A stretch of DNA of 64,000 bases from NCBI RefSeq assembly GCF_020405205.1, contig NZ_CP084469.1, positions 2,232,001 through 2,296,000 of the forward strand, read 5' to 3'. A program made the position numbers and the translations under genes. This document shows positions 1 through 64,000 of the stretch, piece by piece. The DNA comes from Natrinema salinisoli. GTDB taxonomy: Archaea; Halobacteriota; Halobacteria; Halobacteriales; Natrialbaceae. Each line of letters starts with the position of its first letter. Positions within the stretch are counted from its first letter, which is position 1. The notes beneath the pieces were generated by a model. That model was not told where the DNA came from. It saw nothing but the letters and a program-made list of their open reading frames with translations, and did no database searches.

Positions 1-241
1 CGGCAGGCGGCCGTCGGCGTTGGTGACAATCTATTTACCCTTCGTATGGACCGCCTTTATTCGTCGCTCGAGACGGAACGAACCGCTGGGAGGTCCTGAC
101 GGGAGAACAGCTGCTGACGGGGATCGTCGGGGAATACGGCAACAAATTCCGGAGAAACGGCGAACCGGAAGCAACGCCGACGGTCGTGGTACCACGACCC
201 TCGGAAGCCTTATCCCCGAATCGACCTTACGTTTGTTTGTA

Positions 242-436
242 ATGGCAGAAGGTAACGTTGATTTCTTCAACGACACAGGCGGCTACGGTTTCATTTCGAC
301 GGACGACGCGGACGACGACGTTTTCTTCCACATGGAAGATGTTGGCGGTCCGGACCTCGAAGAAGGCACAGACATCGAATTCGACATCGAGCAGGCCCCC
401 AAGGGTCCGCGCGCAACGAACGTCGTCCGACAGTAA
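242..436 (+). CDS. cspA: CspA-family cold shock protein
   Basis: A 64-residue single cold-shock domain that binds single-stranded nucleic acid and is thought to act as an RNA chaperone in the cytoplasm. The two RNP-like strands are visible: GGYGFIST (residues 16-23) and DVFFHMEDV (about 29-37), and the length is that of a bare CSD. The reading frame is open further upstream, but the family always starts just before the first beta strand, so I chose the ATG at 242. The 241 bases before it show no convincing gene. Haloarchaea usually have several cspA copies, so the paralog cannot be named. Confidence 0.93.
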   Translation: MAEGNVDFFNDTGGYGFISTDDADDDVFFHMEDVGGPDLEEGTDIEFDIEQAPKGPRATNVVRQ

Positions 437-648
437 GTTCGACGTCAGTTCGTCGCTTCTAGCGACGCTCGACTCACAGTTTTTATCGACACAGTACGCT
501 CACACCAGCGACAGCGACTCGTCTCGTCAGTCACCGCTACCGTGAGTGTCTTGCAGAATTCGACGGATGCTCGACGACGAGCGGTCTCCGGCCGCCGAAG
601 CGGCACGCGGCGCTCGGAAGTAGACCACGACGGAGACGGAGGGCCGAT

Positions 649-1011
649 CTAGAGCTTCTGGCCGAGTTTTTCGCGGCTGATACGGACGCCGGTCGGGACG
701 ATCAGGATCTGATCGTCTCCCTTTCGGACGATGTCGCCGTCGACCTCTCGAGCGACCTGTCGGAGTTCGTCGACGATGTGTTCGACGGTGCTGTCCTCGG
801 TTCGCAACCGCGTGATGTCCGCGACGACGATGTCGCCGTCGTAGACGGCGTCTTTGATATCGATCGCGTCGGCCTGACCGCTGACTTCCGCGATGTGTAC
901 CTGCATCGCTGCCTCGGCGGAGGCCGTCGAGACGTCATCGATGTTCAGTTCGGCGTAATCCTCGACCGATCTGGACTGGTTCCCGCCGAGAATTTTGCTC
1001 ATGAGTCCCAT
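649..1011 (-). CDS. sepF: SepF, archaeal FtsZ membrane anchor
   Basis: A 120-residue SepF/DUF552 protein. In haloarchaea SepF tethers FtsZ to the membrane at the division site. The N-terminal MGLMSKILGG is the short amphipathic membrane-targeting helix. A variable linker follows, and the dimeric SepF core runs from about residue 35 to 115 (VHIAEVSGQADAIDIKDAV, then ILIVPTGVRIS near the C-terminus). The length is normal for archaeal SepF. It is monocistronic and divergent from the DUF1028 gene at 1205, with about 190 bp between the starts. The alternative start at Met4 would shorten the targeting helix, so the first Met is preferred. Confidence 0.9.
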   Translation of the reverse strand: MGLMSKILGGNQSRSVEDYAELNIDDVSTASAEAAMQVHIAEVSGQADAIDIKDAVYDGDIVVADITRLRTEDSTVEHIVDELRQVAREVDGDIVRKGDDQILIVPTGVRISREKLGQKL

Positions 1012-1204
1012 TGGCGGTATCCACCGCCGCCGCCAGTATAGTTCTTACGTCAGACACAGTCCCGTCCCCGATACCCTCCGGAACGTCGAGGGGTCGCGGC
1101 CGCGATCGAACCGGTCGCTCGGGACGCGCGACAGCGGGTCGTCGATCGCCGAGCCACACCCGTCGTCCGTAGACTTTTGATTTCGTGAGACCTACGAGCG
1201 AGCG

Positions 1205-1972
1205 ATGACGTTCAGCATCTGTGTTCGCGAAGACTACGAGACCGAGGCCGGCGACCAGCACCGTCGGTTCGGCGTCGCGGTCACGACGCGGCTGCCGGGC
1301 GTCGGGACGCTCTGTCCGTTCGTCAGCGAACACGGTGCCGTCGCGACCCAGAGCCTCGTCAACGTCGACCTCGGCGAGCGCGGGATCGCCTACCTCGACG
1401 ACGGACTGGCCGTGGACGACGCCCTCGAGGCGCTGCTCACCGCCGACGACGGCTCGCCTCAGCGGCAGCTCCACGGGGTCGATAGCGAGACGACCTTCGC
1501 CTTCTCCGGCGACGAGTGCGTCGAGTGGTACGGCCACCGCGAGGGCGACCACTACACCGTCGCGGGGAACATGCTGACCGGTGAGGGCGTGCTCGAGGCG
1601 ACCGACGACGCCTACGCGGCGAACGCCGTCCACGACACCGTCGATCCGTCGACCGGACCGAAGGCCGTGACGGAGGACACAGACACCGATCCGCTCGCGA
1701 AGCGCCTGATCGACGCGCTGGCGGCCGGCGACCTCGAGGGCGGGGACAAACGCGAGGAGTTGTCGGTCCAGAGCGCGGCGGTGGTGGTCGAGACGACGGA
1801 GTCTCACGTCGTGGAACCGCCGTACAACGACCTGCGGATCGACGCGACCGAGACGCCGATCGCTGATCTGCGGGAGACCTACGAGCTCGCGACGCGGGGG
1901 TATCGGGACACGCTCGCGCAGTACGAGGGCGCGTACGAAGCCGACTCGCTGGCGGAATCCGCGGATCGGTAG
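1205..1972 (+). CDS. DUF1028 family Ntn-hydrolase-like protein
   Basis: A 255-residue protein with DUF1028 features: a start reading MTFSI followed by a predicted beta-rich N-terminal half. DUF1028 members resemble Ntn hydrolases, the proteasome/penicillin-acylase fold, but their substrate is unsettled. Visible motifs are GVAVTTRLPGVG (residues 23-34), QSLVNVDLGERGI (about 50-62) and GNMLTGEGV (about 121-129), where the family keeps a Gly-Asn-Met core. The C-terminal third (about 165-255) is acidic and helix-prone and lies outside the core. No operon partner is evident. The family call is firm and the biochemical role unknown. Confidence 0.8.
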   Translation: MTFSICVREDYETEAGDQHRRFGVAVTTRLPGVGTLCPFVSEHGAVATQSLVNVDLGERGIAYLDDGLAVDDALEALLTADDGSPQRQLHGVDSETTFAFSGDECVEWYGHREGDHYTVAGNMLTGEGVLEATDDAYAANAVHDTVDPSTGPKAVTEDTDTDPLAKRLIDALAAGDLEGGDKREELSVQSAAVVVETTESHVVEPPYNDLRIDATETPIADLRETYELATRGYRDTLAQYEGAYEADSLAESADR

Positions 1973-2170
1973 CCCGCTCGAGGCGGGAGCGTCGGAGAAT
2001 CGGTCGCGGTCGCTGTCGGGTAATCGGTCGACGAACGGTCAGTAGCGGAGACGGGTGTCTCATCCGTTCGTCTCGGCGTCAGTACTTCGATCCTGCCTCT
2101 CCAAATGTGATCTTTCGAGTAAACGAGGGGGTTAATCGCGAGCCCCTTGTTTTTGCTACGAGGTCCATCA

Positions 2171-2503
2171 ATGTCCGAGGAAACCCAATCAGTCTCGGCC
2201 GAAACGGCATTACGGGTAGTGGCAGATCCGTGTCGGCGATCGATTCTCTCCCAGTTGATCGACAGCGAGGAGGTCGTGGTTCCGATGAAGACCCTCGTCG
2301 ATCGCATCGCTCCCGAAAATCCCCCTCCGGAGGCCACTGGAGCTCACGCTACTTCCCTTCTTATCGACGTCCATCACATCCATCTCCCGAAACTGGCGGC
2401 TGCCAACGTGATCGAGTACGACCCGCGTGCGAAAACGATCCGGTATACCCCGGACGAGCGCCTCGAGCGAGTGCTCCGATTCGTCACCGAAGAGCTCGAA
2501 TAG
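2171..2503 (+). CDS. DUF7344-type winged-helix-like regulator
   Basis: A 110-residue small haloarchaeal regulator-like protein. The core reads ALRVVADPCRRSILSQL, then an HHIHLPKLAAANVIEYD stretch and a basic wing-like segment (KTIRYTP), the pattern of the DUF7344 domain. A second member lies at 4557-4964 with the equivalent HHVHLPKIDAAGLVDHD segment, so the two are local paralogs. I chose the ATG at 2171 because the preceding in-frame codons look non-coding. It starts a same-strand run of regulatory genes. Its target is unknown, and DNA binding is inferred from the fold pattern. Confidence 0.72.
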   Translation: MSEETQSVSAETALRVVADPCRRSILSQLIDSEEVVVPMKTLVDRIAPENPPPEATGAHATSLLIDVHHIHLPKLAAANVIEYDPRAKTIRYTPDERLERVLRFVTEELE

Positions 2504-2553
2504 CGAGTCCGAAACGGGCAGGCCTTTTTGTCCTCAGCAAGCCAATTGTTACC

Positions 2554-3345
2554 ATGGTGAGTTTTGAGGAGGAGCAGGCCGAAGCCAAAGCGCTCGACCG
2601 GTTGCAGGACCTCGGGCTGTCCACGTACGAAGCTCAAACGCTCATCAATCTCCTCCGCCTCGGGACGGGAACCGCACAGGACGTCACGCAAATCGGCGGT
2701 GTGCCCCGGACTCGGGTGTACGAATCGGCGGAGCAACTCCACGAGTTGGGATTAATCGACATCCAGCACACGACGCCGCGAAAGTTCACCGTGATCTCCG
2801 AGGAGACGATCATCCGACTGCTCAACCTCCAGCGCGAGAACACGATTACCGAACTCGCGGAGTGTCTGGAGGAGATCGGCCCCGCCCAGCCACAACGCGA
2901 ACAGTTCGGCGTCTGGACGGTCACCGGACGGGACGCGGTGTCATCCCGCGTCGAGGAGTTCATCGCCGACGCTGATGAGCAGATCGTCTACATGACTATC
3001 GACGACTTGCTCACTGACGAACAACTCGACGGGCTTCAGGCTGCCGCAGAGCGTGGTGTCGAGATTCACTTGGCGGGGATTTCCGAAGACGTCCAGGAAC
3101 GTATTCAGGAATCGGTACCGGAAGCCGAACTGTTCGAGACCCTCTGGGAGTGGGAGGAGACGCCCGCCGGAAGCCTCCTGATCACGGACGAAGAGACGGC
3201 GCTCGTGAGCGCGCTCGTGGACGACACCGCAACTACCGAAGGGATCGAGGAGACGGCGATCTGGGGTGCCGGCGAGCGAAACAGTCTCGTCGTCGTCCTA
3301 CGGGCGATTTTCACCTGGCGACTCGACGGGAACCAGCCGTCGTAA
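2554..3345 (+). CDS. TrmB-family transcriptional regulator
   Basis: A 263-residue protein with a TrmB winged-helix domain at residues 10-90 (LQDLGLSTYEAQTLINLL, then GVPRTRVYESAEQLHELGLI, the recognition helix and wing). A coiled linker follows (about 90-115), then an effector-type phospholipase-D-like domain from about 120 to 260 (VYMTIDDLLTDEQL, RGVEIHLAGI). TrmB regulators in haloarchaea commonly control sugar or central carbon genes, but this copy lacks the extended sugar-binding domain of TrmB proper and no metabolic target lies beside it. It sits 50 bp after a DUF7344 gene on the same strand. Confidence 0.82.
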   Translation: MVSFEEEQAEAKALDRLQDLGLSTYEAQTLINLLRLGTGTAQDVTQIGGVPRTRVYESAEQLHELGLIDIQHTTPRKFTVISEETIIRLLNLQRENTITELAECLEEIGPAQPQREQFGVWTVTGRDAVSSRVEEFIADADEQIVYMTIDDLLTDEQLDGLQAAAERGVEIHLAGISEDVQERIQESVPEAELFETLWEWEETPAGSLLITDEETALVSALVDDTATTEGIEETAIWGAGERNSLVVVLRAIFTWRLDGNQPS

Positions 3346-3410
3346 GGCGACCCAGATATTCACCCGGGAAATCACACTATGCTTATCTCCGTAGACGCTA
3401 TGCGAAGAGT

Positions 3411-3716
3411 ATGGGAGGGGAACGAGATCGGGACGGGGGCGGGCGATCCACTAACTCGCGCGAGGTACTATTCCGGCGAACGTACGATTGGTCAGCCACG
3501 GCAGCGAGTACGGCTATAGTCGCTGCCCTTGCAACCCTCGAAGCGGTCGATCCGACGGAGTTCTCCGACGTTTTCGGCGCTACGCTGTACGATTTCGTCG
3601 AGCCCGAAGCGCTGGACGCGCTTGCCGATAGCGAAGGGGGTGTTACCCTGTCGTTCCCGGTCGACGACTATCGGGTGCGGATCGACGGTGAAGAGTTGAC
3701 GATCAGTCGCCAGTGA
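3411..3716 (+). CDS. HalOD1 output-domain protein
   Basis: A 101-residue single-domain protein of the HalOD1 type, a haloarchaeal output domain often found at the end of, or next to, two-component receivers and HTH regulators. The hallmark is the run TAIVAALATLEAVDPTEF followed by DFVEPEALDALA and a terminal two-strand segment (VTLSFPVDDYRVRIDGEEL). I chose the ATG at 3411. Longer in-frame extensions start inside the TrmB gene and read as a shadow. It is presumed to be a signalling partner of its regulatory neighbours, which is inference from context. Confidence 0.75.
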   Translation: MGGERDRDGGGRSTNSREVLFRRTYDWSATAASTAIVAALATLEAVDPTEFSDVFGATLYDFVEPEALDALADSEGGVTLSFPVDDYRVRIDGEELTISRQ

Positions 3717-3876
3717 GGTCGCTACCGACCTGCTCGGGATCACTAGCACGCCAGTCTCCGTTAGTACAGGATACCAACATATCGAGTCGGTGCCGAACAC
3801 GAACCGCGAGATTCGTTCGTGATTTAGTTGAGTGGTCCCGTAGAGGTATTACGCACAGGGAACAACGGATCGGATA

Positions 3877-4545
3877 ATGGCTACGGAGGCTTCCTTTACG
3901 GTTCCATCGGACGAGTTCCCGCTGGGGACAGTGTTCGAACGACTGCCGGATGTGTCGGTCGAACTGGAGCGGATCATCCCCGCTCAAGACGTGGTGATTC
4001 CCTACTTCTGGGTTCGGGGAACCAGAGTCGACGACGTCGAAGATGCGTTCTCGGAGCATCCCGGCGTGAAGCGAATTCAGTTCGTCGACTCCGTCGAAGA
4101 CGAGCATCTGTTGCGCGTCGAGTGGGCGGTGGATTACGACGACGTGCTAACCACGCTGACGGAGACGCAGGTCGCGCTCATCTCAGCTGTCGGGACGGAC
4201 GAGCAGTGGACGTTCGATATTCGTGGTGACGCCCATAGCGATATTGCTGATTTCCAATCTCGTTGTCAGGAATTGAATATCTCGATCACGCTCACGGAAC
4301 TGCACGCGCTCACGCCGGTCGAGACGGGTACCGAGGCGGCGCTGACCGACACCCAGCAAGAGGCGCTGGTACTGGCCTACGAGCGCGGCTACTTCGAATC
4401 CCCGCGCGAGACGACGATGGAAGAAATCGGCGACGAACTCGATATCACGCAACAGGCCGTCGCATCCAGACTCCGGCGCGGAATCAAGCACATCCTTGGA
4501 GAGACAGTATCCGACATATCGGCTTCCTCTCGACAGAGGACGTAA
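3877..4545 (+). CDS. HTH-10 (bat-like) transcriptional regulator
   Basis: A 222-residue protein with the two-part layout of bacterio-opsin-activator-like regulators. An N-terminal sensor-like beta domain (residues 1-145) is followed by the C-terminal HTH-10 domain (about 155-210). The latter carries the signature LTDTQQEALVLAYERGYFESPRE (in two parts), then DELDITQQAVASRLRRGIKHIL, the recognition helix. Such proteins regulate haloarchaeal genes in response to light, oxygen or redox, but the signal here cannot be read. Only 11 bp separate it from the downstream DUF7344 gene, suggesting co-transcription. Confidence 0.85.
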   Translation: MATEASFTVPSDEFPLGTVFERLPDVSVELERIIPAQDVVIPYFWVRGTRVDDVEDAFSEHPGVKRIQFVDSVEDEHLLRVEWAVDYDDVLTTLTETQVALISAVGTDEQWTFDIRGDAHSDIADFQSRCQELNISITLTELHALTPVETGTEAALTDTQQEALVLAYERGYFESPRETTMEEIGDELDITQQAVASRLRRGIKHILGETVSDISASSRQRT

Positions 4546-4556
4546 AAGCGTCTTGG

Positions 4557-4964
4557 ATGCTAAAAAGTAGAGGCTATTCGGGCAAATCGTCTGAAGATGA
4601 TGTAATGGGCGGAAATCTCATCGCGTTCGACACTGTGCTCGAGCTATGTGGAGATGAACACCGTCGCATCGCTCTCGCAACACTCGCAAACGAGCAGCGC
4701 TCCCTGACGGTGAACGATCTCACGAAGGCCATCGTCAAATACAACCACCACGAACCCGTGACGGAGATGTCCGAGGGAAACCTCTCGGAGATACGACTCT
4801 CGCTTCACCACGTGCACCTCCCGAAGATTGACGCGGCTGGACTCGTCGACCACGATCAGGAGCGGGGGCTGGTAGAGCCGACCGAGCGGTTCGAGCAGGT
4901 GCAGCCACAGATCTCGGCGATCATAGACGCAGATCCTGATCTCGAATCGCCTGTAGAGCTGTAA
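4557..4964 (+). CDS. DUF7344-type winged-helix-like regulator (second copy)
   Basis: A 135-residue protein from the first ATG, or 119 residues if translation starts at the ATG at 4605. Homology begins only after that second Met, so either start is possible. The domain reads LIAFDTVLELCGDEHRRIAL, then SLHHVHLPKIDAAGLVDHD and a short C-terminal helix. It is a paralog of the gene at 2171 with the same domain order. It closes a five-gene same-strand regulatory run (2171-4964) with no enzyme inside. Function unknown beyond likely DNA binding. Confidence 0.7.
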   Translation: MLKSRGYSGKSSEDDVMGGNLIAFDTVLELCGDEHRRIALATLANEQRSLTVNDLTKAIVKYNHHEPVTEMSEGNLSEIRLSLHHVHLPKIDAAGLVDHDQERGLVEPTERFEQVQPQISAIIDADPDLESPVEL

Positions 4965-5219
4965 TCGTGGTCGCTCTGACCAGCGAAGACGAGAGCCATC
5001 TATTCAACTCACCCTCCGGACCAGACGGTCGATGCACAGCTGTCGTGAACGCGCGTCGCACACGATCACGCTTCGGAACTCCGATTTCAATGGAGCCAGT
5101 CACCCGATCCCTCCGATCTCCGCCGTCTCGAGAGAACCATCGCCTCCCGATAGCTGTCGAACGGGTTCGGTACCGCCTCTCGATCGAGCCAGAGAAATAA
5201 ATCCACTACCGAAAACAAT

Positions 5220-5230
5220 AGTTATAAGTA
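5220..5230 (+). promoter_or_regulatory. TATA box of the zinc-ribbon operon leader
   Basis: The sequence TAGTTATAAGTA with an A-rich stretch 5-12 bp upstream is an archaeal TATA/BRE arrangement. The same TAGTTATAAGTA occurs at the matching place before the second zinc-ribbon locus (minus strand, 15576-15587). The expected start 25-28 nt downstream falls at about 5250, exactly where the first conserved helix of the leader RNA begins. Confidence 0.6.
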
Positions 5231-5249
5231 ACAACGCGATGACGAATAA

Positions 5250-5384
5250 CCCGGAGGTCACGTCTCCAATAGAGGGCTTGCGTAAACGCCCCGGGTGCTG
5301 GCACACCCGAGACTGGCTTCCAATCCCGACCAAGGGATTTCGGAAGCATGATTCCGTACATTCTACCGGGATATAAACGTCCCG
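5250..5384 (+). ncRNA. Conserved structured leader RNA, copy A
   Basis: A leader of about 121 nt plus a 14-nt tail, between the TATA box and the zinc-ribbon operon, repeated on the minus strand at 15412-15546. Four helices can be drawn. P1 pairs CCCGG (5250-5254) with CCGGG (5366-5370). P2 is GGAGG/UCUCC (5253-5267), less certain because it competes with P1. P3 is CGGGTG/CACCCG (5292-5297 with 5304-5309). P4 is GCTTCC/GGAAGC plus AATCCC/GGGATT (5316-5347). P4 has different bases but the same pairing in copy B. The 3' strand of P1 can instead pair with TCCCG at 5380-5384, giving two exclusive folds. Function unknown; a cis-regulatory RNA is inferred. Confidence 0.55.
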
Positions 5385-5458
5385 CACGACAGCCGAATCG
5401 CCAGACACGACCAAGCTCGGCAGCGAAACCCGCCTCGAGGCGCGATCCCCATGCCTGA
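5348..5458 (+). CDS. Leader ORF with YILPGYKRP motif, copy A
   Basis: A 36-codon ORF starting at the base of leader helix P4. It begins MIPYILPGYKRPARQ and then becomes basic and low in complexity. Its TGA (5456-5458) overlaps the ATG of the zinc-ribbon gene (5451) by 8 nt, a typical coupling geometry. The equivalent ORF at 15326-15448 begins MTAYILPGYKRPERR and overlaps its zinc-ribbon gene by the same 8 nt. The codons for YILPGY contain the 3' strand of helix P1, so translation and RNA folding should interfere. It could be a leader peptide, a microprotein, or a by-product of conserved RNA. Confidence 0.5.
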   Translation: MIPYILPGYKRPARQPNRQTRPSSAAKPASRRDPHA

Positions 5459-5645
5459 CGACAGCGACCCCCTCGAGGACCGCCCGTCGTCCCAGCCCGA
5501 CTGTCCGAATTGCGGCGACCCCGTCAGCATCGTGACCTCGAGCAGGCTGTACCGGGGCACCGCCCACCCCTGTGGCTGCGCGGTGAATCCGGTCCTGCTC
5601 ACGACCGACCACGAGGACCGCGGACTGGGGTCGGGGGCCGAATGA
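5451..5645 (+). CDS. Small zinc-ribbon protein, first gene of pair (copy A)
   Basis: A 64-residue acidic microprotein with one four-cysteine zinc site: CPNC at residues 18-21 and the HPCGC pair about 20 residues later. A short hydrophilic tail follows. It resembles the many one-domain zinc-finger microproteins of haloarchaea, several of which affect biofilm and swarming, but no role can be read here. It is the paralog of the protein at 15118-15333 (CPVC, EPCGC). Its stop overlaps the next gene by 4 nt (ATGA), so it is the first full gene of a coupled pair behind the structured leader. Confidence 0.72.
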   Translation: MPDDSDPLEDRPSSQPDCPNCGDPVSIVTSSRLYRGTAHPCGCAVNPVLLTTDHEDRGLGSGAE

Positions 5646-5782
5646 CCGGGTCTCGACCCGAGGGATCGAAGCGCTGTCCCGACTGTGGCGCGGTGCTCCC
5701 GCACCGCGATCCGCTGATCGGCTGGTGGCTCTGTGACGACTGTGTGCTCGCGGTCACCGACGACGGCGAGCGGATCGAATGA
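5642..5782 (+). CDS. Small zinc-ribbon protein, second gene of pair
   Basis: A 46-residue protein with CPDCG (residues 12-16) and CDDC (about 30-33), a compact C-x2-C / C-x2-C zinc ribbon around the hydrophobic stretch DPLIGWWL. The ATG lies inside the stop of the preceding gene (ATGA), so translation is probably coupled. A near copy of this protein is decayed on the minus strand near 52.0 kb (DPLMGWWLCDDCQLAV). Function unknown; a small nucleic-acid- or protein-binding zinc module is likely. Confidence 0.68.
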   Translation: MTGSRPEGSKRCPDCGAVLPHRDPLIGWWLCDDCVLAVTDDGERIE

Positions 5783-5835
5783 GAGAGCATCGCGAGTAGC
5801 TGACTGCGGTCGTCCCTCCGCGGTCGGTTCGAAAC

Positions 5836-6315
5836 CTACCCGGCGAACTCGTAGAGTTCGTCGCCGACGTGGTGCAGCGAGTCGACGACCTTCCCCTCAC
5901 TGCCGACCATGTCCGCGCCGTCGACGCGAGCGCGGCCGACCGCGAGCACCTTCCCGTGGGACTCCTCCGCGATGACGACCAGATCGTCCGGCGAGATGTC
6001 GTCGGTCGCCTCGGTAATGCCGGGCCGCATCACGTCCGCGCCGTCGCTGACGAACGAGACGGCCCCCGCGTCGACCGTGACCAGTCGCTTCTCGGGGTCG
6101 TAGGCGTTGGCCCCGCGGACCGTCAGGAACGGTTCCTCGTCGAAGTACGCGACCTGCGGTTCGCCGTCGATGAGGACGACCTCCCAGTCCGTCTCCTCGA
6201 ACTCGACGCGTTCGTACGCGTCGCCCTCCGGCGAGACGCCGAGCTGTTCCTCGAGGGTATCCTCCAGCTCGGATACCGCGTCGCTACGGAGATGATGGCG
6301 AGATTTGACCTGCAT
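5836..6315 (-). CDS. PUA-domain RNA-binding protein
   Basis: A 159-residue protein with an N-terminal helical segment (MQVKSRHHLRSDAVSELED) and a C-terminal PUA domain from about residue 75 to 155: EKRLVTVDAGAVSFVSDGAD, then MRPGITEATDD and VVIAEESHGKVLAVGRA. This layout matches the archaeal MCT-1/Tma20-like family, which binds tRNA or the small ribosomal subunit during translation initiation or recycling. I chose the start where the conserved N-terminus begins; upstream in-frame Mets extend into unrelated sequence. It is convergent with the zinc-ribbon pair. Confidence 0.85.
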   Translation of the reverse strand: MQVKSRHHLRSDAVSELEDTLEEQLGVSPEGDAYERVEFEETDWEVVLIDGEPQVAYFDEEPFLTVRGANAYDPEKRLVTVDAGAVSFVSDGADVMRPGITEATDDISPDDLVVIAEESHGKVLAVGRARVDGADMVGSEGKVVDSLHHVGDELYEFAG

Positions 6316-6448
6316 GCCCGGGAGAACGAGCGGTCCGGAAATAAAAGGCCCGTTCCGGCGACCGATCTCAGCGAGTCGGTCGCCCTGACCGTCAGCGTCG
6401 GGAGAGGGTGTGCCAATCGCTAAGTTTCCCCACGCCGTCTGCCCGCGT

Positions 6449-6742
6449 ATGTGGCCATCCCGGACCCGAACGGAAACGGTCACCTGTCTCGCCTGTGGCA
6501 CCGAGCGCCCGCGCGACGAGGCCCGCGAGTACGACAAGCACGGCGACCGCTGGGATCGCGACGACAAGACCTTCGAACACCTCTGTAAGTCCTGTCACAG
6601 CGACCTCTGTCACCACCCGCGGGGCGAACTCGAGGAACTGCTGGTCGACCTCGAGGCCGGCCGGCGGGACCGGGACGCGTTCCTCGCGAGCTATCTCTCG
6701 ACGGTCGAGGAGCGGTACGGGACGCTCGAGGAAGAGTCCTGA
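6449..6742 (+). CDS. Zinc-ribbon protein of haloarchaeal DUF type
   Basis: A 97-residue protein with a four-Cys site, CLAC near residue 12 and CKSC near residue 45, the latter followed by HSDLCHH. A charged helix-rich tail follows (ELEELLVDLEAGRRDRDAF). It looks like a conserved haloarchaeal zinc protein. The start MWPSRTRTETVTC is preferred over an upstream Met because it lies just before the zinc knuckle. It is divergent from the PUA gene and convergent with the histidine kinase. No function can be assigned. Confidence 0.68.
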   Translation: MWPSRTRTETVTCLACGTERPRDEAREYDKHGDRWDRDDKTFEHLCKSCHSDLCHHPRGELEELLVDLEAGRRDRDAFLASYLSTVEERYGTLEEES

Positions 6743-6834
6743 ACGGAGCCACGCGTCTCGGAGTCTCGAGCGGACCGACCGGCGGTATCGGCGGCGTCGG
6801 ACGAGCAATCGATCCCCGTTCGCGTCCGCCGCGA

Positions 6835-8910
6835 CTAGCCGTCGGCGGGCGCGTTCCCGTCGAGCGTAGGTGTCACTGGCGAGTCGTCCATCGTAAATTC
6901 GAACCGGGCACCGCCGTTAGTCCCCTCGGTGACGCGAACGGCCCAGCCGTGGCCCTCGGCGATCCGACTGACGATCGCGAGACCGAACCCGGTTCCGCTG
7001 TCGGCCGTGGTATGGCCGTACTCGAGGACGTCCTGACGCTCGTCGACGGGAATCCCGGGGCCGTCGTCTTCGACGAAAAACCCGTCCGCGACCGTTCCGA
7101 CCCGCACGTGGACGTCCCCGCCGCCGTGCTCGACACTGTTTCGGAAGAGGTTCTCGAGCAACTGGAGTATCCGATCCTCGTCGGCGACGATCGGCCGATC
7201 GCTCGCGACCGTCAGCGACGCGGAGCCGGTATCGACGTGCGTCCACGCCCGATCGACGACTCGCTCGAAGTCGACGCGATCCGTCTCGCCGATCGCCTGT
7301 CCCTCGCGGGCCAGGAGGAGCACGTCCTCGATGATCGTTTCGATGCGGTCGTGTGCGAGTTCGATGTCGTCGTGATACTCGCAGTCGACGTCTTCTCTGG
7401 CCGCCTCGAGATACCCCTGTGCGACCGTGAGCGGGTTCCGGAGGTCGTGGCTGACGACGCCCGCGAACTCCCCCAGCTGGTCGTTCTTTCGACGGATTTC
7501 GCGCTCGCGCTTCTTGCGCTCGGTGACGTCGCGGGTGTTCAGCACGATGCCGTCGACGAACGGATCGTCGAGCAGGTTGCGGCCGACCGTCTCCACGTCT
7601 CGCCACTCGCCGTCGGCGTCCCTGATTCGGTACTCCGTCCGGCCGGTCGCGGCCGGTTCCTCGAGGTCGTCGTGAAACGCGTCCACGATTCGAGCGCGGT
7701 CCTCGGGATGGACGAACTCGTCGTAGGATCGGCCCTCGAGCGCCGACGGGTCGTACCCCAGTACGTTCGCGATCGACGGGCTCTGGTACCGAATGACGTT
7801 CTCGTCGTCGATAACGGTGATGAGGTCGGACGCGTTCTCGATGAGCGCCTGGTATCGCTGCTCGACGGCGTGTTGGTCCGTCACGTCCCGAAGGAGGAGC
7901 AGTCGAAACCGGTGGTCGTTCGAGAGCCGCTGGACCTGAACGTCGAACAGGCGGCGCTGGTCGTCGGTATCGACGGCGATTTCGGTATGCGCGGGCCGCG
8001 ATTCGTCACGGATGACGGACGTGACTTCGGGGAACACGGCTCCGATGTCGCGGCCGACGATCGACTCGGGATCGTCGTCGGAGACGTGCCGTCGAACGGC
8101 GGCGTTGACGTCTCGAACGCGGTCCGTTTCGTCGATGACGAGGAACCCGTCGCGCATGTTCTCGACGACCGCAGTGCGGGCGACCGGAACGATATCCAGG
8201 AGGTGGTGGCGGGAGATCGCGACGGCGTACACGAGTCCGGAGACGACGAACGCGACCGGGGTGAAATCGAGGTTCCCCATCGGTCCCAGCCGGAGGAACC
8301 AGACGACGTTCGCCACCAGCGGAACGAAGATGCCGAGCAACACCGCGCCGGCCTGCACCCTGTAGACGCGGTTCGACCGGTAGATCGTTCTGAGCAGAAA
8401 CCCGGCGCTGAGCGCGAGGAGGCCGTAGAGGTACAGGATGTGAACGTACCCCATGACGCCGAACGTCCGGTCGATCATGACGAGATCCGAAACGACGACG
8501 GTGTCGATGCGCCGCGTGTAGAGGTTCCCATACTGCGTCGTGAACAGGACGAAGGCGACCACCGGCTCGACCACGAGCAAGAGAAGGGTTCGTCGAGACA
8601 GCAATCCCTCGTTGCCGGAGTAGGCGACGGCGAACGAGAAACACGAGAGCGACACCAGCACGGCGCCGACGAACGACACCGCCAGCCACGACAGTTTGGT
8701 CGGGACGGCCGCGCTCAACAACTGCATGGCGTACGCACCGGACCAGAGCGCACAGCCGACGTTCAGGCCGACGAACGCACGGACGGTCGGCTCCTCCGTG
8801 CCGTCCGTCCACGCGACGACGGTATAGACGGCCAGCCCTCCCGCGAGGAGCATCGACAGGAAGAGCAGACCGACGTACGGGAGGATTTCGGGGGTGTACT
8901 GCCAGGTCAT
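6835..8910 (-). CDS. 7TM-PAS-PAS sensor histidine kinase
   Basis: A 691-residue membrane kinase. Residues 1-230 hold seven hydrophobic segments of the haloarchaeal histidine-kinase 7TM module. Two PAS domains follow (about 235-345 and 350-465; the second includes YQSPSIANVLGYDPSALEG). Next is a HisKA helix with the phospho-acceptor in VVSHDLRNPLTVAQGY (His near residue 485). The HATPase domain carries an N-box (LLENLFRNSVEHGGGD), a G1 box (EDDGPGIP) and a G2 box (SGTGFGLAIV). All catalytic motifs are intact. No receiver gene is adjacent, as is common for haloarchaeal orphan kinases. The ATG at 8910 begins the first TM segment; longer in-frame extensions are antisense to the RNase R gene. Confidence 0.9.
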   Translation of the reverse strand: MTWQYTPEILPYVGLLFLSMLLAGGLAVYTVVAWTDGTEEPTVRAFVGLNVGCALWSGAYAMQLLSAAVPTKLSWLAVSFVGAVLVSLSCFSFAVAYSGNEGLLSRRTLLLLVVEPVVAFVLFTTQYGNLYTRRIDTVVVSDLVMIDRTFGVMGYVHILYLYGLLALSAGFLLRTIYRSNRVYRVQAGAVLLGIFVPLVANVVWFLRLGPMGNLDFTPVAFVVSGLVYAVAISRHHLLDIVPVARTAVVENMRDGFLVIDETDRVRDVNAAVRRHVSDDDPESIVGRDIGAVFPEVTSVIRDESRPAHTEIAVDTDDQRRLFDVQVQRLSNDHRFRLLLLRDVTDQHAVEQRYQALIENASDLITVIDDENVIRYQSPSIANVLGYDPSALEGRSYDEFVHPEDRARIVDAFHDDLEEPAATGRTEYRIRDADGEWRDVETVGRNLLDDPFVDGIVLNTRDVTERKKREREIRRKNDQLGEFAGVVSHDLRNPLTVAQGYLEAAREDVDCEYHDDIELAHDRIETIIEDVLLLAREGQAIGETDRVDFERVVDRAWTHVDTGSASLTVASDRPIVADEDRILQLLENLFRNSVEHGGGDVHVRVGTVADGFFVEDDGPGIPVDERQDVLEYGHTTADSGTGFGLAIVSRIAEGHGWAVRVTEGTNGGARFEFTMDDSPVTPTLDGNAPADG

Positions 8911-9120
8911 GTCAGGGTGAGAGTCATCTGGATATTCCGACCCGAGCGTATACTGATTTCGGCCATCAACACGCCCGAAACCGGCTTGCGTTTCGCAATA
9001 CGAAACCGACATATAAGTCACACGGTCCGGCCGTCCGGCCGGAACCCGGTCGCCAGTGCCTCGAGCCGATTCGATTCGCATCCCGACACGACTTTCACCC
9101 TTACGTCCGTAGTCAACGCC

Positions 9121-10419
9121 ATGAGTGACGACGCACAGGCCGACGCCGGTACGATAGAAGGCCAAGGCCCAGTCGAAGTCTCGGAGGAGCTCGCGCGCCA
9201 TCTCGAGAACAAGCGCGAGGAGCTGTTCGAGAAGTTCGAGCTCCGCGACGAGTTTCCGCCCGAGGTTCTCGAAGAGGCCGAAGCCCGAACGGAGGGCGTG
9301 ACGGAAGAGATTCAGGACGAAATCGACGAGCGGAAGGATCTGCGCGATCTGACGACGTGGACGACCGACCCGGTCGACGCCCAGGACTTCGACGACGCGA
9401 TCTCGATCGAGGAGCGCGACGACGAGTACGTCCTCTGGGTCCACATCGCCGACGTGACCCACTACGTCAACCCCGATACGGCGATGTGGGACGAGGCCGT
9501 CGAGCGCGGGAACACGGTCTATCTGCCCGGGTACACCGTCCACATGCTGCCGCCGGTGCTGGCCGAGACGGTCTGCTCCCTGGTTCCCAACGAGGACCGG
9601 CTGGCCCACACCGTCGAGATGCACCTCGACAAGGAGAACCTCTCCTACGAGAACATCGAGATCTACAAGTCGGTCATCGAGTCCGACGAGCGACTCACCT
9701 ACACGCAGGCCGAAGACCGCCTCGAGGACCCCGACGCACCCCTCCACGAGGAGAACGCGCTGGTCTACGACCTCGCCGAGCAGATGCACGAACAGCGCAA
9801 GGAGGACGGCTCGCTCGTCCTGAACCCGAGCCGCGATCGCGCCCACACGATCATCGAGGAGTGCATGCTGAAGGCCAACAAGGGCGTCACGCACGAACTC
9901 ATGTGGAATCGCGGCGTCGAGGCCATGTACCGGGTCCACCCGCAGCCCAGCCCCGACGAGTGGTCGGAAGCCCTCCGGGAGATTCAGGACCTCGACGGCG
10001 TCTCGATCCCCGGCAGTACCTGGGACGACCCGCGGAAGGCCGTCAACGCGACGCTCGAGGAGGCACCCGGCCGCCAGCTGGACAAGATCCAGTGGGCGGT
10101 GATGAAGGTCATGCCCCGGGCGCGGTACATGAACGACCCGTTCGGCGGCCACCACGCGCTGAACTTCGAGATCTACGGTCACTTCACGAGCCCCATCCGG
10201 CGGCTCTCGGACCTGATCAACCACTGGATCGTCTACCAGAACGACGTCCCGGAGAACCTGATCGAACTCTGTGACCGGGCCAGCGACAAGCAGAAAGACG
10301 CCGAGCAGTGCGAACGCGAGTACAAGACCTTCCTCCAGGAGGTCGGCCTCGATCCGGACGCGGTCAACAACCGCGGGATCGAAGTCGTCGACGAGAGCGA
10401 AGCCGAGAAGACGCTGTAG
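9121..10419 (+). CDS. rnr: RNase R-like exoribonuclease (RNB domain only)
   Basis: A 432-residue RNase II/R family 3'-5' exoribonuclease. The RNB catalytic signature is clear: DPVDAQDFDDAISIE (residues 92-106) supplies the metal-binding aspartates. The segments LVLNPSRDRAHTIIEECML and YGHFTSPIRRLSDLINHW are the conserved end of the RNB fold. The cold-shock and S1 RNA-binding domains that flank RNB in bacterial RNase R are absent, so this is the minimal haloarchaeal form. I chose the ATG at 9121 over a very long in-frame extension that is antisense to the kinase gene. It should process or degrade RNA in the cytoplasm. Confidence 0.9.
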   Translation: MSDDAQADAGTIEGQGPVEVSEELARHLENKREELFEKFELRDEFPPEVLEEAEARTEGVTEEIQDEIDERKDLRDLTTWTTDPVDAQDFDDAISIEERDDEYVLWVHIADVTHYVNPDTAMWDEAVERGNTVYLPGYTVHMLPPVLAETVCSLVPNEDRLAHTVEMHLDKENLSYENIEIYKSVIESDERLTYTQAEDRLEDPDAPLHEENALVYDLAEQMHEQRKEDGSLVLNPSRDRAHTIIEECMLKANKGVTHELMWNRGVEAMYRVHPQPSPDEWSEALREIQDLDGVSIPGSTWDDPRKAVNATLEEAPGRQLDKIQWAVMKVMPRARYMNDPFGGHHALNFEIYGHFTSPIRRLSDLINHWIVYQNDVPENLIELCDRASDKQKDAEQCEREYKTFLQEVGLDPDAVNNRGIEVVDESEAEKTL

Positions 10420-10431
10420 GCGGACTCGGTC

Positions 10432-11217
10432 TTACTGGAGAGCCACTTCCTCGAGGAACGTCACCGCGGCGTCGGTAAAGCGCTCGTTGGGGACGGTCGT
10501 CAGGTGATCGGCATCGGAAACGACGACGGCCTCGCCGTCGGGAAAGCGAGCCGCGAGTTCTCGGGGATCGCCCGCGACGTCGTCGTCTTCACCAGCGACG
10601 ATCAGCACCGGCCGTTCGACGTCGCTCAGCTGCTCCCAATCCGCGGGCGGCGTTCGCGACCGAGCGCACGCAGCGAGCGCCTCGAGGTCGTTGTCCGTCG
10701 TTTCCGCGAAGGTGCGAAATCGCTTCCCGACCGGATCCGAGAGTTCGTCCGGGTCGTCGGTCAGGAGACCGTCCGCGATCCGTTCGCCGGCATCGCTCGC
10801 CTCGAGCGTCGCAGATCCGATGCCGGCCAGTACACCGGCGTTGAACCGCTCCGGGTAGGTGTACAGCGCTTCCAGCCCGATTCGACCGCCCATCGAGTAC
10901 CCCAAGAGATCAGCTTGATCGATCCCGAGGTGGTCGAGCAAGCGGATTACGTCGGCAGCCATAGTGGCGGTGTCGTAGGCCTCGGGCGCGTGGGGCTTCT
11001 CGCTCTCGCCGTGCCCTCGGCAATCTAGCGCGATCACGCGACGACCGGCCCCGAGCAGGGCCTCGTCCCAGTCCCAGTCGTACCAGTTGTCGTGCCGACT
11101 CGAGGCGAAGCCGTGGACGAGGACGATCGGGGCGGCCGTCCCGTCGTCGCCGTCGGGGCGCAGATCGTCGTAGGCGAGCCGAACGCCGTCGGAATCGAAC
11201 GTCGCTCCGGATGGCAT
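10432..11217 (-). CDS. Alpha/beta hydrolase
   Basis: A 261-residue alpha/beta-hydrolase fold protein with the oxyanion segment VLVHGFASSRHDNW (about 32-45) and CRGHGESEKP. The nucleophile elbow GYSMGG has its Ser near residue 105, the acid is in VAGEDDDVAG, and the catalytic His is in DADHLTTVPNERF near the C-terminus. The catalytic triad is therefore complete. Substrate is unknown; the family includes esterases, haloperoxidase-like enzymes and C-C hydrolases. The stop lies 12 bp from the RNase R stop, so the genes converge tightly. The start at 11217 is the first Met before the hydrolase fold. Confidence 0.86.
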   Translation of the reverse strand: MPSGATFDSDGVRLAYDDLRPDGDDGTAAPIVLVHGFASSRHDNWYDWDWDEALLGAGRRVIALDCRGHGESEKPHAPEAYDTATMAADVIRLLDHLGIDQADLLGYSMGGRIGLEALYTYPERFNAGVLAGIGSATLEASDAGERIADGLLTDDPDELSDPVGKRFRTFAETTDNDLEALAACARSRTPPADWEQLSDVERPVLIVAGEDDDVAGDPRELAARFPDGEAVVVSDADHLTTVPNERFTDAAVTFLEEVALQ

Positions 11218-11315
11218 GAAGTGACAATACGGATATCGATACGTAACTGTTTGGTCGCATCCGGCCTCTGAAACGCAGCATCGCGCCGTCGTAGCGGTGT
11301 CGCTCGAGCGGCCGC

Positions 11316-11876
11316 TCACCCGTTCGCGTCGGAGAGCGGTTTTTCGTAGACGTGCTCCTCGAACCCCGTGCCCAGATCGGACGATCGCGTCCCGACGTGG
11401 TCGAACCCGCGCGATTCGTAGAACGAGATCCCGATATCGTTGGCGGCGAGGACGGCCAGCCGGAGCCGCTCGAATCCCGCCGAGAGTTCGGTCTCGAGGG
11501 CCTCGAGCAGCGCAGTGCCGATTCCGTCGTTCCAGCTGTCGGGCTGGACGTAGAGGCGTGCGAGGAACGCCACGGACGAATCTTCGGGCCAGGGGACTGC
11601 GTGAGCGAAGCCGCAATAGTCCGTCTCGTCCCCGGACTCGGGCGTCGCCGGGTCCGTCGCGACGAGAAACGCGGCGTCGTCGCGCCCGCTCGTGTCCGTA
11701 ATCGACGACTCGAGGTCGCCGAGCGCGTACCAGTCGTCGACTACCTCGTCGACCCGCTCGCATCCGAGGACGTCGTCGTAGGCGGCGTGCCAGCTCTCGC
11801 GGGCGATTTCGTGGATGCCCCAGACGTCGTCGACCGTCGCTCGTCGGACGACTCGAGTCACGTAAAACGGTATCAC
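11316..11876 (-). CDS. GNAT-family N-acetyltransferase
   Basis: A 186-residue single GNAT domain. The start VVRRATVDDVWGIHEIARESWHAAY (in two parts) is the usual first helix pair of this subfamily. The acetyl-CoA-binding segment reads LYVQPDSWNDGIGTALLEAL (about residues 107-126, Q/R-x2-G-x-G/A type). The terminal FYESRGFDHVG is the conserved GNAT end. Substrate not predictable. It is transcribed in the same direction as the hydrolase with about 100 bp between them, so linkage is possible but not shown. Confidence 0.85.
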   Translation of the reverse strand: MIPFYVTRVVRRATVDDVWGIHEIARESWHAAYDDVLGCERVDEVVDDWYALGDLESSITDTSGRDDAAFLVATDPATPESGDETDYCGFAHAVPWPEDSSVAFLARLYVQPDSWNDGIGTALLEALETELSAGFERLRLAVLAANDIGISFYESRGFDHVGTRSSDLGTGFEEHVYEKPLSDANG

Positions 11877-12055
11877 AGCAGCCGGTAAAAAGCGATGCCC
11901 GACCGCTATCGATCCGTTACGTTCGGTTCGCGATGAAGCCGACGCTGTGATCGGTCGGATCGGTGACCGGCGTCTACTGGGGGCTCGTCAGCGGCGCAAA
12001 ACGAAGGTCGGTCAGCGTGCCGTTCGACAGGGGTCGAGAGGGCTGACAGGGTGCC

Positions 12056-13258
12056 TTACTGGCGGATTCGAGCGGCGACACCGCTCAGCAGGGCGATCAG
12101 CGCCGCACCGGCACCGAAGCCGGGGATGCTGTCGCCGCTACTGTCGCTCCCGTCGGTGCTCTCGTTGGTGCTGTCTCCGCCGTCGTCGGTGCTATCTCCA
12201 CCGTCGTCGCTGTCCTGAATCGACAGCTGTCGTTCCGAGAAGTGGTTGACCGCCACGAGCACGTCGGCGCTCGCCGACGCGTCGCTCGACTGGGTCACCA
12301 TGTATCGGGACTGGTCGCTCCCGATCGCGCCCTCGAGGTCGCTGCGCGAGGACGCCTGCGCGGCGGCCTCACCGTCGACGGTCACCGAGAGGTCCTCGGC
12401 GCTTTCGACGCCGTCGATGGCGGCTTCGGAGACGCTCGTGATGACGACGGTCCCCTCGCTCTGGGAGCGTTCGACGGTCATCTCGAGTCGATCCTGGCTC
12501 TCGTTCGACGTCTCGACCGCGATGTCCTGGCCGTAGGTCGCGACGTCGGCGACGCGCTCGCCGTCGCGTTCCTCGGCGTAGACTTCGGCGGTCGCCGTCC
12601 CGTTGGCGATCATCCGTTCCTGTGCTTTCGCGTTTTCGTCGCGTTCGCCGTCCGCGTACGAGCGGAAGACCAGCTTCGAATCGCTCTGCAGGTCCGCCGT
12701 CACGTCGTCGTTCTCGTTGACGGCCACCTCACCGTCGCCGACCACGACGAACGCACCGGTGCGCTCGCCGCTGTCGACGACGACGCGGTCGTCGCTCTCG
12801 GCCTCGGCCGTCGCGTCGGCTCCGAGTTCGGCTTCGACGTACTGCGCCTCGTCGCCGGCGTCGACGGTCAGGATCCCGCGCTCGCTATCGTGGGCCGCCA
12901 TCGAGGCGGACCCTTCGGTCGCGATCTCGGCGCGCGTGCTGGACTGTGCGGCGATATCGAGTCCGATTCCGGAGAGGTTCGCCACGGCGTCGAGCCCGAC
13001 GCTCGCGTCGAGACTGGTTCGACTGTCGTGGTCGCTCTGCGATGCGACGGTCACGTTCTCGAAGACCGTCTCACCGTCGACGCGGTAATCGGTGACCGCG
13101 TTGCTCGAGGTGTCGAATTCGACGTGCGTACCCGCGTAGGCGCTACCGTCGCTCTGTTGGGAGGGCGATGCTGCGCTCGCACCCGCGCCGACAGCGGCGG
13201 CCGGGAGGGCCGCCGTCGCGACGAGGACGGCGAGTGCAACGGCTGTGATTCGATTCAT
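12056..13258 (-). CDS. Secreted PGF-CTERM surface protein
   Basis: A 400-residue exported protein. Residues 1-35 are a Sec signal peptide (MNRITAVALAVLVATAAL, then an Ala-rich cleavage region). The mature part is acidic, rich in Ser/Asp and predicted beta. The C-terminus has a low-complexity Asp/Ser/Gly spacer (about 345-375) followed by IPGFGAGAALIALLSGVAA and RIRQ. This is a PGF-CTERM tripartite tail, recognised by archaeosortase A, which links the cut protein to a membrane lipid. I chose the start at the signal peptide rather than the upstream in-frame Met. No enzyme motif is visible. Monocistronic. Confidence 0.82.
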   Translation of the reverse strand: MNRITAVALAVLVATAALPAAAVGAGASAASPSQQSDGSAYAGTHVEFDTSSNAVTDYRVDGETVFENVTVASQSDHDSRTSLDASVGLDAVANLSGIGLDIAAQSSTRAEIATEGSASMAAHDSERGILTVDAGDEAQYVEAELGADATAEAESDDRVVVDSGERTGAFVVVGDGEVAVNENDDVTADLQSDSKLVFRSYADGERDENAKAQERMIANGTATAEVYAEERDGERVADVATYGQDIAVETSNESQDRLEMTVERSQSEGTVVITSVSEAAIDGVESAEDLSVTVDGEAAAQASSRSDLEGAIGSDQSRYMVTQSSDASASADVLVAVNHFSERQLSIQDSDDGGDSTDDGGDSTNESTDGSDSSGDSIPGFGAGAALIALLSGVAARIRQ

Positions 13259-13423
13259 TTGCACTCGTTCGGTGACAGTGATGCATAAAGGTCCTTCTGG
13301 CAGATCCGTCCAATCGTCCCTGAGAGTCCCACACACGGCATCTGGAGACGATCGTCCCACCGCCGCCGCTGAACGACTGCCGAGTTGCACTCGAGAAACG
13401 GCTCTTCGCGACAGAACGACGGA

Positions 13424-14383
13424 CTACCGCGAGATGTCTTCGCCCTGGTCTTTGACGACTTCCTCGACTTCGTCGGCGGTCACGAGCGCGACGTCGCCGG
13501 GGATCGTCCGCTTGAGCGACGCCGTCGCCGCGGCGTACTCGAGGGCGGTCGGGACGTCGTCGCCGTCGAGCCGGCGGGCGATGAACGCGCCGGTGAAGGC
13601 GTCGCCGGTGCCGATCGGGTCGAGGGTGTCGGTTTCGTAGGCGTCGTGGTCGTGGACGACGCTGTCGTGCCAGCCGACCGCACCCTCGGAGCCGCGGGTG
13701 ACGACGACCGTCGTGAAGTCGTACTGGGATCCGAGTTTGTGGGCGAGCTGTCGTGGATCGCCCTCGAAGCCGAGGACGGTCCGCGCGTCGCGGGCGGCGA
13801 TCACGAGTACGTCGATGCCCGGGAACAGCTTGGTGAGCGTCTTCTTGGCCTCGTCGGGCGACCAGAGCTTGCGCCGATAGTTGAAGTCGAACGCGGTCGT
13901 CGTCCCGCCCTTCCGGGCCGCCTTAAGCAGATTGAGCGTCGTATCCCGCAACGTCGAGGAGAGCGCGGGCGTGATCCCGGTCGTGAAGAAGACCTTCGCG
14001 TCCTGGATCCGGTCGATGTCGAACTCGCGGGCTTCCGCCGTCGCGATGGCCGTGTTCTCCCGGTCGTAGATCACGTTCGTTCCCCGGGGCTTGCCCGCGT
14101 GCTCGAGGTAGTAGGTCCCCTGCCGACCGCGGTGGCTCCAGACGACGTCGGCGTCGATGCCGTGGCCCCGAAGCTCGCCGACGACGCGCCGTCCGAGCGC
14201 GGTTTCGGGGACCTTCGAGATCCACGTCGCGGAGGCGCCCAGCCGATTCGCGGCGATCGCGACATTACTCTCCGCGCCGGCGGCGCGCACCTCGAACTCG
14301 TCGGCGTTCTCGAGGCGCTCGTGATTCGGCGGCGACAGCCGAAGCATCGTCTCACCGAACGTGACGATGTCGCTTTCGCTCAC
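13424..14383 (-). CDS. kdgK: 2-keto-3-deoxygluconate kinase (PfkB family)
   Basis: A 319-residue PfkB/ribokinase-family sugar kinase. Both family signatures are present: the N-terminal GAESNVAIAANRLGA region (about 36-50) and the C-terminal DPIGTGDAFTGAFIA (about 258-272), which carries the catalytic Asp. The overall sequence fits haloarchaeal KDG kinase of the semi-phosphorylative Entner-Doudoroff pathway, which phosphorylates 2-keto-3-deoxygluconate. The likely next enzyme, a KDG/KDPG aldolase-type gene, is in this window at 37251 but not in the same operon. Other ribokinase substrates cannot be excluded. Confidence 0.82.
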   Translation of the reverse strand: MSESDIVTFGETMLRLSPPNHERLENADEFEVRAAGAESNVAIAANRLGASATWISKVPETALGRRVVGELRGHGIDADVVWSHRGRQGTYYLEHAGKPRGTNVIYDRENTAIATAEAREFDIDRIQDAKVFFTTGITPALSSTLRDTTLNLLKAARKGGTTTAFDFNYRRKLWSPDEAKKTLTKLFPGIDVLVIAARDARTVLGFEGDPRQLAHKLGSQYDFTTVVVTRGSEGAVGWHDSVVHDHDAYETDTLDPIGTGDAFTGAFIARRLDGDDVPTALEYAAATASLKRTIPGDVALVTADEVEEVVKDQGEDISR

Positions 14384-14610
14384 GGCTCGACCCCCCGAAT
14401 CGATCGACAGCGAACGGCAGTCTCTCCGTCGGTCATACGCGGGCCAACGGTCGGCGATAATATAAGTTATGGCGGTTGACGATGCTCAGGCGCGGTCGAT
14501 CGATCCCGCCGACAGAACTCGATTCGGTCACAGAATCGGTTTTTGATCCGCGGCGAACGCACGAGCGAGGAGAAACTGTGTGTGTGGTAGTACTCCCGAT
14601 TGGAATACAA
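14384..14610. other. Intergenic stretch upstream of kdgK
   Basis: No gene is supportable here. It holds the kdgK promoter region on the minus strand (an ATAATATAAGTTATGG patch near 14458-14470 is the only TATA-like stretch), then leads into the hairpin-rich repeat at 14611. The long minus-strand reading frame covering the area is rich in Arg/Ser and lacks haloarchaeal acidic bias, so it looks non-coding. Confidence 0.5.
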
Positions 14611-14856
14611 CCTGCGGTGGCGCGCGCTGGGCCGCGGTTCGCTGATAGCGAACCGCGGCACGAAGTCGTGCGAGGGATGAGCGAGCGGTGCGAGGCGCGA
14701 ACGGAGTGAGTGCCTCGAAAAGCGAACGGTGACCATGGGGAACCGTGAGCGGAGTGAGCGTTAGCGCGGAACCGTAGGTTCCGCGAACCATCCGAACGGG
14801 TGCAAAGCACCCGTGAGGAGAAATCGGTTGGGGAGGGCGTGGCTCTCCGTGTTGCC
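14611..14856 (+). repeat. Hairpin-rich dispersed intergenic repeat, copy 1
   Basis: A 246-bp non-coding element that recurs at 33216-33530. It contains perfect stem-loops: a 12-bp stem at 14631-14659 (loop tgata), a 9-bp stem CGCGGAACC/GGTTCCGCG at 14765-14785 (loop gta), and an 8-bp stem ACGGGTGC/GCACCCGT at 14796-14814 (loop aaa). It ends in the motif AATCGGTTGGGGAGGGCGTG and CTCTCCGTGTT. Stems in the two copies keep their pairing while the bases change. It is probably a dispersed haloarchaeal intergenic repeat; mobility or RNA function is not shown. Confidence 0.7.
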
Positions 14857-15117
14857 AGTGTGAGCAAATCGCTTTCCTGATCTGGTCGGTTCATCTCGAG
14901 AACTCGCTGGCCGTTCGCCAGTATCGGCCCCCTCGAGTCGCGTTTACAGACCGGACTCCCGACAGCGCGCTGCCGACGGAGTGATCGTCGCGAGTGGTGT
15001 GTCCGCTCGAGCCATCCAATCTCGAGCATCGCGATCCCGACCGATCGCTGTCGACTGTCCGGCTGGCCGCCGCGACTCGAGAGCGGAGGCGAGAGAAACC
15101 GATCCCTCGAGGCCGCG
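14857..15117. other. Intergenic stretch between repeat copy 1 and zinc-ribbon gene B
   Basis: About 260 bp with no convincing gene on either strand. Reading frames crossing it are Arg/Ser-rich and unlike haloarchaeal proteins. It is downstream of the zinc-ribbon gene (minus strand), where copy A instead has a second zinc-ribbon gene. No recognisable remnant of that second gene is visible here. Confidence 0.5.
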
Positions 15118-15333
15118 TCAGTGACGCGAGGTCCGATCGAGGGTCGGCAGCACCGAACAGCCACAGGGTTCGGCGGTCCCGCTGCGTGGGCCGGTGACGG
15201 TCACGTTCGTTACGGGCTGGTCACACACGGGACAATCGGGGAGGGAGAGTACCCAGGGCTCGGGTGCCTCGCCCGTCTCGCCGGGGTCGGACCGGTCGTC
15301 TCCGCTCGAGTCACTGCTCGGTTCGTCACTCAT
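15118..15333 (-). CDS. Small zinc-ribbon protein, copy B
   Basis: A 71-residue acidic protein with an Asp/Ser-rich N-terminus (residues 1-30) and a zinc site built from CPVC (about 34-37) and EPCGC (about 55-59). It is the paralog of the 64-residue protein at 5451, with the same Cys spacing. I chose the ATG at 15333 because the upstream YILPGYKRP ORF ends there with an 8-nt overlap, exactly as in copy A. An in-frame Met at 15354 would destroy that arrangement. Unlike copy A it has no second zinc-ribbon partner downstream. Function unknown. Confidence 0.68.
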   Translation of the reverse strand: MSDEPSSDSSGDDRSDPGETGEAPEPWVLSLPDCPVCDQPVTNVTVTGPRSGTAEPCGCSVLPTLDRTSRH

Positions 15334-15448
15334 CGTGGCCTCCGCGTGGCTCATGAGTGCGGGCTCGACCGGGAGCCGTCGCTAGTCGTCGGAGTTGATT
15401 CCACCGTCGTTCGGGACGTTTATATCCCGGTAGGATGTACGCGGTCAT
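15326..15448 (-). CDS. Leader ORF with YILPGYKRP motif, copy B
   Basis: A 40-codon ORF beginning MTAYILPGYKRPERR, then a basic Arg-rich tail. The stop (15326-15328) overlaps the zinc-ribbon ATG (15333) by 8 nt. Only the first dozen or so codons are conserved with copy A at 5348, and there the match is almost as strong in nucleotides as in amino acids, so part of the conservation may come from the RNA element it overlaps. The shared start, motif and overlap in two loci argue that it is translated. Confidence 0.5.
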   Translation of the reverse strand: MTAYILPGYKRPERRWNQLRRLATAPGRARTHEPRGGHDE

Positions 15449-15546
15449 GGCTTTCGAAGCCTTCCGGCTTGGAAGCCAGTCTCGGGTGTCATCACCACCC
15501 GGGGCGTTTCGGGCACACCCCCTCCGCTCGCGCGTTTGGAGCCGGG
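15412..15546 (-). ncRNA. Conserved structured leader RNA, copy B
   Basis: The second copy of the leader at 5250-5384, reading on the minus strand. P1 pairs CCCGG (15546-15542) with CCGGG (15430-15426), 121 nt end to end as in copy A. P2 is CTCC/GGAG. P3 is CGGGTG/CACCCG with loop GTGATGA. P4 is GGCTT/AAGCC outside and AAGCC/GGCTT inside, capped by GGAA, a GNRA-type tetraloop. P4 pairs differ from copy A yet remain complementary. The alternative hairpin CGGGA/TCCCG, which competes with P1, is also kept. A TATA box (15576-15587) lies the right distance upstream. Confidence 0.55.
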
Positions 15547-15612
15547 CTTCCATTCTGCTTGTCAATACGTTAGTACTTATAACTACTGCTATTTTTGAGG
15601 AATAAACGAGCG

Positions 15613-15738
15613 ATGGAGTCTCGACTGACGCGGAAACGGGAGAAACGACTGACGGATTACCGCCGTCGCGGCCGCGAGGGAGACACCCCTTCGTACGACG
15701 GGACGATTTCGAACGACTGGGAATCGGGTAGAGGTTGA
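15613..15738 (+). CDS. Possible 41-aa basic small protein
   Basis: A short ORF, MESRLTRKREKRLTDYRRRG and so on, ending TISNDWESGRG. It starts about 30 bp after the palindromic TTATAA that also serves the leader RNA on the opposite strand, so a leaderless divergent transcript is possible. The composition (basic first half, acidic end) is not the usual haloarchaeal acidic pattern and no family is recognised. The remaining bases up to the rtcA stop at 15986 show no other gene. Confidence 0.3.
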   Translation: MESRLTRKREKRLTDYRRRGREGDTPSYDGTISNDWESGRG

Positions 15739-15985
15739 TAGTGATCGTCCCGAACGTGTTAGCTGTCGCGCAACCCGCTGTGCGCGACGGACCGCGATCC
15801 AATCACCCACCTATCAGCGCCCTACCGTGGATTCCGACGATGGGCTCCCCCTCCCCATCGTCGACCCTGTCGCTTTTCGATCCTCGAGATCGTTGCGTCG
15901 AGTGCACCCCAGCAATCGACGAGTCGATGCTCCGTCCAGCGGTCAGGCGGAATCGGTTCGCGCTCGAGGTCGGCGTCTCGCCGGG

Positions 15986-17056
15986 TCACTCCCCGCAACC
16001 GAGCGGCGACGTGACCGAGACGACCGCGGTCTCGCCGTCCCGCTCGAGCTCGACCCCCACCCCAAAGGCCTCGAGCAGTTCACACCGCGTTTTCACGTGA
16101 TCCGTCACACTCGGCACGCGCACCCGGCCGCCCGAAATCGCGAGGAACGCGAGCAGCTGATCGCCCATGTGCCGATCGACCGGGGCAGTCCCCTCGAGAA
16201 ACCGGTTCGCGGCGTCCGCGGCGTCTTCGCCGACGCGCTCGGCCGGTTTCCCGCGCTCGCCGAGGGCGCTGAAGCCGGCGATCCCGGTCCCGTGGTCGAC
16301 GCGGAGCACCAGTGCGGAACCGGGCGAGGGACTGTTTGCAGTCGACTCGCAGCGCTCCGTCAGTTCGAAATCGGAATCCCCGTCCAGTCGCTCGAGTGCC
16401 CCCTCAGCCTGCCGATAGGCGACGTCGCGATCAGCGAGCGACTCCGATTCGGTCGAGTAGAGCCGGAGCCCCTCGAGCGAGCCCCGCTCGAGGAGGTCGA
16501 TCCGCTTGAGGCTCGAGGGGGCGAGCCGAAGCGTCACGGTGCCGCCGCCGTCGGGGTAGAACCCGCGGCGATCGACCTCGCAGGCGGCCTGGATCCCGAA
16601 GCGACGAATCAGCGGGAGTGTGACGTGCCGCAGGTAGTCCAGCGGCGGCGACCACGCGACGTCCGTCCCGCCGCTGACAGTCACCGACAGCGGGGACTCG
16701 AGAATCGACGCCAGCGGCAACAGGGCGTTGCACAGCAGCGTCACGCTGCCGGCGGTCCCGATGTCGATGTCGTAACTGCCGCCCGCGAGTTGCCCGCGAC
16801 CAGTTCCGTCGTCGACGAGTCCCGGTTCGAACACGATCGTCTCCGACCCGAGTTCGGCCCCCGAGACCTCGGCGTCGCACAGTTCGGCCATGGTTTCCAG
16901 TACTGCGAGATGTTGATGGCGTACGCCGGGCGTCGATCGATCGCCGCGGACGTTCGTGAGGCGAACGGGCTCGGTTTCGAAGACCGACAGCGCGAGCGCG
17001 GTTCGGAGGAACTGGCCGCCGGCACTCGAGCCGTCGAGGTCGCGAGGCGTCGTCAT
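15986..17056 (-). CDS. rtcA: RNA 3'-terminal phosphate cyclase
   Basis: A 356-residue RtcA protein. It uses ATP to convert RNA 3'-phosphate ends to 2',3'-cyclic phosphates and acts in RNA repair or processing. The family signature is GGQFLRTALALS near the N-terminus. The mid-protein segment RRGFYPDGGGTV is the RtcA glycine motif, and the catalytic histidine is in APVDRHMGDQLLAFLA (His near residue 306). Length is normal. Monocistronic. Some archaeal members resemble Rcl1, but the conserved active-site His supports the enzyme. Confidence 0.92.
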   Translation of the reverse strand: MTTPRDLDGSSAGGQFLRTALALSVFETEPVRLTNVRGDRSTPGVRHQHLAVLETMAELCDAEVSGAELGSETIVFEPGLVDDGTGRGQLAGGSYDIDIGTAGSVTLLCNALLPLASILESPLSVTVSGGTDVAWSPPLDYLRHVTLPLIRRFGIQAACEVDRRGFYPDGGGTVTLRLAPSSLKRIDLLERGSLEGLRLYSTESESLADRDVAYRQAEGALERLDGDSDFELTERCESTANSPSPGSALVLRVDHGTGIAGFSALGERGKPAERVGEDAADAANRFLEGTAPVDRHMGDQLLAFLAISGGRVRVPSVTDHVKTRCELLEAFGVGVELERDGETAVVSVTSPLGCGE

Positions 17057-17204
17057 GGGGAGGGGTAGCGCCTCGAGTCACCTACCAGTGCCGACGACGG
17101 ATCGCGTCGAGTCGGGTTTCCCTGGAAACGAGCGCCGGTTCGCCCGCGAGCAAATCATCCGCGTCCCACATTTTATGTGTATTCGAAGACGAACAACGGA
17201 ATCA

Positions 17205-17588
17205 ATGGCAGATCTCGTTACAGTATTTCAAGGGATAGAGGGCGCGGAGTTGCGGGTCGTCGCCACGCTCGGATCGCTGGACTACGAGATCGAATTCATA
17301 CGGGACGACATCGAACGAATGTACGACGGGGGGGAGTTCGATCGTGCGTACAGAGACCTCGTCGCGAATCAGGTCTCGGCGGACGACTTCAAACGAGCCG
17401 TCGAGATCGGCGACCTCGAGTGCCAACTGCTGCTCTACGACGAGACGATCGTCTTCCTGTTTCCGTCCTCCCGATACGAGGGTATCTTCGCCTCGTTCGA
17501 TCGGCAAAAGCCGTTCCCGCTGCTGGAAGTCGTAGATCACGCCAGTACCATCCCCCACCTGTCGGATTCCGCGTCCGACGACGACTGA
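17205..17588 (+). CDS. Uncharacterised haloarchaeal protein
   Basis: A 127-residue acidic protein with predicted alpha/beta content: VTVFQGIEGAELRVVATLGS, then YDGGEFDRAYRDLVANQ and LLYDETIVFLFPSSRYEGIF. It looks like a conserved haloarchaeal protein of DUF type, but I do not recognise the family with confidence. The start at 17205 follows a TATA-like TTTTATGTG about 30 bp upstream, consistent with a leaderless transcript. It is divergent from rtcA. Confidence 0.65.
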   Translation: MADLVTVFQGIEGAELRVVATLGSLDYEIEFIRDDIERMYDGGEFDRAYRDLVANQVSADDFKRAVEIGDLECQLLLYDETIVFLFPSSRYEGIFASFDRQKPFPLLEVVDHASTIPHLSDSASDDD

Positions 17589-17741
17589 CACGTCCGTCCA
17601 TCGGACAGATGTTTTGACCCGGATCGACGTCCGCGAGGGCGTCGAGACCCGCCACGAGTCGTCCGTCTCGATTGCCGGTCGGAGCACCGCGGTTTCCGCT
17701 TCGTGAACCTTTTCGGTGTTCGATTGGGGAGTACGACGGAC

Positions 17742-19064
17742 ATGCGACTCTGGCGCGATCCGCTCCGGCGACGATGGCTCCTCTGGGCGACGATGGGGAC
17801 CCTCTTCCTGCTCGTGAACGTCAACCGACTCTCCACCGCCGTCCTCTCCGAGAACCTCATGGCGGCGTTCGGGACGACCGGCGCGCAACTCGGGACGCTC
17901 CACGCCGTCTTCTTCTGGGTGTACGCCGTCATGCAGATTCCGACGGGCGTCCTCGCCGATCGGGTCGGGCCTCGAGTGACCGCCGCGACCGGCGCAGTGG
18001 TGATGAACCTCGGCGTCATCTGGTTCGCGCTCGCGGAGAGTTACCTCACGGCGACGCTCGCTCGCGGGCTCGTCGGGCTCGGCGGGAGCGTGATCTTCGT
18101 CTGTATCCTCCGCTTCTGTGCCAACTGGTATCGCGCCGACGAGTTCGCGACGATGAGCGGCGCGACGTTCGCCGTTGCCGGCTTCGGCGGCGTCTTCGCG
18201 ACGACGCCGCTCGCACTCGGTGTCGACGCGTTCGGCTGGCGGGCGACCGTCGGCTGGATCGGCGTCGTCGGCCTCGTGATGGCCGCCCTCGTGTTCGCGC
18301 TCGTCCGCGACTCGCCGGTCGACGCCGGATTCGAGCGCATCGAGGGCGTCCCCGGACAGGAAACGCTCACGAACGCACAGCTCAGGGGGCACCTCGCGGA
18401 CGTCCTCCGCGATCGCTGGATCTGGGTCGTCAGCGTCATGCTGTTCTGTACGACCGGCGTGAACCTCACCCTGTTCGGACTGTGGGGCGTGCCCTACGTC
18501 GTCCAGACCTACGACGTCTCGGTGACCACCGCCTCCACGCTGACCCTGCTGGGCGGCGTCGGCCTGATGGTCGGCCCGCCCGCGATCGGCTGGCTGTCGG
18601 ACCGCCTCGAGAGCCGCGTCGGGTTGATGGTCGCCGGCGGCGCGTGTTACACCGTCTGTCTCGGCATCATCGCGGTCGTCGGGAACCCGCCACTGCCGGT
18701 CGTCGGCGCCGTGTTCCTGCTCGCCGGCGTGATGCTGGGAACGTTCGTGCTGGGTTACTCGGTCGTCAAGGAACGCCATCCGAGTAGCGCGAGCGGTATC
18801 TCGACGGGGACGGCCAACGGTGCGGCCTTCCTGGGTGCAGCGATCTTCCCGACGGTGATGGGCTGGATCCTCGACACTTACTGGACCGGCGACCTCGTCG
18901 GCGGCGTCCGGGTGTACACGGAGACCGGGTATCGGATCGCGTTCGGGCTCGCCACCGTCGCCGGCGTGATCGCGTTCGTCTGTACGCTCTGGCTCTATCG
19001 ACACGAGGGCGCGGCGACTACGGAGTCGGACGGAGCGAGTCTCGACGGAGTAAGCGGCGAGTAA
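17742..19064 (+). CDS. Major facilitator superfamily transporter
   Basis: A 440-residue membrane carrier with twelve predicted TM segments. The MFS loop 2-3 motif appears as ADRVGPRVTAATGA (about 74-87), and the second-half equivalent as SDRLESRVGLMVAGG (about 286-300). The hydrophobic stretches are even and the central loop (about 190-225) is charged, as expected. It resembles the hexuronate/sugar-phosphate or nitrate-like MFS groups, but the substrate cannot be read. An in-frame Met at 17703 would add 13 residues; the ATG at 17742 directly precedes the first basic cluster and TM1. Confidence 0.85.
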   Translation: MRLWRDPLRRRWLLWATMGTLFLLVNVNRLSTAVLSENLMAAFGTTGAQLGTLHAVFFWVYAVMQIPTGVLADRVGPRVTAATGAVVMNLGVIWFALAESYLTATLARGLVGLGGSVIFVCILRFCANWYRADEFATMSGATFAVAGFGGVFATTPLALGVDAFGWRATVGWIGVVGLVMAALVFALVRDSPVDAGFERIEGVPGQETLTNAQLRGHLADVLRDRWIWVVSVMLFCTTGVNLTLFGLWGVPYVVQTYDVSVTTASTLTLLGGVGLMVGPPAIGWLSDRLESRVGLMVAGGACYTVCLGIIAVVGNPPLPVVGAVFLLAGVMLGTFVLGYSVVKERHPSSASGISTGTANGAAFLGAAIFPTVMGWILDTYWTGDLVGGVRVYTETGYRIAFGLATVAGVIAFVCTLWLYRHEGAATTESDGASLDGVSGE

Positions 19065-19114
19065 CGACCGCCACCGACCACCTGTCCGCGAGCCCGACGG
19101 GCTCTCGAGGGGTT

Positions 19115-21292
19115 CTACCCGCCGTGTCCGGGGTAATCCCGCTCGAACCGGTCCTCGATCTCGCGTTCGTCGAACCGGACGATCACCGGGCGCCCGTGCG
19201 GGCAGGAGTAGGGATTTTCGCAGTCATCGAGCGCCTCGAGCAGGTCGACGACCGATCCCTCGGTCAGCGACGTGTTCCCGGTGATCGACGGATAGCAGGC
19301 CAGATCCCCGAGGAACTCGTCCGCCATCGCGTCGACCGTCTCGGCACCCGCCTCGCGATCGCCGGCGACGAACGACGCGAGGACGTCCCGTAGCCGGTCG
19401 GGCTCGAGAGTTTCCTCGAGGACCGCGGGGACGGTCGTCACGGAGACGGTGCGGTCGTCGACCCGATCGGCGTAGAAGCCCAGCCGCGAGAGCGCCTCGC
19501 TGTAGTGGTCGAAGGCTTCGGCTTCGGCTGCGGTCAGCTCGAGTTCGACGGGCTCCGCGAGCGCCTGTGCGGTCGGATCGTCGGCGAAGGCCTCCTGCAG
19601 GCGCTCGTAGTTGACCCGCTCGTCGGCGGCGTGCTGGTCGATCAGGACGAGCCCGTCGGGCGTCTCGCAGACCAGATAGGTGTCGTGTAGCTGGCCGAGT
19701 ACTCGGAGCGAGGGCAACGAGTCGAACTCCGATTGCTCGCCCGTGGCGGCCTCGCCGGTCAGCGTCCGCTGTTCGGACGCGGCGTCGAACTTCCGCGTGG
19801 CGTCGCGGTCGGAGTCACGATCCGCACTCGCGGCGCGGGTCCGGCCTGAATCGGTTCGAGTCGTCTCACGCTGGCCCAAGTCCGGTCCCCTCTCCGTCGC
19901 GTTCGTCGCCGTCTCGTCCGGGCTACCCGAGGACGACTGCGCACTCGAGGTGCGGTCGGTCCCAGCGGTGTCAGGGCCGCTCGAATCGACCCCGCCTTCC
20001 GCGCTCGCACTCGCGGGATCGCCGGTCGGCGGCGCGTCGTCGGTCCCGCGGTCCGGCTGCGAATCGACAGCCGTGCTCCCGTCGTCGGCCGATTCGTCGG
20101 CCGGTGACGCGGACTCGGTACTGCGCTCGAGCGTAGTCGATTCCACGTCGACCGAATCGGACTCCCGCTCGGTTCCCCGAGTATCGCCGGGATCCACTCG
20201 AGCCTCGCCCGGTGCCGACCGACCGCGAGGCGCTCGCGATCGGAGCAGGCCGTGCTCGAGTAAGGCGTGCTCGACCGCGGCGTCGACCTGCCGGCGGACC
20301 GCGTCGTCGTCGTCGAACCGCACCTCCCGCTTGCGCGGGTGGACGTTCACGTCGACCGCGTCGCCGGGGACCTCGAGGAAGAGGGTGACGAAGGGGTAGC
20401 GGTCGCCGCCGAGTTGGGTCCCGTACGCGCCCATGATCCCCTCGCGGACGGCGTCGGCGGTCACGGCCCGGCCGTTGACGTACGTTGCGAGGTAGTCCCG
20501 ACTCGAGCGGTTGGTCTCGGGATGGGAGACGAGTCCGGAGACGGACTCGAGGGGGCCCGGCGGGAGTTCGTCGCCGTCCGCGTCGACGGATATCATGGCG
20601 GCTGCGACCTCGCGGCCGTAGACTGACAGGACGGCGGCCTGGAGGTCACCTTGCCCCGTCGTCGAAAAGACCTCGCGGCCGTCGTGGGTCAGCGTGACCG
20701 CGACGTCGGGGTTCGCGAGCGCGTAGCGCGTGACGACGCGGTTGACGTGGGCGAACTCCGTCGCCGTCGTCTTGAGGAACTTCCGGCGGGCCGGCGTGTT
20801 GTAGAAGAGGTCCTCGATCTCGACGGTCGTCCCCTCCGGACAGCCCGTCGGCTCGACGGAGACGACGTCACCGCCCTCGTAGACGAGTTCCGTCCCCGCA
20901 CCGTCCGCCCCGCGGGGCCGCGAGCGAATCGTCAGTTTCGACACCGAGCCGATGGTGTGCAACGCTTCGCCCCGGAATCCGAGCGTCGCGACGCCCGACT
21001 CGAGGTCCGCGAGCCCGTCGATCTTGCTCGTCGTGTGCTCGCGGACGGCCGCTCGGACGTCGGCCTCGGACATCCCCTCACCGTCGTCGGCGACGCGAAT
21101 CAGCTCCGTGCCGCCCGCCTCGACGGTGACGTCGACGCTCGAGGCATCGGCGTCGAGACTGTTCTCGACGAGTTCCTTCACCGCGCTGGCGGGTCGCTCG
21201 ACGACCTCGCCGGCGGCGATGCGGGCGACGGTGTCCTCGTCTAACTGGTGGATGTCGGTGTCGTGCTGGGATGGGGTACTCTCGTCACTCAT
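19115..21292 (-). CDS. mutL: DNA mismatch repair protein MutL
   Basis: A 725-residue MutL. The N-terminal GHKL ATPase has ELVENSLDADASSV, DDGEGMSEAD and GFRGEALHTIGSVS. The transducer domain follows to about residue 335. An Asp/Ser/Thr-rich low-complexity linker runs to about 520. The C-terminal dimerisation/endonuclease domain carries DQHAADERVNYE, a match to the DQHA-x2-E-x4-E nicking motif near residue 550, and CPHGRP near the end. It is therefore of the endonuclease type, as in methyl-independent mismatch repair. Its partner mutS lies at 24417-27113 on the same strand, separated by an SDR gene and a sensor kinase. Confidence 0.95.
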   Translation of the reverse strand: MSDESTPSQHDTDIHQLDEDTVARIAAGEVVERPASAVKELVENSLDADASSVDVTVEAGGTELIRVADDGEGMSEADVRAAVREHTTSKIDGLADLESGVATLGFRGEALHTIGSVSKLTIRSRPRGADGAGTELVYEGGDVVSVEPTGCPEGTTVEIEDLFYNTPARRKFLKTTATEFAHVNRVVTRYALANPDVAVTLTHDGREVFSTTGQGDLQAAVLSVYGREVAAAMISVDADGDELPPGPLESVSGLVSHPETNRSSRDYLATYVNGRAVTADAVREGIMGAYGTQLGGDRYPFVTLFLEVPGDAVDVNVHPRKREVRFDDDDAVRRQVDAAVEHALLEHGLLRSRAPRGRSAPGEARVDPGDTRGTERESDSVDVESTTLERSTESASPADESADDGSTAVDSQPDRGTDDAPPTGDPASASAEGGVDSSGPDTAGTDRTSSAQSSSGSPDETATNATERGPDLGQRETTRTDSGRTRAASADRDSDRDATRKFDAASEQRTLTGEAATGEQSEFDSLPSLRVLGQLHDTYLVCETPDGLVLIDQHAADERVNYERLQEAFADDPTAQALAEPVELELTAAEAEAFDHYSEALSRLGFYADRVDDRTVSVTTVPAVLEETLEPDRLRDVLASFVAGDREAGAETVDAMADEFLGDLACYPSITGNTSLTEGSVVDLLEALDDCENPYSCPHGRPVIVRFDEREIEDRFERDYPGHGG

Positions 21293-21431
21293 AGTGGGAT
21301 GGCGTCGGCACGAGAACCCGCCCCGACGCGCCTGATGTGCTACGTCCCTGTAGCGATGGCGGCTGGTTAGGTCTTACGTCCCGGATAGCGACGTCGACCG
21401 TCACAAAAGCGATGGGGCGATAGTCGATCGC

Positions 21432-22232
21432 TCAGTCCTCGAGGCCGAGATCCTGCGACATCGAGTTGCCGGCCCGCGGGACGCCCTTGGCGGTCACCGT
21501 CTCGCCGTTCATGAAGGAGGCGGCGGGACTGGCGAGGAACTGAGCGAGATCCGCGATCTCCGCGGCGTGACCGATCCGGCGGTCGGTCTCCTCGCGGGAC
21601 GGCATGTCCTCGCTGTCGATGCCGAGCGTCTCCGCGACGCCGGGCGTCTGGATGAGTCCCGGGGCGATACAGTTGACGCGGATTCCGTCCTCGGCCCACT
21701 CGACGGCGAGCGTCTCGGTGAGGCGGATGATCGCCGCCTTCGACGCGCCGTAGTGGCTCTCGCCGGGCGCGGCGTGCTGGCCGTTGACGCTCGAGAGGTT
21801 GATGATGACGCCGCCGTCGCCCTCGCGCATGACTTCGCCGGCGAGTTGCGTGCAGTGGACGGTGCTGTTGAGGTTGAGGTCGACGATGGTCTGCCAGCCG
21901 TTGGCCGAGATGTCCTCGAACGGCGCGACGAACTCCCCGCCGGCGTTGTTCACGAGGATGTCGACGTCGCCGAACTCGTCGACCGTCTCGTCGACGAGGT
22001 TCTGAACCTGATCGCGCTCGCGGACGTTACACTCAACGGCGAGCGCCTCGCCCGCGTCGTCGTCCTCGTTGATCCCGTCGGCGACCGGCCCCACGCGGTC
22101 CATCGAACGGGAACAGATCGCGACGTTCGCACCGCTCGCCGCGAGCGTCTCCGCGATCGCCTGGCCGATTCCCTGACTCGCACCCGTTACGATAGCGGTC
22201 CTGTCGGAAACGTCGAAGTCCGGTTCGTGCAT
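21432..22232 (-). CDS. Short-chain dehydrogenase/reductase
   Basis: A 266-residue classical SDR oxidoreductase. The nucleotide-binding motif is TGASQGIG (residues 16-23), the structural motif NNAG near residue 92, and the catalytic motif YGASK near 161-165 with Ser about 14 residues earlier. It uses NAD(P)(H); the substrate (sugar, acyl or alcohol) is not predictable. The C-terminus (SPAASFMNGETVTAKGVPRAG) is typical of the FabG/glucose-dehydrogenase group. It lies between mutL and the LOV kinase on the same strand, with 130-140 bp gaps on each side. Confidence 0.88.
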   Translation of the reverse strand: MHEPDFDVSDRTAIVTGASQGIGQAIAETLAASGANVAICSRSMDRVGPVADGINEDDDAGEALAVECNVRERDQVQNLVDETVDEFGDVDILVNNAGGEFVAPFEDISANGWQTIVDLNLNSTVHCTQLAGEVMREGDGGVIINLSSVNGQHAAPGESHYGASKAAIIRLTETLAVEWAEDGIRVNCIAPGLIQTPGVAETLGIDSEDMPSREETDRRIGHAAEIADLAQFLASPAASFMNGETVTAKGVPRAGNSMSQDLGLED

Positions 22233-22365
22233 CGTGTTAACTGGTCGCCTACCGAACCATAGTTGTATCGATCCGACACGTCCGCCCTCGGCCGATCACG
22301 GACCCCGTCGGATCGGTAGCCGTCGCTCGAAAGATCGACGCTCGACACCCGTTCGACGGTCACGC

Positions 22366-24324
22366 TCACCCGCGGTCGTCGGTTCGGGGTAGCTCGAGGC
22401 GGACCGTAGTTCCGTCCGACCCGGTTTCCTCGACGGTGACCGTGCCCCGCGAGAGGGTCACGATCCAGTAGACGAGCCAGAGTCCCATTCCGAGGCCGTG
22501 ATAGAGGGGCTCGACGGACTGATCGCCGGTGAGAATCCGCGCCTCCTCCTCGGGGATGCCGGGGCCGTCGTCGATGATCCGTATCCGGACGGTATCGGGC
22601 CCACGGTCCACCCGAACCGCGACCGTCGCCGGCGATCGATCGCTGTAGGCGAGTCCGTTCTCGACGAGTTCCCGGATCGCCGTTTCGATGTCGGGAATCG
22701 CCGAAACCGTCGCCCTCGACTCTCCCTCGAGCGTGACCTCGGCGTCGGGGAAGTCCGTCCCGACGGTTCGAATCAATCGGCGGCAGAGCGGCTCGATCTC
22801 GATCGGTTTGGTGGAGGGACGCTCGCTCAACAGGCGAACGATCGCTCGGTGTTTATCCGTGAATCCGAGGAGTTGGTCCGCCTCCTCGATGATCGTCTCC
22901 GCGGCAGCTTCGGTGGCACTCGGCTCCTCGAGGAGTTGCTCGGCGGTCCCCCGGATGATACTCATCTGGTTGGACAGGTTGTGACGCAGAACCCGATGTA
23001 ACACCCGGAGTTGCCGGGTCGCTTCCTTTCGTTCGGTGACGTCCTGCTGGAAGCCGACGAAATTCGTCACGTCGCCGTCGTCGTTCGCGACCGGCGCGAT
23101 CGTGACGCGATTCCAGAATTCGCTCCCGTCACTCCGGTAGTTGCGGAGTTCGACCGTGCTCGGCCGTTCGGCCTCGATCGCCGCACGCAGCTCGTCGACC
23201 GGTTCGGGTTCGGTTCGGTCCCCCTGGAGAAACCGACAGTTTCGACCGAGGACGTCTTCGCGCGCATAGCCCGTTAGCTGTTCGAACTGTTCGTTCGCGT
23301 AGATGAGGGGATTGTCGTCGTCGGGCGCACTGAGGGTGATCCCGATCGGGGCCTCGTCGATCGCTCGGTTCTTTAACTCGAGTTCCTCCTGACGCTCCGT
23401 TCGGTCGGTGACGTCGCGAACGATCCAGAGCCGGCCGTACTGTTCGTCGTCGTCGCCCCGAACCGGCGTCGAATACACCTCGAACACCCGACCGTCCTCG
23501 AGGACGACCTCGTCGTGACTGGTTTCCGCGGCGTGATCGACCAGGTTCCCGTCCGGCGTGAGCACCGTTTCCGGCTCCGAGAGCTGCGGGCGGATGTGCT
23601 CGAACACCTCCCCGTCACAGGACCCCTCGAGAGCGTCTCGCGGGAGGTCCCACAGGTCGCGGAACTTCGAGTTCCACGAGAGCACGTCCCCGTCGTCGCC
23701 GACGACGAGGACCCCCTCCGGCATCGCTTCCTGCTGGGCCTCGAGCAGCGACTGTCTGAACTCGAGTTCCCGCCGCCGTTCGGCGCGGCGGTGATTCCGC
23801 AAGGCCCGGTGAACGACGTCCGCGACGTCGCCGGCGAACTGGATTTCGGCGTCGGTCCACTCGCGGCACTCTCCGAGCTGTTCGTGACAGACCATTCCGA
23901 TCACGTCGCCGTCGGCTCGGAGCGTCGCGTCCAGGAGCGAATCGATCCCCGCGGGCTCGAGGTAGTCGGACTCCAGTTCCTCCGTTCGCGGATCCGAACA
24001 CGCGTCGACGGCGCTGATCGATCGATGCGTTCGGAGCGCCTCGAAATACGTCGGATACTCGGCGGCGTGGAGCTCCGTCCCGGCAGTGTGGTCGTCCGTC
24101 CGACTGTCGTACCGATCGACGCAGCGGACGTGATCGCCGTCGTCGTCGAAGAGCCAGATACTGGCGAACGTGCAGCCGACCGTTCGGGCGGCCGTTTCCG
24201 TAATCGAACGCACCGCGTCGTCGAAGTCCCCGTCGACGACAGTCTCGTCTCGCATGAGGTCGAGGACCGCCTCGTGGTGGCGGTGATCCCGCTGCCGGTC
24301 GCCGTCCTCGTTCTCGACTGTCAT
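22366..24324 (-). CDS. GAF-PAS-LOV sensor histidine kinase
   Basis: A 652-residue soluble kinase. Residues about 20-175 form a GAF domain (IWLFDDDGDHVRCVDRYDS) and 195-310 a PAS domain. Residues 325-440 form a PAS domain of the LOV type: GRNCRFLQGD (Cys near residue 362) is the flavin-adduct motif of blue-light LOV sensors. The kinase part has the phospho-acceptor in HRVLRHNLSNQMSI (about 445), an N-box (IRELVENGLAYSD), G1 (DDGPGIP) and G2 (HGLGMGLWLVYW). No TM segments are present. The start at 24324 is preferred; an in-frame Met at 24393 adds 23 unremarkable residues. It lies directly downstream of mutS (93 bp). Confidence 0.88.
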   Translation of the reverse strand: MTVENEDGDRQRDHRHHEAVLDLMRDETVVDGDFDDAVRSITETAARTVGCTFASIWLFDDDGDHVRCVDRYDSRTDDHTAGTELHAAEYPTYFEALRTHRSISAVDACSDPRTEELESDYLEPAGIDSLLDATLRADGDVIGMVCHEQLGECREWTDAEIQFAGDVADVVHRALRNHRRAERRRELEFRQSLLEAQQEAMPEGVLVVGDDGDVLSWNSKFRDLWDLPRDALEGSCDGEVFEHIRPQLSEPETVLTPDGNLVDHAAETSHDEVVLEDGRVFEVYSTPVRGDDDEQYGRLWIVRDVTDRTERQEELELKNRAIDEAPIGITLSAPDDDNPLIYANEQFEQLTGYAREDVLGRNCRFLQGDRTEPEPVDELRAAIEAERPSTVELRNYRSDGSEFWNRVTIAPVANDDGDVTNFVGFQQDVTERKEATRQLRVLHRVLRHNLSNQMSIIRGTAEQLLEEPSATEAAAETIIEEADQLLGFTDKHRAIVRLLSERPSTKPIEIEPLCRRLIRTVGTDFPDAEVTLEGESRATVSAIPDIETAIRELVENGLAYSDRSPATVAVRVDRGPDTVRIRIIDDGPGIPEEEARILTGDQSVEPLYHGLGMGLWLVYWIVTLSRGTVTVEETGSDGTTVRLELPRTDDRG

Positions 24325-24416
24325 CGAATCATCCCATGTTTCGTATCGGATGGAAAGAACCTTCGGGCCGGTCTGACCTCGAGTCGATGTCATCGAACGT
24401 CCCGTCTCGGCGGCCG

Positions 24417-27113
24417 CTACTCCTCGAGTCGCTCCTGGAGCTCCTGGACTTTCGAGACGAGTTCGATCGGCGGCGTCGTGTTGACGTCGAGCGACTCGAG
24501 GTCCGCGAGGACTGCCTGGGCGTCGGGATCGATCGATTCGCCCTCGGCGTCGGGTTCCATCGGCCCCCCGTCGGTCGACGCCGCCTGCTCCTGTGGCTGC
24601 CCCTCGGCCTGCGCCTGCGTCTGCATCGTCCCGCTCCCCAGATCGAACACCGCCTGGACGGGCTCGCTCGAGGAACCGCCCTTCGCCTCGATGGCCTTCT
24701 CCTCGCGCAGGCGCTCGAGGACGTCTCTCGAACGGTCGACGACGGGGTCCGGAACGCCGGCAAGATCGGCGACGTGGATGCCGTAGCTCCGATCCGTGGG
24801 ACCGTCGCGGACCGTCCGGAGGAAGGTCACCTCTCCGTCCCGTTCGTCCGCCGCGACGTGGACGTTGGCGACGCGGGGGAGGTTCTCCGCGAGCCCGGTC
24901 AGTTCGTGGTAGTGCGTCGCGAAGAGCGTCTTCGCCTTCACTTCGTTGTGGAGGTACTCCGTCGCGGCCCAGGCGATCGAGATGCCGTCGTAGGTCGCAG
25001 TCCCACGTCCCACTTCGTCGAGGATGACAAGCGACTCCTCGGTCGCGGTGTGGAGGATGTTCGAGAGTTCGCTCATCTCGACCATGAACGTCGAGCGGCC
25101 CTGCGCGAGTTCGTCCAGCGCGCCGACGCGGGTGAAGATGCCGTCGACCACCCCGATCTCGGCCTCTTTCGCCGGAACGAAGCTCCCGATCTGGGCCAAC
25201 AGGACGATACAGGCGACCTGTCGCATATAGGTGGACTTCCCGGACATGTTGGGTCCAGTGACGACGAGGAAGCCGCGATCTTCGTCCATACGAACATCGT
25301 TCGGGACGAACTCCGTCGTCTGTTCGACGACCGGGTGCCGGCCCTGTTCGATTTCGAGCTGGTCGCCTCGATGCAGTTCCGGCTGAACCCAGCGGTTCTC
25401 GGCCGCGTGGGTCGCCAGACTCGCCAGCGCGTCGACCGTCGCCAGCGCCCGTCCGACGTTCTGCAGCAGCTCGGCCCGCGAAGCAACCTCGTCACGAAGC
25501 TCCTCGAAGAGTTCGTACTCGAGGTCACCGCGTCGCTCCTCGAGGCGCAGGATCTCGCGTTCTTTCTCCTCGAGTTCGTCGGTCGTGAAGCGCTTCGAGT
25601 TCTTCAGCGTCTTGAGCTCCTCGTAGTGGTCCGGGACGCCGTCGGCGGCGGACTTGCCGACCTGGATGTAGTAGCCGTCGGTCTTGTTCCGGTCGACGGT
25701 CACGTGGCTCAGGCCGTACTGTGATTTCTCCCGCTCGGCGAGCGTATCGAGCCACGATTTGATCTCCTCGTGGCGATCGATCACCTCGTCGAGGTCGTCG
25801 TCGTAGCCGTACTGGAGGAGTTCCCCCTGCGTCACCGTCGACGGCGGCTCCTCGGCGATGGCCGCCGCGAGCGTCTCCCGCAACTCCCGTGCGAGATCTC
25901 GATCCGGCCGGTCAACGATCCCCGAGAGCGGCGAGTCGGCGAGCTCCGGATTCGACGCGACGATATCGGCTACGGCGGGCAGGACCGCCAGCGTCTCCTG
26001 CACGGCGAGCAGATCCCGCGCGTCCGCGCTGCCGTGGGTCGCCTTCGACGCGAGTCGCGCCAGATCGTACGCCTCGTCGAGCGCGTCCTGAAGCTCGTCG
26101 CGGGCGAGCGCCGCCGTCGAGAGCGCGGCGACGCTCTCCTGGCGCTCCTCGAGAGTTGCGAGCGAGCGCCGCGGTCGCTGGAGCCACTCTTTCAACAGGC
26201 GGCCGCCGGCGCTGGTTTCGGTATGATCGATGGTGTCGAACAGCGACCCGTCGCGCTCGCCTTGCATTGTCTCGGTGAGCTCGAGGTTGCGCTGGGTGGT
26301 CGCGTCCAGCGTGACGTGATCGTCGCCGTGGTGGGCCTGAATTCGGGTCATCGAGGCGAGTACGCCAGCGCCGGTTTCCTCGACGTAGGAGAGGATCGCA
26401 CCGGCCGCTGCGATGGTGGGATCACCGACCGACAGCCGGTCGACGGTCTCGGTGCCGAAGTGGTCTCGGACCCCGTGATCCGCTCGCTTCGGCGCGAACG
26501 ATTCCGTCTCGTGAAGCGTGAGCGTCGCGTCGACTCGCTCTCTGATCTTGGTCAGCAGTTCGTCGTCGGATCGCACGTCGGGTCCCGGCAGCACTTCGAC
26601 CGGATCGAACCGGTACAGTTCAGTCAGCGCGTCGTCGGCGTCGGCGGCGTCCGCGACGAGGAACCGGCCGGTCGTCACGTCGGCGAACGCGAGGCCGTAC
26701 TCGGGTCCGTCCCCGCTCGAGCCGCCGGCGCTCCCGCCACCGTCGACGACCGCCGCGAGGTACTGGGCGTCGGCGTCGCTGGTTTCGAGGAGGGTCCCGG
26801 GCGTCACGACGCGGACGATCTCGCGAGCGTGGCCGGACTCCGTCTCGTACTGGTCGGCGACGGCGACGCGGTACCCCCGTTCGACGAGGGCCTTCAGGTA
26901 GGGCGTCAGGTCGTCGAGCGGCACGCCGGCCATGGGGTAGGAGGAGCCGTGGGAGGACTTCTGGGAGACTTTGAGATCGAGTTCGTCGCTGACCCGTTCG
27001 GCGTCCTCGCCGAAGAACTCGTAGAAATCGCCACACTGCATCGCCAACAGGTCGGCGTCGGTTCCCTCTTTCAGGGAGAAGAACTCTCCGACGATACCGG
27101 TCGCCTCGGTCAT
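24417..27113 (-). CDS. mutS: DNA mismatch repair protein MutS
   Basis: An 898-residue MutS of the mismatch-recognising MutS1 type. Domain I carries GDFYEFFGEDA, whose Phe30 and Glu32 are the Phe-x-Glu mismatch-reading pair. Connector, lever and clamp domains follow. The ATPase has Walker A TGPNMSGKSTYMRQ (near residue 620), Walker B VILDEVGRGTATYDG and the ATHYHEL switch. The C-terminal tail is acidic and Gln/Glu-rich and ends in a short coiled segment. I chose the ATG at 27113 (MTEATGIVGEFF) because homology begins there. It is paired in the region with mutL. Confidence 0.95.
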   Translation of the reverse strand: MTEATGIVGEFFSLKEGTDADLLAMQCGDFYEFFGEDAERVSDELDLKVSQKSSHGSSYPMAGVPLDDLTPYLKALVERGYRVAVADQYETESGHAREIVRVVTPGTLLETSDADAQYLAAVVDGGGSAGGSSGDGPEYGLAFADVTTGRFLVADAADADDALTELYRFDPVEVLPGPDVRSDDELLTKIRERVDATLTLHETESFAPKRADHGVRDHFGTETVDRLSVGDPTIAAAGAILSYVEETGAGVLASMTRIQAHHGDDHVTLDATTQRNLELTETMQGERDGSLFDTIDHTETSAGGRLLKEWLQRPRRSLATLEERQESVAALSTAALARDELQDALDEAYDLARLASKATHGSADARDLLAVQETLAVLPAVADIVASNPELADSPLSGIVDRPDRDLARELRETLAAAIAEEPPSTVTQGELLQYGYDDDLDEVIDRHEEIKSWLDTLAEREKSQYGLSHVTVDRNKTDGYYIQVGKSAADGVPDHYEELKTLKNSKRFTTDELEEKEREILRLEERRGDLEYELFEELRDEVASRAELLQNVGRALATVDALASLATHAAENRWVQPELHRGDQLEIEQGRHPVVEQTTEFVPNDVRMDEDRGFLVVTGPNMSGKSTYMRQVACIVLLAQIGSFVPAKEAEIGVVDGIFTRVGALDELAQGRSTFMVEMSELSNILHTATEESLVILDEVGRGTATYDGISIAWAATEYLHNEVKAKTLFATHYHELTGLAENLPRVANVHVAADERDGEVTFLRTVRDGPTDRSYGIHVADLAGVPDPVVDRSRDVLERLREEKAIEAKGGSSSEPVQAVFDLGSGTMQTQAQAEGQPQEQAASTDGGPMEPDAEGESIDPDAQAVLADLESLDVNTTPPIELVSKVQELQERLEE

Positions 27114-27360
27114 ACTCGGTGACTGTCCGTCCACCGCAAAAACCCTGCGGGATCCGCGGTGAAAGTGGTCGGTGACGATCGGGTCGGGCGGTGGAGCGAC
27201 GAGACCGACTCGAGGATCGACCTCGGAAGAGTCGAGCGGTGGCTACGGCGGTGGTCGCTCACCGACGACCGCGTCGGCACTGGTCGTTGCGCAACGACAG
27301 CAGCCGCTCGACCGCTGTGGACGACCGCGTCCGGGTTCGACCGGTCGCCGGCCGCCGGAC

Positions 27361-27690
27361 CTAGTACAGCGTTCCGCCGAGGGGCACCGACACGTCGTCG
27401 TCCGGCGACACGAGCACGGGATACCCCTCGTCGCTCGGGACGCCGATGGTCAGCGCCTCGGATTTGAAGCCGGCGATCCGCACCGATCCGAGGTTCGTCG
27501 CACAGAGTACCTGTCGACCGACGAGATCGGCGGCGTCGTAGTGGTGATCCAGCTGGCCGGCGGACTGGATCTCCTCGTCGCCGAGGTCGATCCACAGCTT
27601 GGTCATCTTCGGCTTCTCCGCTTCCGGGAACGATTCGGCCTCGATCACTTCGCCGACCTCGATCTCCACGTCGAACGGACTCTCGACCAT
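27361..27690 (-). CDS. tRNA-binding (EMAP/CsaA-like) domain protein
   Basis: A 109-residue stand-alone OB-fold of the tRNA_bind family found in CsaA and at the end of methionyl-tRNA synthetase. Visible motifs are EIEVGEVIEAESFPEAEKPKM (in two parts), LWIDLGDEE, and LVGRQVLCATNLGSVRIAGFKSEAL (in two parts). These proteins bind tRNA or act as export-type chaperones; the exact role in haloarchaea is uncertain. The ATG at 27690 begins the fold; upstream in-frame sequence is not conserved in character. The 227 bp between this gene and mutS show no other gene. Confidence 0.83.
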   Translation of the reverse strand: MVESPFDVEIEVGEVIEAESFPEAEKPKMTKLWIDLGDEEIQSAGQLDHHYDAADLVGRQVLCATNLGSVRIAGFKSEALTIGVPSDEGYPVLVSPDDDVSVPLGGTLY

Positions 27691-27794
27691 GTGCCCCGAT
27701 ATTCCCGCACCGAAAATTAGGTGTCGGTTCCCGAGTCGGCGGGTCCGGCAGGGGTATATGATGCGCGCCGTGGTAGGAGCCACCGACTCCAGCC

Positions 27795-28565
27795 ATGTCA
27801 GATCCTCGCGATCATCGTGTGCTGATCCCGGTCGACGTCCTCGAGGGCCAGACCGTGCCGGCGACCATCGTCGACGCGTTCGCTTCGATCCCGGTCGTCC
27901 TGCTCGCCTATCGCGAACTCCCGGATCAGACCGGAACCGATCAGGCGCGCGAGCAGTACGGCGACCGCGTGCGGGCCGAAGTCGACGAGCTCCGGGCGGT
28001 GTTCGAAGACGCCGGCTGTGACGTCACGACGCGAGTCGCGTTCACCCACGATCGCCTGAAGACGTTCGAACGCGTCGCCGTCGACGAATCGTGCGACGCC
28101 GTCCTGTTGCTCAACCCGGCACCCGTCCTCGAGACGGTGCTCGTCGCGATCCGAAGCGACGTCAACGTCCGGCACATCGCTCGACTGCTCCACACGATCC
28201 TCTCCGGGACGGCCCTCGAGCTGACCCTCCTCCACGCCGCATCGGACGAGGAGGGCCGCGATGCGGGGACGGAACTGCTCGAAACGGCGCGCTCGGAACT
28301 GGTCGCTGCCGGCGTCGATGCGGATCGAATCGACACCACGGTCGTCGTCGACGACTCGCCGACGGACGCCATTCTCGAGGCCGCGGCCGACCACGACCTC
28401 CTCGTCGCGGGCGAGAGCCGCCCGTCGATCCGTCGCTTCGTCTTCCGCGATCGCGCCGAACGGCTGGCCCGCCGGACGGTCGATCCGGTGCTCGTGGTTC
28501 GCGGGGAGTACCTCGAGTCGGACGACGGCCACGAGGAAGCGGTCGACGGCGAGGGCGACGAATAG
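27795..28565 (+). CDS. Universal stress protein, double-length type
   Basis: A 256-residue UspA-superfamily protein. The N-terminal half starts HRVLIPVDVLEGQTV and the C-terminal half ends DHDLLVAGESRPSIRRFVF, then RTVDPVLVVRG, the usual last strand. A degenerate first half and a better second half suggest two tandem Usp folds. It is convergent with a related Usp gene at 28581, only 15 bp apart stop to stop. Partner of the permease operon by neighbourhood; ligand binding is unproven. Confidence 0.8.
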   Translation: MSDPRDHRVLIPVDVLEGQTVPATIVDAFASIPVVLLAYRELPDQTGTDQAREQYGDRVRAEVDELRAVFEDAGCDVTTRVAFTHDRLKTFERVAVDESCDAVLLLNPAPVLETVLVAIRSDVNVRHIARLLHTILSGTALELTLLHAASDEEGRDAGTELLETARSELVAAGVDADRIDTTVVVDDSPTDAILEAAADHDLLVAGESRPSIRRFVFRDRAERLARRTVDPVLVVRGEYLESDDGHEEAVDGEGDE

Positions 28566-28580
28566 CGAACGGCCGGACGA

Positions 28581-29297
28581 TCAGTCGCGACGCTCGACCG
28601 CATCCTCGGGTTCCTCGAGCCTCCGAACGACGAGCACCGGCCCGACCGATTCCGCGGCGACCCGTTCGGTTTCCTCTCCGAAGACGAGCGAGCGGAGGGA
28701 CGGCGCCTGTTCGCCCATGACGATCGCGTCGTGGTCGACCGCGGCTTCGACGAGCGACTCGAACGCGGGGTCGTCGCCCGCGAGTTCGATGCCCACGTCG
28801 ATACCGCGCTCGGAGAGGGTCCGGGCGGCCGCCTCGAGTACGTCCCGACCTTCGGCTTCGTCGTCGGTCGCGAGAAAGAGCGTGACGCCGATATCGCGGT
28901 CGGCGACGAGTTCGGCGGCGAACGAGCAGAGCCGATCGACGGCGACGTCACCCGTCAGCGTCACGAGGAGGCGATCAACCGGCCCGGTCACGCCCGTGAT
29001 GGCGTAGGCGTCGGCCCCCGTCTCCGCGGCGACGCGATCGATCGACTGTTCTCGGTCGTGGGTGAACACGAGACGGTGGTCGGCGCGTCCGCCGGCCGTC
29101 TCGAACTCCGCCGTGAGGTCGACGAGGGCGTCGGTCGCCCGCTCCTCGTACTGGAGTCGCGCCTGGTCCGGCGGCGTCTGCTCGGGGAGGACGTGGTACC
29201 CCAGTACGGTCACGTCCATCGGTGCGAGCAGCGTCGTCAGCCCGGTCGCAACCGATTCTCCCTCGAGTATCGCCAGCGGAACGAGGACGCGCGTCAT
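28581..29297 (-). CDS. Universal stress protein linked to an APC permease
   Basis: A 238-residue UspA-superfamily protein, starting TRVLVPLAILEGESVATGL and ending AVDHDAIVMGEQAPSLRSLV, then ESVGPVLVVRR. It is clearly related to the neighbour at 27795 (LEGQTV/LEGESV, HDLLVAGE/HDAIVMGE). Its ATG overlaps the stop of the APC permease by one base (TGATG), so the two are translationally coupled. Haloarchaeal permeases often carry or neighbour Usp domains that may modulate transport according to nucleotide status. Confidence 0.83.
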   Translation of the reverse strand: MTRVLVPLAILEGESVATGLTTLLAPMDVTVLGYHVLPEQTPPDQARLQYEERATDALVDLTAEFETAGGRADHRLVFTHDREQSIDRVAAETGADAYAITGVTGPVDRLLVTLTGDVAVDRLCSFAAELVADRDIGVTLFLATDDEAEGRDVLEAAARTLSERGIDVGIELAGDDPAFESLVEAAVDHDAIVMGEQAPSLRSLVFGEETERVAAESVGPVLVVRRLEEPEDAVERRD

Positions 29298-30718
29298 CAG
29301 AGTGCCCCCTTCAGTTTCACGTCGCGAGCGTAATAGGCGTACCAGCCGGCGGCCGCGACCATGATCGCGATTCCGGTGAGCTGTGAGACGGGCTGCATGA
29401 ACCCGATCAGGGCGAAACTGGCGATCGCACCGATCGCCGGAACGGCCGGGTAGCCCGGCACCCGGAAATCGGGCTCGTACCACTCCGGCTCGTCTCGGCG
29501 CAGCGCGAGCAGCGCCACGCAGATCAGTCCGTACATGATGAGGTGGAGGAACGAGGCGACCTCCGCGAGGAGTTCCACGCGGCCGGTCGCGACCAGGACG
29601 AGGATCGGCCCGCCGGCCAGCCCAAGCGCGACGTGTGGCGTGCCGTATCGGAGGTTGATGCGGCTTGCCCACCGCGGTAACAGGGCGTCGCGAGAGACGG
29701 CGTAGATGGCGCGGGACGTGCTGAGAACTGACGCGTTGGCGCTGGACATCGTCGCGAGCAGCCCGCCGAAGACGATCGCGAACGCGCCGATCGGGCCGAG
29801 GTAGTGGCGGCCGACGTCGACCATCGCCGTCTCGCCGAACTCGGCGAGCTGGTCGCTCCCGAACGCGCTCGTCGCGACGAAGATGGTCACCACGTAGAGG
29901 ACGCCGACGATGAGCACCGAGCCGACGATCGACAGCGGCAGGTTCCGACCGGGATCTTTCATTTCCCCGGCGACGGTCGCGATCTGCGCGAAGCCGAGAT
30001 ACGACGTGAACACGAGCGCCGCCGTCGTCAATATGGGCATCGTGCCGAACGGTGCGAACCGCTCGGGAGCCGCCGGGTCGCCGATCAGTCCCACCGCATC
30101 GAGGCCGCCATACCCGAGAAAGAAGATCAGGATCGAGAGCAACAAGACGACGATCCCGTTCTGGAGCTTCGCCGCGTTTTCCGTTCCCGTCGCGTTGAGT
30201 ACGGTAAAGCCGGCGCCGAACAACAGCGCCAGCGGAATGACGAGACCGTTGCCGACCGCGATCCCGACTTCGGCGAGCGTATCGACGGCGTAGTAGCCGA
30301 AGCCGACGAGATAAAACGCCGTCGCGAACACCAGTCCGAACCACAGCGATAGCCCGACGACCGCGCCGGCGAGCGCGCCTAAGCCGCGAGAGATGAAATA
30401 ATAGCCGCCGCCGCTTTTCGGCATCGCCGTCGCGAGTTCGGCGGTCGGGAGCGCGACCAACAGCGCCACGATCGCACCGATGCCGAACGACGCCGCCGCG
30501 GCCGGTCCGGCACGACCGGCCGCCAGCCCCGGGAAGACGAAAATACCCGCACCGATCATCGTTCCGATTCCGATGGCGAGCCCGCCGGTAAGCCCGAGCG
30601 TCCGCTCGAGTTCGGCGCCGTCGGTGATCGTCGCGTCGTCCGTCTCGACCGTCGGTTCGACCTGCGGGGACTCCCCCTCGATGTTGGCGCCAGCCGCCGC
30701 CGACGGCCCGCTTTCCAT
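29297..30718 (-). CDS. APC-superfamily amino acid permease
   Basis: A 473-residue membrane protein with about twelve TM helices. The APC signature opens TM1: [20 protein letters not shown], in which GTMIGAGIF is the unwound substrate-binding segment. The conserved TM6-7 region ([20 protein letters not shown], then [11 protein letters not shown]) is also intact. The hydrophilic N-terminal 40 residues are acidic. It is the first gene of an operon with the Usp gene at 28581. Likely substrate is a cationic or neutral amino acid; this is not determinable from sequence. Confidence 0.88.
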
Positions 30719-30814
30719 ACGATACCACGACTCGGGCCAGCGTGTTAGTACTACTTCACGTTCGACTGATTGTCATCGAGACGATACCGAAACTGCCGAA
30801 CGGCCTCGAGCGAG

Positions 30815-31789
30815 CTATTCGATTCGGTCCGCGGCCAGCAGCGTCAGGCTCTCGTCCTCGTCGTCGGCCGCGTTCGGAACCGCGAGCATTACTTCCTCGA
30901 TCCCGACATCGACGTACTCCGCGAGGCAGTCGCGAACTTCGTCGGGCGTTCCCGTCGGTGCCGTCTCGAGGTATCCCGAGAGGAAGAACTCCCGCGGTTC
31001 GGCAGGGCCGTCAGGCAGGAACTCGGACCGGAACGCCTCGCGCTTTTCCTCGGCCGCCGCGGTCGTCTCGCCGACGAAGACGAACAGCTCGGCGGACTTC
31101 CGGATCTCGTCGTAGCGCTCCTCGCTCTCGCAGTGTTCCCGGAGGACGTCGAGTTTCTCCGCAAACCCGTCCGGCTCGAGCGTCCCGTAATTCCAGCCGT
31201 CCGCGAGCTCGGCGGTGTAACGTAGAGTGAAGTCCTCGCCGCCGCCGCCGATCCAGATCGGCGGATGGGGCTCTTGGACGGGCTGGGGTTCACAGAACGC
31301 CTCCTCGAGGTCGACGTCGAGGTGTTCGCCCTCGTGGCTGTACGTCTCCTCGGTCCAGAGCCCCCGTACGATCTCGATCGTCTCGGCGAGGCGGCGGAGC
31401 CGTTCGGCCGGCGGTTCCCGGAACTCGTAGCCGAAGCGGTCGTACTCGTCGGCGTACCAGCCGCCGCCGAGTCCCAGCTCGAGCCGCCCGTCGCTCAGCC
31501 GATCGACCGTCGCGGCCATCTTCGCGAGCAGCGCCGGATGGCGGTACGACTGGCTGGTGACGAGCGTGCCGAGTCGCACGCGGTCGGTCGCTTCGGCGAC
31601 CGCACTCAGGGTCGTCCAGCACTCCTGTGTCGCCCGACGCGGATCACCGATCCACGACTGGAAGTGGTCCTCGAGCCAGACCGCGTCGTAACCGAGCGCT
31701 TCGGCCTCGAGTGCGGTGTCCCGAACCGTCTCGACGTCGGTCCCGTACTGCGGGAGGACGATTCCGACGTCGAGGTCGGTGACAGTCAT
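30815..31789 (-). CDS. LLM-class F420-dependent oxidoreductase
   Basis: A 324-residue luciferase-like (LLM) TIM-barrel oxidoreductase. Hallmarks are the start DVGIVLPQYG, EALGYDAVWLEDHF (about 28-41), RVRLGTLVTSQSYRHPALLA and DGRLELGLGGGWYADEY. This subgroup normally uses coenzyme F420, which haloarchaea make. The substrate is unknown. Its ATG overlaps the stop of thiDN by 4 nt (ATGA), so it is the second gene of a coupled pair with thiamin biosynthesis; whether it takes part in thiamin metabolism is open. Confidence 0.86.
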   Translation of the reverse strand: MTVTDLDVGIVLPQYGTDVETVRDTALEAEALGYDAVWLEDHFQSWIGDPRRATQECWTTLSAVAEATDRVRLGTLVTSQSYRHPALLAKMAATVDRLSDGRLELGLGGGWYADEYDRFGYEFREPPAERLRRLAETIEIVRGLWTEETYSHEGEHLDVDLEEAFCEPQPVQEPHPPIWIGGGGEDFTLRYTAELADGWNYGTLEPDGFAEKLDVLREHCESEERYDEIRKSAELFVFVGETTAAAEEKREAFRSEFLPDGPAEPREFFLSGYLETAPTGTPDEVRDCLAEYVDVGIEEVMLAVPNAADDEDESLTLLAADRIE

Positions 31790-33147
31790 TTCGCTACCTC
31801 GGTCTCCAGCGCCAGCGTTCGATCCGCGAGCGTCTCCGGATCGGCGGCGACGAGTTTCACGAGCGACTCCTTGCCGACCTCGCCGCGATCGACGACTGCG
31901 ACCGGCGGCTCATCGCGGTCGGCGAAGGCCTGCCGGGCTCCCCAGCCCATCGTGCTCCCCTCGGTTTCCCTGATCTCGTCGGGTTGTTCGCTGCGGTCGT
32001 ACTCGGCGACCGGCCACTCGAGCGCCTCGAGCGCCGCCTCGACGTCCGCGTCGAACCGGCAGTTGACCGCGAACCGTAGGTCGGGGACGAACTCCCGCGC
32101 CGACAGGAGGAATCTGGCGACGTGGCTCGAGGCCCCGAAGCGAACGCCGCGGTTCGGCTGGACGCCCGAGAGCGTCCGCGTGATCCGACCTTCGACGGCG
32201 GCGGTTTCGGCGACGGATTCGGCGTAGGGAGTCGCCCCGACCACGTTCATCCCGACCTCGGGAACGAGCGCAGAGACGTCGGCGTCGACGAACCGATCGA
32301 CGACCGCCTGGACTTCTTCGGCGGTCGGCTCTCGAGCGGCCTCGTTTCGCAGCGTGACCATGTGGTTGACCGCGCCGTGGCCCTCGCCGACGTCGTAGTA
32401 GTAGCGCACCGCGCGAGCGAGGAAGTCGGTCGCGCCCTCGACCGCGGTCTCGAGCGGTTCGCCCGTCGCGAGGCGGGCCGTGATCGCGGCGGCGAGGGCA
32501 CAGCCGGAGCCGTGGGTCGCGTCCGTCCCGATGCGGGGGTGTTCGAACGCCCGAACGGTGTCGCCAGTGACGAGCACGTCTGTGACTGTCTCTCCCGGGA
32601 CGTGGCCTCCCTTCACGAGAACCGCATCGACGCCCGTCTCGAGGATCGCCTCGCCGGCCTCCCGGGCGCGTTCCTCGTCAGTCACCGCGACGTCGGTCAG
32701 TACTTCGGCCTCGTCGACGTTCGGCGTCGCCAGCGTCGCCTCGCCGAGCAGGTCCTCGTAGGCGCGTTCGGCCTCGGGTTCGAGCAACCGGTCGCCCGAG
32801 GTCGCGACCATGACGGGGTCCACGACGAGCGGGAAGTCGAACCCGCGGGCGCGGTCTGCCACGGTTTCGATGACCTCGGTCGTCGCGAGCATCCCGGTCT
32901 TCGCCCCGCCGACCGCGAAGTCGTCGGTGACGGCCTCGAGTTGGGCTTCGATCTCTTCGACGGGCAAGACGTGCGAGGACTGGACGCCGCGGGTGTTCTG
33001 GGCGGTGACGGCGGTGATCGCCGAGGTTCCGAAGACGCCGTGGGCGGCCATCGTGGCGAGGTCGGCCTGGATCCCTGCGCCGCCGCCGGAGTCGCTGCCC
33101 GCGATCGTCAGCGCGACCGGCCGGCTGTCGGGTGCTGGTGTTCTCAT
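31786..33147 (-). CDS. thiDN: Fused HMP/HMP-P kinase and thiamin-phosphate synthase (ThiD-ThiN)
   Basis: A 453-residue bifunctional thiamin enzyme. Residues 1-265 are ThiD, a ribokinase-fold kinase phosphorylating hydroxymethylpyrimidine and its phosphate: [32 protein letters not shown] and [16 protein letters not shown]. Residues about 275-453 are ThiN, the archaeal thiamin-phosphate synthase unrelated to ThiE ([36 protein letters not shown]). The fusion is common in archaea. A TATA-like TTAGTATAACC lies about 25-30 bp before the ATG, which implies a leaderless mRNA. Translation is coupled to the downstream oxidoreductase. Confidence 0.92.
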
Positions 33148-33163
33148 ACGAAAGGGTATTCTC

Positions 33164-33174
33164 GGGTTATACTA
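33164..33174 (-). promoter_or_regulatory. TATA box of the thiDN operon
   Basis: On the minus strand TTAGTATAACC lies with its centre about 25 bp before the thiDN ATG at 33147. That is the spacing of an archaeal TATA box to a start at or next to the ATG, so the transcript should be leaderless. No room remains for a riboswitch in the 5' region. Confidence 0.5.
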
Positions 33175-33215
33175 AGCGGTGATGGTCAGCGACGCTGAGA
33201 GTCCGACGCTTGCTA

Positions 33216-33530
33216 CCTGCGGTGGCGCGTGCGGAGCCGCAGTGAGTGGATAACGAACTGCGGCTCAAACCCACGCGAGGGATGAGCGAGTGAACACGGT
33301 GAACGAGCGAATCGGCTGGGGAGGGAGTGGTACCCATTGAAGCCACGTCAGTGGGAAAGCCACGGCCGGTTATGGCCCGCCACTCCTGCTGGGAACACGG
33401 AGAGCCACGCCCTCCCCAGCCGATTTCTACTCACGGACGCGAAGCGTCCGTTCGTATGGTTCGCGGGACCGAAGGTCCCGCGCTAACGCTCACGCCTCCG
33501 GCGTTCGCTCATCGCGACTCCGCACGCGCC
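33216..33530. repeat. Hairpin-rich dispersed intergenic repeat, copy 2 (inverted dimer)
   Basis: A 315-bp relative of the element at 14611-14856. The left part (33216-33315) follows copy 1 in direct orientation, from CCTGCGGTGGCGCG to CGGCTGGGGAGGG. The right part (33394-33530) is the same element inverted. It keeps the 9-bp stem CGCGGGACC/GGTCCCGCG (33462-33482, loop gaa) and the 8-bp stem ACGGACGC/GCGTCCGT (33433-33451, loop gaa). Compared with copy 1 the stems differ in base but not in pairing. It fills the gap between thiDN and the AIR-synthase-like gene, and no gene is present. Confidence 0.7.
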
Positions 33531-33593
33531 ATCGCATACCGGCCGGACGGACTGAAACAGCTCGAGTCCGTCGACACCGGTTCATTCGATCAG

Positions 33594-34634
33594 TTACGAA
33601 TCGGCGTCGTCGGCCGCCCTAGTCGCCAGTTCCGCGTACGCCGCCCACGACGGATCGACGGCCGGGTGCTCGAGCCGGTCCCCATCAACGAATACCGCCC
33701 CGCCCTCGTCTCCCGCCGCTTCGACGCGGCCGATTTCGGCGACCGGCGTGTTCCGGTCCTCGAGCGCGCCGCGTACGTCGTCCACGCCGTCGGGATCGAC
33801 CGCGATCACGAGCGAGCCACAGCTGGTCGCTGCCCAGGGGTCGTACGCGAGGGCGTCGCAGACCTCGCGGACGCCGGGGCGCATCGGAACGGCGTCGCGA
33901 TCGATCTCGAACCGGACGCCCGCGCCGTCGGCCATCTCGTTCAATGCACCGGCGAGACCGCCTTCGGTCACGTCGTGCATCGCCCGCACCGGCCCCGCGG
34001 CGGCCGCCGTGAGTGCGTCGCGGACGGCGAAGACCTCCTCGAGGCGCTCCTGTGCGTCTGCGAGCACGTCGCTTGGCAACTCGAGTTGGTCGCCGTAGAG
34101 CGTACTCAGCAGGCCGACGGACTCGACTGCGGGGCCGTTCGTCAGGAGGAGTCGGTCGCCGGGACAGGCGCCGTCGGGACGGACGATCTCGTCGTGGTCG
34201 CCGACCCCCATCGCGGTGGCCGCGCCGACCCACGGGTGAGAGACGTCCCCGTAGCGGGCCGTATGCCCCGTGACGATCGAGACTCCGAGATCCGCACACT
34301 CGGCGTGGATCGTCTCCCAGATCGTCGCAAACTCGTCGTCGGTCAGCCCTTCGGGGAGGGTAAAACAGATCGAGAGATGCGACGGGGCCACGCCGCTGAC
34401 GGCCACGTCCGCGAGGATGAGGTCGAGCGCGAAGCGGGCCGCCCGCTCGAGGCCCAGTGCGGGAAGGATCGAAACCGGATCCGTGGCGGTGACCAGCGCC
34501 CGCCCGCCGATATCGAGGACGCCGAAGTCGACGCCGTGGGTGGGACCGAGGGCGACGTCGTCGCGGTCGGCACCCAGATTCGGTGCGATGTGGCGTTCGA
34601 AGAACGCCCGATCGATTTTTCCGAGATCGCTCAC
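33594..34634 (-). CDS. AIR synthase / HypE-like ATP-binding protein
   Basis: A 346-residue protein of the PurM/ThiL/HypE/SelD superfamily. Visible features are the N-terminal LGADRDDVALGP with the metal/nucleotide-binding aspartates, ILADVAVSGVAPSHLSICFT, SIVTGHTARYG, and the C-terminal MHDVTEGGLAGALNEMA, which is highly characteristic of HypE. HypE proper ends with a catalytic Cys for hydrogenase cyanide ligand synthesis, and no terminal Cys is present. A metabolic AIR-synthase-like kinase of unknown substrate is therefore the safer call. It is not in an operon with thiDN, although ThiL-type function was considered. Confidence 0.8.
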   Translation of the reverse strand: MSDLGKIDRAFFERHIAPNLGADRDDVALGPTHGVDFGVLDIGGRALVTATDPVSILPALGLERAARFALDLILADVAVSGVAPSHLSICFTLPEGLTDDEFATIWETIHAECADLGVSIVTGHTARYGDVSHPWVGAATAMGVGDHDEIVRPDGACPGDRLLLTNGPAVESVGLLSTLYGDQLELPSDVLADAQERLEEVFAVRDALTAAAAGPVRAMHDVTEGGLAGALNEMADGAGVRFEIDRDAVPMRPGVREVCDALAYDPWAATSCGSLVIAVDPDGVDDVRGALEDRNTPVAEIGRVEAAGDEGGAVFVDGDRLEHPAVDPSWAAYAELATRAADDADS

Positions 34635-34890
34635 GTTCGATCGATCCCGGTCGGGTACCTTATCCGTAATGATTCGCCGGTAGAATCACGACACGACATA
34701 CATAATTGAACGGATATATATGATTATAAACTCATCACTGGCGTCATGAGTTTGCCTTACATGATCGGTTACTACCCAACAATGCAGGGACAGCGACTAA
34801 CCTTCAATAGTCACTAATTATTTTGACAGTCGTGAAATTTGATATATTCGCCCCGATTTCGGGTGGAGAAAGGGGAGACAGAGAGGCGCC
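34635..34890. promoter_or_regulatory. AT-rich regulatory gap upstream of the H-NOX operon
   Basis: 256 bp between divergent genes, clearly richer in A/T than its surroundings. A TATA-like GATATATTCG lies at about 34839-34849, some 40 bp before the H-NOX ATG, followed by a short inverted repeat CCCCGATTTCGGGTGG. Another A/T patch (GGATATATATGATTATAAAC, 34713-34732) could serve either direction. A 23-codon ORF in the gap is not supported. Confidence 0.45.
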
Positions 34891-35550
34891 ATGCACGGTA
34901 TAATTCTGAAGACGCTGCAGGCGTTCGTCGTCGATACCTACGGCGAGGACGCCTGGCTCGCAGTGCAAGAGGAGGCCGACATCGAGGAGAAAGTCTACGT
35001 GCCCGTCACCGTCTATCCGGACGGCGACGTCTACGAGATCGCGCGGACCGCCGGCGAACTCACCGACCAGAGTCCGCGGACGATCCTGACCCAGTACGGA
35101 GAGTGGGTCGTCCCGGCGCTGCTCGAGACCTACGATCTCCACATCGACGACGAGTGGGAAGGCCTGGAACTCATCGCGAACATCCAGCAGTTCCACACGT
35201 CGCTGCGGACGCGGGACATGACGACGCTGACGACGCCCCGAATTCGATCGGAACGGATCGACGAGAACCGGGTTCGGATCACCTACGACTCGGACCGAAA
35301 GCTGTGTGACGTCGCTCGCGGCGCGATCCAGGGCGTCGCCGAGCGCTTCGACGAGGAACTGATCGCGGAGGAGCGAACCTGTATGCACGAGGGGGCCGAG
35401 GAGTGCCAGTTCGATATCCGGCGGAACGTGCCCAGGGACGCCGAAAGCGAACGAAAATCGCAGTCGGATACCGAAGCCGAATCGAAAACGGGGTTCGAGT
35501 TCGAGTCCGAACCACCGACCGACGCTCCCAGCGGGGGAACGAATGACTGA
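34891..35550 (+). CDS. H-NOX (haem NO-binding) sensor protein
   Basis: A 219-residue HNOB-domain protein. The start MHGIILKTLQAFVVDTYG matches the family. The proximal haem ligand is His102 (IQQFHTSLRTR) and the porphyrin-binding YxSxR motif is Tyr132-Ser134-Arg136 (TYDSDRK), at the canonical positions. No Tyr is present at the distal-pocket position near 140, which in known members favours NO over O2 binding. The core ends near 180 (CMHEGAEECQFDI), then an acidic tail of about 40 residues. Its stop overlaps the next ATG by 8 nt, coupling it to a chemotaxis transducer. It probably senses NO and signals to that transducer. Confidence 0.88.
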   Translation: MHGIILKTLQAFVVDTYGEDAWLAVQEEADIEEKVYVPVTVYPDGDVYEIARTAGELTDQSPRTILTQYGEWVVPALLETYDLHIDDEWEGLELIANIQQFHTSLRTRDMTTLTTPRIRSERIDENRVRITYDSDRKLCDVARGAIQGVAERFDEELIAEERTCMHEGAEECQFDIRRNVPRDAESERKSQSDTEAESKTGFEFESEPPTDAPSGGTND

Positions 35551-37168
35551 GTCGACGGCGGCCACCGACAATACGTCGGCGCTCCCGACGGCGATTCAGT
35601 CCGACGCGCCGATCGGGTTCGGCGTCGCGGTCGCGCTGGCGGGACTGCTCGCCGTCGTCGGTACCGCAGTCGCACTCGGCGGACTGACGACCACACCCCT
35701 CGGCGTCGGAATCGCCGGCGTCGTCGCGACGGGCGCGAGCGCAGCCGCGATCGCTGCCGTCTCGGACGCCCGATCCGCACCGCGTCAGCGCGACGAGCTC
35801 CGCCAGAGAATCGCCGACGTGACCGACCGGACCGCCCGTCTCGAGAACGAGGAGTACGACGTTTCATTCGCGACGGGTCGGGACGACGAGTTCGGCGCGC
35901 TCGAGGACGCGCTCGCCGGGATCCGGAACCAACTCGCGGCGGGCGAGCAGACTGACCGATCGCTGGACGAACTCGAGAGCACGGTCGAAGCACACGCCGA
36001 GACGACGCGAGCGGTCGCCGCGGGCGACCTCATCCGACGGTTCGAGCAACGCGGGACCCACGACGCGATCGACGAGTTGGCCGGCAACTCCAACGCGATG
36101 CTCGCGGAGATCGAGGGCACCTTCGGGACGCTGAAGTCGTTCTCCGGCGAGACCGTCACCTACAGTCGCGAGCTCAAAACGAGCATGGAGACGGTGCAGG
36201 CGGAAGGCGAGCGCACGAGCGAGGCGCTCACCGAGGTCGTCGCGGACAACAGGGACCAGAACGACCAGCTCCAGACCGTCGCGACCGAGATGGAATCGTT
36301 CTCGACGACGATCGAAGAGATCGCCGCGACGGCCTCCGAGGTCGCCGACACCGCCGACAGGACCGCCAGAGTCGGCCAGCAAGGGAGCGAGGCCGCCGGC
36401 AATGCGATCGAGGGGATGGACGTGATCGACGCGGAGACCGAACGCACGCTCGAGGAGATCGAAGGGCTCGAGGCGGAGGCCGAGCAGATCGACGACCTCG
36501 TCGAGTCGATCAGCGACATCGCGGAGCAGACGAACATGCTCGCGCTCAACGCGAACATCGAGGCGACCCGGACCGACGACGGCGGCAGCGAAGGGTTCGG
36601 CGCGGTCGCCGACGAGATCCAGAACCTCTCCGAACAGGTCTACGACTCCGTCCAGGCCGTCGAGGAGCGCCTCGAGGGCCTCAGGGACCGGGCGATGTCG
36701 GCGGCCGACGAGGTGCGAACCAGCCGCGGTCGCATCGAGGACAGCGTCGCCGACGTCGAGGAGGCCGCGAACGCCCTCGAGCGGATCGCCGAGCTCGCGG
36801 GCGACACGAACGACGGCGTCCAGGAGATTTCCGCTGCGACCGAGGAACAGGCCTCGGCGACCGAAGAAGTCGTCGTGCTGGTCGAATCCGCCGCCGAAAC
36901 CAGCGAGAAGACGGCAACGACGTCTGCGAGGGCCGCCCGCCGAGCATCCGCTCAGGCCGACGCCCTCTCCCACGTCGCCCGGAGCGCGACGGTGCTCACC
37001 GAACAGGCCGGCGAGTTGAACGCGCAACTCGAGCGCTACGTCACCGAAGGCGGCTACGACCTCCCCGAGGCCCGAACCGCCGACGACGTGGATCCGGATG
37101 CGGTCTCGACCGCGACGTCGACGCCGGAGACGATCGGCGACGGAAGCGGCGGGAGCGAAACCCGGTAG
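35543..37168 (+). CDS. Methyl-accepting chemotaxis transducer (H-NOX partner)
   Basis: A 541-residue transducer. Two TM helices (about 23-45 and 48-72) with almost no external loop anchor it. A HAMP-like region follows (about 80-175), then a long MCP coiled coil whose hairpin tip reads SDIAEQTNMLALNANIEATR (about 323-342), the CheW/CheA contact. It has no ligand domain of its own, so input must come from another protein. The overlapping H-NOX gene is the obvious candidate, as in bacterial H-NOX/MCP pairs. The C-terminal 50 residues are acidic and disordered. Confidence 0.9.
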   Translation: MTESTAATDNTSALPTAIQSDAPIGFGVAVALAGLLAVVGTAVALGGLTTTPLGVGIAGVVATGASAAAIAAVSDARSAPRQRDELRQRIADVTDRTARLENEEYDVSFATGRDDEFGALEDALAGIRNQLAAGEQTDRSLDELESTVEAHAETTRAVAAGDLIRRFEQRGTHDAIDELAGNSNAMLAEIEGTFGTLKSFSGETVTYSRELKTSMETVQAEGERTSEALTEVVADNRDQNDQLQTVATEMESFSTTIEEIAATASEVADTADRTARVGQQGSEAAGNAIEGMDVIDAETERTLEEIEGLEAEAEQIDDLVESISDIAEQTNMLALNANIEATRTDDGGSEGFGAVADEIQNLSEQVYDSVQAVEERLEGLRDRAMSAADEVRTSRGRIEDSVADVEEAANALERIAELAGDTNDGVQEISAATEEQASATEEVVVLVESAAETSEKTATTSARAARRASAQADALSHVARSATVLTEQAGELNAQLERYVTEGGYDLPEARTADDVDPDAVSTATSTPETIGDGSGGSETR

Positions 37169-37250
37169 GGGCGTCCCGGTCGACTCGACTACGGGGAGAT
37201 CGGTCTCGTAAACGCCCAGTATTTTGACCCGTGCCGCCAATCGCCCGTTC

Positions 37251-38150
37251 ATGCACGGTACTGGCGTCCCGCTCGTGACACCGTTCGACGATTCCGGCAC
37301 CGTCGACCGCGACCGGCTTCGAGCACTCGTCGCATGGCTCGAGGACCGCGACGTTGACTTTCTCGTTCCCTGCGGATCGTCGGGCGAGGCCCCGCTGCTA
37401 ACGACCGACGAACGGATTCGCGTCGTCGAAACCGTCGCCGAGGCGACCGACCTCCCGGTGCTCGCGGGCACCGGTCACGAAGGGTTCGAACCGACCCTCG
37501 AGACGACCGAACGCGCCGCCGCGGCCGATGCGGACGCCGCGCTCGTCGTCACGCCGTCGTACTACGGCTCGGACGACGAGGCGCTGGCCGCCTACTACCG
37601 CGACCTCGCGGACGACTCGCCGATCCCGATCTACCTCTATAGCGTTCCGAAATTCACCGATCACGCGCTCGCACCGGAAACGGTCGCCTCGCTGGCCGCC
37701 CACGAGAACGTCGCCGGCATCAAGGACTCGAGCGGGAGCCTCGAGGCCCTCCAGCGACTCGTCCGCCTCACCGCAGACGAGGAGTTCGCGGTGCTGGTCG
37801 GCAGCGGGAGCTTCTATGCGGCGGGCCTCACGGCGGGTGCCGACGGCGGCGTGCTGGCACTGGCGAACGTCGTTCCCGAGCGGGCCAAGGAGATCTACCG
37901 ACTGCACGACGCCGGTCGGGGAGACGCCGCGCGAGCCCTGAATGCCGATCTCGTCGAACTCAACCGCGCCGTGACGACGCGCTACGGCGTTCCGGGTATC
38001 AAGGCTGCGCTGGCTACGCGCGAACAGCCGGTCGGCTCGCTCCGGCGACCGCTCCAGCCGCTCGCGGAGACCGCTCGAGGAGACATCGAGTCGGTACTCG
38101 CGGACGCGCTCGAGGCGACGGGTGACACGGATCCGAGTCCGTCGACGTAA
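37251..38150 (+). CDS. kdgA: 2-keto-3-deoxy(phospho)gluconate aldolase-type enzyme (DHDPS family)
   Basis: A 299-residue TIM-barrel lyase of the DapA/NanA superfamily. It opens GTGVPLVTPFDDSGTVD and has PCGSSGEAPLLTTDER (the substrate-carboxylate loop), VTPSYYG, IYLYSVPKF (Tyr near residue 132) and the Schiff-base lysine in VAGIKDSSGSLEAL (near 158). Family position and the MHGTGVPL start match haloarchaeal KDG/KDPG aldolase of the Entner-Doudoroff route. It would complement the KDG kinase at 13424. Dihydrodipicolinate synthase is the alternative. Confidence 0.78.
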   Translation: MHGTGVPLVTPFDDSGTVDRDRLRALVAWLEDRDVDFLVPCGSSGEAPLLTTDERIRVVETVAEATDLPVLAGTGHEGFEPTLETTERAAAADADAALVVTPSYYGSDDEALAAYYRDLADDSPIPIYLYSVPKFTDHALAPETVASLAAHENVAGIKDSSGSLEALQRLVRLTADEEFAVLVGSGSFYAAGLTAGADGGVLALANVVPERAKEIYRLHDAGRGDAARALNADLVELNRAVTTRYGVPGIKAALATREQPVGSLRRPLQPLAETARGDIESVLADALEATGDTDPSPST

Positions 38151-38235
38151 CCGAAAGTGGCATCGAATAGCGGCGGGAGAAACCGTCCGCAGTTACTGCC
38201 AAGAGTCAAGTTTTTCCCCGAGTTATCGGAGATAG

Positions 38236-39339
38236 ATGGCGTACTCGTTCCAGTCGCGGACCGATACCGACCTCGAGTTCTCCGCGAGCGAGCTCACGGG
38301 TGCGCTAGGTGATTCGGTTACGGTGTTGCCGCTGGTCGTGGCGCTGGGGGCGACGACGAGCGTCTCGCTCCCGCACGTCCTGATCGGGTTCGGCGTCTTT
38401 CAGATCGTCTGGGGGCTGTACTACGGGATGCCGCTCTCGGTCGAACCGATGAAGGCGCTGATCGGACTGGCGATCGTCGGCACCCTCTCGTACGCCGAAC
38501 TCGCCGCTGCCGGACTGGTCGCCGGCGGTATCCTCCTCACAGTCGGCCGGCTCGGACTCGTCGGTCGGCTCCAGCGGGTCGTCGGCGAACCGGTCATCCG
38601 CGGCGTACAACTCGCCGTGGGGCTGCTCCTGCTCGAGGCGGCGGTCGACCTCTCGCTGGGGAACATCCCCGTTGCGGCGGGCGGCATAGCGGTCGTCGGT
38701 CTGCTGGCACTCCTCGGCTACCGCCAGGCGAGCGTCCTGGTCGTACTCGGGCTCGGCGGGGTCGCGGCCGTCGCGACGGCCGGCGTTCCGACGCCGGCGA
38801 TCCCCGAGCTCGCGGTCTTTCCGGCCGGTTCGCCGTCGATCACCGCGGCTGCGCTCGAGGGGACCGTCGCCCAGCTCGGCATGACGGTGGGCAACGCCGC
38901 GATCGCGACGGCCCTGCTCTGTGGCGATCTCTACGATCGCGACGTCTCGGCAGACGACCTCTCGACGAGTATGGGCGTGACCTGTCTCGCGGCGATCCCG
39001 CTCGGTGGCGTGCCGATGTGCCACGGGAGCGGCGGTCTCGCCGGCAAGTACGCCTTCGGCGCGCGAACCGGCGGGGCGAACGTACTGCTTGGAATCGGCT
39101 ACCTCGCGCTCGCACTGGTCGCCACCGGTGCCCTGCTGGCCGCGTTTCCGATGGCCGTTCTCGGCGTCTTGCTCGTCGTCGTTGCGCTCGAATTGGCTCG
39201 AGCGGCGTTCGAACCGATCGCCGGCAGACGGGCGCTGGCGGTCGTTCTCGGCGTCGGGATCCTCGGACTGGTGGGTAACGTCGGCGTCGCGTTCGTACTC
39301 GGAACGATCGCGTTCTGGTTGCTCTCGCGGCGGTCGTGA
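38236..39339 (+). CDS. MOT1-family molybdate/sulfate-type transporter
   Basis: A 367-residue membrane protein with about ten TM segments. It opens with FSASELTGALGDSVTVLPLV, the amphipathic start typical of MOT1 carriers. A second signature-like stretch, MGVTCLAAIPLGGVPMCHGSGGLAGKYAFGARTGG (in two parts), falls around residues 245-280, where the family keeps a P-x-CHG-x-GG loop. MOT1 proteins import molybdate, and related ones sulfate. No Mo-cofactor gene is adjacent. Monocistronic. Confidence 0.85.
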   Translation: MAYSFQSRTDTDLEFSASELTGALGDSVTVLPLVVALGATTSVSLPHVLIGFGVFQIVWGLYYGMPLSVEPMKALIGLAIVGTLSYAELAAAGLVAGGILLTVGRLGLVGRLQRVVGEPVIRGVQLAVGLLLLEAAVDLSLGNIPVAAGGIAVVGLLALLGYRQASVLVVLGLGGVAAVATAGVPTPAIPELAVFPAGSPSITAAALEGTVAQLGMTVGNAAIATALLCGDLYDRDVSADDLSTSMGVTCLAAIPLGGVPMCHGSGGLAGKYAFGARTGGANVLLGIGYLALALVATGALLAAFPMAVLGVLLVVVALELARAAFEPIAGRRALAVVLGVGILGLVGNVGVAFVLGTIAFWLLSRRS

Positions 39340-39406
39340 ACGCCGGACGCTTCGCCGGCGGACTCGAGTCGGACGACCTTTGATGCCGTAGTACCAACCG
39401 CCACCG

Positions 39407-39526
39407 ATGGCTACGAGCTGGGCCGACCTGTTCGACCGCGGGGCGGCGTACGACGGCGATCTCGATCATGTCCGAAGCGAACTCGCGGCGATCCGGGAGG
39501 ACGCGGAGGGGACGGACGATGCCTGA
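39407..39526 (+). CDS. 39-aa protein coupled to a PIN-like gene
   Basis: A short ORF reading MATSWADLFDRGAAYDGDLD and ending LAAIREDAEGTDDA, acidic and helical. Its TGA overlaps the ATG of the next gene by 8 nt, and it has the correct haloarchaeal composition, so it is probably real. The size, position and coupling are those of an antitoxin preceding a PIN toxin, but no antitoxin DNA-binding fold is recognisable, so function is open. Confidence 0.6.
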   Translation: MATSWADLFDRGAAYDGDLDHVRSELAAIREDAEGTDDA

Positions 39527-39992
39527 CGATCCGGATCCCGCCCGCGTCGTCGCGGACGCCGACGTGCTCGCGGCCGACCTGCTCGTCGGCGGCGAGGCGC
39601 GCGAGGCGCTGGATCACGTCCGACGCCACTCGTGGGTCGACCTGATCGCGAGCGACCCGCTGCTCGAGGAGACGGAGCGACTCGTCGCGCGACTGGCCGA
39701 CGCGGAGCTGGCCGCCGACCACCGCGAGCGACTCGAGGCCGAGTGCGTCGCGGTCGACCAACCTGAGGGCGATCATCCGGCGCTGGCGTCGGCCTATCAG
39801 GGCGGAGCGGCACACCTGCTATCCTACGACGAGCGGCTTCGATCGGCCAGAGCCGGACTCACGCTCCAGCCCCGCGTGTCCGTCAGCGTCCGCCCGCCGG
39901 ACGCGTTCGCTCGCCTGTTCGATCCCGCGAGCCTGTACGACGCCGTCGAAGGTGGCGAGTATCCGGGGCCGGATCGGGATCCGCGAGCGTAA
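39519..39992 (+). CDS. PIN-like domain protein
   Basis: A 157-residue protein with the outline of a PIN nuclease. An acidic strand at the start (VVADADVLAADLLVGGEARE, Asp near 14) is followed by helices, then LLSYDERLRSARAGLTLQPRVSVSVRPPDAFARLFD (in pieces), whose Asp near residue 110 and the last strand-helix are PIN-like. The match is weaker than for VapC toxins, and some acidic residues are hard to place. It is co-translated with a 39-aa protein upstream. It could be a ribonuclease toxin or an inactive PIN-like regulator. Confidence 0.62.
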   Translation: MPDDPDPARVVADADVLAADLLVGGEAREALDHVRRHSWVDLIASDPLLEETERLVARLADAELAADHRERLEAECVAVDQPEGDHPALASAYQGGAAHLLSYDERLRSARAGLTLQPRVSVSVRPPDAFARLFDPASLYDAVEGGEYPGPDRDPRA

Positions 39993-40112
39993 GGGAGGTC
40001 CCGTGACCAACGCTGACCGTGACAGCGATACGAGGCCCTTACTGTGTCTATTTGTGGTCCGTGTGGTCAGGCGTGAATCTTATGGGCCGGAGGGTCCTCT
40101 ATCGTACGGGAA

Positions 40113-41243
40113 ATGAACGATCTACGTACCGGATTGAGCTACGGGGACGTGCTCCTCGTTCCGAACCGATCACCGGTCGATAGCCGCAGTACCGTCGACC
40201 TCTCGACGAGTCTGACGCCGGACGTCGAGTTGGACACGCCGCTGGTCTCCGCCGCGATGGACACCGTCACGGAGGCCGAACTGGCGATCGAACTCTCGCG
40301 GGTCGGCGGGTTCGGCGTCCTGCACCGGTTCCTCACGCCGGACGAACAGGCCGAACAGGTCGCACAGGTAACCGCCGCCGACGAACGGGTCGGTGCTGCC
40401 GTCGGGATCGACGAAGACTACGTCGGGCGCTGTCGGAAACTGGTCGAGGCCGGCGTCGACGTGCTCGTCGTTGACGTCGCTCACGGCCACCTCGAGCGAA
40501 CGCTCGAGGCCGTCGAACGCCTCCGGGCGGAGTTCCCGGAAACTGACCTCGTCGCCGGCAACGTCGCGACGCCCGCCGGCGTCGAGGACCTCGCGGCCGC
40601 CGGAGCCGACTGCGTGAAAGTCGGTATCGGCCCCGGTTCCCACTGCACCACTCGAAAGGTGGCCGGCGCGGGCGTCCCGCAGCTGACCGCGGTCGACGAC
40701 TGTGCGACCGCGGCCGAGGAGCTGGACGTCACCATCTGTGCCGACGGCGGTATTCGTACCTCCGGCGACGCGGTGAAGGCGCTGATGGCTGGGGCTGACA
40801 CGGTGATGCTCGGGAGCCTCTTCGCCGGAACCGAGGAAGCGCCGGGGACCGTCGTCGAAGTCGATGGCGCACGGTACAAGCGCTCGCGGGGAATGGCGAC
40901 GACGACGTCCGCGAAAAAGCGCGATGACAAGGATGCCGACGTCCGCGCCGACGAGGGCGTCGAGGCGCTGACCCCGTACAAGGGGCCGGTGGCCGACGTC
41001 GTCGAGGAGTTCTGCGCCGGCATTCAGTCGGGCCTCTCCTACTGTGGTGGGCGGACGATCCCCGACGCCCGCGACAAGGCCGAATTCATTCGCGTCGCAC
41101 CCAGCGCGAAGGAGCGGGAGGGGTACCACGCGGATCAGGACTGGGAGGGTGTCAGCGTCGACACCGAAGCGAAGACGGTCACCGAATCTCAGCTGGCGGC
41201 GGACGACGAAACGGCGAGCACGACCGCCGAAAGCGACGACTGA
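40113..41243 (+). CDS. guaB: IMP dehydrogenase/GMP reductase family enzyme lacking CBS domains
   Basis: A 376-residue TIM-barrel enzyme with [13 protein letters not shown] at the start, [35 protein letters not shown] (in pieces) with the catalytic Cys, [15 protein letters not shown] and the glycine loop [18 protein letters not shown]. The CBS pair found in classical IMPDH (about 120 residues) is missing, and the loop reads GSHCTTR rather than GSICTTR. GuaB-like IMPDH and GuaC-like GMP reductase are both possible. The C-terminus is acidic and disordered. A TATA-like element is not obvious in the 120-bp upstream gap. Confidence 0.8.
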
Positions 41244-41259
41244 CGGTCGCCCGATCCGA

Positions 41260-41811
41260 CTACTCGTCGCGTCCGGCGAGCCACTCCGCGAACTCCCCCA
41301 GCGCGCGTCCGCGGTGGGAAATCGCGTTCTTCTCCTCCGTGCTCATCTCGGCCATCGTCTGCCCGTTGTACTCGAAGATCGGGTCGTAGCCGAACCCGCC
41401 CTCGCCGCGAGGTGCGACGAGGGTGCCGGACACCGAGCCCGCGAACGTCTCGGTAGCGGTCTCATCGGCGTAGGCGAGTACAGTTCGAAACTTCGCGCGT
41501 CGGTTCTCCTCGGCCTCCGCGAGCCGCCAGAGCCGTTCGACTCCCACGGTGTCCTCGACGTACGCCGAATAGGGGCCCGGAAACCCACCCAGCGCGTCGA
41601 CGAACAGCCCCGCGTCGTCGACCAGCACCGGCTCGTCATTCCCTAACTCCTCGAAGGCCTCGCGGGCGCCGTGGGCCGCGATCTCCCCGAGGGAGTCGCT
41701 CTGAATCTCGGTGTAGTCGTACTCGATCTGTTCGACGGATTCGACTCCGTCGAGGTAGTCCCGCGCCTCGCGGACCTTCCCCTCGTTGCCGGTGACGAAT
41801 CGAATGGCCAT
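41260..41811 (-). CDS. rdgB: XTP/dITP pyrophosphatase (RdgB/HAM1)
   Basis: A 183-residue HAM1-family nucleotide pyrophosphatase that removes ITP, dITP and XTP from the pool. Motifs are FVTGNEGKVREA (residues 4-15), PVLVDDAGLFVDALGGFPG, GGFGYDPIF and ISHRGRALGEF at the end, covering substrate pocket and metal site. Length is normal. It is convergent with the GuaB-like gene, which makes sense in purine-nucleotide context. Confidence 0.93.
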   Translation of the reverse strand: MAIRFVTGNEGKVREARDYLDGVESVEQIEYDYTEIQSDSLGEIAAHGAREAFEELGNDEPVLVDDAGLFVDALGGFPGPYSAYVEDTVGVERLWRLAEAEENRRAKFRTVLAYADETATETFAGSVSGTLVAPRGEGGFGYDPIFEYNGQTMAEMSTEEKNAISHRGRALGEFAEWLAGRDE

Positions 41812-41949
41812 GTACGAGGCGGGGTTCGCGGGCGGAAAATAGGCGTCGGTTGGCCGCTGTCGGTCCGCGAGCCGTGTCGCGTCGTCGTCGCGTTCGCGCC
41901 GCCGTTCGAGGGGGACAGGACCGAATAGAGAGTCGAACGGATGCGGATC

Positions 41950-42600
41950 CTACAGCTCGAGGGCGTCCATCACGGCTTCCTCCGCCTTCCGGAGGTGTTC
42001 GGCGGCCGTTCCGGGCGCACAGCCGAGTTCCCCGGCGACGTCCTCGACGCTCGTCGACCGGGGGACCTCGAAGTAGCCCAGTTCGCGAGCGACTCGGAGC
42101 GCCTCGCGCTGTCGTCCAGTCAACGCGCCGACGGCGGCATCGCTCCCGTCGTATTGGCCGACCCGGTCGACGGCCGTCTCGATGCCCGCGGGGACGCCCT
42201 CGAGCGCCCGCCGGAGATCGGCCGATTCGCCGACGACCGAGAATCGAACCGTCCAGTCGGACCGGTACTCGATCGGCGGTAACACGACGAGGCTCCCCTC
42301 CGTAAAGAGAGCGAGGAGCCGTTCGTCGACCTCCTCGGGCGCGTCGCGGACGTAGACGGTGAACGTCCGGTCGTCGGTCCGCGTGAGTTCGTAGTCGCTC
42401 ACCCGACCGGTCTCCTCGAGGGCGGCTTCGTAGACGTCCGGATCACCGACGACGTGGAAGATGAAGGCGTTGTCGTCGGTTCCCGCGAAGTTCCCGTGGA
42501 CCATCCGGTAGGCGTCGAAGGCGTCGCTGTCGGCGACGAACCGGTGCATCGGATGGATCGTCTCCGCGTCGTATCGAAGCGTGAGCCGAACCGTCTTCAC
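41950..42600 (-). CDS. HTH-10 (bat-like) transcriptional regulator
   Basis: A 216-residue regulator with an N-terminal sensor-like beta domain (MKTVRLTLRYDAETIHPMHR) and a C-terminal HTH-10 domain: ALTGRQREALRVARELGYFE, then VEDVAGELGCAPGTAAEHLRKAEEAV (recognition helix region). It is divergent from the NuoCD gene, the starts being about 85 bp apart, so it could regulate that gene. Ligand unknown. Confidence 0.85.
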   Translation of the reverse strand: MKTVRLTLRYDAETIHPMHRFVADSDAFDAYRMVHGNFAGTDDNAFIFHVVGDPDVYEAALEETGRVSDYELTRTDDRTFTVYVRDAPEEVDERLLALFTEGSLVVLPPIEYRSDWTVRFSVVGESADLRRALEGVPAGIETAVDRVGQYDGSDAAVGALTGRQREALRVARELGYFEVPRSTSVEDVAGELGCAPGTAAEHLRKAEEAVMDALEL

Positions 42601-42683
42601 GGCCGGACGTTCGGTTGCGAGTATATAAATAGCCTAGTGGCTGTCGCAGAATCGACTCGCCTCCCGTGTGCGAACGATCGGGT

Positions 42684-44354
42684 ATGCCACCGAACTCGAC
42701 GCTCGAGTCGTGGCCGAGCGAGAACGCCGATCCGAGCGGGCAGCGCGATCTCGAGGCGCTTCTCGGCGACGCAGTTCTCGATCGCGACGACCACGAGAAC
42801 GCGCCGGCGGTCGTGATCCGTCCGGACGACGTGCAATCGGTCCTCGAAACCCTCCGCGACGACGCGGGGTTCGACCACTGCTCGTGCGTGACCGCCCAGC
42901 AGTATCCTGACCGATTCGAGACGATCTACCACCTGAAGTCCTACGCCGATCCGACTCGAAAGGTGAGCGTCGTCGTGCCGACGCCGATCGACGACCCGGT
43001 CAGTGGGAGCGCCGAACCCGTCTTCCGGACGGCGGACTGGCACGAGCGCGAGGCCTACGACCTCGTCGGGATCGAGTACGAGGGCCATCCCGACCTCCGG
43101 CGGATTCTCCTGCCCGAAACGTGGCAGGGACATCCGCTCTCGCGAGGGTACGATCAGGAACAGCCCCAAGTCGTCACCCTCTCGGAACACGAAAACCCCA
43201 TCGCGGGCGACGAGCACGACGCCGCGTCGGAGACGATGTTCCTCAACATCGGGCCACACCACCCGTCGACCCACGGCGTCCTGCACGTGAAGGCAGTGCT
43301 GGACGGCGAGACGGTGGTCGACGTCAAACCCGACATCGGCTACATCCACCGTTGCGAAGAACAAATGTGCCAGCGGAGCACGTACCGCCACCAGATCATG
43401 CCCTATCCCGATCGCTGGGACTGGGTCTCGTCAGGACTGTTGAACGAGTGGGCCTACGCTCGCGCCGCCGAGGACCTCGCGGATATCGAGGTCCCCGAGT
43501 ACGCCCAGGTCGTCCGAACGATGGGGGCCGAACTCTCGCGGCTGGCATCGCACTTCATCGCGATCGCGACCTACGCGCTGGACATCGTCGGGGAGTTCTG
43601 CGCCGCCTTCCAGTACGGCATCCGCGACCGCGAACTCGTCCTCGACGTCCTCGAGGACTTGACCGGCCAGCGCATGATGTTCAACTACTTCCGGCTGGGC
43701 GGGGTCGCCTGGGACCTGCCGGAGCCCCGCGAGGAGTTCATCGCCGGCGTCCGTGACGTCCTCGAGAGCTTCCCCACCAAGATCGAAGAGTATCACGACC
43801 TGCTGATCACCAACGAGGTTTTTCAGCGACGGTGCGTCGACACGGGCGTTCTCGAGCCCGACGTGGCCAAACAGTACGGCTGTACCGGCCCGGTCGCTCG
43901 CGGTTCCGGCATCGACTACGACCTCCGCCGGGACGATCCCTACGGCTACTATCCGAACCTCGAGTGGAGCGTCGTGACCGAACCGGACGGCGACAACTAC
44001 TCCCGGCTGCTCGTCCGACTGCGGGAGATCGAGGAGTCCGCGAAGATCGTCGAGCAGTGTCTCGATCTGCTCGAAGACTGGCCGGACGACGAGCGCGAGA
44101 TACAGAGCAACGTGCCCCGGACGCTCAAACCCGAGGCCGGGGCGGAGACGTATCGCGCCGTCGAGGGGGCGAAAGGCGAACTCGGGATCTACATCCGCGC
44201 GGACGGGACCGAGACGCCGGCTCGGTTCAAGATCCGCAGCCCCTGTTTCTCGAATCTCTCCGCGTTACCCGAGCTCGCGCGCGGCGAATACGTGGCCGAT
44301 CTCGTCGCGTCGATCGGCAGTCTCGACTGCATCATGGGCGAAGTCGACCGCTGA
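42684..44354 (+). CDS. nuoCD: Orphan NuoCD fusion (NADH dehydrogenase-like subunit C/D)
   Basis: A 556-residue fused 30 kDa/49 kDa subunit of complex I type. The NuoC part (to about 165) has YDLVGIEYEGHPDLRRILLP. The NuoD part starts FLNIGPHHPSTHGVLH and has the quinone-site region EKMCQ-like CEEQMCQRSTYRH, TGPVARGSGIDYDLR, and ends SLDCIMGEVDR, the full-length NuoD terminus. No other nuo gene is adjacent; it stands alone between a bat-like regulator and a small membrane protein gene. It may be a second copy beside a main nuo operon elsewhere. Confidence 0.86.
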   Translation: MPPNSTLESWPSENADPSGQRDLEALLGDAVLDRDDHENAPAVVIRPDDVQSVLETLRDDAGFDHCSCVTAQQYPDRFETIYHLKSYADPTRKVSVVVPTPIDDPVSGSAEPVFRTADWHEREAYDLVGIEYEGHPDLRRILLPETWQGHPLSRGYDQEQPQVVTLSEHENPIAGDEHDAASETMFLNIGPHHPSTHGVLHVKAVLDGETVVDVKPDIGYIHRCEEQMCQRSTYRHQIMPYPDRWDWVSSGLLNEWAYARAAEDLADIEVPEYAQVVRTMGAELSRLASHFIAIATYALDIVGEFCAAFQYGIRDRELVLDVLEDLTGQRMMFNYFRLGGVAWDLPEPREEFIAGVRDVLESFPTKIEEYHDLLITNEVFQRRCVDTGVLEPDVAKQYGCTGPVARGSGIDYDLRRDDPYGYYPNLEWSVVTEPDGDNYSRLLVRLREIEESAKIVEQCLDLLEDWPDDEREIQSNVPRTLKPEAGAETYRAVEGAKGELGIYIRADGTETPARFKIRSPCFSNLSALPELARGEYVADLVASIGSLDCIMGEVDR

Positions 44355-44409
44355 TCGACGGGCTGGCGGTTCCCCCAACGCCCGCGAGAAAGCGATCGAT
44401 CGGAACCGC

Positions 44410-44700
44410 TCAGTCGTCCGATTCCCCGTCGTCGACGATGACTTCGACGGGTTCGTCCGCAGCGTCCTCGCTCCCCTCCGTCGCACCCTGCTCCTGGTGC
44501 CACAGCAGTGCACCGGCGACGGCGACGACGATCCACGACCGCCAGTTGGCGAGGTTCAGGGTGTAGCCGACGCCGAAGGGTTTCTCGACGAGCATCCCCT
44601 CGCCGGGCTGCCAGTACGACGAGAGCATGCGACCGATGCTCGGCCGTTCGAAGTTGTACGGTACCCCGAGAATCTCACCGGAAGTCGGCTTGTCTGCCAT
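44410..44700 (-). CDS. DUF5808-like small membrane protein
   Basis: A 96-residue haloarchaeal protein. It begins SGEILGVPYNFERPSIGRML with a conserved stretch (WQPGEGMLVEKPFGVGYTLN), then one TM helix (ANWRSWIVVAVAGALLW) and an acidic C-terminal tail. The pattern matches the DUF5808 family. Function unknown. It is transcribed next to kae1-bud32 on the same strand but downstream of it with about 100 bp between. Confidence 0.78.
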   Translation of the reverse strand: MADKPTSGEILGVPYNFERPSIGRMLSSYWQPGEGMLVEKPFGVGYTLNLANWRSWIVVAVAGALLWHQEQGATEGSEDAADEPVEVIVDDGESDD

Positions 44701-44797
44701 GGCAGGTGATACGTCCTCCCCTGATAAAGTAATTGTGTGCTACGACGACGGCTGCAATCAGCCGACTGCCGTCGTGGGAACGACGGACTCGAGAGCG

Positions 44798-46483
44798 TTA
44801 CGACTGGTACCGGCCGCGTCCTTCGACGTCCCGCAGTCGCTCGAGGACGCGTTCCTCGCCGACCTCGCGATATCCCTCCCGGACCGCCTCGCGAAGCGGG
44901 GCGGGGTCGTCGGCGGTGCCGACGAGGCTCTGATCGAAGACGTGCAGGTCCATCGCGTAGTCCTCGACGTGATCGGTGTGGTAGCCGAGGCCGAAGTCGA
45001 TGAGATAGGTTCGATCGCCGGCCCCCTCACGGCCGTCAGCCGCTCGCTCGTTCGGCGGCGCGTCGCGCCGCCCGACTCGGACGTTTCGGGTCGTCGGATC
45101 GCCGTGGACGAACCCGGCCCGGTGGAGCGCCGCGAGGTGACGACCGACGTCGCGGACTCGCTCGACCGACAGCCCGTCCCGCAGGTCGCGGTCGCCGACG
45201 TACTCGAGTTCCAGGCGCGCCTCGCGGGGATCGACGTCCGAGAGGACGGGCGTCGGAACCCCCTCGCGGCGGGCCAGACTTGTCAGCCGGGCCTCGAGGG
45301 TCGTCCGCTCGCGGCGGAGTCGGTCGTCGAGTTCGGGATGGCGGTACGTTTTCGACTCGCGGCGCTTCGTGACGCGGCCGGCGTCGGGCTCGAGGTCGAC
45401 CAGCGCTTCGGCACCGCGAACCTGACTCTCCGCCTCGGTCCCCTGGCCGCGACCGGCTGCGAGTTCCGGTTCATCGGATCGCCACGTGACGGGAACCTGG
45501 TCGGGTCGAAAGTCGGGATCGACGCGCGAGTCCTCGAGCGCGAGGGTGTCGCCGGCCGCGTACATCTTCGCACCGAGCACGGCGATCATGCCCGCGTTGT
45601 CCCGCAAGAAACGCGGCTCCGGGGCGTGGAACTCGGCCCCGCGCTGGGCGCACATTTCCTCGAGCATTTCGCGCAGGCGGGCGTTCTGTCCGACGCCGCC
45701 GCCGAGGACGAGTTCGTCGCTGCCGGTCAGCGACAGGGCGCGTTCCGAAACTTCGGTCAACATGCCGAAGACGTTCTCCTGCAGGGAGTAGCAGATGTCC
45801 TCGACCGGGACACCGTCGTCGTACGCCTGCTTCGCAGCGCTCATGATTCCCGAAAATGAGAAGTCCATCCCCTTGACGACGTAGGGAAGGTCGACGTACT
45901 CGCCGTCCTCGGCGGCCGCCTCGACTTTCGGCCCGCCGGGGTGGGACCAGCCGACGTGACGGGTGAACTTGTCGATCGCGTTGCCGACGCCGGTGTCCAT
46001 CGTCTCCCCGAGCACCCGATAGCGTCCGTTGCGGTAGGCCAGCAGGTGCGCGTTCGCTCCGCTGGCGTTCAGACAGACCGGCGAGTCGAAGCCGGAGCTG
46101 TGCCGCCCGATTTCGAGGTGGGCGACCATGTGATTCACGCCGACGAGCGGCACGTCGAGGGCCTGGCTCAGCGCTCGAGCGGCGGTGCCCACGACGCGTA
46201 GGCATGGGCCGAGCCCCGGGCCGCGGGAGAACGCGACCGCGTCTATCGGGGGGTCCGTCGCCGGGCCGTCGTGGGTCTCGCGGGCGTGCTCGAGGGCCCG
46301 CTCGACGACGCGGGGGATCGCGTCGTGCATGTGTTCGGCGGCTTCGCGAGGGTGAATGCCGCCGCTCTCGGGTTGGTAGGCGTCGCTTTCGATGAAGACG
46401 TCGTCGCGCTCGGCGTCGAAGACCGCTGCGCTGGCGGCCCAGGCGGTGCCCTCGATTCCGAGGATGCGAACGGTATCAGTCAC
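44798..46483 (-). CDS. kae1-bud32: Fused Kae1-Bud32, KEOPS tRNA t6A synthesis
   Basis: A 561-residue fusion. Kae1 (1 to about 330) is the threonylcarbamoyl transferase that makes t6A37 in ANN-decoding tRNAs: GIEGTAWAASAAVFD, FSRGPGLGPCLRVVG, the metal pair in NHMVAHLEIGR, and GGGVGQNARLREML. Bud32 (about 345-561) is the KEOPS kinase/ATPase with FVHGDPTTRNVRV (catalytic loop) and YLIDFGLGYHTD (metal-binding Asp). An Ala/Glu-rich linker joins them. This fusion is known in several euryarchaea. It is followed upstream by eS31 and eS24 on the same strand, a conserved archaeal neighbourhood. Confidence 0.95.
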   Translation of the reverse strand: MTDTVRILGIEGTAWAASAAVFDAERDDVFIESDAYQPESGGIHPREAAEHMHDAIPRVVERALEHARETHDGPATDPPIDAVAFSRGPGLGPCLRVVGTAARALSQALDVPLVGVNHMVAHLEIGRHSSGFDSPVCLNASGANAHLLAYRNGRYRVLGETMDTGVGNAIDKFTRHVGWSHPGGPKVEAAAEDGEYVDLPYVVKGMDFSFSGIMSAAKQAYDDGVPVEDICYSLQENVFGMLTEVSERALSLTGSDELVLGGGVGQNARLREMLEEMCAQRGAEFHAPEPRFLRDNAGMIAVLGAKMYAAGDTLALEDSRVDPDFRPDQVPVTWRSDEPELAAGRGQGTEAESQVRGAEALVDLEPDAGRVTKRRESKTYRHPELDDRLRRERTTLEARLTSLARREGVPTPVLSDVDPREARLELEYVGDRDLRDGLSVERVRDVGRHLAALHRAGFVHGDPTTRNVRVGRRDAPPNERAADGREGAGDRTYLIDFGLGYHTDHVEDYAMDLHVFDQSLVGTADDPAPLREAVREGYREVGEERVLERLRDVEGRGRYQS

Positions 46484-46554
46484 GGCTGAAAACGGGTGTT
46501 AGCGGCGTTCGACGTGCCACGTCCGTGGTCGGCACGTCGCCCATCGATCGGGAG

Positions 46555-46689
46555 TTACTCCCACTCGGTGTAGCTGCACTTCCCGCAGTGCTTGCGGTCG
46601 CCGTGGTCGGCGAGGAAGACGTCACCGCAGCGGGGACAGAGTTCCCCTTCGGTGCTGCCGTCGTCGCCGTAGAGCTCGTGTCGTGCCAT
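46555..46689 (-). CDS. rps27ae: Ribosomal protein eS31 (S27ae)
   Basis: A 44-residue zinc-ribbon ribosomal protein, too short for most gene finders: [11 protein letters not shown], then CPRCG (residues 18-22) and [11 protein letters not shown] at the end (C-x2-C / C-x2-C). It corresponds to the eS31 protein of the small subunit, without the ubiquitin part found in eukaryotes. It starts directly after the eS24 stop (TAA-ATG, no gap), so the two are co-translated. Confidence 0.93.
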
Positions 46690-47016
46690 TTATGCTTCCT
46701 CCGCTTCGGGTTCCGCGTCGGCCTCGGCCTCTTCGTCCGCGCCGATCTTGTTGCGCTCGAGCATGTGGTCTTGCTCGACGTCGCGAGCGGAGTCGGCCGT
46801 GTCGTAGACCTTCGCCTGACCGACGGTCTTGCGCATCCCGAACTTGGTGTCGAGTTTGCGGATGACGACCTCGTCGGCGTCCTTGTTCAGCTTCGCCGCG
46901 AGGCTGTCGCGAACCTGCAGCCGGGAGGGCGTGGCGTCCTCGTGGACGAGTTCGAAGGTCACGTCAGTTCGATGCAACATGGGGTTCTCCGTTTCGGAGA
47001 TGATGTCGACGTCCAT
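46690..47016 (-). CDS. rps24e: Ribosomal protein eS24
   Basis: A 108-residue small-subunit protein of archaea and eukaryotes. Motifs are VDIISETENPMLHRTDVTFE, PSRLQVRDSLAAKLN, and EVVIRKLDTKFGMRKTVGQA with KVYD. The C-terminus (about 88-108) is an acidic Glu/Ala-rich tail of haloarchaeal type. First gene of the eS24-eS31 pair, upstream of kae1-bud32. The KEOPS gene is probably in the same transcription unit, given gaps under 75 bp. Confidence 0.94.
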   Translation of the reverse strand: MDVDIISETENPMLHRTDVTFELVHEDATPSRLQVRDSLAAKLNKDADEVVIRKLDTKFGMRKTVGQAKVYDTADSARDVEQDHMLERNKIGADEEAEADAEPEAEEA

Positions 47017-47087
47017 GATATCACTCAGTTACCTTACTATCCCCGTGTAGCGCCTAAAAGGATTTCGAAGCCGCCCACCTGAACGGA

Positions 47088-48164
47088 CTACTCATCGAGA
47101 ACGGCGGACGACGCGACCAGTCCCCGCGGCGTCCGCGTCTCGAGTCCCTCGCCCCAGTCGATCCCCACCCGCACCCACGAGTCGCCGAAGTCCCGGGTTC
47201 CGAAGCACCCGCGATTGTTCACCGCGTAGACGACACCCGGCTCCCCCGTGGTCGCGAACACCGTTCTGACGACGCCCTCGCCGGTCGGCAACCCGCGATC
47301 CTCGAGCCGTTCCCACGAGTCGGCCCCGTCGCGGCGGTAGACGTACGACGCCGCGCGGCTCGCGGTGTGAGCCGTATATGCGCCGCTCGCACTCGAGACG
47401 AGCACCCGCTCCGGGTCGCCGGGATCTGCGACGACGCTCCAGCAGTACGCGTGCTCGAGGCCGTCCTGCGGTCGCCGCCACGATTCGCCGCCGTCGTCGC
47501 TCTCGGCGTAGCCGTCGCCGGCCGCGGCGTAGAGTCGACCCGCTCGCTCCGAGTGCGTCGCCAGACTGTGGTTGTCCCGGCGCGATCCCGGCGGCCGCTC
47601 GCGCCAGGTTTCGCCACCGTCGGAGGTGTACACGAACGCGCCCGCCTCGATCCCGACGTAGAGCCGCTCGGGATCGAACGGATCGACTTCGAGCCACCGA
47701 ACGTGGTGGGTGTCCGGACGCGGCGGGAAGTACCACTCGTCTTCGGAGGGTACGTCGACCAGTCCCTCGAGCTGGGTCCAGGAGTCGCCGCCGTCGCGCG
47801 AGCGGTAGATTCGGCTGGGTTCGGTGCCGGCGTAGACGACCGACGGATCGTGCGGGCTGATCGTGACAGCCGTCACGCGATCGCGCTCAGCGGAGTCTTC
47901 GGTCCCGTCGTCTCGCGTCGTCGACCGTTCCTCGGCCGCGAACTCAGCTTCGAGTCGGACGAACGTGTCGCCGCCGTCGGTGCTCCGGAACAGGCCGTCG
48001 TCGACGGTTCCGACGACGTACCGAGACGGCGCGTCTGGGGCTGCTGCGATGCAGACGGGATCCGTCTCCTCGAGTCGTGTCGCAGTCGTCCACCCGTCGG
48101 ACACGGGCCTGTCGCCCGTGCAGACGAGCAGGCAGTCGCCGAGTGCGATGATCACCGTCGCCAT
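47088..48164 (-). CDS. BNR/Asp-box beta-propeller protein (sortilin-like)
   Basis: A 358-residue protein built from repeated BNR (Asp-box) blades: STDGGDTF, SRDGGDSW, TSDGGETW, SDDGGESW and a final TRDFGDSW, giving about six or seven blades. No signal peptide or TM segment is visible, so it is probably cytoplasmic, which is unusual for the family of sialidase-like or sortilin-like propellers. No catalytic residues are recognised. I chose the ATG at 48164 (MATVIIALGD) because the propeller starts immediately after it. Confidence 0.82.
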   Translation of the reverse strand: MATVIIALGDCLLVCTGDRPVSDGWTTATRLEETDPVCIAAAPDAPSRYVVGTVDDGLFRSTDGGDTFVRLEAEFAAEERSTTRDDGTEDSAERDRVTAVTISPHDPSVVYAGTEPSRIYRSRDGGDSWTQLEGLVDVPSEDEWYFPPRPDTHHVRWLEVDPFDPERLYVGIEAGAFVYTSDGGETWRERPPGSRRDNHSLATHSERAGRLYAAAGDGYAESDDGGESWRRPQDGLEHAYCWSVVADPGDPERVLVSSASGAYTAHTASRAASYVYRRDGADSWERLEDRGLPTGEGVVRTVFATTGEPGVVYAVNNRGCFGTRDFGDSWVRVGIDWGEGLETRTPRGLVASSAVLDE

Positions 48165-48385
48165 ACGGGACGTTCGGGCGGCGAGTAAATATATGGTCGG
48201 CCGCGACGGATCGACCTGAATCCGATCCATCGACTGCGACCGCCGAATCGGTCGGGGACGGACGTCGCCGTGCGAGTCAGTCTGTCCCCATCCTCACGTC
48301 TGACAGTTTCCGACTCGCGGCCGATCGTGTCAATTTCGGTGCCAATTCATTAATGTGAGAGGTGGATAGATCAACGAGTAGTTCG

Positions 48386-49697
48386 ATGGGGGGTTCCATT
48401 CGCCGAGCGGTCGGCCGTGCTCGAACACGGACCGTTTCACTGGTCGGGATCGGGCTGCTCGCCATCGTCGGATCGTACGGGTTGACGTTTGGCGGTCCCT
48501 CCCTGCTGTTGGTACTCGAGGCGGTCGTCCCGACGACGATCGGCGTCGGGCTCGTCTGGTACGGGCTTCGGAGCCACGACGACGAGTCGGGGACCGAACG
48601 CGCGACGATCGTCACGGTCACGTCCTGTAGCTGTGGGGCGCTGGGAGCGCTCTTCTGCCTGAGTAGTATCTATCTCCTCTCGCTACGGATGGGGTTTTCC
48701 GGCGGGCTCGCTCAGCCGGCGATAAACGCGTTGAGCGTCGGGCTGGGCTTCGGAGCCGTTCTCGGACACGTGTACGTCGAGTTCTCGACGCACTCCCGAG
48801 AGAACGAGCGGCTCTCGCGGGCCGTCGACGCCTCGATGGATGGAATCGCAGTCGTCGTCGACGGCCGCCACGTGTACGTCAACGAGGCGTATGCCTCGCT
48901 GTACGGGCATCAGGACGCGGCGACGCTCGAAGGGCGGCAGTGGTGGACGGTGTATACGAACGAATCGCGACGACGAATCGAACGGGAGGTCGTCCCCGCA
49001 CTGTCCGATCGAAGCTACTGGCGGGGCACGCTAACCGGCACGCGAACCGATGGCACCACGTTTCCCCAGAGCGTGACGGTGAGCGCGCTCGCGGACGGAT
49101 ACGTCGTCGTCGTCCGCGACGTCACCGATCAGCGGGATCGTGAGCAACGTATTCAGGTCCTCAACCGGGTACTCCGACACAATCTTCGAAACGCGTTTAC
49201 CGTCATCCGAGGCCACGCGAACCTGATCGGCGACCGGAATCCCGAACTCGAGCAGCGACACATCACCCCGATCCGCGCGGAGATCGACGATCTGCTCACG
49301 ACGGCGGACAAGGCCCGCGGCGTCGAACGAACGCTCGACCGACACGGTGACGCCGAGTTGATCGACGCCAGCGAGGCAGTTCGGCGAGTCACGGATCGGG
49401 CGCGTGCAGCGTATCCGGACGCTCGTATCGTCTCACAGATCGAGAACCCGGGACGCGGGTCGACGATGCTGTCCATCGAGGACGTCGTGGTCGACGCCCT
49501 CGACGAACTCGTCGACAACGCGATCGAGCACAACACCGCGAACGCGTCGAGTTCCGGTACCGACGTGGCCACTGATGGGAACGGCCGCGACGACACCGCC
49601 GCGACCCGAGTCCGACTGGGGCGGGACGACCGTTCGGCTGTCGTTCCCGGACGTGACGGACACGAAGAGGGAGCCCACATCGGTGCCGACGCAGTGA
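48386..49697 (+). pseudogene. Broken PAS sensor histidine kinase
   Basis: The first 370 codons encode a membrane PAS kinase: five TM segments (about 15-130), a PAS domain (about 145-255, VDGRHVYVNEAYASLYGHQD), and a DHp region with the phospho-acceptor in NRVLRHNLRNAFTVIRGH. The HATPase begins with its N-box (DALDELVDNAIEHN), but the G1, F and G2 boxes are missing. In a different frame the sequence SDWGGTTVRLSFPDV then appears and stops at 49697; this is a normal HATPase end. A deletion of some 60-70 codons with a frameshift is inferred. In the original frame the ORF runs on to 49954, antisense to the next gene. Confidence 0.68.
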
Positions 49698-49741
49698 GTC
49701 GTGTCGACTCGAGCTGGAGTTCAGACTGGAAGAACCGACGG

Positions 49742-50461
49742 TTATCGAACCGATCGACTGGGGGCCGGGTCTCGATCGCGGTCCGTCTCCGAACACCGCT
49801 CGTCGCCGGCGACGAGCGTCGACATGAGCCGAGCCTCGATCCGACGGAGGTGTTGACCGACGGTCCCCGTCGAACAGTCGAGTTGACTGGCGATGTCCTC
49901 GTACGTCACCTGTCGTGGCTCCTCGTAGTACCCTTCCTCGACTGCGACGCGTAACACCTCGCGCTGGCGTTCCGTCAGATCCGCGAAGGCCCGTTCTTCG
50001 GACGGGTCGTAGTTACCGAGCCGCTCGATTTCGACGTCGACGAGCGCCCGCGTTTCCTCGAGAACGCGGCGTAACGCCGTCTCGCGGCCGATCTCTGCGA
50101 CGCGAAGGCTGCGGTTTTCCGGTCCGATATACGCGAGCGGATAGTCGAGCAATACCGCGTGTCGATGGTGGATCCCGAGCAACTCGTCGACGAGCTCGCT
50201 CGGACGATAATGTAATTGGAGGATGGTCGTTCCGTCGGTGTCAGTGAGCTGGTAGTCGACCACCGCATCTCCCGTCTCCTCGAGCGCCTCTCGAACGGGC
50301 GATCGGTCCCCGCGGACGACCTTTTGCGTGATGATCGTTCCGTCCTCGAGCCGATCGATGTCCAGGATCGACTCGAACGTCACGCCGCGCTCACGGAGGC
50401 GTTCTGCACCCCGGTCGAAGTATCCCCGCGTCGGTGTGAGAGTATATGTCACACATCGCAT
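49742..50461 (-). CDS. HTH-10 (bat-like) transcriptional regulator
   Basis: A 239-residue regulator with an N-terminal sensor-like domain opening MRCVTYTLTPTRGYFDRGAE and a C-terminal HTH-10 domain: ADLTERQREVLRVAVEEGYY, EEPRQVTYEDIASQLDCSTG and TVGQHLRRIEARL. An in-frame Met 15 bases upstream (50476) is possible, but MRCVTYTL is the usual start of this group. It is convergent with the broken kinase, which may once have been its signalling partner. The upstream 240 bp are AT-rich. Confidence 0.85.
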   Translation of the reverse strand: MRCVTYTLTPTRGYFDRGAERLRERGVTFESILDIDRLEDGTIITQKVVRGDRSPVREALEETGDAVVDYQLTDTDGTTILQLHYRPSELVDELLGIHHRHAVLLDYPLAYIGPENRSLRVAEIGRETALRRVLEETRALVDVEIERLGNYDPSEERAFADLTERQREVLRVAVEEGYYEEPRQVTYEDIASQLDCSTGTVGQHLRRIEARLMSTLVAGDERCSETDRDRDPAPSRSVR

Positions 50462-50699
50462 GCGCCTAAATTGCATGCTTTTGCAAGATAACAGTTGTGA
50501 CTGTTCATTGCAGAGTAAATAACAGCGTTAACTGAATTCGAGAAATTAGAAATCGATAGAAAGATTTTATTCTAATTCACTACCACTGGGAAAATGTCAA
50601 AGAGGGTATTAGTATCCGCTGTTTGAAGCAGCCATTAGCAACGCGGACGCTGCACCCGCAGTAACCGAGACGAGTTCGGCGGCCCCGGTTCGACCCGAA
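50462..50699. other. AT-rich intergenic region
   Basis: About 240 bp with a clear drop in GC (runs such as GAAATCGATAGAAAGATTTT). It contains the promoter region of the bat-like gene on the minus strand and the end of the transferase gene at its right edge. No gene is supported. Confidence 0.5.
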
Positions 50700-51815
50700 T
50701 CATGTGTAGTAGGGCCAGTACATTGCCCGTCCGGCCTTTACCAGCGGCCAGAGGGGACTGCATCCCCGTTCCCAGACGAGGACCGGCACGGCCCGACCGC
50801 CGAACCCCTCCTTGAATCGGTAGACGCCGTCCTCGAAGTCCGTGGTCGTACTGCCGAAGTCGTACGTCTCGTAGCCGTGGTCGATCCCCCACTGGAAGAC
50901 GTGGTCGTAGAGGAGCTCCGACGCGTGATCGTCGAAGTACTCCTGCGGGATGGCTGCGAAGAACCCGTGGACCGAATCGCGCTCCTCGTCGAGTAGCTCG
51001 AGCATCCCACCCGCGTACTCGCCGTCGATACGAATCGTCAGCAAGAGGAGCCGCGACGCCATCGGTTGCAGCGCCTCGAAGAACGAGAACGGATACACCT
51101 CCCCGCCAACGCGGTCCATGACGCGTTCGTAGGTTCGATGAAATCGCTTGAGGTTCTCTCGGGTGATCTCCTCCTCGACGATTTCGTAATCGCCGTCCCG
51201 CCCGCGTTCGATCCCGCGCCGTCGTGTCCGGCTCATGTTCGCCAGGATCTCATCGTGGCCCGCAGTGAGATCGAGGCGGAACCGACACTCCCGCCGATAC
51301 GGCTCGTACCCGCGCGACTGGAGGAAATCGTTGTACCGGAGGTAGCTGGTATCCAGCCCGCGGATCTGGTGGACGATCGTCCTCCCCCGGCAGAGCGTCG
51401 GGACGGCTCGAATAACACGTTCGATCGCGTCGGTCGTGTCCGTCGGAAGCACCGGCCCCCCGAAACCGGGATAGAGCGACGAGAGGCGATCGAACGGCGT
51501 CTTCTCGATCTCCACCACGAAGTTCGGCATCCCCCCGATCGCGTTCCCGTCCTTGGTCACCACGAGGTGTTTCGGGGTATAGCCGAGCCCCGTCTCGATC
51601 GCCTCGAGCCACTCGTAGCGGTGGAACACGCTACCGCGACTCGAGCGCTCGACGATACCGTTCCATCGATCCTTCCGCAGGTCCTGAATCGAATCGACCA
51701 CGTCCACCTCGAGATTCGACCCCCCGTTTCTCACGGATCGACCGATCCGATTCGAGAACAGCGACCCGATCCGATGGACGCTCGAGCGACCGGAGCCGCC
51801 CGTCTTTTGTGCCAT
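50700..51815 (-). CDS. FemAB/GNAT-like acyltransferase
   Basis: A 371-residue protein of the double-GNAT FemAB/BioF2 type. The first half has SRGSVFHRYEWLEAIETGLG and PGFGGPVLP. The second half has RTRRRGIERG, YPFSFFEALQ, DGEYAGGMLEL and GYETYDFGSTTTDFEDGVYRFKEGFGG (in pieces), the FemAB end motif with the conserved Phe/Lys/Gly pattern. Members transfer amino acids or acyl groups to cell-surface or exopolysaccharide precursors. A TTG six bases upstream was not used; the ATG at 51815 was preferred. No surface-polysaccharide operon is adjacent. Confidence 0.8.
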   Translation of the reverse strand: MAQKTGGSGRSSVHRIGSLFSNRIGRSVRNGGSNLEVDVVDSIQDLRKDRWNGIVERSSRGSVFHRYEWLEAIETGLGYTPKHLVVTKDGNAIGGMPNFVVEIEKTPFDRLSSLYPGFGGPVLPTDTTDAIERVIRAVPTLCRGRTIVHQIRGLDTSYLRYNDFLQSRGYEPYRRECRFRLDLTAGHDEILANMSRTRRRGIERGRDGDYEIVEEEITRENLKRFHRTYERVMDRVGGEVYPFSFFEALQPMASRLLLLTIRIDGEYAGGMLELLDEERDSVHGFFAAIPQEYFDDHASELLYDHVFQWGIDHGYETYDFGSTTTDFEDGVYRFKEGFGGRAVPVLVWERGCSPLWPLVKAGRAMYWPYYT

Positions 51816-51995
51816 TGCCAAGGGATAACAGCAGGGGCCTATTTGGTAGTCCGCCCATTCTGACCCGGTACCGGGTCGATAACGGCATCTAACCGGCTGT
51901 TTGCCGTGGAAGCCAGGGGTGAATGATTCGTGACAGCGGGAAGTGAGTATCGACCGGCTCGAGCGCGAGACGTCCGGCGGTCCCGGACCGCCGAG

Positions 51996-52222
51996 TCACG
52001 TAATCCGCGTCCCGTCGTGGCCGACCGCGAGCTGGCAGTCGTCACAGAGCCACCAGCCCATCAGCGGGTCGCGTTCGACCAGCATCGCGTCGCAGTCGGG
52101 ACACGGCCTCGCCCCCTCGTCTCGATCTCAGCGTCGGCCCCTCGAGGGTGGTCCGTTTTCGCCCCGGCGGGCTCGGTCGCGGCGACCGCGAGTCCGCAGG
52201 CGTCCGCGACGAGTCCGATACG
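51996..52222 (-). pseudogene. Decayed zinc-ribbon gene
   Basis: The C-terminal 40 codons clearly encode RPCPDCDAMLVERDPLMGWW, then LCDDCQLAVGHDGTRIT, a close copy of the zinc-ribbon protein at 5642. No start codon exists in that frame before an in-frame stop. If one G is added to the G5 run near 52108-52112, the frame opens upstream into an acidic Ala-rich segment. It is therefore broken by a homopolymer indel, or else is a sequencing error. It follows a small winged-helix remnant on the same strand. Confidence 0.55.
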
Positions 52223-52387
52223 TCACACCAGCAGCACGCGGCCGTCGTCGGTGAGCGGATACTCGTAGCGCTGGGCCACGAGCGGTTCTTTTTCTAGGAG
52301 GCCGTGTCTCTCGAGTACGTGCAGGATCGGATCGAGTCTGGTAGCAAAGTTTTGATCTGGTGGATTACTGACGAGGGACGACGCCAT
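52223..52387 (-). CDS. Winged-helix fragment (possible regulator remnant)
   Basis: A 54-codon ORF whose second half reads DPILHVLERHGLLEKEPLVA, then QRYEYPLTDDGRVLLV, a typical helix 3 plus wing of PadR/MarR-like haloarchaeal regulators. The first helices are missing: the N-terminus is short and the frame is closed upstream by a stop. It may be a truncated, nonfunctional regulator or a minimal one. It is directly followed, in the same frame, by the decayed zinc-ribbon sequence. Confidence 0.42.
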   Translation of the reverse strand: MASSLVSNPPDQNFATRLDPILHVLERHGLLEKEPLVAQRYEYPLTDDGRVLLV

Positions 52388-52589
52388 CGCGAAGAAAACG
52401 GCGACAGATGGTTACCGGTGGGCTCATCGTATCGGTGATCTTGCCCTCTGCTGACTCGAGTAACCGTTCTGCTTCGTTCTATCCGAGGATCATCAGGACA
52501 CCACTTGATAAGATAGTGTGTGAATTTCATTATGAATTCTGACAAAGAATCCGCAAGATACAGTATTGAGAGGTAGACACGTTGAGAAG

Positions 52590-52865
52590 ATGTCGCCCTC
52601 CAGACCGTTCATCGAATCCGATTCCGGCGAGCTCGATACGGGTCAGATTATCAAAGAAGCGATCCCCCTTGCGAGACTTATTGGAGCTATTGTTCTGGTT
52701 GCCCTGGTCCCACTCCTATTTCGGGCCGTATTTGGCGATCTGTTAGGGTTGACCGTTGGGCTCGATTTTGTGTACGTGCTCGCGAGTCAATTTATCATCG
52801 CAGTCGGCTCTGGAATCGTTCTGATATACAGTATCGTACGGGCGAATCAGATACTCGACGAGTAA
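52590..52865 (+). CDS. Small two-TM membrane protein
   Basis: A 91-residue protein with an acidic hydrophilic N-terminus (SDSGELDTGQIIKEA) and two TM helices, about 30-50 (ARLIGAIVLVALVPLLFRAV) and 60-82 (FVYVLASQFIIAVGSGIVLI). Codon use is noticeably less GC-rich than upstream housekeeping genes, suggesting a recently acquired or accessory gene. I chose the second in-frame ATG (52590) because the first eight residues of the longer frame are basic and atypical. No family recognised. Confidence 0.6.
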   Translation: MSPSRPFIESDSGELDTGQIIKEAIPLARLIGAIVLVALVPLLFRAVFGDLLGLTVGLDFVYVLASQFIIAVGSGIVLIYSIVRANQILDE

Positions 52866-53449
52866 GGAGTGTAGAGACGACTGTTTTGGGTCCTGAATCG
52901 GACGCCCGTAAGAAATTCAACGAAACAAAAGAAGCGAGGGACTACGTAGGCGACGCCTTGTCGCTGGGCTCAACCATGTCTTCGCCATCGGTGGGAGACA
53001 AAATGTGCAAAGCCGCGGATATACCGCTGCTGCGCTGGCACGGCGGTGACGATCACCGCGAGACTAAACAGGCAACGATTCCAACTGGCTCTCTTTTTCG
53101 ATATGGAATTTTGGTTATTTTCTAGAAATAATATTAACTATTTGTATAGGGTCCGTTAGGTAGTGTGCTTATTTGATCACGGTTCGAAAGCACACGTGGC
53201 GGGGGAGAACGGATTCAGCCACTACTGAAAGGATCCATCCGACCCGAGACATTCAGATCCTCGCCACAACTGAGATCGTTCCAGCGTGAAGTCAATCGCC
53301 ATATTGCCGACCACTCTGGTCTCAGACCCACCCTCGTGACATACCACCTCTGAGGATGGGACGTCTAACGCTGGCCATCCGCCAGCGTTCTCGAGAAGCC
53401 AAACCCGTTAGAGGCGTTTCTATCGGTCTGTTGCTAGCCAGTAGAGTAG
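52866..53449. other. Gene-poor accessory stretch
   Basis: About 580 bp of lower GC with no convincing gene. A 79-codon frame at 52886 starts with TTG, changes composition repeatedly and has no family look. Minus-strand frames are Arg/Ser-rich shadows. This looks like degraded sequence next to the integrated element. Confidence 0.5.
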
Positions 53450-53542
53450 TTATCGATCTACGATAACGATTTCGCCAGAGTTTTGATTCTGTTCGAGATT
53501 CGAAATCGCTTCTTCGACTTCTTCTTGAGTGGCTTCTTCCAT
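53450..53542 (-). CDS. Possible 30-aa acidic microprotein
   Basis: A short ORF reading MEEATQEEVEEAISNLEQNQ and then NSGEIVIVDR, stop TAA. It is highly acidic, with a helix followed by one beta strand, the composition of a real haloarchaeal product rather than a shadow. It could be a complete microprotein or the stub of a larger degraded gene. It lies about 600 bp left of the attachment site, in accessory DNA. Confidence 0.35.
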   Translation of the reverse strand: MEEATQEEVEEAISNLEQNQNSGEIVIVDR

Positions 53543-53796
53543 CCACGATCACTTTACTAACCGATAGTGGGGTAAATACCGTAAAGCAACCTCAACGTGT
53601 TCACAGTGAGAAAATCAGTCTCTCACTTTAGATCGAATCGTATACCGAACTCTGCAGTTCCCATCTCCTAGTGCGTCGGTCACAGATATATCGGATTTCT
53701 CGGTACGCATGGTGGAATACAACTTCCACATATTCTACCGAAAAGTGTGAGATTTATAGGAGAGAAGAACGAAGATCAAAATGGAGCTGGCAATAA

Positions 53797-53817
53797 ACCA
53801 CCACCACCACCACCACC
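53797..53817. repeat. ACC trinucleotide microsatellite
   Basis: Seven perfect ACC units in a row. In one plus-strand frame this reads as poly-histidine, but the surrounding frame is not supported as a gene. Such runs are uncommon in this window. Confidence 0.7.
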
Positions 53818-53959
53818 TACGTGCCAGCCCACACTTTTGCTCAAAGACACGAACACTTCTAGTCCGTATCAACGACGATCTCGGGAGTCACGCGAGCGAA
53901 GCGAGTGTGACTACGGCGAGTCCACTGAACGACTCGAGCAAAGCGAGAGAAGTGAAGTC

Positions 53960-54095
53960 CGGGATTTGAACTCATTGTGAGACGGTCGCCCCACTCCGTT
54001 CGGCGCTGTCGTTCGAGAAAGCAAAGCTTTCTCGTGATGACGAAAGACGCCAAAGGCGTCTTCCGAACCACGACTCACAGGGCTTCAAATCCGGG
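53960..54095. repeat. Inverted repeat with tRNA T-arm-like ends
   Basis: The left arm CCGGGATTTGAAC (53960-53972, continuing to TGTGAGACG) and the right arm CTTCAAATCCGGG (54083-54095, preceded by CGACTCACAGGG) are imperfect inverted copies of about 25 bp. Both ends resemble the T-arm of a tRNA gene. Inside are two perfect hairpins with 3-nt loops: CGAGAAAGC/GCTTTCTCG (54014-54034) and AAGACGCC/GGCGTCTT (54044-54062). The hairpin style is the same as in the repeats at 14.6 and 33.2 kb. It may be scars of earlier integration or a small mobile repeat. Confidence 0.55.
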
Positions 54096-54145
54096 CGTCG
54101 ACGACGATTTGCGCCGCTCGCGAATTTGCTCGCGGCGTAGAATCA

Positions 54146-54160
54146 TGGACTCGCCGGGAT
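54146..54160 (-). other. Putative attachment site: tRNA 3'-end fragment
   Basis: The 15 bp TGGACTCGCCGGGAT, read on the minus strand as ATCCCGGCGAGTCCA, fits the end of a tRNA gene: last T-loop base, T-stem CCCGG, acceptor CGAGTCC and discriminator A. The rest of the tRNA is absent to the right, so this is the short copy left by site-specific integration. It lies 57 bp beyond the end of the integrase gene and is flanked by direct GTAGAAT heptamers (54138-54144 and 54161-54167). The intact tRNA, starting GGACTCG, is predicted on the minus strand beyond 64 kb. Confidence 0.6.
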
Positions 54161-54216
54161 GTAGAATACCGATCGAGTCGTGCGGTTTTGCTTGTCTCTC
54201 TCATGATTGTGATAGG

Positions 54217-55227
54217 TTACGGCAGGTTCTCGCGTCGGACTTCCATCTTCTCGCGTTCGGTTCGGGCGTCGTAGTGTTCGTACAGGACCTCGAGCGACAC
54301 GTCCATGCGCTCGCTGACGATCTCCGGCGTCGTCTCCTGATTGAGGTGATGTGTGATCGCTCCCCGACGGATAGCATGGGGTGATCGCGCCGACGGGCAC
54401 TGTGCTGGGTGCCCGTCGCTCCCTCGAGCGTCGCACGAGCGCGGCGTCTCGTCGTGCGGACACTCTTGGTATGTGCAGGGATGCAGCGCCCGGACGACCC
54501 ACTTGTAGATGGTATCGCTCGTCGGTCGCGTCCCCTGTTGGCTCGTAAACAGCGGCTGACGACCGTGATCGTCGGTTACTCTCGGCCGATCCGGATTATC
54601 TCGATACGCGGTGAGAACGGCGAACCACTTCGGCCCGAGATAGACCCAGCGGTTCCCGTCATCGCCATTCTTTAGCGTCGTCCCGGTGTCGGGCCGATGT
54701 TCTACACGAACAGCGTGATCGTCCGGCTCGAGGTCGTCCACGTCGATCGACTGCGCAGCGCTTCGGCGCATCCCCGTCCGCCAGAGCAGTGCGATCAGCG
54801 CGTGGTCCCGCGAACCGTAGTGATGCCGGTCGAAGTACTCGAGCGCCGCCTTTGCTCGCTGGGGTTCCAAAAAGACGTCCTTGGACTGTGCCCCGTCGGG
54901 AAGGTCCGGCGAGTGGAGCTTCTCCGCGAGACCTTCCTCGACGGCCTCGATATCGGCCCACCACCGAAGCGCCTGCCGAACGCTACTCAGCTGTTTCTGG
55001 AGGGTGATCGGCGCGACATCGGCTCGTCGCCAGTCGACGAAATCGGCAAGCTCGCGCCCATCGAGGTCGTTCAGGTTCTCGATATCACGCTCGTCACACC
55101 ACTCGAGGAAGACCGACAGGCGGTGTTTCGCGTTCCGAAACGATGTCTCGCGGACACCGGGTCGGTGATGACGGAGGAACCGATCGACCCCATTCTCCGG
55201 GGACAACGGTTGCAGCCCGTCACTCAT
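54217..55227 (-). CDS. int: SNJ2-type tyrosine integrase
   Basis: A 336-residue tyrosine recombinase. The SAM-like core-binding domain spans about 10-110. The catalytic domain has Arg154 (TGMRRSA), a Lys at 186 (TLKNG), His284-x2-Arg287 (SPHAIRRGAITHHL) and the nucleophile Tyr319 (LYEHYDAR). Between the catalytic Lys and His lies a Cys/His cluster (Cys251, 256, 265 and 277 with His258), a zinc-binding insert typical of the integrases of SNJ2-like pleolipoviruses and related haloarchaeal elements. The gene faces the attachment fragment at 54146. Small upstream genes on the same strand may be its accessory factors. Confidence 0.9.
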   Translation of the reverse strand: MSDGLQPLSPENGVDRFLRHHRPGVRETSFRNAKHRLSVFLEWCDERDIENLNDLDGRELADFVDWRRADVAPITLQKQLSSVRQALRWWADIEAVEEGLAEKLHSPDLPDGAQSKDVFLEPQRAKAALEYFDRHHYGSRDHALIALLWRTGMRRSAAQSIDVDDLEPDDHAVRVEHRPDTGTTLKNGDDGNRWVYLGPKWFAVLTAYRDNPDRPRVTDDHGRQPLFTSQQGTRPTSDTIYKWVVRALHPCTYQECPHDETPRSCDARGSDGHPAQCPSARSPHAIRRGAITHHLNQETTPEIVSERMDVSLEVLYEHYDARTEREKMEVRRENLP

Positions 55228-55292
55228 GTCGATCCCTCCACCGGATCGACGTAGGTGAACCTGCGACTATGATTTAATGTATTAATAGACAT
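55224..55292 (-). CDS. Possible 22-aa peptide overlapping the integrase start
   Basis: A tiny ORF, MSINTLNHSRRFTYVDPVEGST, whose TGA shares bases with the integrase ATG (ATGA). Its position suggests translational coupling. It could equally be a chance frame in the integrase leader. The leader here is AT-rich, in contrast to the integrase. Confidence 0.3.
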   Translation of the reverse strand: MSINTLNHSRRFTYVDPVEGST

Positions 55293-55373
55293 TTCAAGTA
55301 GAGTGTTCGCCGCTCTTGACGTTCTATTAGCACTTCCCGATAGATTTATAGCCAATTGGTCTTGGTTATCATT

Positions 55374-55541
55374 ATGTGCGATGGAGACCGCCAAGCAGAT
55401 ATTGAACAGGCCGTTGTAGCTCTCGAGGAGTTCGATTCCCAGGGTCGCTTGCCTGATGAAATTAAACACGATCTCGAGACGTTCACTGACTCCGATCCAC
55501 TGGAAATACTCGAACGGGTCCTCGAACACGAGACAATCTAA
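55374..55541 (+). CDS. 55-aa acidic protein within the integration module
   Basis: A small ORF on the opposite strand to its neighbours: MCDGDRQADIEQAVVALEEF, then DSQGRLPDEIKHDLETFTDS and ILERVLEHETI. The acidic, amphipathic helices look genuine. A TATA-like GATTTATAG about 28-30 bp before the ATG implies a leaderless transcript. It is divergent from the integrase and convergent with the coiled-coil gene. Being antisense-free and promoter-proximal, it could regulate the integration module. No family recognised. Confidence 0.55.
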   Translation: MCDGDRQADIEQAVVALEEFDSQGRLPDEIKHDLETFTDSDPLEILERVLEHETI

Positions 55542-55566
55542 GTCGCGTTCGGTACCGCTCGAGGAC

Positions 55567-55905
55567 CTATCGTCCATCCCGATCACCACCGCTCCAATTC
55601 TCCGGGCTACCCCAGCGGAATTCGGGGCGATCGTCCTCGAGCTGGTCACGCTCGAAAAGCCGATCCTGAATCCACGTCTGCAGCGCGGGCCCGGACCGAT
55701 CATGCGGCGGAGAATCCGGACAGTGATGCTCGTCGACGCGAGCCGAGAGGTCGTCGAGACAAGAGACCATCTCGACGAGGACCGCGTTCTGATATCGCAT
55801 CTCCGTCGCGATCGCCTCGAGCGCCTCGGTCTGTCGCTCGACCGCGTCGGCCTGGCGTTCGAGAACCTCCAGTTGCGCCTCGAGTGCGAGGAACTCGTCA
55901 CTCAT
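55567..55905 (-). CDS. Coiled-coil protein of the integration module
   Basis: A 112-residue protein. Residues about 3-60 form a predicted coiled coil (FLALEAQLEVLERQADAVER, QTEALEAIATEMRYQNAVLV). The C-terminal half is hydrophilic with His and Trp (WIQDRLFERDQLED). The ATG at 55905 overlaps the stop of the zinc-finger gene upstream by 8 nt, which decides the start over longer in-frame Mets. In SNJ2 two small genes next to int assist integration and excision; this gene and its zinc-finger neighbour occupy that place, so a similar role is inferred. Confidence 0.66.
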   Translation of the reverse strand: MSDEFLALEAQLEVLERQADAVERQTEALEAIATEMRYQNAVLVEMVSCLDDLSARVDEHHCPDSPPHDRSGPALQTWIQDRLFERDQLEDDRPEFRWGSPENWSGGDRDGR

Positions 55906-56065
55906 AGATGTGAACGGCCTCCGTGATCGTTGATCGAAGCCCGTCTTCGCAGCTGTCACAGACGGTGATCCGTCCGTCGGGATTCTCCACTTCGACCTCG
56001 CGAACGCGGCCCACCGTCAGACCGCACCCGTCGCAAGGTGGAACGTCGTGCTCGGTGGCGCTCAT
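55898..56065 (-). CDS. 55-aa zinc-finger protein of the integration module
   Basis: A short gene: MSATEHDVPPCDGCGLTVGR, then a basic/acidic middle and ITVCDSCEDGLRSTITEAVH at the end. CDGC (11-14) and CDSC form a C-x2-C / C-x2-C zinc site. Its start overlaps the stop of a 25-codon ORF (ATGA) and its stop overlaps the coiled-coil gene by 8 nt, so all are translated in series. It is probably a small DNA-binding accessory factor of recombination. Confidence 0.66.
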   Translation of the reverse strand: MSATEHDVPPCDGCGLTVGRVREVEVENPDGRITVCDSCEDGLRSTITEAVHIYE

Positions 56066-56139
56066 CGACCCACCTCGTGCATATCGCTGTAGTTACAGTA
56101 TCCGGTACTCTTACCGTGGTAGCGTGCCAGTTCGGTCAT
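56062..56139 (-). CDS. Possible 25-aa peptide heading the integration operon
   Basis: A short ORF, MTELARYHGKSTGYCNYSDM ending HEVGR, whose TGA overlaps the ATG of the zinc-finger gene (ATGA). The overlap chain with the following two genes supports translation. There are no recognisable motifs. A TATA-like ATATAATC on the minus strand lies near 56224-56231. Confidence 0.35.
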   Translation of the reverse strand: MTELARYHGKSTGYCNYSDMHEVGR

Positions 56140-56255
56140 GGTCTCACTGTTGTGGGACCGCGGACGAACCGCGCGCGCCGTTGGTTGGACCTGGTGGCGC
56201 GCGCGGCTGCCGTCCGTCGGCTGATTATATCCTCTGTCCCTCTCCCTCTTAGTCG

Positions 56256-56369
56256 TCGGAATGCGGTTTCCGATAGTTCCGAAAAGAGTCGGATTTCGTG
56301 ATTGACACGCTCTCGTCAGTATCGAGTCGTGTTTCGTCGGCTTTCCGAAAGATCGGAAATCGGTTCCGA
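56256..56369. repeat. TTCCGA/TCGGAA hexamer cluster in the divergent control region
   Basis: Within 114 bp the hexamer TTCCGA or its complement TCGGAA occurs six times: 56256, 56268, 56278, 56343, 56353 and 56364, plus a near match at 56290. Several form back-to-back pairs such as TTCCGAAAGATCGGAA (56343-56358). It lies between the minus-strand integration operon and the plus-strand winged-helix gene. This is the layout of iterons at an origin or of an operator array. Confidence 0.5.
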
Positions 56370-56463
56370 AACCGATACTCGAGCCGGCCGTGGGCTGTGG
56401 GCCGTGGGTCGATCGATGCGGTCTATCAGGGGCTTTATTCCCCGTAGCGTCGTGTGGTTGCAT

Positions 56464-56488
56464 GCTTCCGTAGTCTGGATACGGAAGC
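56464..56488. other. Perfect 9-bp inverted repeat
   Basis: GCTTCCGTA and TACGGAAGC flank a 7-bp spacer, and a further inverted repeat (CCGGTG/CACCGG, near 56500-56516) follows. The region 56140-56696 contains no convincing gene, so it is regulatory or replication-related DNA holding these repeats and the hexamer cluster. Confidence 0.5.
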
Positions 56489-56603
56489 CAGGCGGGCCGG
56501 TGCCCCAACACCGGGTCCGCGTTTCTCTCGAGGACCCGACCGGGCAGCGGCGGGTCCGTCTGGCCTCCGTTGGCAGCAATCGAAACATCCCATCCACTTA
56601 TAC

Positions 56604-56622
56604 TTAACCGACCGTTCGTTAA
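56604..56622. promoter_or_regulatory. Candidate operator upstream of the winged-helix gene
   Basis: TTAACCGACCGTTCGTTAA has 5-bp inverted arms TTAAC/GTTAA and follows a TATA-like TTATACTT by a few bases. Its core CCGACCGTTC (56608-56617) recurs exactly at 58101-58110, just downstream of the TATA-like element of the pilin pair. A shared regulator, perhaps the winged-helix protein at 56697, is inferred. Confidence 0.42.
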
Positions 56623-56696
56623 TCTGTAGTGAACCATATGTTGCTGTCAACGGATTCAATCAGTATTGATAAAATGCCAGTACGGGACGTGACTGT

Positions 56697-56954
56697 ATGC
56701 GAAGACCGAGGGTGTCGTGGATGACACAAGCCGACGATCGCATCCTCGAGACCCTCGCGGATAGCAATTTGATTCTCTCACCGCGTGTCCTCTCGGCTAA
56801 TATCGACTATTCGCGACACTATCTGAGTACACGGCTCGGTACGCTTCGCGATGCCGGCCTCGTCGATCGCGTCGACGAAGGCCTTTACCAGATCACCGAT
56901 CGAGGACGTGCGTATCTCGAGGGAGAATTGGACACTGAGGACTTAGAGGAATAG
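56697..56954 (+). CDS. Winged-helix regulator of the integrated element
   Basis: An 85-residue winged-helix protein, MRRPRVSWMTQADDRILETL, then VLSANIDYSRHYLSTRLGTL (recognition helix region), GLVDRVDEGLYQITDRGRAY (wing). This type is frequent in haloarchaeal viruses and plasmids, where it acts as repressor or copy-control regulator. An internal Met at 56721 is an alternative start, but MRRPRVSWM is a recurrent N-terminus. A TATA-like TTGATAAAATG about 28 bp upstream fits leaderless expression. It probably represses the element's early genes. Confidence 0.78.
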   Translation: MRRPRVSWMTQADDRILETLADSNLILSPRVLSANIDYSRHYLSTRLGTLRDAGLVDRVDEGLYQITDRGRAYLEGELDTEDLEE

Positions 56955-56969
56955 GTTCGGAACGACAGA

Positions 56970-57803
56970 TCATTCCGGTTCTTCAGACGGAATCCGATAC
57001 CGAGGTTGAAGTCCGAGAGACCGAGCCGCGTCCGCCGAGATCGTCACCATTCCCTCGCTTGAGGTCACCGGTTCCTTCGCAATGTCTTCGATGAATTCGG
57101 CCAGCTCGTCACGGTAGGACTGGGGACGGTCTTCCTGAATGTGGACCGTATCCTTGTCGCGATGGTGAATCGCCCGGTTCGCGAGATAGGACAGTACGAA
57201 TAGCTCCCGCGTCTCGAAGGGTGCATCCTCGAGATACCAAGGCAGCGTCAGATCGTCGATTTCGACTTTCGGCCCGATCGGCGCGCCGAGGACGGCCAGC
57301 GTCCGACCCAAGATAGTCGCGTCGTCCGTCGGTCGAACTTCGGTTGCACGATCGGAATCGTCTTCGTGATGAAACTCGTATTCCAGTCCTGCCGCCTCGA
57401 GCGCGTCGATCACGTGCGAGCGCTCGTCATGATGGTTGAGTGCGAACGATGGCTGGAAATGCTGGTGCGCGATAGAACCGCCGGAAAAGATGTTGGCAAC
57501 GAGCGTGTTCAGTGCCTGAAACTCCGGATCGAGGTACGCTGCATCGAGCCACCCGAGATTACGCGCACGTTCGATACCACGTACGGGGTCCGGCTTGCTC
57601 CCGCTGTCGAGCCATGGTCGAATCCGTCCGCGCGGAATCTCCAGCGTGCTTGCGATCGCACTCGAACCCTTATTTGAGTGCTCACTTGCGTACCGCATTA
57701 CTGTCTGGTAGTCTAAGACGGCAGTCCATGGGTCTTCGTACGCACCCCCGTTATATGTCCGTGCAACATCGCGTTCGTCGATTATTGGTTCATCCCAGTT
57801 CAT
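56970..57803 (-). CDS. Candidate replication or maintenance protein of the element
   Basis: A 277-residue protein with no family I can name securely. Residues about 30-75 look like a helix-turn-helix (SSAIASTLEIPRGRIRPWLD). The centre repeats a beta-beta-alpha pattern (IFSGGSIAHQHFQPSFALNH and FVLSYLANRAIHHRDKDTVH) reminiscent of LAGLIDADG-like folds. Position in the element, its single-copy size and an adjacent 283-bp AT-rich gap suggest a replication initiator of betapleolipovirus type, but this is inference. An in-frame Met at 57845 would add 14 hydrophobic residues. It is convergent with the winged-helix gene. Confidence 0.55.
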   Translation of the reverse strand: MNWDEPIIDERDVARTYNGGAYEDPWTAVLDYQTVMRYASEHSNKGSSAIASTLEIPRGRIRPWLDSGSKPDPVRGIERARNLGWLDAAYLDPEFQALNTLVANIFSGGSIAHQHFQPSFALNHHDERSHVIDALEAAGLEYEFHHEDDSDRATEVRPTDDATILGRTLAVLGAPIGPKVEIDDLTLPWYLEDAPFETRELFVLSYLANRAIHHRDKDTVHIQEDRPQSYRDELAEFIEDIAKEPVTSSEGMVTISADAARSLGLQPRYRIPSEEPE

Positions 57804-57845
57804 AGACAGAGGTAATAGTGTAAGGGTAAATCCGTATCGTCTCAA

Positions 57846-58128
57846 TAATGTAGCTACAAAACCGCAAGAAGAGACCGCTTCAAGGCCTTGCTGTAGTTCG
57901 GATAGCGATCACTGATTATCATCTCTGAAATCGTTATCAACTCATGAGAACATCACTATCCTTTAACTATATATGGTAGCAGTTGCGTCGTGACTACAAG
58001 CACCATGCAGAACGGCGAGAAGGCGCGTCGGGTTGGTTGTGGATTAGCCAATCCCCCCTACGCGCGATTCGGTGGTTCCAGACCACCTCGTATAACCTTT
58101 CCGACCGTTCAGACGGTGCTGTGGTAAT
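57846..58128. promoter_or_regulatory. AT-rich control gap with pilin promoter
   Basis: This gap separates the replication-type gene (minus strand) from the pilins (plus strand). It contains TTTAACTATATATGG near 57961, a GC-rich hairpin region (58020-58070), and a TATA-like CGTATAACC at 58089-58097. The copy of CCGACCGTTC (58101-58110) follows, within ACCGT-TCAG-ACGGT. The TATA lies about 35 bp before the first pilin ATG. The gap may also serve as an origin. Confidence 0.4.
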
Positions 58129-58527
58129 ATGGATTTGAAACAACACAGATCGAAGCTGATTGGAAACGACGACGAACGAGCAGTATCGCCAGTTATTGGC
58201 GTGATTCTGATGGTTGCAATCACTGTCATTCTCGCGGCCGTGATCGCCGCATTCGTGCTCGATCTTGGACAAAGCCAGAGTGCGAGTCCATCTGCTGGAT
58301 TCCAGTTCGAGGAAAATTCGGGTACGCTATCAGTCACACTGATATCAGAGGACCGGGTTGACGACAGTCCGAACTACCAGGTCACGAGTAGTGGCCATAG
58401 TTTCAGTAGTGGCATTACCGACGTTGGCGATAGCTCTGAAATCAGCAGCTGGTCCTCTGGTGAAAGTGTGACCATCACAGCAACGTACCAAGGCGAAACC
58501 GGTGTCGTTGCTCAGTACTCCGGATAA
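58129..58527 (+). CDS. Type IV pilin-like protein 1 carried by the element
   Basis: A 132-residue PilA-type archaeal pilin. Residues 1-17 form the charged leader ending DDERA. The H-domain [20 protein letters not shown] and onward to FVLDLG (about 19-48) is the conserved haloarchaeal pilin core, preceded by the prepilin peptidase (PibD) site. The exposed C-terminus is Ser/Gly/Thr-rich beta sequence. Codon use is AT-richer than the virion genes. It is a tandem duplicate of the next gene, with near-identical H-domain but different surface part. It is inferred to join host pili. Confidence 0.88.
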
Positions 58528-58544
58528 TATCAAGGTTAGAATAT

Positions 58545-58952
58545 ATGAAAATGGAATCTAAAATTGCAGCAAAACGCGAATCGGATAGTTCTAACGACAG
58601 AGCAGTGTCACCCGTTATTGGAGTGATCCTGATGGTTGCGATCACTGTCATTCTCGCGGCTGTGATCGCTGCGTTCGTGCTTGATCTTGGCCAAAGTCAG
58701 AGTGCAAGTGCTTCAGCCGGTGTACAATTCGATGAAAGTGGTAGCACTGTCACACTTACCGTGATTTCAGAAGATCGCGTTGATGATGGCAATGTGTATG
58801 ATATCAGCGCACAGAATGCCGACGCCAGTAGTTGTAGTGGTATCAGCAGCGTTGGGCAATCGTGTGATGTGACCAGTTGGAGTGACGACTCCTCAATAAC
58901 GGTCACTGCAACCTACCAAGGCGAAGACACCGTTGTCGCAACCTACGAATAA
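58545..58952 (+). CDS. Type IV pilin-like protein 2 carried by the element
   Basis: A 135-residue pilin, 17 bp after the first. It has a charged leader ([19 protein letters not shown]), an H-domain identical to pilin 1 from [20 protein letters not shown] to [12 protein letters not shown], and a different C-terminus that includes two Cys ([15 protein letters not shown]), which could form a disulfide. Nucleotide changes in the H-domain are mainly at third codon positions, indicating duplication followed by selection on the protein. It precedes a strong palindromic terminator. Confidence 0.88.
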
Positions 58953-58960
58953 TATTCAAC

Positions 58961-59015
58961 CTTCTTCGTTTTAATTGACCAAATCGATTTGGTCATTCGA
59001 AGGAACAATTTTTCT
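58961..59015. terminator. Palindromic terminator or operator after the pilin pair
   Basis: A perfect 20-bp palindrome TGACCAAATCGATTTGGTCA (58976-58995) is embedded in outer arms CCTTC/GAAGG and is followed by AATTTTTC. It lies between the plus-strand pilins and the minus-strand AbrB-like gene, so it could stop transcription from both sides. A perfect palindrome could alternatively be a dimeric regulator site. Confidence 0.55.
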
Positions 59016-59061
59016 CGGTTGATCTAGCTCTCCGTTCGGTCAAGTTTGGTTACTCCAGCCC

Positions 59062-59244
59062 CTAGTCAATTTCCTCAACAAGCTCGAGCGTCCATTCACC
59101 CTCACCAACGTGACGAATGTGGATGTGGTGATCTCCCTCGAGTTCGCCGTTCTCGTCAAGCAGCCCCTCGACGCGCATGTCGTCTTTCGGAAGCGTGATT
59201 CCGACCGAGTCGCGATCTAACTGGCGAATCTTGTTCAGTGCCAT
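59062..59244 (-). CDS. AbrB/SpoVT-like small DNA-binding protein
   Basis: A 60-residue protein, [20 protein letters not shown], then [20 protein letters not shown] and the strand [17 protein letters not shown]. The start [16 protein letters not shown] resembles the swapped-hairpin AbrB fold used by archaeal transcription factors and antitoxins. It is the only minus-strand gene between pilins and virion operon, hence a plausible switch for the divergent virion genes. A TATA-like TTTTATG lies about 32 bp before its ATG. Confidence 0.66.
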
Positions 59245-59349
59245 ATTCGGCGGGCAACCCCCCTTCTCATAAAACTTGGTTACAATCTGTTTTCCCGAGG
59301 TATTCCGGACCCTTTCGGGAGGGCGGGTTCGACGGGTGTGCGTTGTATT

Positions 59350-59769
59350 ATGGCAACTGCTTACCTGAGCGGAATGAAGAATCAGGAGGGCGTCGACCTG
59401 ATCGACGCCATCCTCGCACCGCTGTTCGTGGCCGCGACGCTCTCAATGTCCGGCCTCGGAACCATCGGCCTCGACAACCCGATCAGCTTCTATCTCGGTG
59501 ACGTGCTTTACAGCGCGGCCGGGACGGAGATCACCTGGGCATTCATCTTCACGATGGTTACGCTCCTGGTCGCGTGGTTCTCGAACGAAGCGCGCGACTG
59601 GTCGGACTTTTCGCAAGAGCAAGCTGCGCTCGTCGCCGGGATGGTTCTCCTGAACCTGTTCTCGGCGATCGTGCCGGCCGTCGCGGCGGCACTGGCGACG
59701 TACTGGTACGTCGGCGTCCTGCTGCTGATGGTCAACGGCGCTGGCTACTACCTCATCAGCTACTACTAA
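59350..59769 (+). CDS. Pleolipovirus VP3-like membrane protein
   Basis: A 139-residue protein with four hydrophobic segments: about 18-36, 55-75, 86-108 and 115-135. Short loops join them, and the second loop contains [13 protein letters not shown]. In pleolipoviruses the small VP3-like protein with four TM segments lines the inside of the membrane vesicle and precedes the spike gene. Size, topology and gene order agree. It heads the virion operon (59350 to the window end). The first 12 bases of the longer frame were dropped because the VP3-like Met follows them. Confidence 0.72.
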
Positions 59770-59781
59770 CGGAGTTCCATC

Positions 59782-60522
59782 ATGAGTTTTTCAAATCACA
59801 CCAAGACGGTTATCGGAATCGCCTTCCTGACGGTCTCTCTCGCGGCGATGGCGGCGATCGGGATGGCGGCGGTGACGGACATGGCGAACGAACAAGTGCA
59901 GTTCGACAACGAGTCGAACCTGACGGTCGGCGTCGACTGGAACGAGTCGGCGGCCTCCGACGCGACCGCCGACGTGACGGTGCAGCACGAGTCGGCCTAC
60001 CAGATCGACAACGACACGGTGACCGACTCGCACCTGAACAGTACGACCCTGAGCGGAACGACCGCCGAGTTCGACACAGCCAACGTGACGGACGGCACCA
60101 GCTACGATGTCGAGCTCGACTCGAGCGCGACGACGGTGACCGTCCCGGCCTCGGACATCAACGAGACCGACGGCACCGTTGACCTGTCCGCGCACACGTC
60201 CGACTCGATCACCGCCGACGACACGATCCTCTCGGCCACAGTCATGGCCGACGACGTGGTGAGCGATTCGTTCACCGCCGATCCCGGCAACGAAACGAAC
60301 GCGACCTACACCGAGTCCGACGGCCTCGTCGACGGGACGAGCTACCGAGTGATCGTCTCGGCCGACGACACGGAAGCCGATTCCGTCACCGTCGACGACG
60401 GCTCGATCGGCGGCCTGTTCGGAGGGAGTTCCGACGGCACGCCCGGCTTCGGTGTCGGCGTCGCGATCGCGGCGATCGCGGCGGCCGGCGCGGTCGCTCG
60501 CCGAAAGACTGGAGGGTCGTAG
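59782..60522 (+). CDS. Secreted PGF-CTERM protein within the virion operon
   Basis: A 246-residue exported protein. The signal peptide spans about 1-30 (TVIGIAFLTVSLAAMAAIGM). The mature part is a beta-rich, acidic, Thr/Asp/Ser-rich region with several Asn-x-Ser/Thr sites. The end reads SDGTPGFGVGVAIAAIAAAG and AVARRKTGGS, a full PGF-CTERM tail with PGF motif, TM stretch and basic end, as processed by the host archaeosortase. It lies between the VP3-like and spike-like genes with no gap before the latter, so it is likely a virion or envelope surface component. Confidence 0.72.
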   Translation: MSFSNHTKTVIGIAFLTVSLAAMAAIGMAAVTDMANEQVQFDNESNLTVGVDWNESAASDATADVTVQHESAYQIDNDTVTDSHLNSTTLSGTTAEFDTANVTDGTSYDVELDSSATTVTVPASDINETDGTVDLSAHTSDSITADDTILSATVMADDVVSDSFTADPGNETNATYTESDGLVDGTSYRVIVSADDTEADSVTVDDGSIGGLFGGSSDGTPGFGVGVAIAAIAAAGAVARRKTGGS

Positions 60523-63357
60523 ATGTCGGAAAGCAGCCCACAGCCCACGGCCCAAGAGATCGCGACCGAGTGTAAACTGACTCGACGACGGGCGCTCCAA
60601 TCGTTCGGAGTCGCGGCCGGTGCCACAGCTACGGGGGTAACTTTCGGCACCGACTCGGCTCAAGCGGCGGACGGCCTCGTCGACGGCGTGGTATCTGCGA
60701 TTCCCGGAGCGTCGACTACCGAAAAGGCCGCAACGCTGCTCGCTGCCGGGAACCCGGTAGGTGCGACTGCTGTCTTCGGCGCGCTCGCACTTGATTCGCT
60801 ATACGGCGGCGTTGAGTCCGAACTGTCGGCTGACGAGGCGATACTACACAACGTGGCCGTTTCCGAAGCCCAATCGCTGAACAACCACGAGGTCCTGATG
60901 TTGAATCGCATCACGGACTCTGCGCCGATCGCCTCGCTCGAGGCGCGACACGGTGCCATGCTCGCGTGGGAGAACGGCGAGTCGAACACGACCGGCTACA
61001 CCAACGCAATGGGTCGAATCCGCCAGTATTACGAACTGCTGGAGTTCAACGACTACCACGCTGTAAACAAGTCTCTGCTCCAGTTCGGCTACGCTGGCGC
61101 TGCGGCTACTGACAACGGCCTCGACGCCTTCGTAGCCGCCACTGGCACGGACGGCTCTGGGAACACGGTACAGTTCCGATTCCGAGCCAATCCGACAGAG
61201 ATCGACCTGACGTTACACGACGGCACGTCGATCTCGAATGTCGATCCTGACGAGGCCGACGAGGTGGCGCGAGAGAACGGCGCGACCACGCTTAAGACGC
61301 CGATGCTGCACGTCCGTGACACGACCAACGGGACGGACCTCGGGACGACGCCCGTCCTCGAGCAGTCCGTCGTCGACTCGTGGGACCCCGACGCCGAAAC
61401 GCTCACCTACGATGTCGACGGCACGACCTGTACGCTCGAATCTGATTTCGTTGTCTCCAGCACTGGGGACTCCGAATCTCAGAAGGTATGGGATGTAGCT
61501 GAAACGTTCCACCGCTTCGACCAGATCGTCTCGAAGTCGGATACGGTCACGTCTCGCTACGATCAGTCGACCGTCGACGACCTGTTTGCCGATCTCGATG
61601 CTGGCAACATCACTCCCTCGGAGGTCCGATCCCCGGAGGGTGTTGCCCGGTTCCTGAGCGGAACCGAAGATCAGGCGAACCAACAGTTCAGGCTCGCTAT
61701 GTTCCAGCAACTGGACATGGTGCGCCCGGACATGAGCCGCGTCGCGGAAATGACGGTCAGCTGGTCTGGCGCGACTGGAACTCGTGTTGACACTGACCCG
61801 AATCTCAGCGATCGGCACCTCTACCCGGATGAGTTCGTCGACGGCAGCCAGTACACCGGCATGGTGTTCTCCGAGCAAGCGCCTTCTGGCGGATTCCAAA
61901 CCGGCGAAACGTACACTGTCGGACCCACACTGTACGGTTCGACCAACGGCGGGGGTGTTGAGGCGATCGAGCCGTTTTCTGGCGATTTCCAACACAACAC
62001 CGGCCACAACCGTTGCTTAGACCTCGCCGTCTCGCCTGATCAGACGACGCTGTACGCCGCAACTGGCGACCCGTCTGTCCTCGCTTTCGACACGACGACT
62101 GGCGAACAGCTATGGGCGTTCTCTGGCCTCTCTGGCAACGCCACGTCGGTGGATATCTCACCGGACGGCTCGACAGTTATCGCAGGCGATCAGGACGGTA
62201 ACAGCCTGTACGGGCTGGACCCGTCCGATGGGACTGAGAAATGGTCTCACTCGTTTGGCGGATACGTCAACGACTGCATGTACTCATCCAGTAACGACGA
62301 GGCTTTCGTTGCCGTCGCCAACGGCACGATCGCCTCGGTAGACCCGACCAACGATGGGTCCGAAAACTGGACCTACTCCAGCGGTCTCACGCTCGAGGGT
62401 ATCGCACTTTCGCCGGACGAAGAAACCGTTGCCTGCGGCTCGTCTGGCGGGAATGTCGTCGCCGTCAACACTGCCGACCAGTCCGAAAAGTGGTCGTTCA
62501 ACACCCCGACCGCAACCACGCCGGATGTTGCGGCCGACGATTCTGCAGTCTACGCTCCCAGCTACGGCGGGATCGTCTACTGCATCGACATCACTGACGG
62601 CACGGAAAACGGCCAGTTCAATCCCACAGAGGATACGGCACACTCCGCGCTAACGGCACCCGGCTTCGACGACGCGTTTATCGGGTGTGCTGGCTCCATC
62701 TATCAGGTCGACTCGTCCGGCAACGGCACCCAGTTCTATTCGGGTGCTCCCGACGACCTCATGAAGCTCGTCATGCCTCGGATCGAATTTGGCGGCGTTG
62801 CTGGCGTCTCGATGACGACTGACGATGAATCCTCGAGCGAGGTGATCCTCCGAAACGGTACGATCACCATCGACGACATGACTGACCGCGAGGGTGTCTC
62901 GCTCACCCATGTCACCGATCAAACGATCGCTGACATCGAGGCGCTGGAGGCCACACCCGACAGTATTGATACTGTCGTTTCGGAAATGGGACAGTTCGAT
63001 AGCGTCGACGACATCAAGTACCGAAAGCACGTCGACGACATCCTCGAGAACTACGGCGCGCTCGATCAGCGTGACCAGATCTCGACGGACCAACCTGACT
63101 ACGAAAACCAGCAGTACGACACTGTTGACAACTCCCAGTTCGTCGAATACATGAAGAACAACCTCGAGTCGTATCGCGAAATGCTCGAGGCCGAGGAGGA
63201 GAGTAGTAGCAGCACCAGCGACAGTGATGACCCGCTGTTCGGCGGGATATTCTCAGATCAAAATGGTGGCGCACTCGCGGGCCTCGCTATCGTCGCACTC
63301 GTCGTCATGGGCATGGTGAGCGCGGCGATCGACAAGATTCCGCTGGTAGGTAAATAA
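60523..63357 (+). CDS. Spike-like envelope protein with inserted beta-propeller
   Basis: A 944-residue Tat-exported protein. The Tat motif TRRRALQSFGVAAGATATG lies at about 22-40. A helical N-terminal part follows (to about 150, AQSLNNHEVLMLNRITDSAP), then a beta region to about 470. Residues 478-741 form a WD40/PQQ-like propeller: repeats such as ISPDGSTVIAGDQDGNSLYG and LSPDEETVACGSSGGNVVAV. A stalk with a coiled coil (about 870-900) leads to a C-terminal TM anchor (ALAGLAIVALVVMGMVSAA) and a short KIPLVGK end. This layout matches VP4-type pleolipovirus spikes, which bind receptor and fuse membranes, but is nearly twice their usual length. Confidence 0.78.
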   Translation: MSESSPQPTAQEIATECKLTRRRALQSFGVAAGATATGVTFGTDSAQAADGLVDGVVSAIPGASTTEKAATLLAAGNPVGATAVFGALALDSLYGGVESELSADEAILHNVAVSEAQSLNNHEVLMLNRITDSAPIASLEARHGAMLAWENGESNTTGYTNAMGRIRQYYELLEFNDYHAVNKSLLQFGYAGAAATDNGLDAFVAATGTDGSGNTVQFRFRANPTEIDLTLHDGTSISNVDPDEADEVARENGATTLKTPMLHVRDTTNGTDLGTTPVLEQSVVDSWDPDAETLTYDVDGTTCTLESDFVVSSTGDSESQKVWDVAETFHRFDQIVSKSDTVTSRYDQSTVDDLFADLDAGNITPSEVRSPEGVARFLSGTEDQANQQFRLAMFQQLDMVRPDMSRVAEMTVSWSGATGTRVDTDPNLSDRHLYPDEFVDGSQYTGMVFSEQAPSGGFQTGETYTVGPTLYGSTNGGGVEAIEPFSGDFQHNTGHNRCLDLAVSPDQTTLYAATGDPSVLAFDTTTGEQLWAFSGLSGNATSVDISPDGSTVIAGDQDGNSLYGLDPSDGTEKWSHSFGGYVNDCMYSSSNDEAFVAVANGTIASVDPTNDGSENWTYSSGLTLEGIALSPDEETVACGSSGGNVVAVNTADQSEKWSFNTPTATTPDVAADDSAVYAPSYGGIVYCIDITDGTENGQFNPTEDTAHSALTAPGFDDAFIGCAGSIYQVDSSGNGTQFYSGAPDDLMKLVMPRIEFGGVAGVSMTTDDESSSEVILRNGTITIDDMTDREGVSLTHVTDQTIADIEALEATPDSIDTVVSEMGQFDSVDDIKYRKHVDDILENYGALDQRDQISTDQPDYENQQYDTVDNSQFVEYMKNNLESYREMLEAEEESSSSTSDSDDPLFGGIFSDQNGGALAGLAIVALVVMGMVSAAIDKIPLVGK

Positions 63358-63359
63358 CG

Positions 63360-63911
63360 ATGAGACGGATTTTCATTTTTGCAACGGTGGTAGCGCTCGC
63401 TCTGGCTATGGGCATGGGCGCGGTCGCCGCTCAGGAGAACCCGGCAGAGAACGCCACGGAAGCCGGCGAAGAAGCGGTTTCGCCGGATGACGATTACGAG
63501 CAAGAAATCGACAACGAGACGCGAATCGTCGATTGGGACTACCGGCCGGGAATGTTCACAATCACGTTCGAAGCCGATTCAGCGACGAAAATTTCGATGA
63601 CGGAAGCTGGCGACTTCGAGGCAGGCACCGGCTCGTTCAACTACAAGGAAGCTGGCCTCCAGGAGGGAACGAATACTGTGACGATGCCGGTCACCGATCG
63701 GCAGGGGGCCGGCGTCGCGATCGCGACCAGAGCCAGCCTCGAGCAAGGGAGTGGTGCCTTCGTCTCAGTCGGTCAGGTTCAGAAAAACCCGTTCAGCAAC
63801 TTCGGCGGAGAGACCGGACTGTTCTCCGGCGTCGCACTGTCGGTCTCGCTGGCGGCGCTCGGAGCGGCCTACGTCGTCCGCTCGGAAGATACCGGAGTGA
63901 TCGAAGCATGA
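63360..63911 (+). CDS. Pleolipovirus ORF6-like secreted membrane protein
   Basis: A 183-residue protein with a signal peptide (about 1-25, FIFATVVALALAMGMGAVAA), an acidic beta domain (30-145) and a C-terminal TM segment (LFSGVALSVSLAALGAAYVV). It begins 2 bp after the spike stop and overlaps the next gene by 4 nt (ATGA). In pleolipoviruses the gene following the spike is the conserved ORF6 of unknown role with this same topology. The assignment is by order and topology. Confidence 0.68.
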   Translation: MRRIFIFATVVALALAMGMGAVAAQENPAENATEAGEEAVSPDDDYEQEIDNETRIVDWDYRPGMFTITFEADSATKISMTEAGDFEAGTGSFNYKEAGLQEGTNTVTMPVTDRQGAGVAIATRASLEQGSGAFVSVGQVQKNPFSNFGGETGLFSGVALSVSLAALGAAYVVRSEDTGVIEA

Positions 63912-64000
63912 GCGAGACGAGCACCACCTTCGGAAGCTGGCGTGACCGTGTGACCTACGTGCTGGCCGAGGCCCAGCTGCTCGTCGCCGGCGCTGCGATG
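63908..64000 (+). CDS. ORF7-like gene, cut by the window end
   Basis: Only 31 codons are present: MSETSTTFGSWRDRVTYVLA, then EAQLLVAGAAM. The start overlaps the preceding stop (ATGA) and the frame is open to the last base. A hydrophobic segment begins at the end, as expected for the membrane protein ORF7 of pleolipoviruses, whose next gene would be the VP8-like NTPase. Identity is inferred from gene order. Confidence 0.55.
   Translation, partial: MSETSTTFGSWRDRVTYVLAEAQLLVAGAAM

Follow-up and report, generated by a model that had tools for sequence, protein, structure and literature searches.

Coupled leaders of the hok/mok type combine a folded mRNA with an overlapping leader ORF that controls a second frame. 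In translational riboswitches, such as the archaeal fluoride riboswitch and the synthetic theophylline riboswitch E in Haloferax, one strand of the P1 helix is shared by the sensor domain and a platform near the start codon. No natural archaeal riboswitch other than the fluoride riboswitch of Thermococcus is stated to have been determined experimentally (PMC8241225). In Haloferax volcanii, approximately 72% of protein transcripts are leaderless, and control by structured leaders has been judged untypical of haloarchaea (PMC4983044). Ribosomal-protein autoregulation also uses leader RNAs ahead of small, often zinc-binding proteins, while the brz-brb operon of Halobacterium salinarum encodes a CPxCG zinc-finger microprotein beside a small basic protein. 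In that operon brb follows brz and encodes a product with a role in bop regulation; the portion of the account consulted mentions no structured leader (PMC3184054).

Here we describe a repeated leader which, on the evidence of sequence comparison, is a real folded RNA of salt-loving archaea, previously undescribed. Its organization depends on three strands: A1 pairs with A2 to form helix P1, which closes a junction with hairpins P2 and P3, while A3, next to the start codon, is an alternative partner for A2. As in translational riboswitches, a conserved folded domain of the sensor kind (the P1-P2-P3 junction) sits in the 5' leader, and the platform excludes the sensor helix (A1:A2 and A2:A3 both covary and have equal mean energy). 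In contrast to those systems, it is the AUG itself, not a Shine-Dalgarno sequence, that A3 abuts, and the element continues into the coding sequence as hairpin P5. Unlike ribosomal-protein leaders, it precedes many unrelated families and no ribosomal-protein genes. The order found in brz-brb is reversed, with the basic ORF upstream of the zinc gene and showing no amino-acid selection. The folded mRNA and overlapping leader ORF are shared with hok/mok-type systems, whereas the products look like soluble acidic zinc proteins.

A sequence-only reading of the window (the whole 64,000-nucleotide stretch of Natrinema salinisoli DNA analysed here) had reported two copies of the leader, at 5250-5384 on the plus strand and 15412-15546 on the minus strand, with a common TATA box. 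Both are present at these places, can be aligned with each other and carry the conserved TATA box (table 1), but the window holds three copies rather than two, the third (56410-56571, minus) being detected by cmsearch at 37.2 bits (E = 1.6e-8). This additional copy is divergent in sequence and opens a frame that overlaps a zinc-finger ORF. Against dinucleotide shuffles, the folds of copies 1 and 2 gave z-scores of -3.7 and -2.3. The 4.7-Mb Natrinema genome from which the window comes contains 25 leader copies by blastn and at least 28 when covariance searches are added. In Natrinema pallidum and N. altunense (loci L143 and L155), two copies stand in tandem, 494 nt apart; this spacing is about that of one leader-ORF-zinc-ribbon cassette, so these pairs probably arose by tandem duplication.

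Table 1. Positions of the leader elements and associated reading frames for the three copies in the window.
Feature	Positions	Strand	Evidence or remark
TATA box, copy 1 (TTATAAG)	5222..5228	+	conserved in nearly all 25 own-genome copies
A1, 5' strand of P1 (GGAGGTCACGTCTC)	5253..5266	+	covariation
Hairpin P2	5272..5291	+	94.6% of cells paired, double changes; missed by the sequence-only reading
Hairpin P3 (CGGGTG/CACCCG)	5292..5309	+	99.6% paired (Natrialbaceae copies); stem base covaries in distant copies
A2, 3' strand of P1 (GAGACTGGCTTCC), alternative partner A3	5309..5321	+	swap tests
Inner P4 (AATCCC/GGGATT)	5322..5339	+	double changes (see text)
A3 (GGAAGC), abuts ATG, forms outer P4 with A2	5342..5347	+	A2:A3 swap test
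Short Arg-rich ORF, 36 aa (MIPYILPGYKRPARQ...), overlapping the zinc-ribbon start at its stop codon	5348..5458	+	
Hairpin P5 inside short ORF (CGGGA/TCCCG)	5367..5384	+	18 compensatory G-C to A-U changes; synonymous sites most conserved
Zinc-ribbon protein gene, 64 aa	5451..5645	+	ORF with CPNCG...PCGC
Second small zinc-ribbon gene, 46 aa, 4-nt overlap	5642..5782	+	
TATA box, copy 2 (TTATAAG)	15576..15582	-	
A1, copy 2 (GGAAGCCCGGCTC)	15539..15551	-	
P2, copy 2	15501..15522	-	
P3, copy 2	15483..15501	-	
A2, copy 2	15471..15483	-	
P4, copy 2 (inner part and A3), through ATG (15446-15448)	15446..15470	-	
Short ORF, copy 2, 40 aa	15326..15448	-	
P5, copy 2	15412..15429	-	
Zinc-ribbon gene, copy 2, 71 aa, with ATGAGTGA as overlap between its start and the stop of the short ORF	15118..15333	-	
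Third copy, divergent leader, same architecture	56410..56571	-	A1 56556-56569, P2 56513-56537, P3 56497-56514, A2 56482-56495, P4 56464-56488, P5 56429-56444
133-codon ORF opened by third leader, ending in an ATGA overlap with the next start	56062..56463	-	
Zinc-finger ORF after third leader, 55 aa (CDGC...CDSC)	55898..56065	-	

The architecture was derived from an alignment of the 25 own-genome copies. P1 consists of A1 (GGAAGYCnGUCUC) and A2 (GAGACnnGGCUUCC) and closes P2 (GGGGCG...CGCCCC) and P3 (CGGGUG...CACCCG) into a three-helix junction; P3, already recognized in the sequence-only reading, is real and conserved. P4 has an inner part, AANCC/GGNTT, and an outer part formed by A2 and A3, the latter occurring as GGAAGC, GGAAGCC, AAAGACC, AGAACCC and other variants with the 3' end at or beside the ATG. 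Since A2 is complementary to both A1 and A3, these two strands compete for it. The bipartite P4 proposed earlier thus has two real and conserved parts, but it is not a plain hairpin: its outer half, GCTTCC/GGAAGC, competes with P1 for one strand. P5 lies approximately 20 nt past the A of the ATG, within the coding sequence, and in Natrialbaceae has a UAUAAACG-type loop, mostly with CACGAC after it. A helix CCCGG/CCGGG had been thought to close a 121-nt span; it is complete in just 4 of 104 Natrialbaceae copies, and the strand CCGGG is actually part of P5, within the reading frame. By eye, some copies seem to have an extra short hairpin, capped by a GNRA-like loop, in the stretch from A1 to P2, which would give a four-way junction where present. 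This subset includes copy 2 (15525-15534, minus; CGC-GCGA-GCG) and L045, L046 and L047, and the hairpin also occurs as CGT-GTGA-ACG, an apparent compensatory change.

The fold is established by covariation. Across 104 Natrialbaceae copies, of which 100 are distinct, pairing is kept in 92.4% of cells and 23 of 34 pairs have changed on both sides, in 136 cells against 31.8 in shuffles; none of 500 shuffles reached as high. Double changes affect 32 of the 34 pairs in 50 distant copies (336 cells versus 107 in shuffles). Because both alignments were fitted to the structure model, we made a swap test that is independent of helix alignment, in which the pairing of a copy's strand with its own partner was compared with its pairing to partners from other copies, using 80 distant copies. 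For A1:A2 the own partner beat the median partner in 75 of 80 copies (z = -17.5). For A2:A3, with A2 limited to the A1-pairing strand and A3 to the 9 nt before the ATG, it did so in 69 of 80 (z = -10.6); an earlier version using wide windows gave a weak signal for the distant copies (z = -1.7). Inner P4 is less fully paired than P1 (77% of cells in Natrialbaceae, 72% in distant copies), and it keeps its pairing under base change as had been claimed, with double changes in five of six pairs. The P3 apex, GUG..CAC, is conserved in sequence among the distant copies. G-U wobbles are frequent in P1 (at one pair, as many as 23 of 100 sequences have one), which points to RNA rather than DNA palindromes. 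When the P1 and P4 states were forced, their energies, computed with standard parameters rather than those of the haloarchaeal cytoplasm, differed by a mean of 0.1 kcal/mol with wide scatter between copies (sd 6.8 kcal/mol), and the P1 state was lower in 41 of 80 distant and 47 of 98 Natrialbaceae copies. Some distant copies have no evident P5, a score of at least 10 being reached in 34% of cases versus 10% of codon shuffles.

The ATG after A3 opens an Arg-rich ORF with a median length of 38.5 codons in 98 Natrialbaceae copies (36 and 40 in window copies 1 and 2). In 88 of these 98, a Cys-motif zinc-ribbon ORF follows whose start overlaps the stop, the arrangement of a coupled gene pair, with ATGA in 41 copies and ATGNNTGA or ATGNNTAG in many others. 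The encoded peptide has a mean net charge of +6.5 and, with pN/pS at 0.99 for codons 2-20, gives no indication of selection on its amino acids. In the P5 codons, synonymous differences (0.021) are rarer than non-synonymous ones (0.111), and GGA-to-AGA and CCC-to-CTC changes are linked, altering two amino acids at once; they co-occur because a G-C pair has been swapped for A-U in P5. Together, the pN/pS ratio and the pattern in P5 indicate that the frame stays open and in register, but that the conserved sequence is dictated by the RNA. Whether substitutions follow the helices or the codons of the short ORF had been proposed as a check, and the answer is the helices, given the double changes in distant copies and the lack of amino-acid-level selection on the ORF. 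In one inspected annotated Natrinema plasmid record, both the short ORF and the zinc-ribbon gene are unannotated. Overlapping gene pairs of Haloferax volcanii were strictly translationally coupled in nine of nine cases, translation of the second gene being lost once the first carried a premature stop (PMC6728339), from which we infer that the short ORF and zinc-ribbon gene are probably coupled at the leader loci too.

Plain blastn detected copies in 72 of 125 Natrialbaceae genomes. A covariance model from the Natrinema copies (R1) matched 123 of 392 genomes of the order, while one built from the 50 distant copies (R2) matched 257 of 392, in 73 of its 95 genera. The R2 training set was free of any copy from the window genome, and the model recovers the Natrinema group with up to 97 bits. 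The E-values are rough as the models were short-calibrated, and copy counts per genome are lower bounds because few candidates were scored in each. In a phylum-wide sample of 247 genomes, 23 had matches, all in the same order; two named plasmids, Haloarcula pNG700 and Halobacterium PHS1, have no leader copy. Rfam 15 yielded no gathering-threshold match in the window and no relevant match at E ≤ 1, and for five loci returned just an irrelevant miRNA match (E = 0.035). The suggestion of an undescribed cis-acting archaeal RNA family, with a covariance search as its check, is therefore supported by many further copies, by substitutions that follow helices and by the absence of an Rfam match. Literature searches, which covered mainly open-access papers, found no haloarchaeal structured leader of such a kind. 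The bistable leader as a device is already known; new to the sources searched are the leader class, its location right at the AUG, its continuation into coding sequence and the proposed relay via an overlapping ORF. A class of bistable leaders present in most of the order's genera contradicts the conclusion, taken as a general statement, that such control is untypical of haloarchaea (PMC4983044).

Nearly all Natrinema copies head paralogous zinc-ribbon genes. The earlier placement of the leader in front of such genes holds in Natrialbaceae, but the short Arg-rich ORF intervenes and the class extends beyond zinc-ribbon genes. Beyond Natrialbaceae, the main protein is in many cases encoded by the first frame directly. 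On Haladaptatus plasmids, where the leader occurs at up to 25 places on one plasmid, SWIM-type zinc proteins lie downstream; other distant copies precede Cys-rich microproteins, integrases and Tat-signal-like proteins, and on Halorubrum pHLAC01 a restriction endonuclease is the second gene after the leader. At least two Cys-pair motifs are found in the first or coupled second ORF in 48 of 80 distant copies, compared with 13% of background ORFs. With downstream genes this varied, putative zinc binding appears common but not universal. Pfam, NCBIfam and PHROGs returned no family above cut-off for most downstream proteins. One type of leader-headed operon has a zinc protein first, followed by RAMP-like and exonuclease-like proteins, and is possibly an undescribed CRISPR-related or defence cassette. 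A phage origin was considered and rejected: the leader had no phage match, the SWIM protein had no convincing one, and two SWIM queries found no viral contig encoding a relative. Among individual loci, L129, L130 and L127 (also L107, L109 and L240) show weak matches to the RAMP superfamily (Pfam E = 0.0067) and to Cmr3 together with an exonuclease of DEDDh/RNase H-like type, and the RAMP-type operon of L130 adjoins dndC and probable dndD and dndE.

Two competing shapes at a start codon suggest a translation switch for small genes, and we consider it probable that the RNA works in cis as a bistable 5' leader and thereby governs how the first reading frame is translated. On our best reading, the targets of the switch would be integrases, RAMP operons and small proteins, most of them zinc-binding. 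When P1 forms, A3 and the AUG would be free for initiation (ON), while with A2:A3 formed a helix directly against the AUG would block it (OFF), the assignment of the two states following from their geometry. In Natrialbaceae, ribosomes ending on the short ORF would reinitiate at the overlapping zinc-ribbon start and so relay the setting of the switch to that gene. Sensing would probably fall to the P1-P2-P3 junction, where the P3 apex is conserved, and P5 would be part of the element despite lying in coding sequence. A protein, or a metal or small ligand, bound at the junction is the most likely trigger, with ionic conditions also among the candidates. Such a leader would offer a natural RNA switch in archaea that operates directly at the start codon, define a regulon of largely unannotated microproteins and make testable how translation is regulated where Shine-Dalgarno sequences do not drive initiation.

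Two further readings are sub-cases of this cis-acting switch. One state could be held at the junction by the downstream zinc protein or a shared RNA-binding protein, meaning autogenous or regulon control like that of ribosomal-protein leaders. The enrichment of Cys-pair proteins downstream and the paralogous zinc-ribbon genes behind nearly all Natrinema copies are consistent with this, and we regard it as a tentative possibility; the RNA architecture stays constant, however, in front of wholly different families (SWIM, zinc ribbon, RAMP operon, integrase, Tat-signal-like), which rules out any one encoded product as the binder at all loci. Alternatively, the three-helix junction might be the aptamer of a riboswitch for a ligand such as a metal ion. 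That the controlled genes are not recognizable as biosynthesis or transport genes makes this rather doubtful, despite an aptamer-like layout in which P1 competes with the expression platform, the sequence conservation of the P3 apex and the large number of putative zinc proteins encoded downstream. An unlikely extension is a natural riboswitch class spread across the haloarchaea, possibly sensing a metal such as zinc, that gates microproteins and mobile-element and defence operons by AUG occlusion without a Shine-Dalgarno sequence.

The remaining readings depart from the cis-acting switch altogether. Numerous copies with conserved promoters might be expected of a mainly trans-acting small RNA or processed fragment, but the leader directly precedes and runs into an ORF, and A3 abuts or nearly abuts the ATG in the 80 distant copies examined, which renders this improbable. 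We give very little credence to a conserved small peptide gene with incidental RNA folding: although the ORF stays open, overlaps the next start in most copies and encodes a strongly basic product, P1-P4 covary upstream of the ATG, pN/pS is about 1.0, the GGA-to-AGA and CCC-to-CTC changes are tied through P5 pairing, and elsewhere unrelated proteins follow the same RNA. A DNA-level repeat or mobile element (MITE, REP or operator palindrome) could account for dispersed copies and for the tandem pair in two Natrinema genomes, but is scarcely credible when G-U, equivalent to an A-C mismatch on the other DNA strand, is widely tolerated and the copies are flanked by promoter and ORF.

For the cis-acting switch, the TATA boxes predict a transcript start close to the 5' strand of P1. 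In several distant copies (L099, L101, L105, L107 and L115) the TATA box is surrounded by an inverted or direct repeat whose sequence differs from copy to copy, suggesting that transcription control varies by copy while the RNA is shared; these repeats are putative operators combined with the common leader. No genomic partner is common to all Natrinema copies. HTH_10 (bacterio-opsin-activator type) domains occur within approximately 1 kb of three copies (window 4342-4497, plus; C1:318854; C1:2758617), reminiscent of the Bat homologues beside small zinc-finger genes in Halobacterium, and are too few to explain the leader family. A small divergent gene, for an HTH protein or of unknown type, lies upstream of many distant copies. 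At L125, L127, L130 and L134, a conserved divergent protein of 70-83 aa is encoded just upstream on the opposite strand; its first 70 residues have no Pfam match, and it follows the pattern ..YRAIMTETDREHISGESD..AVYRV..RI.EELP.DI..L.EHRP..L.ELREVV.
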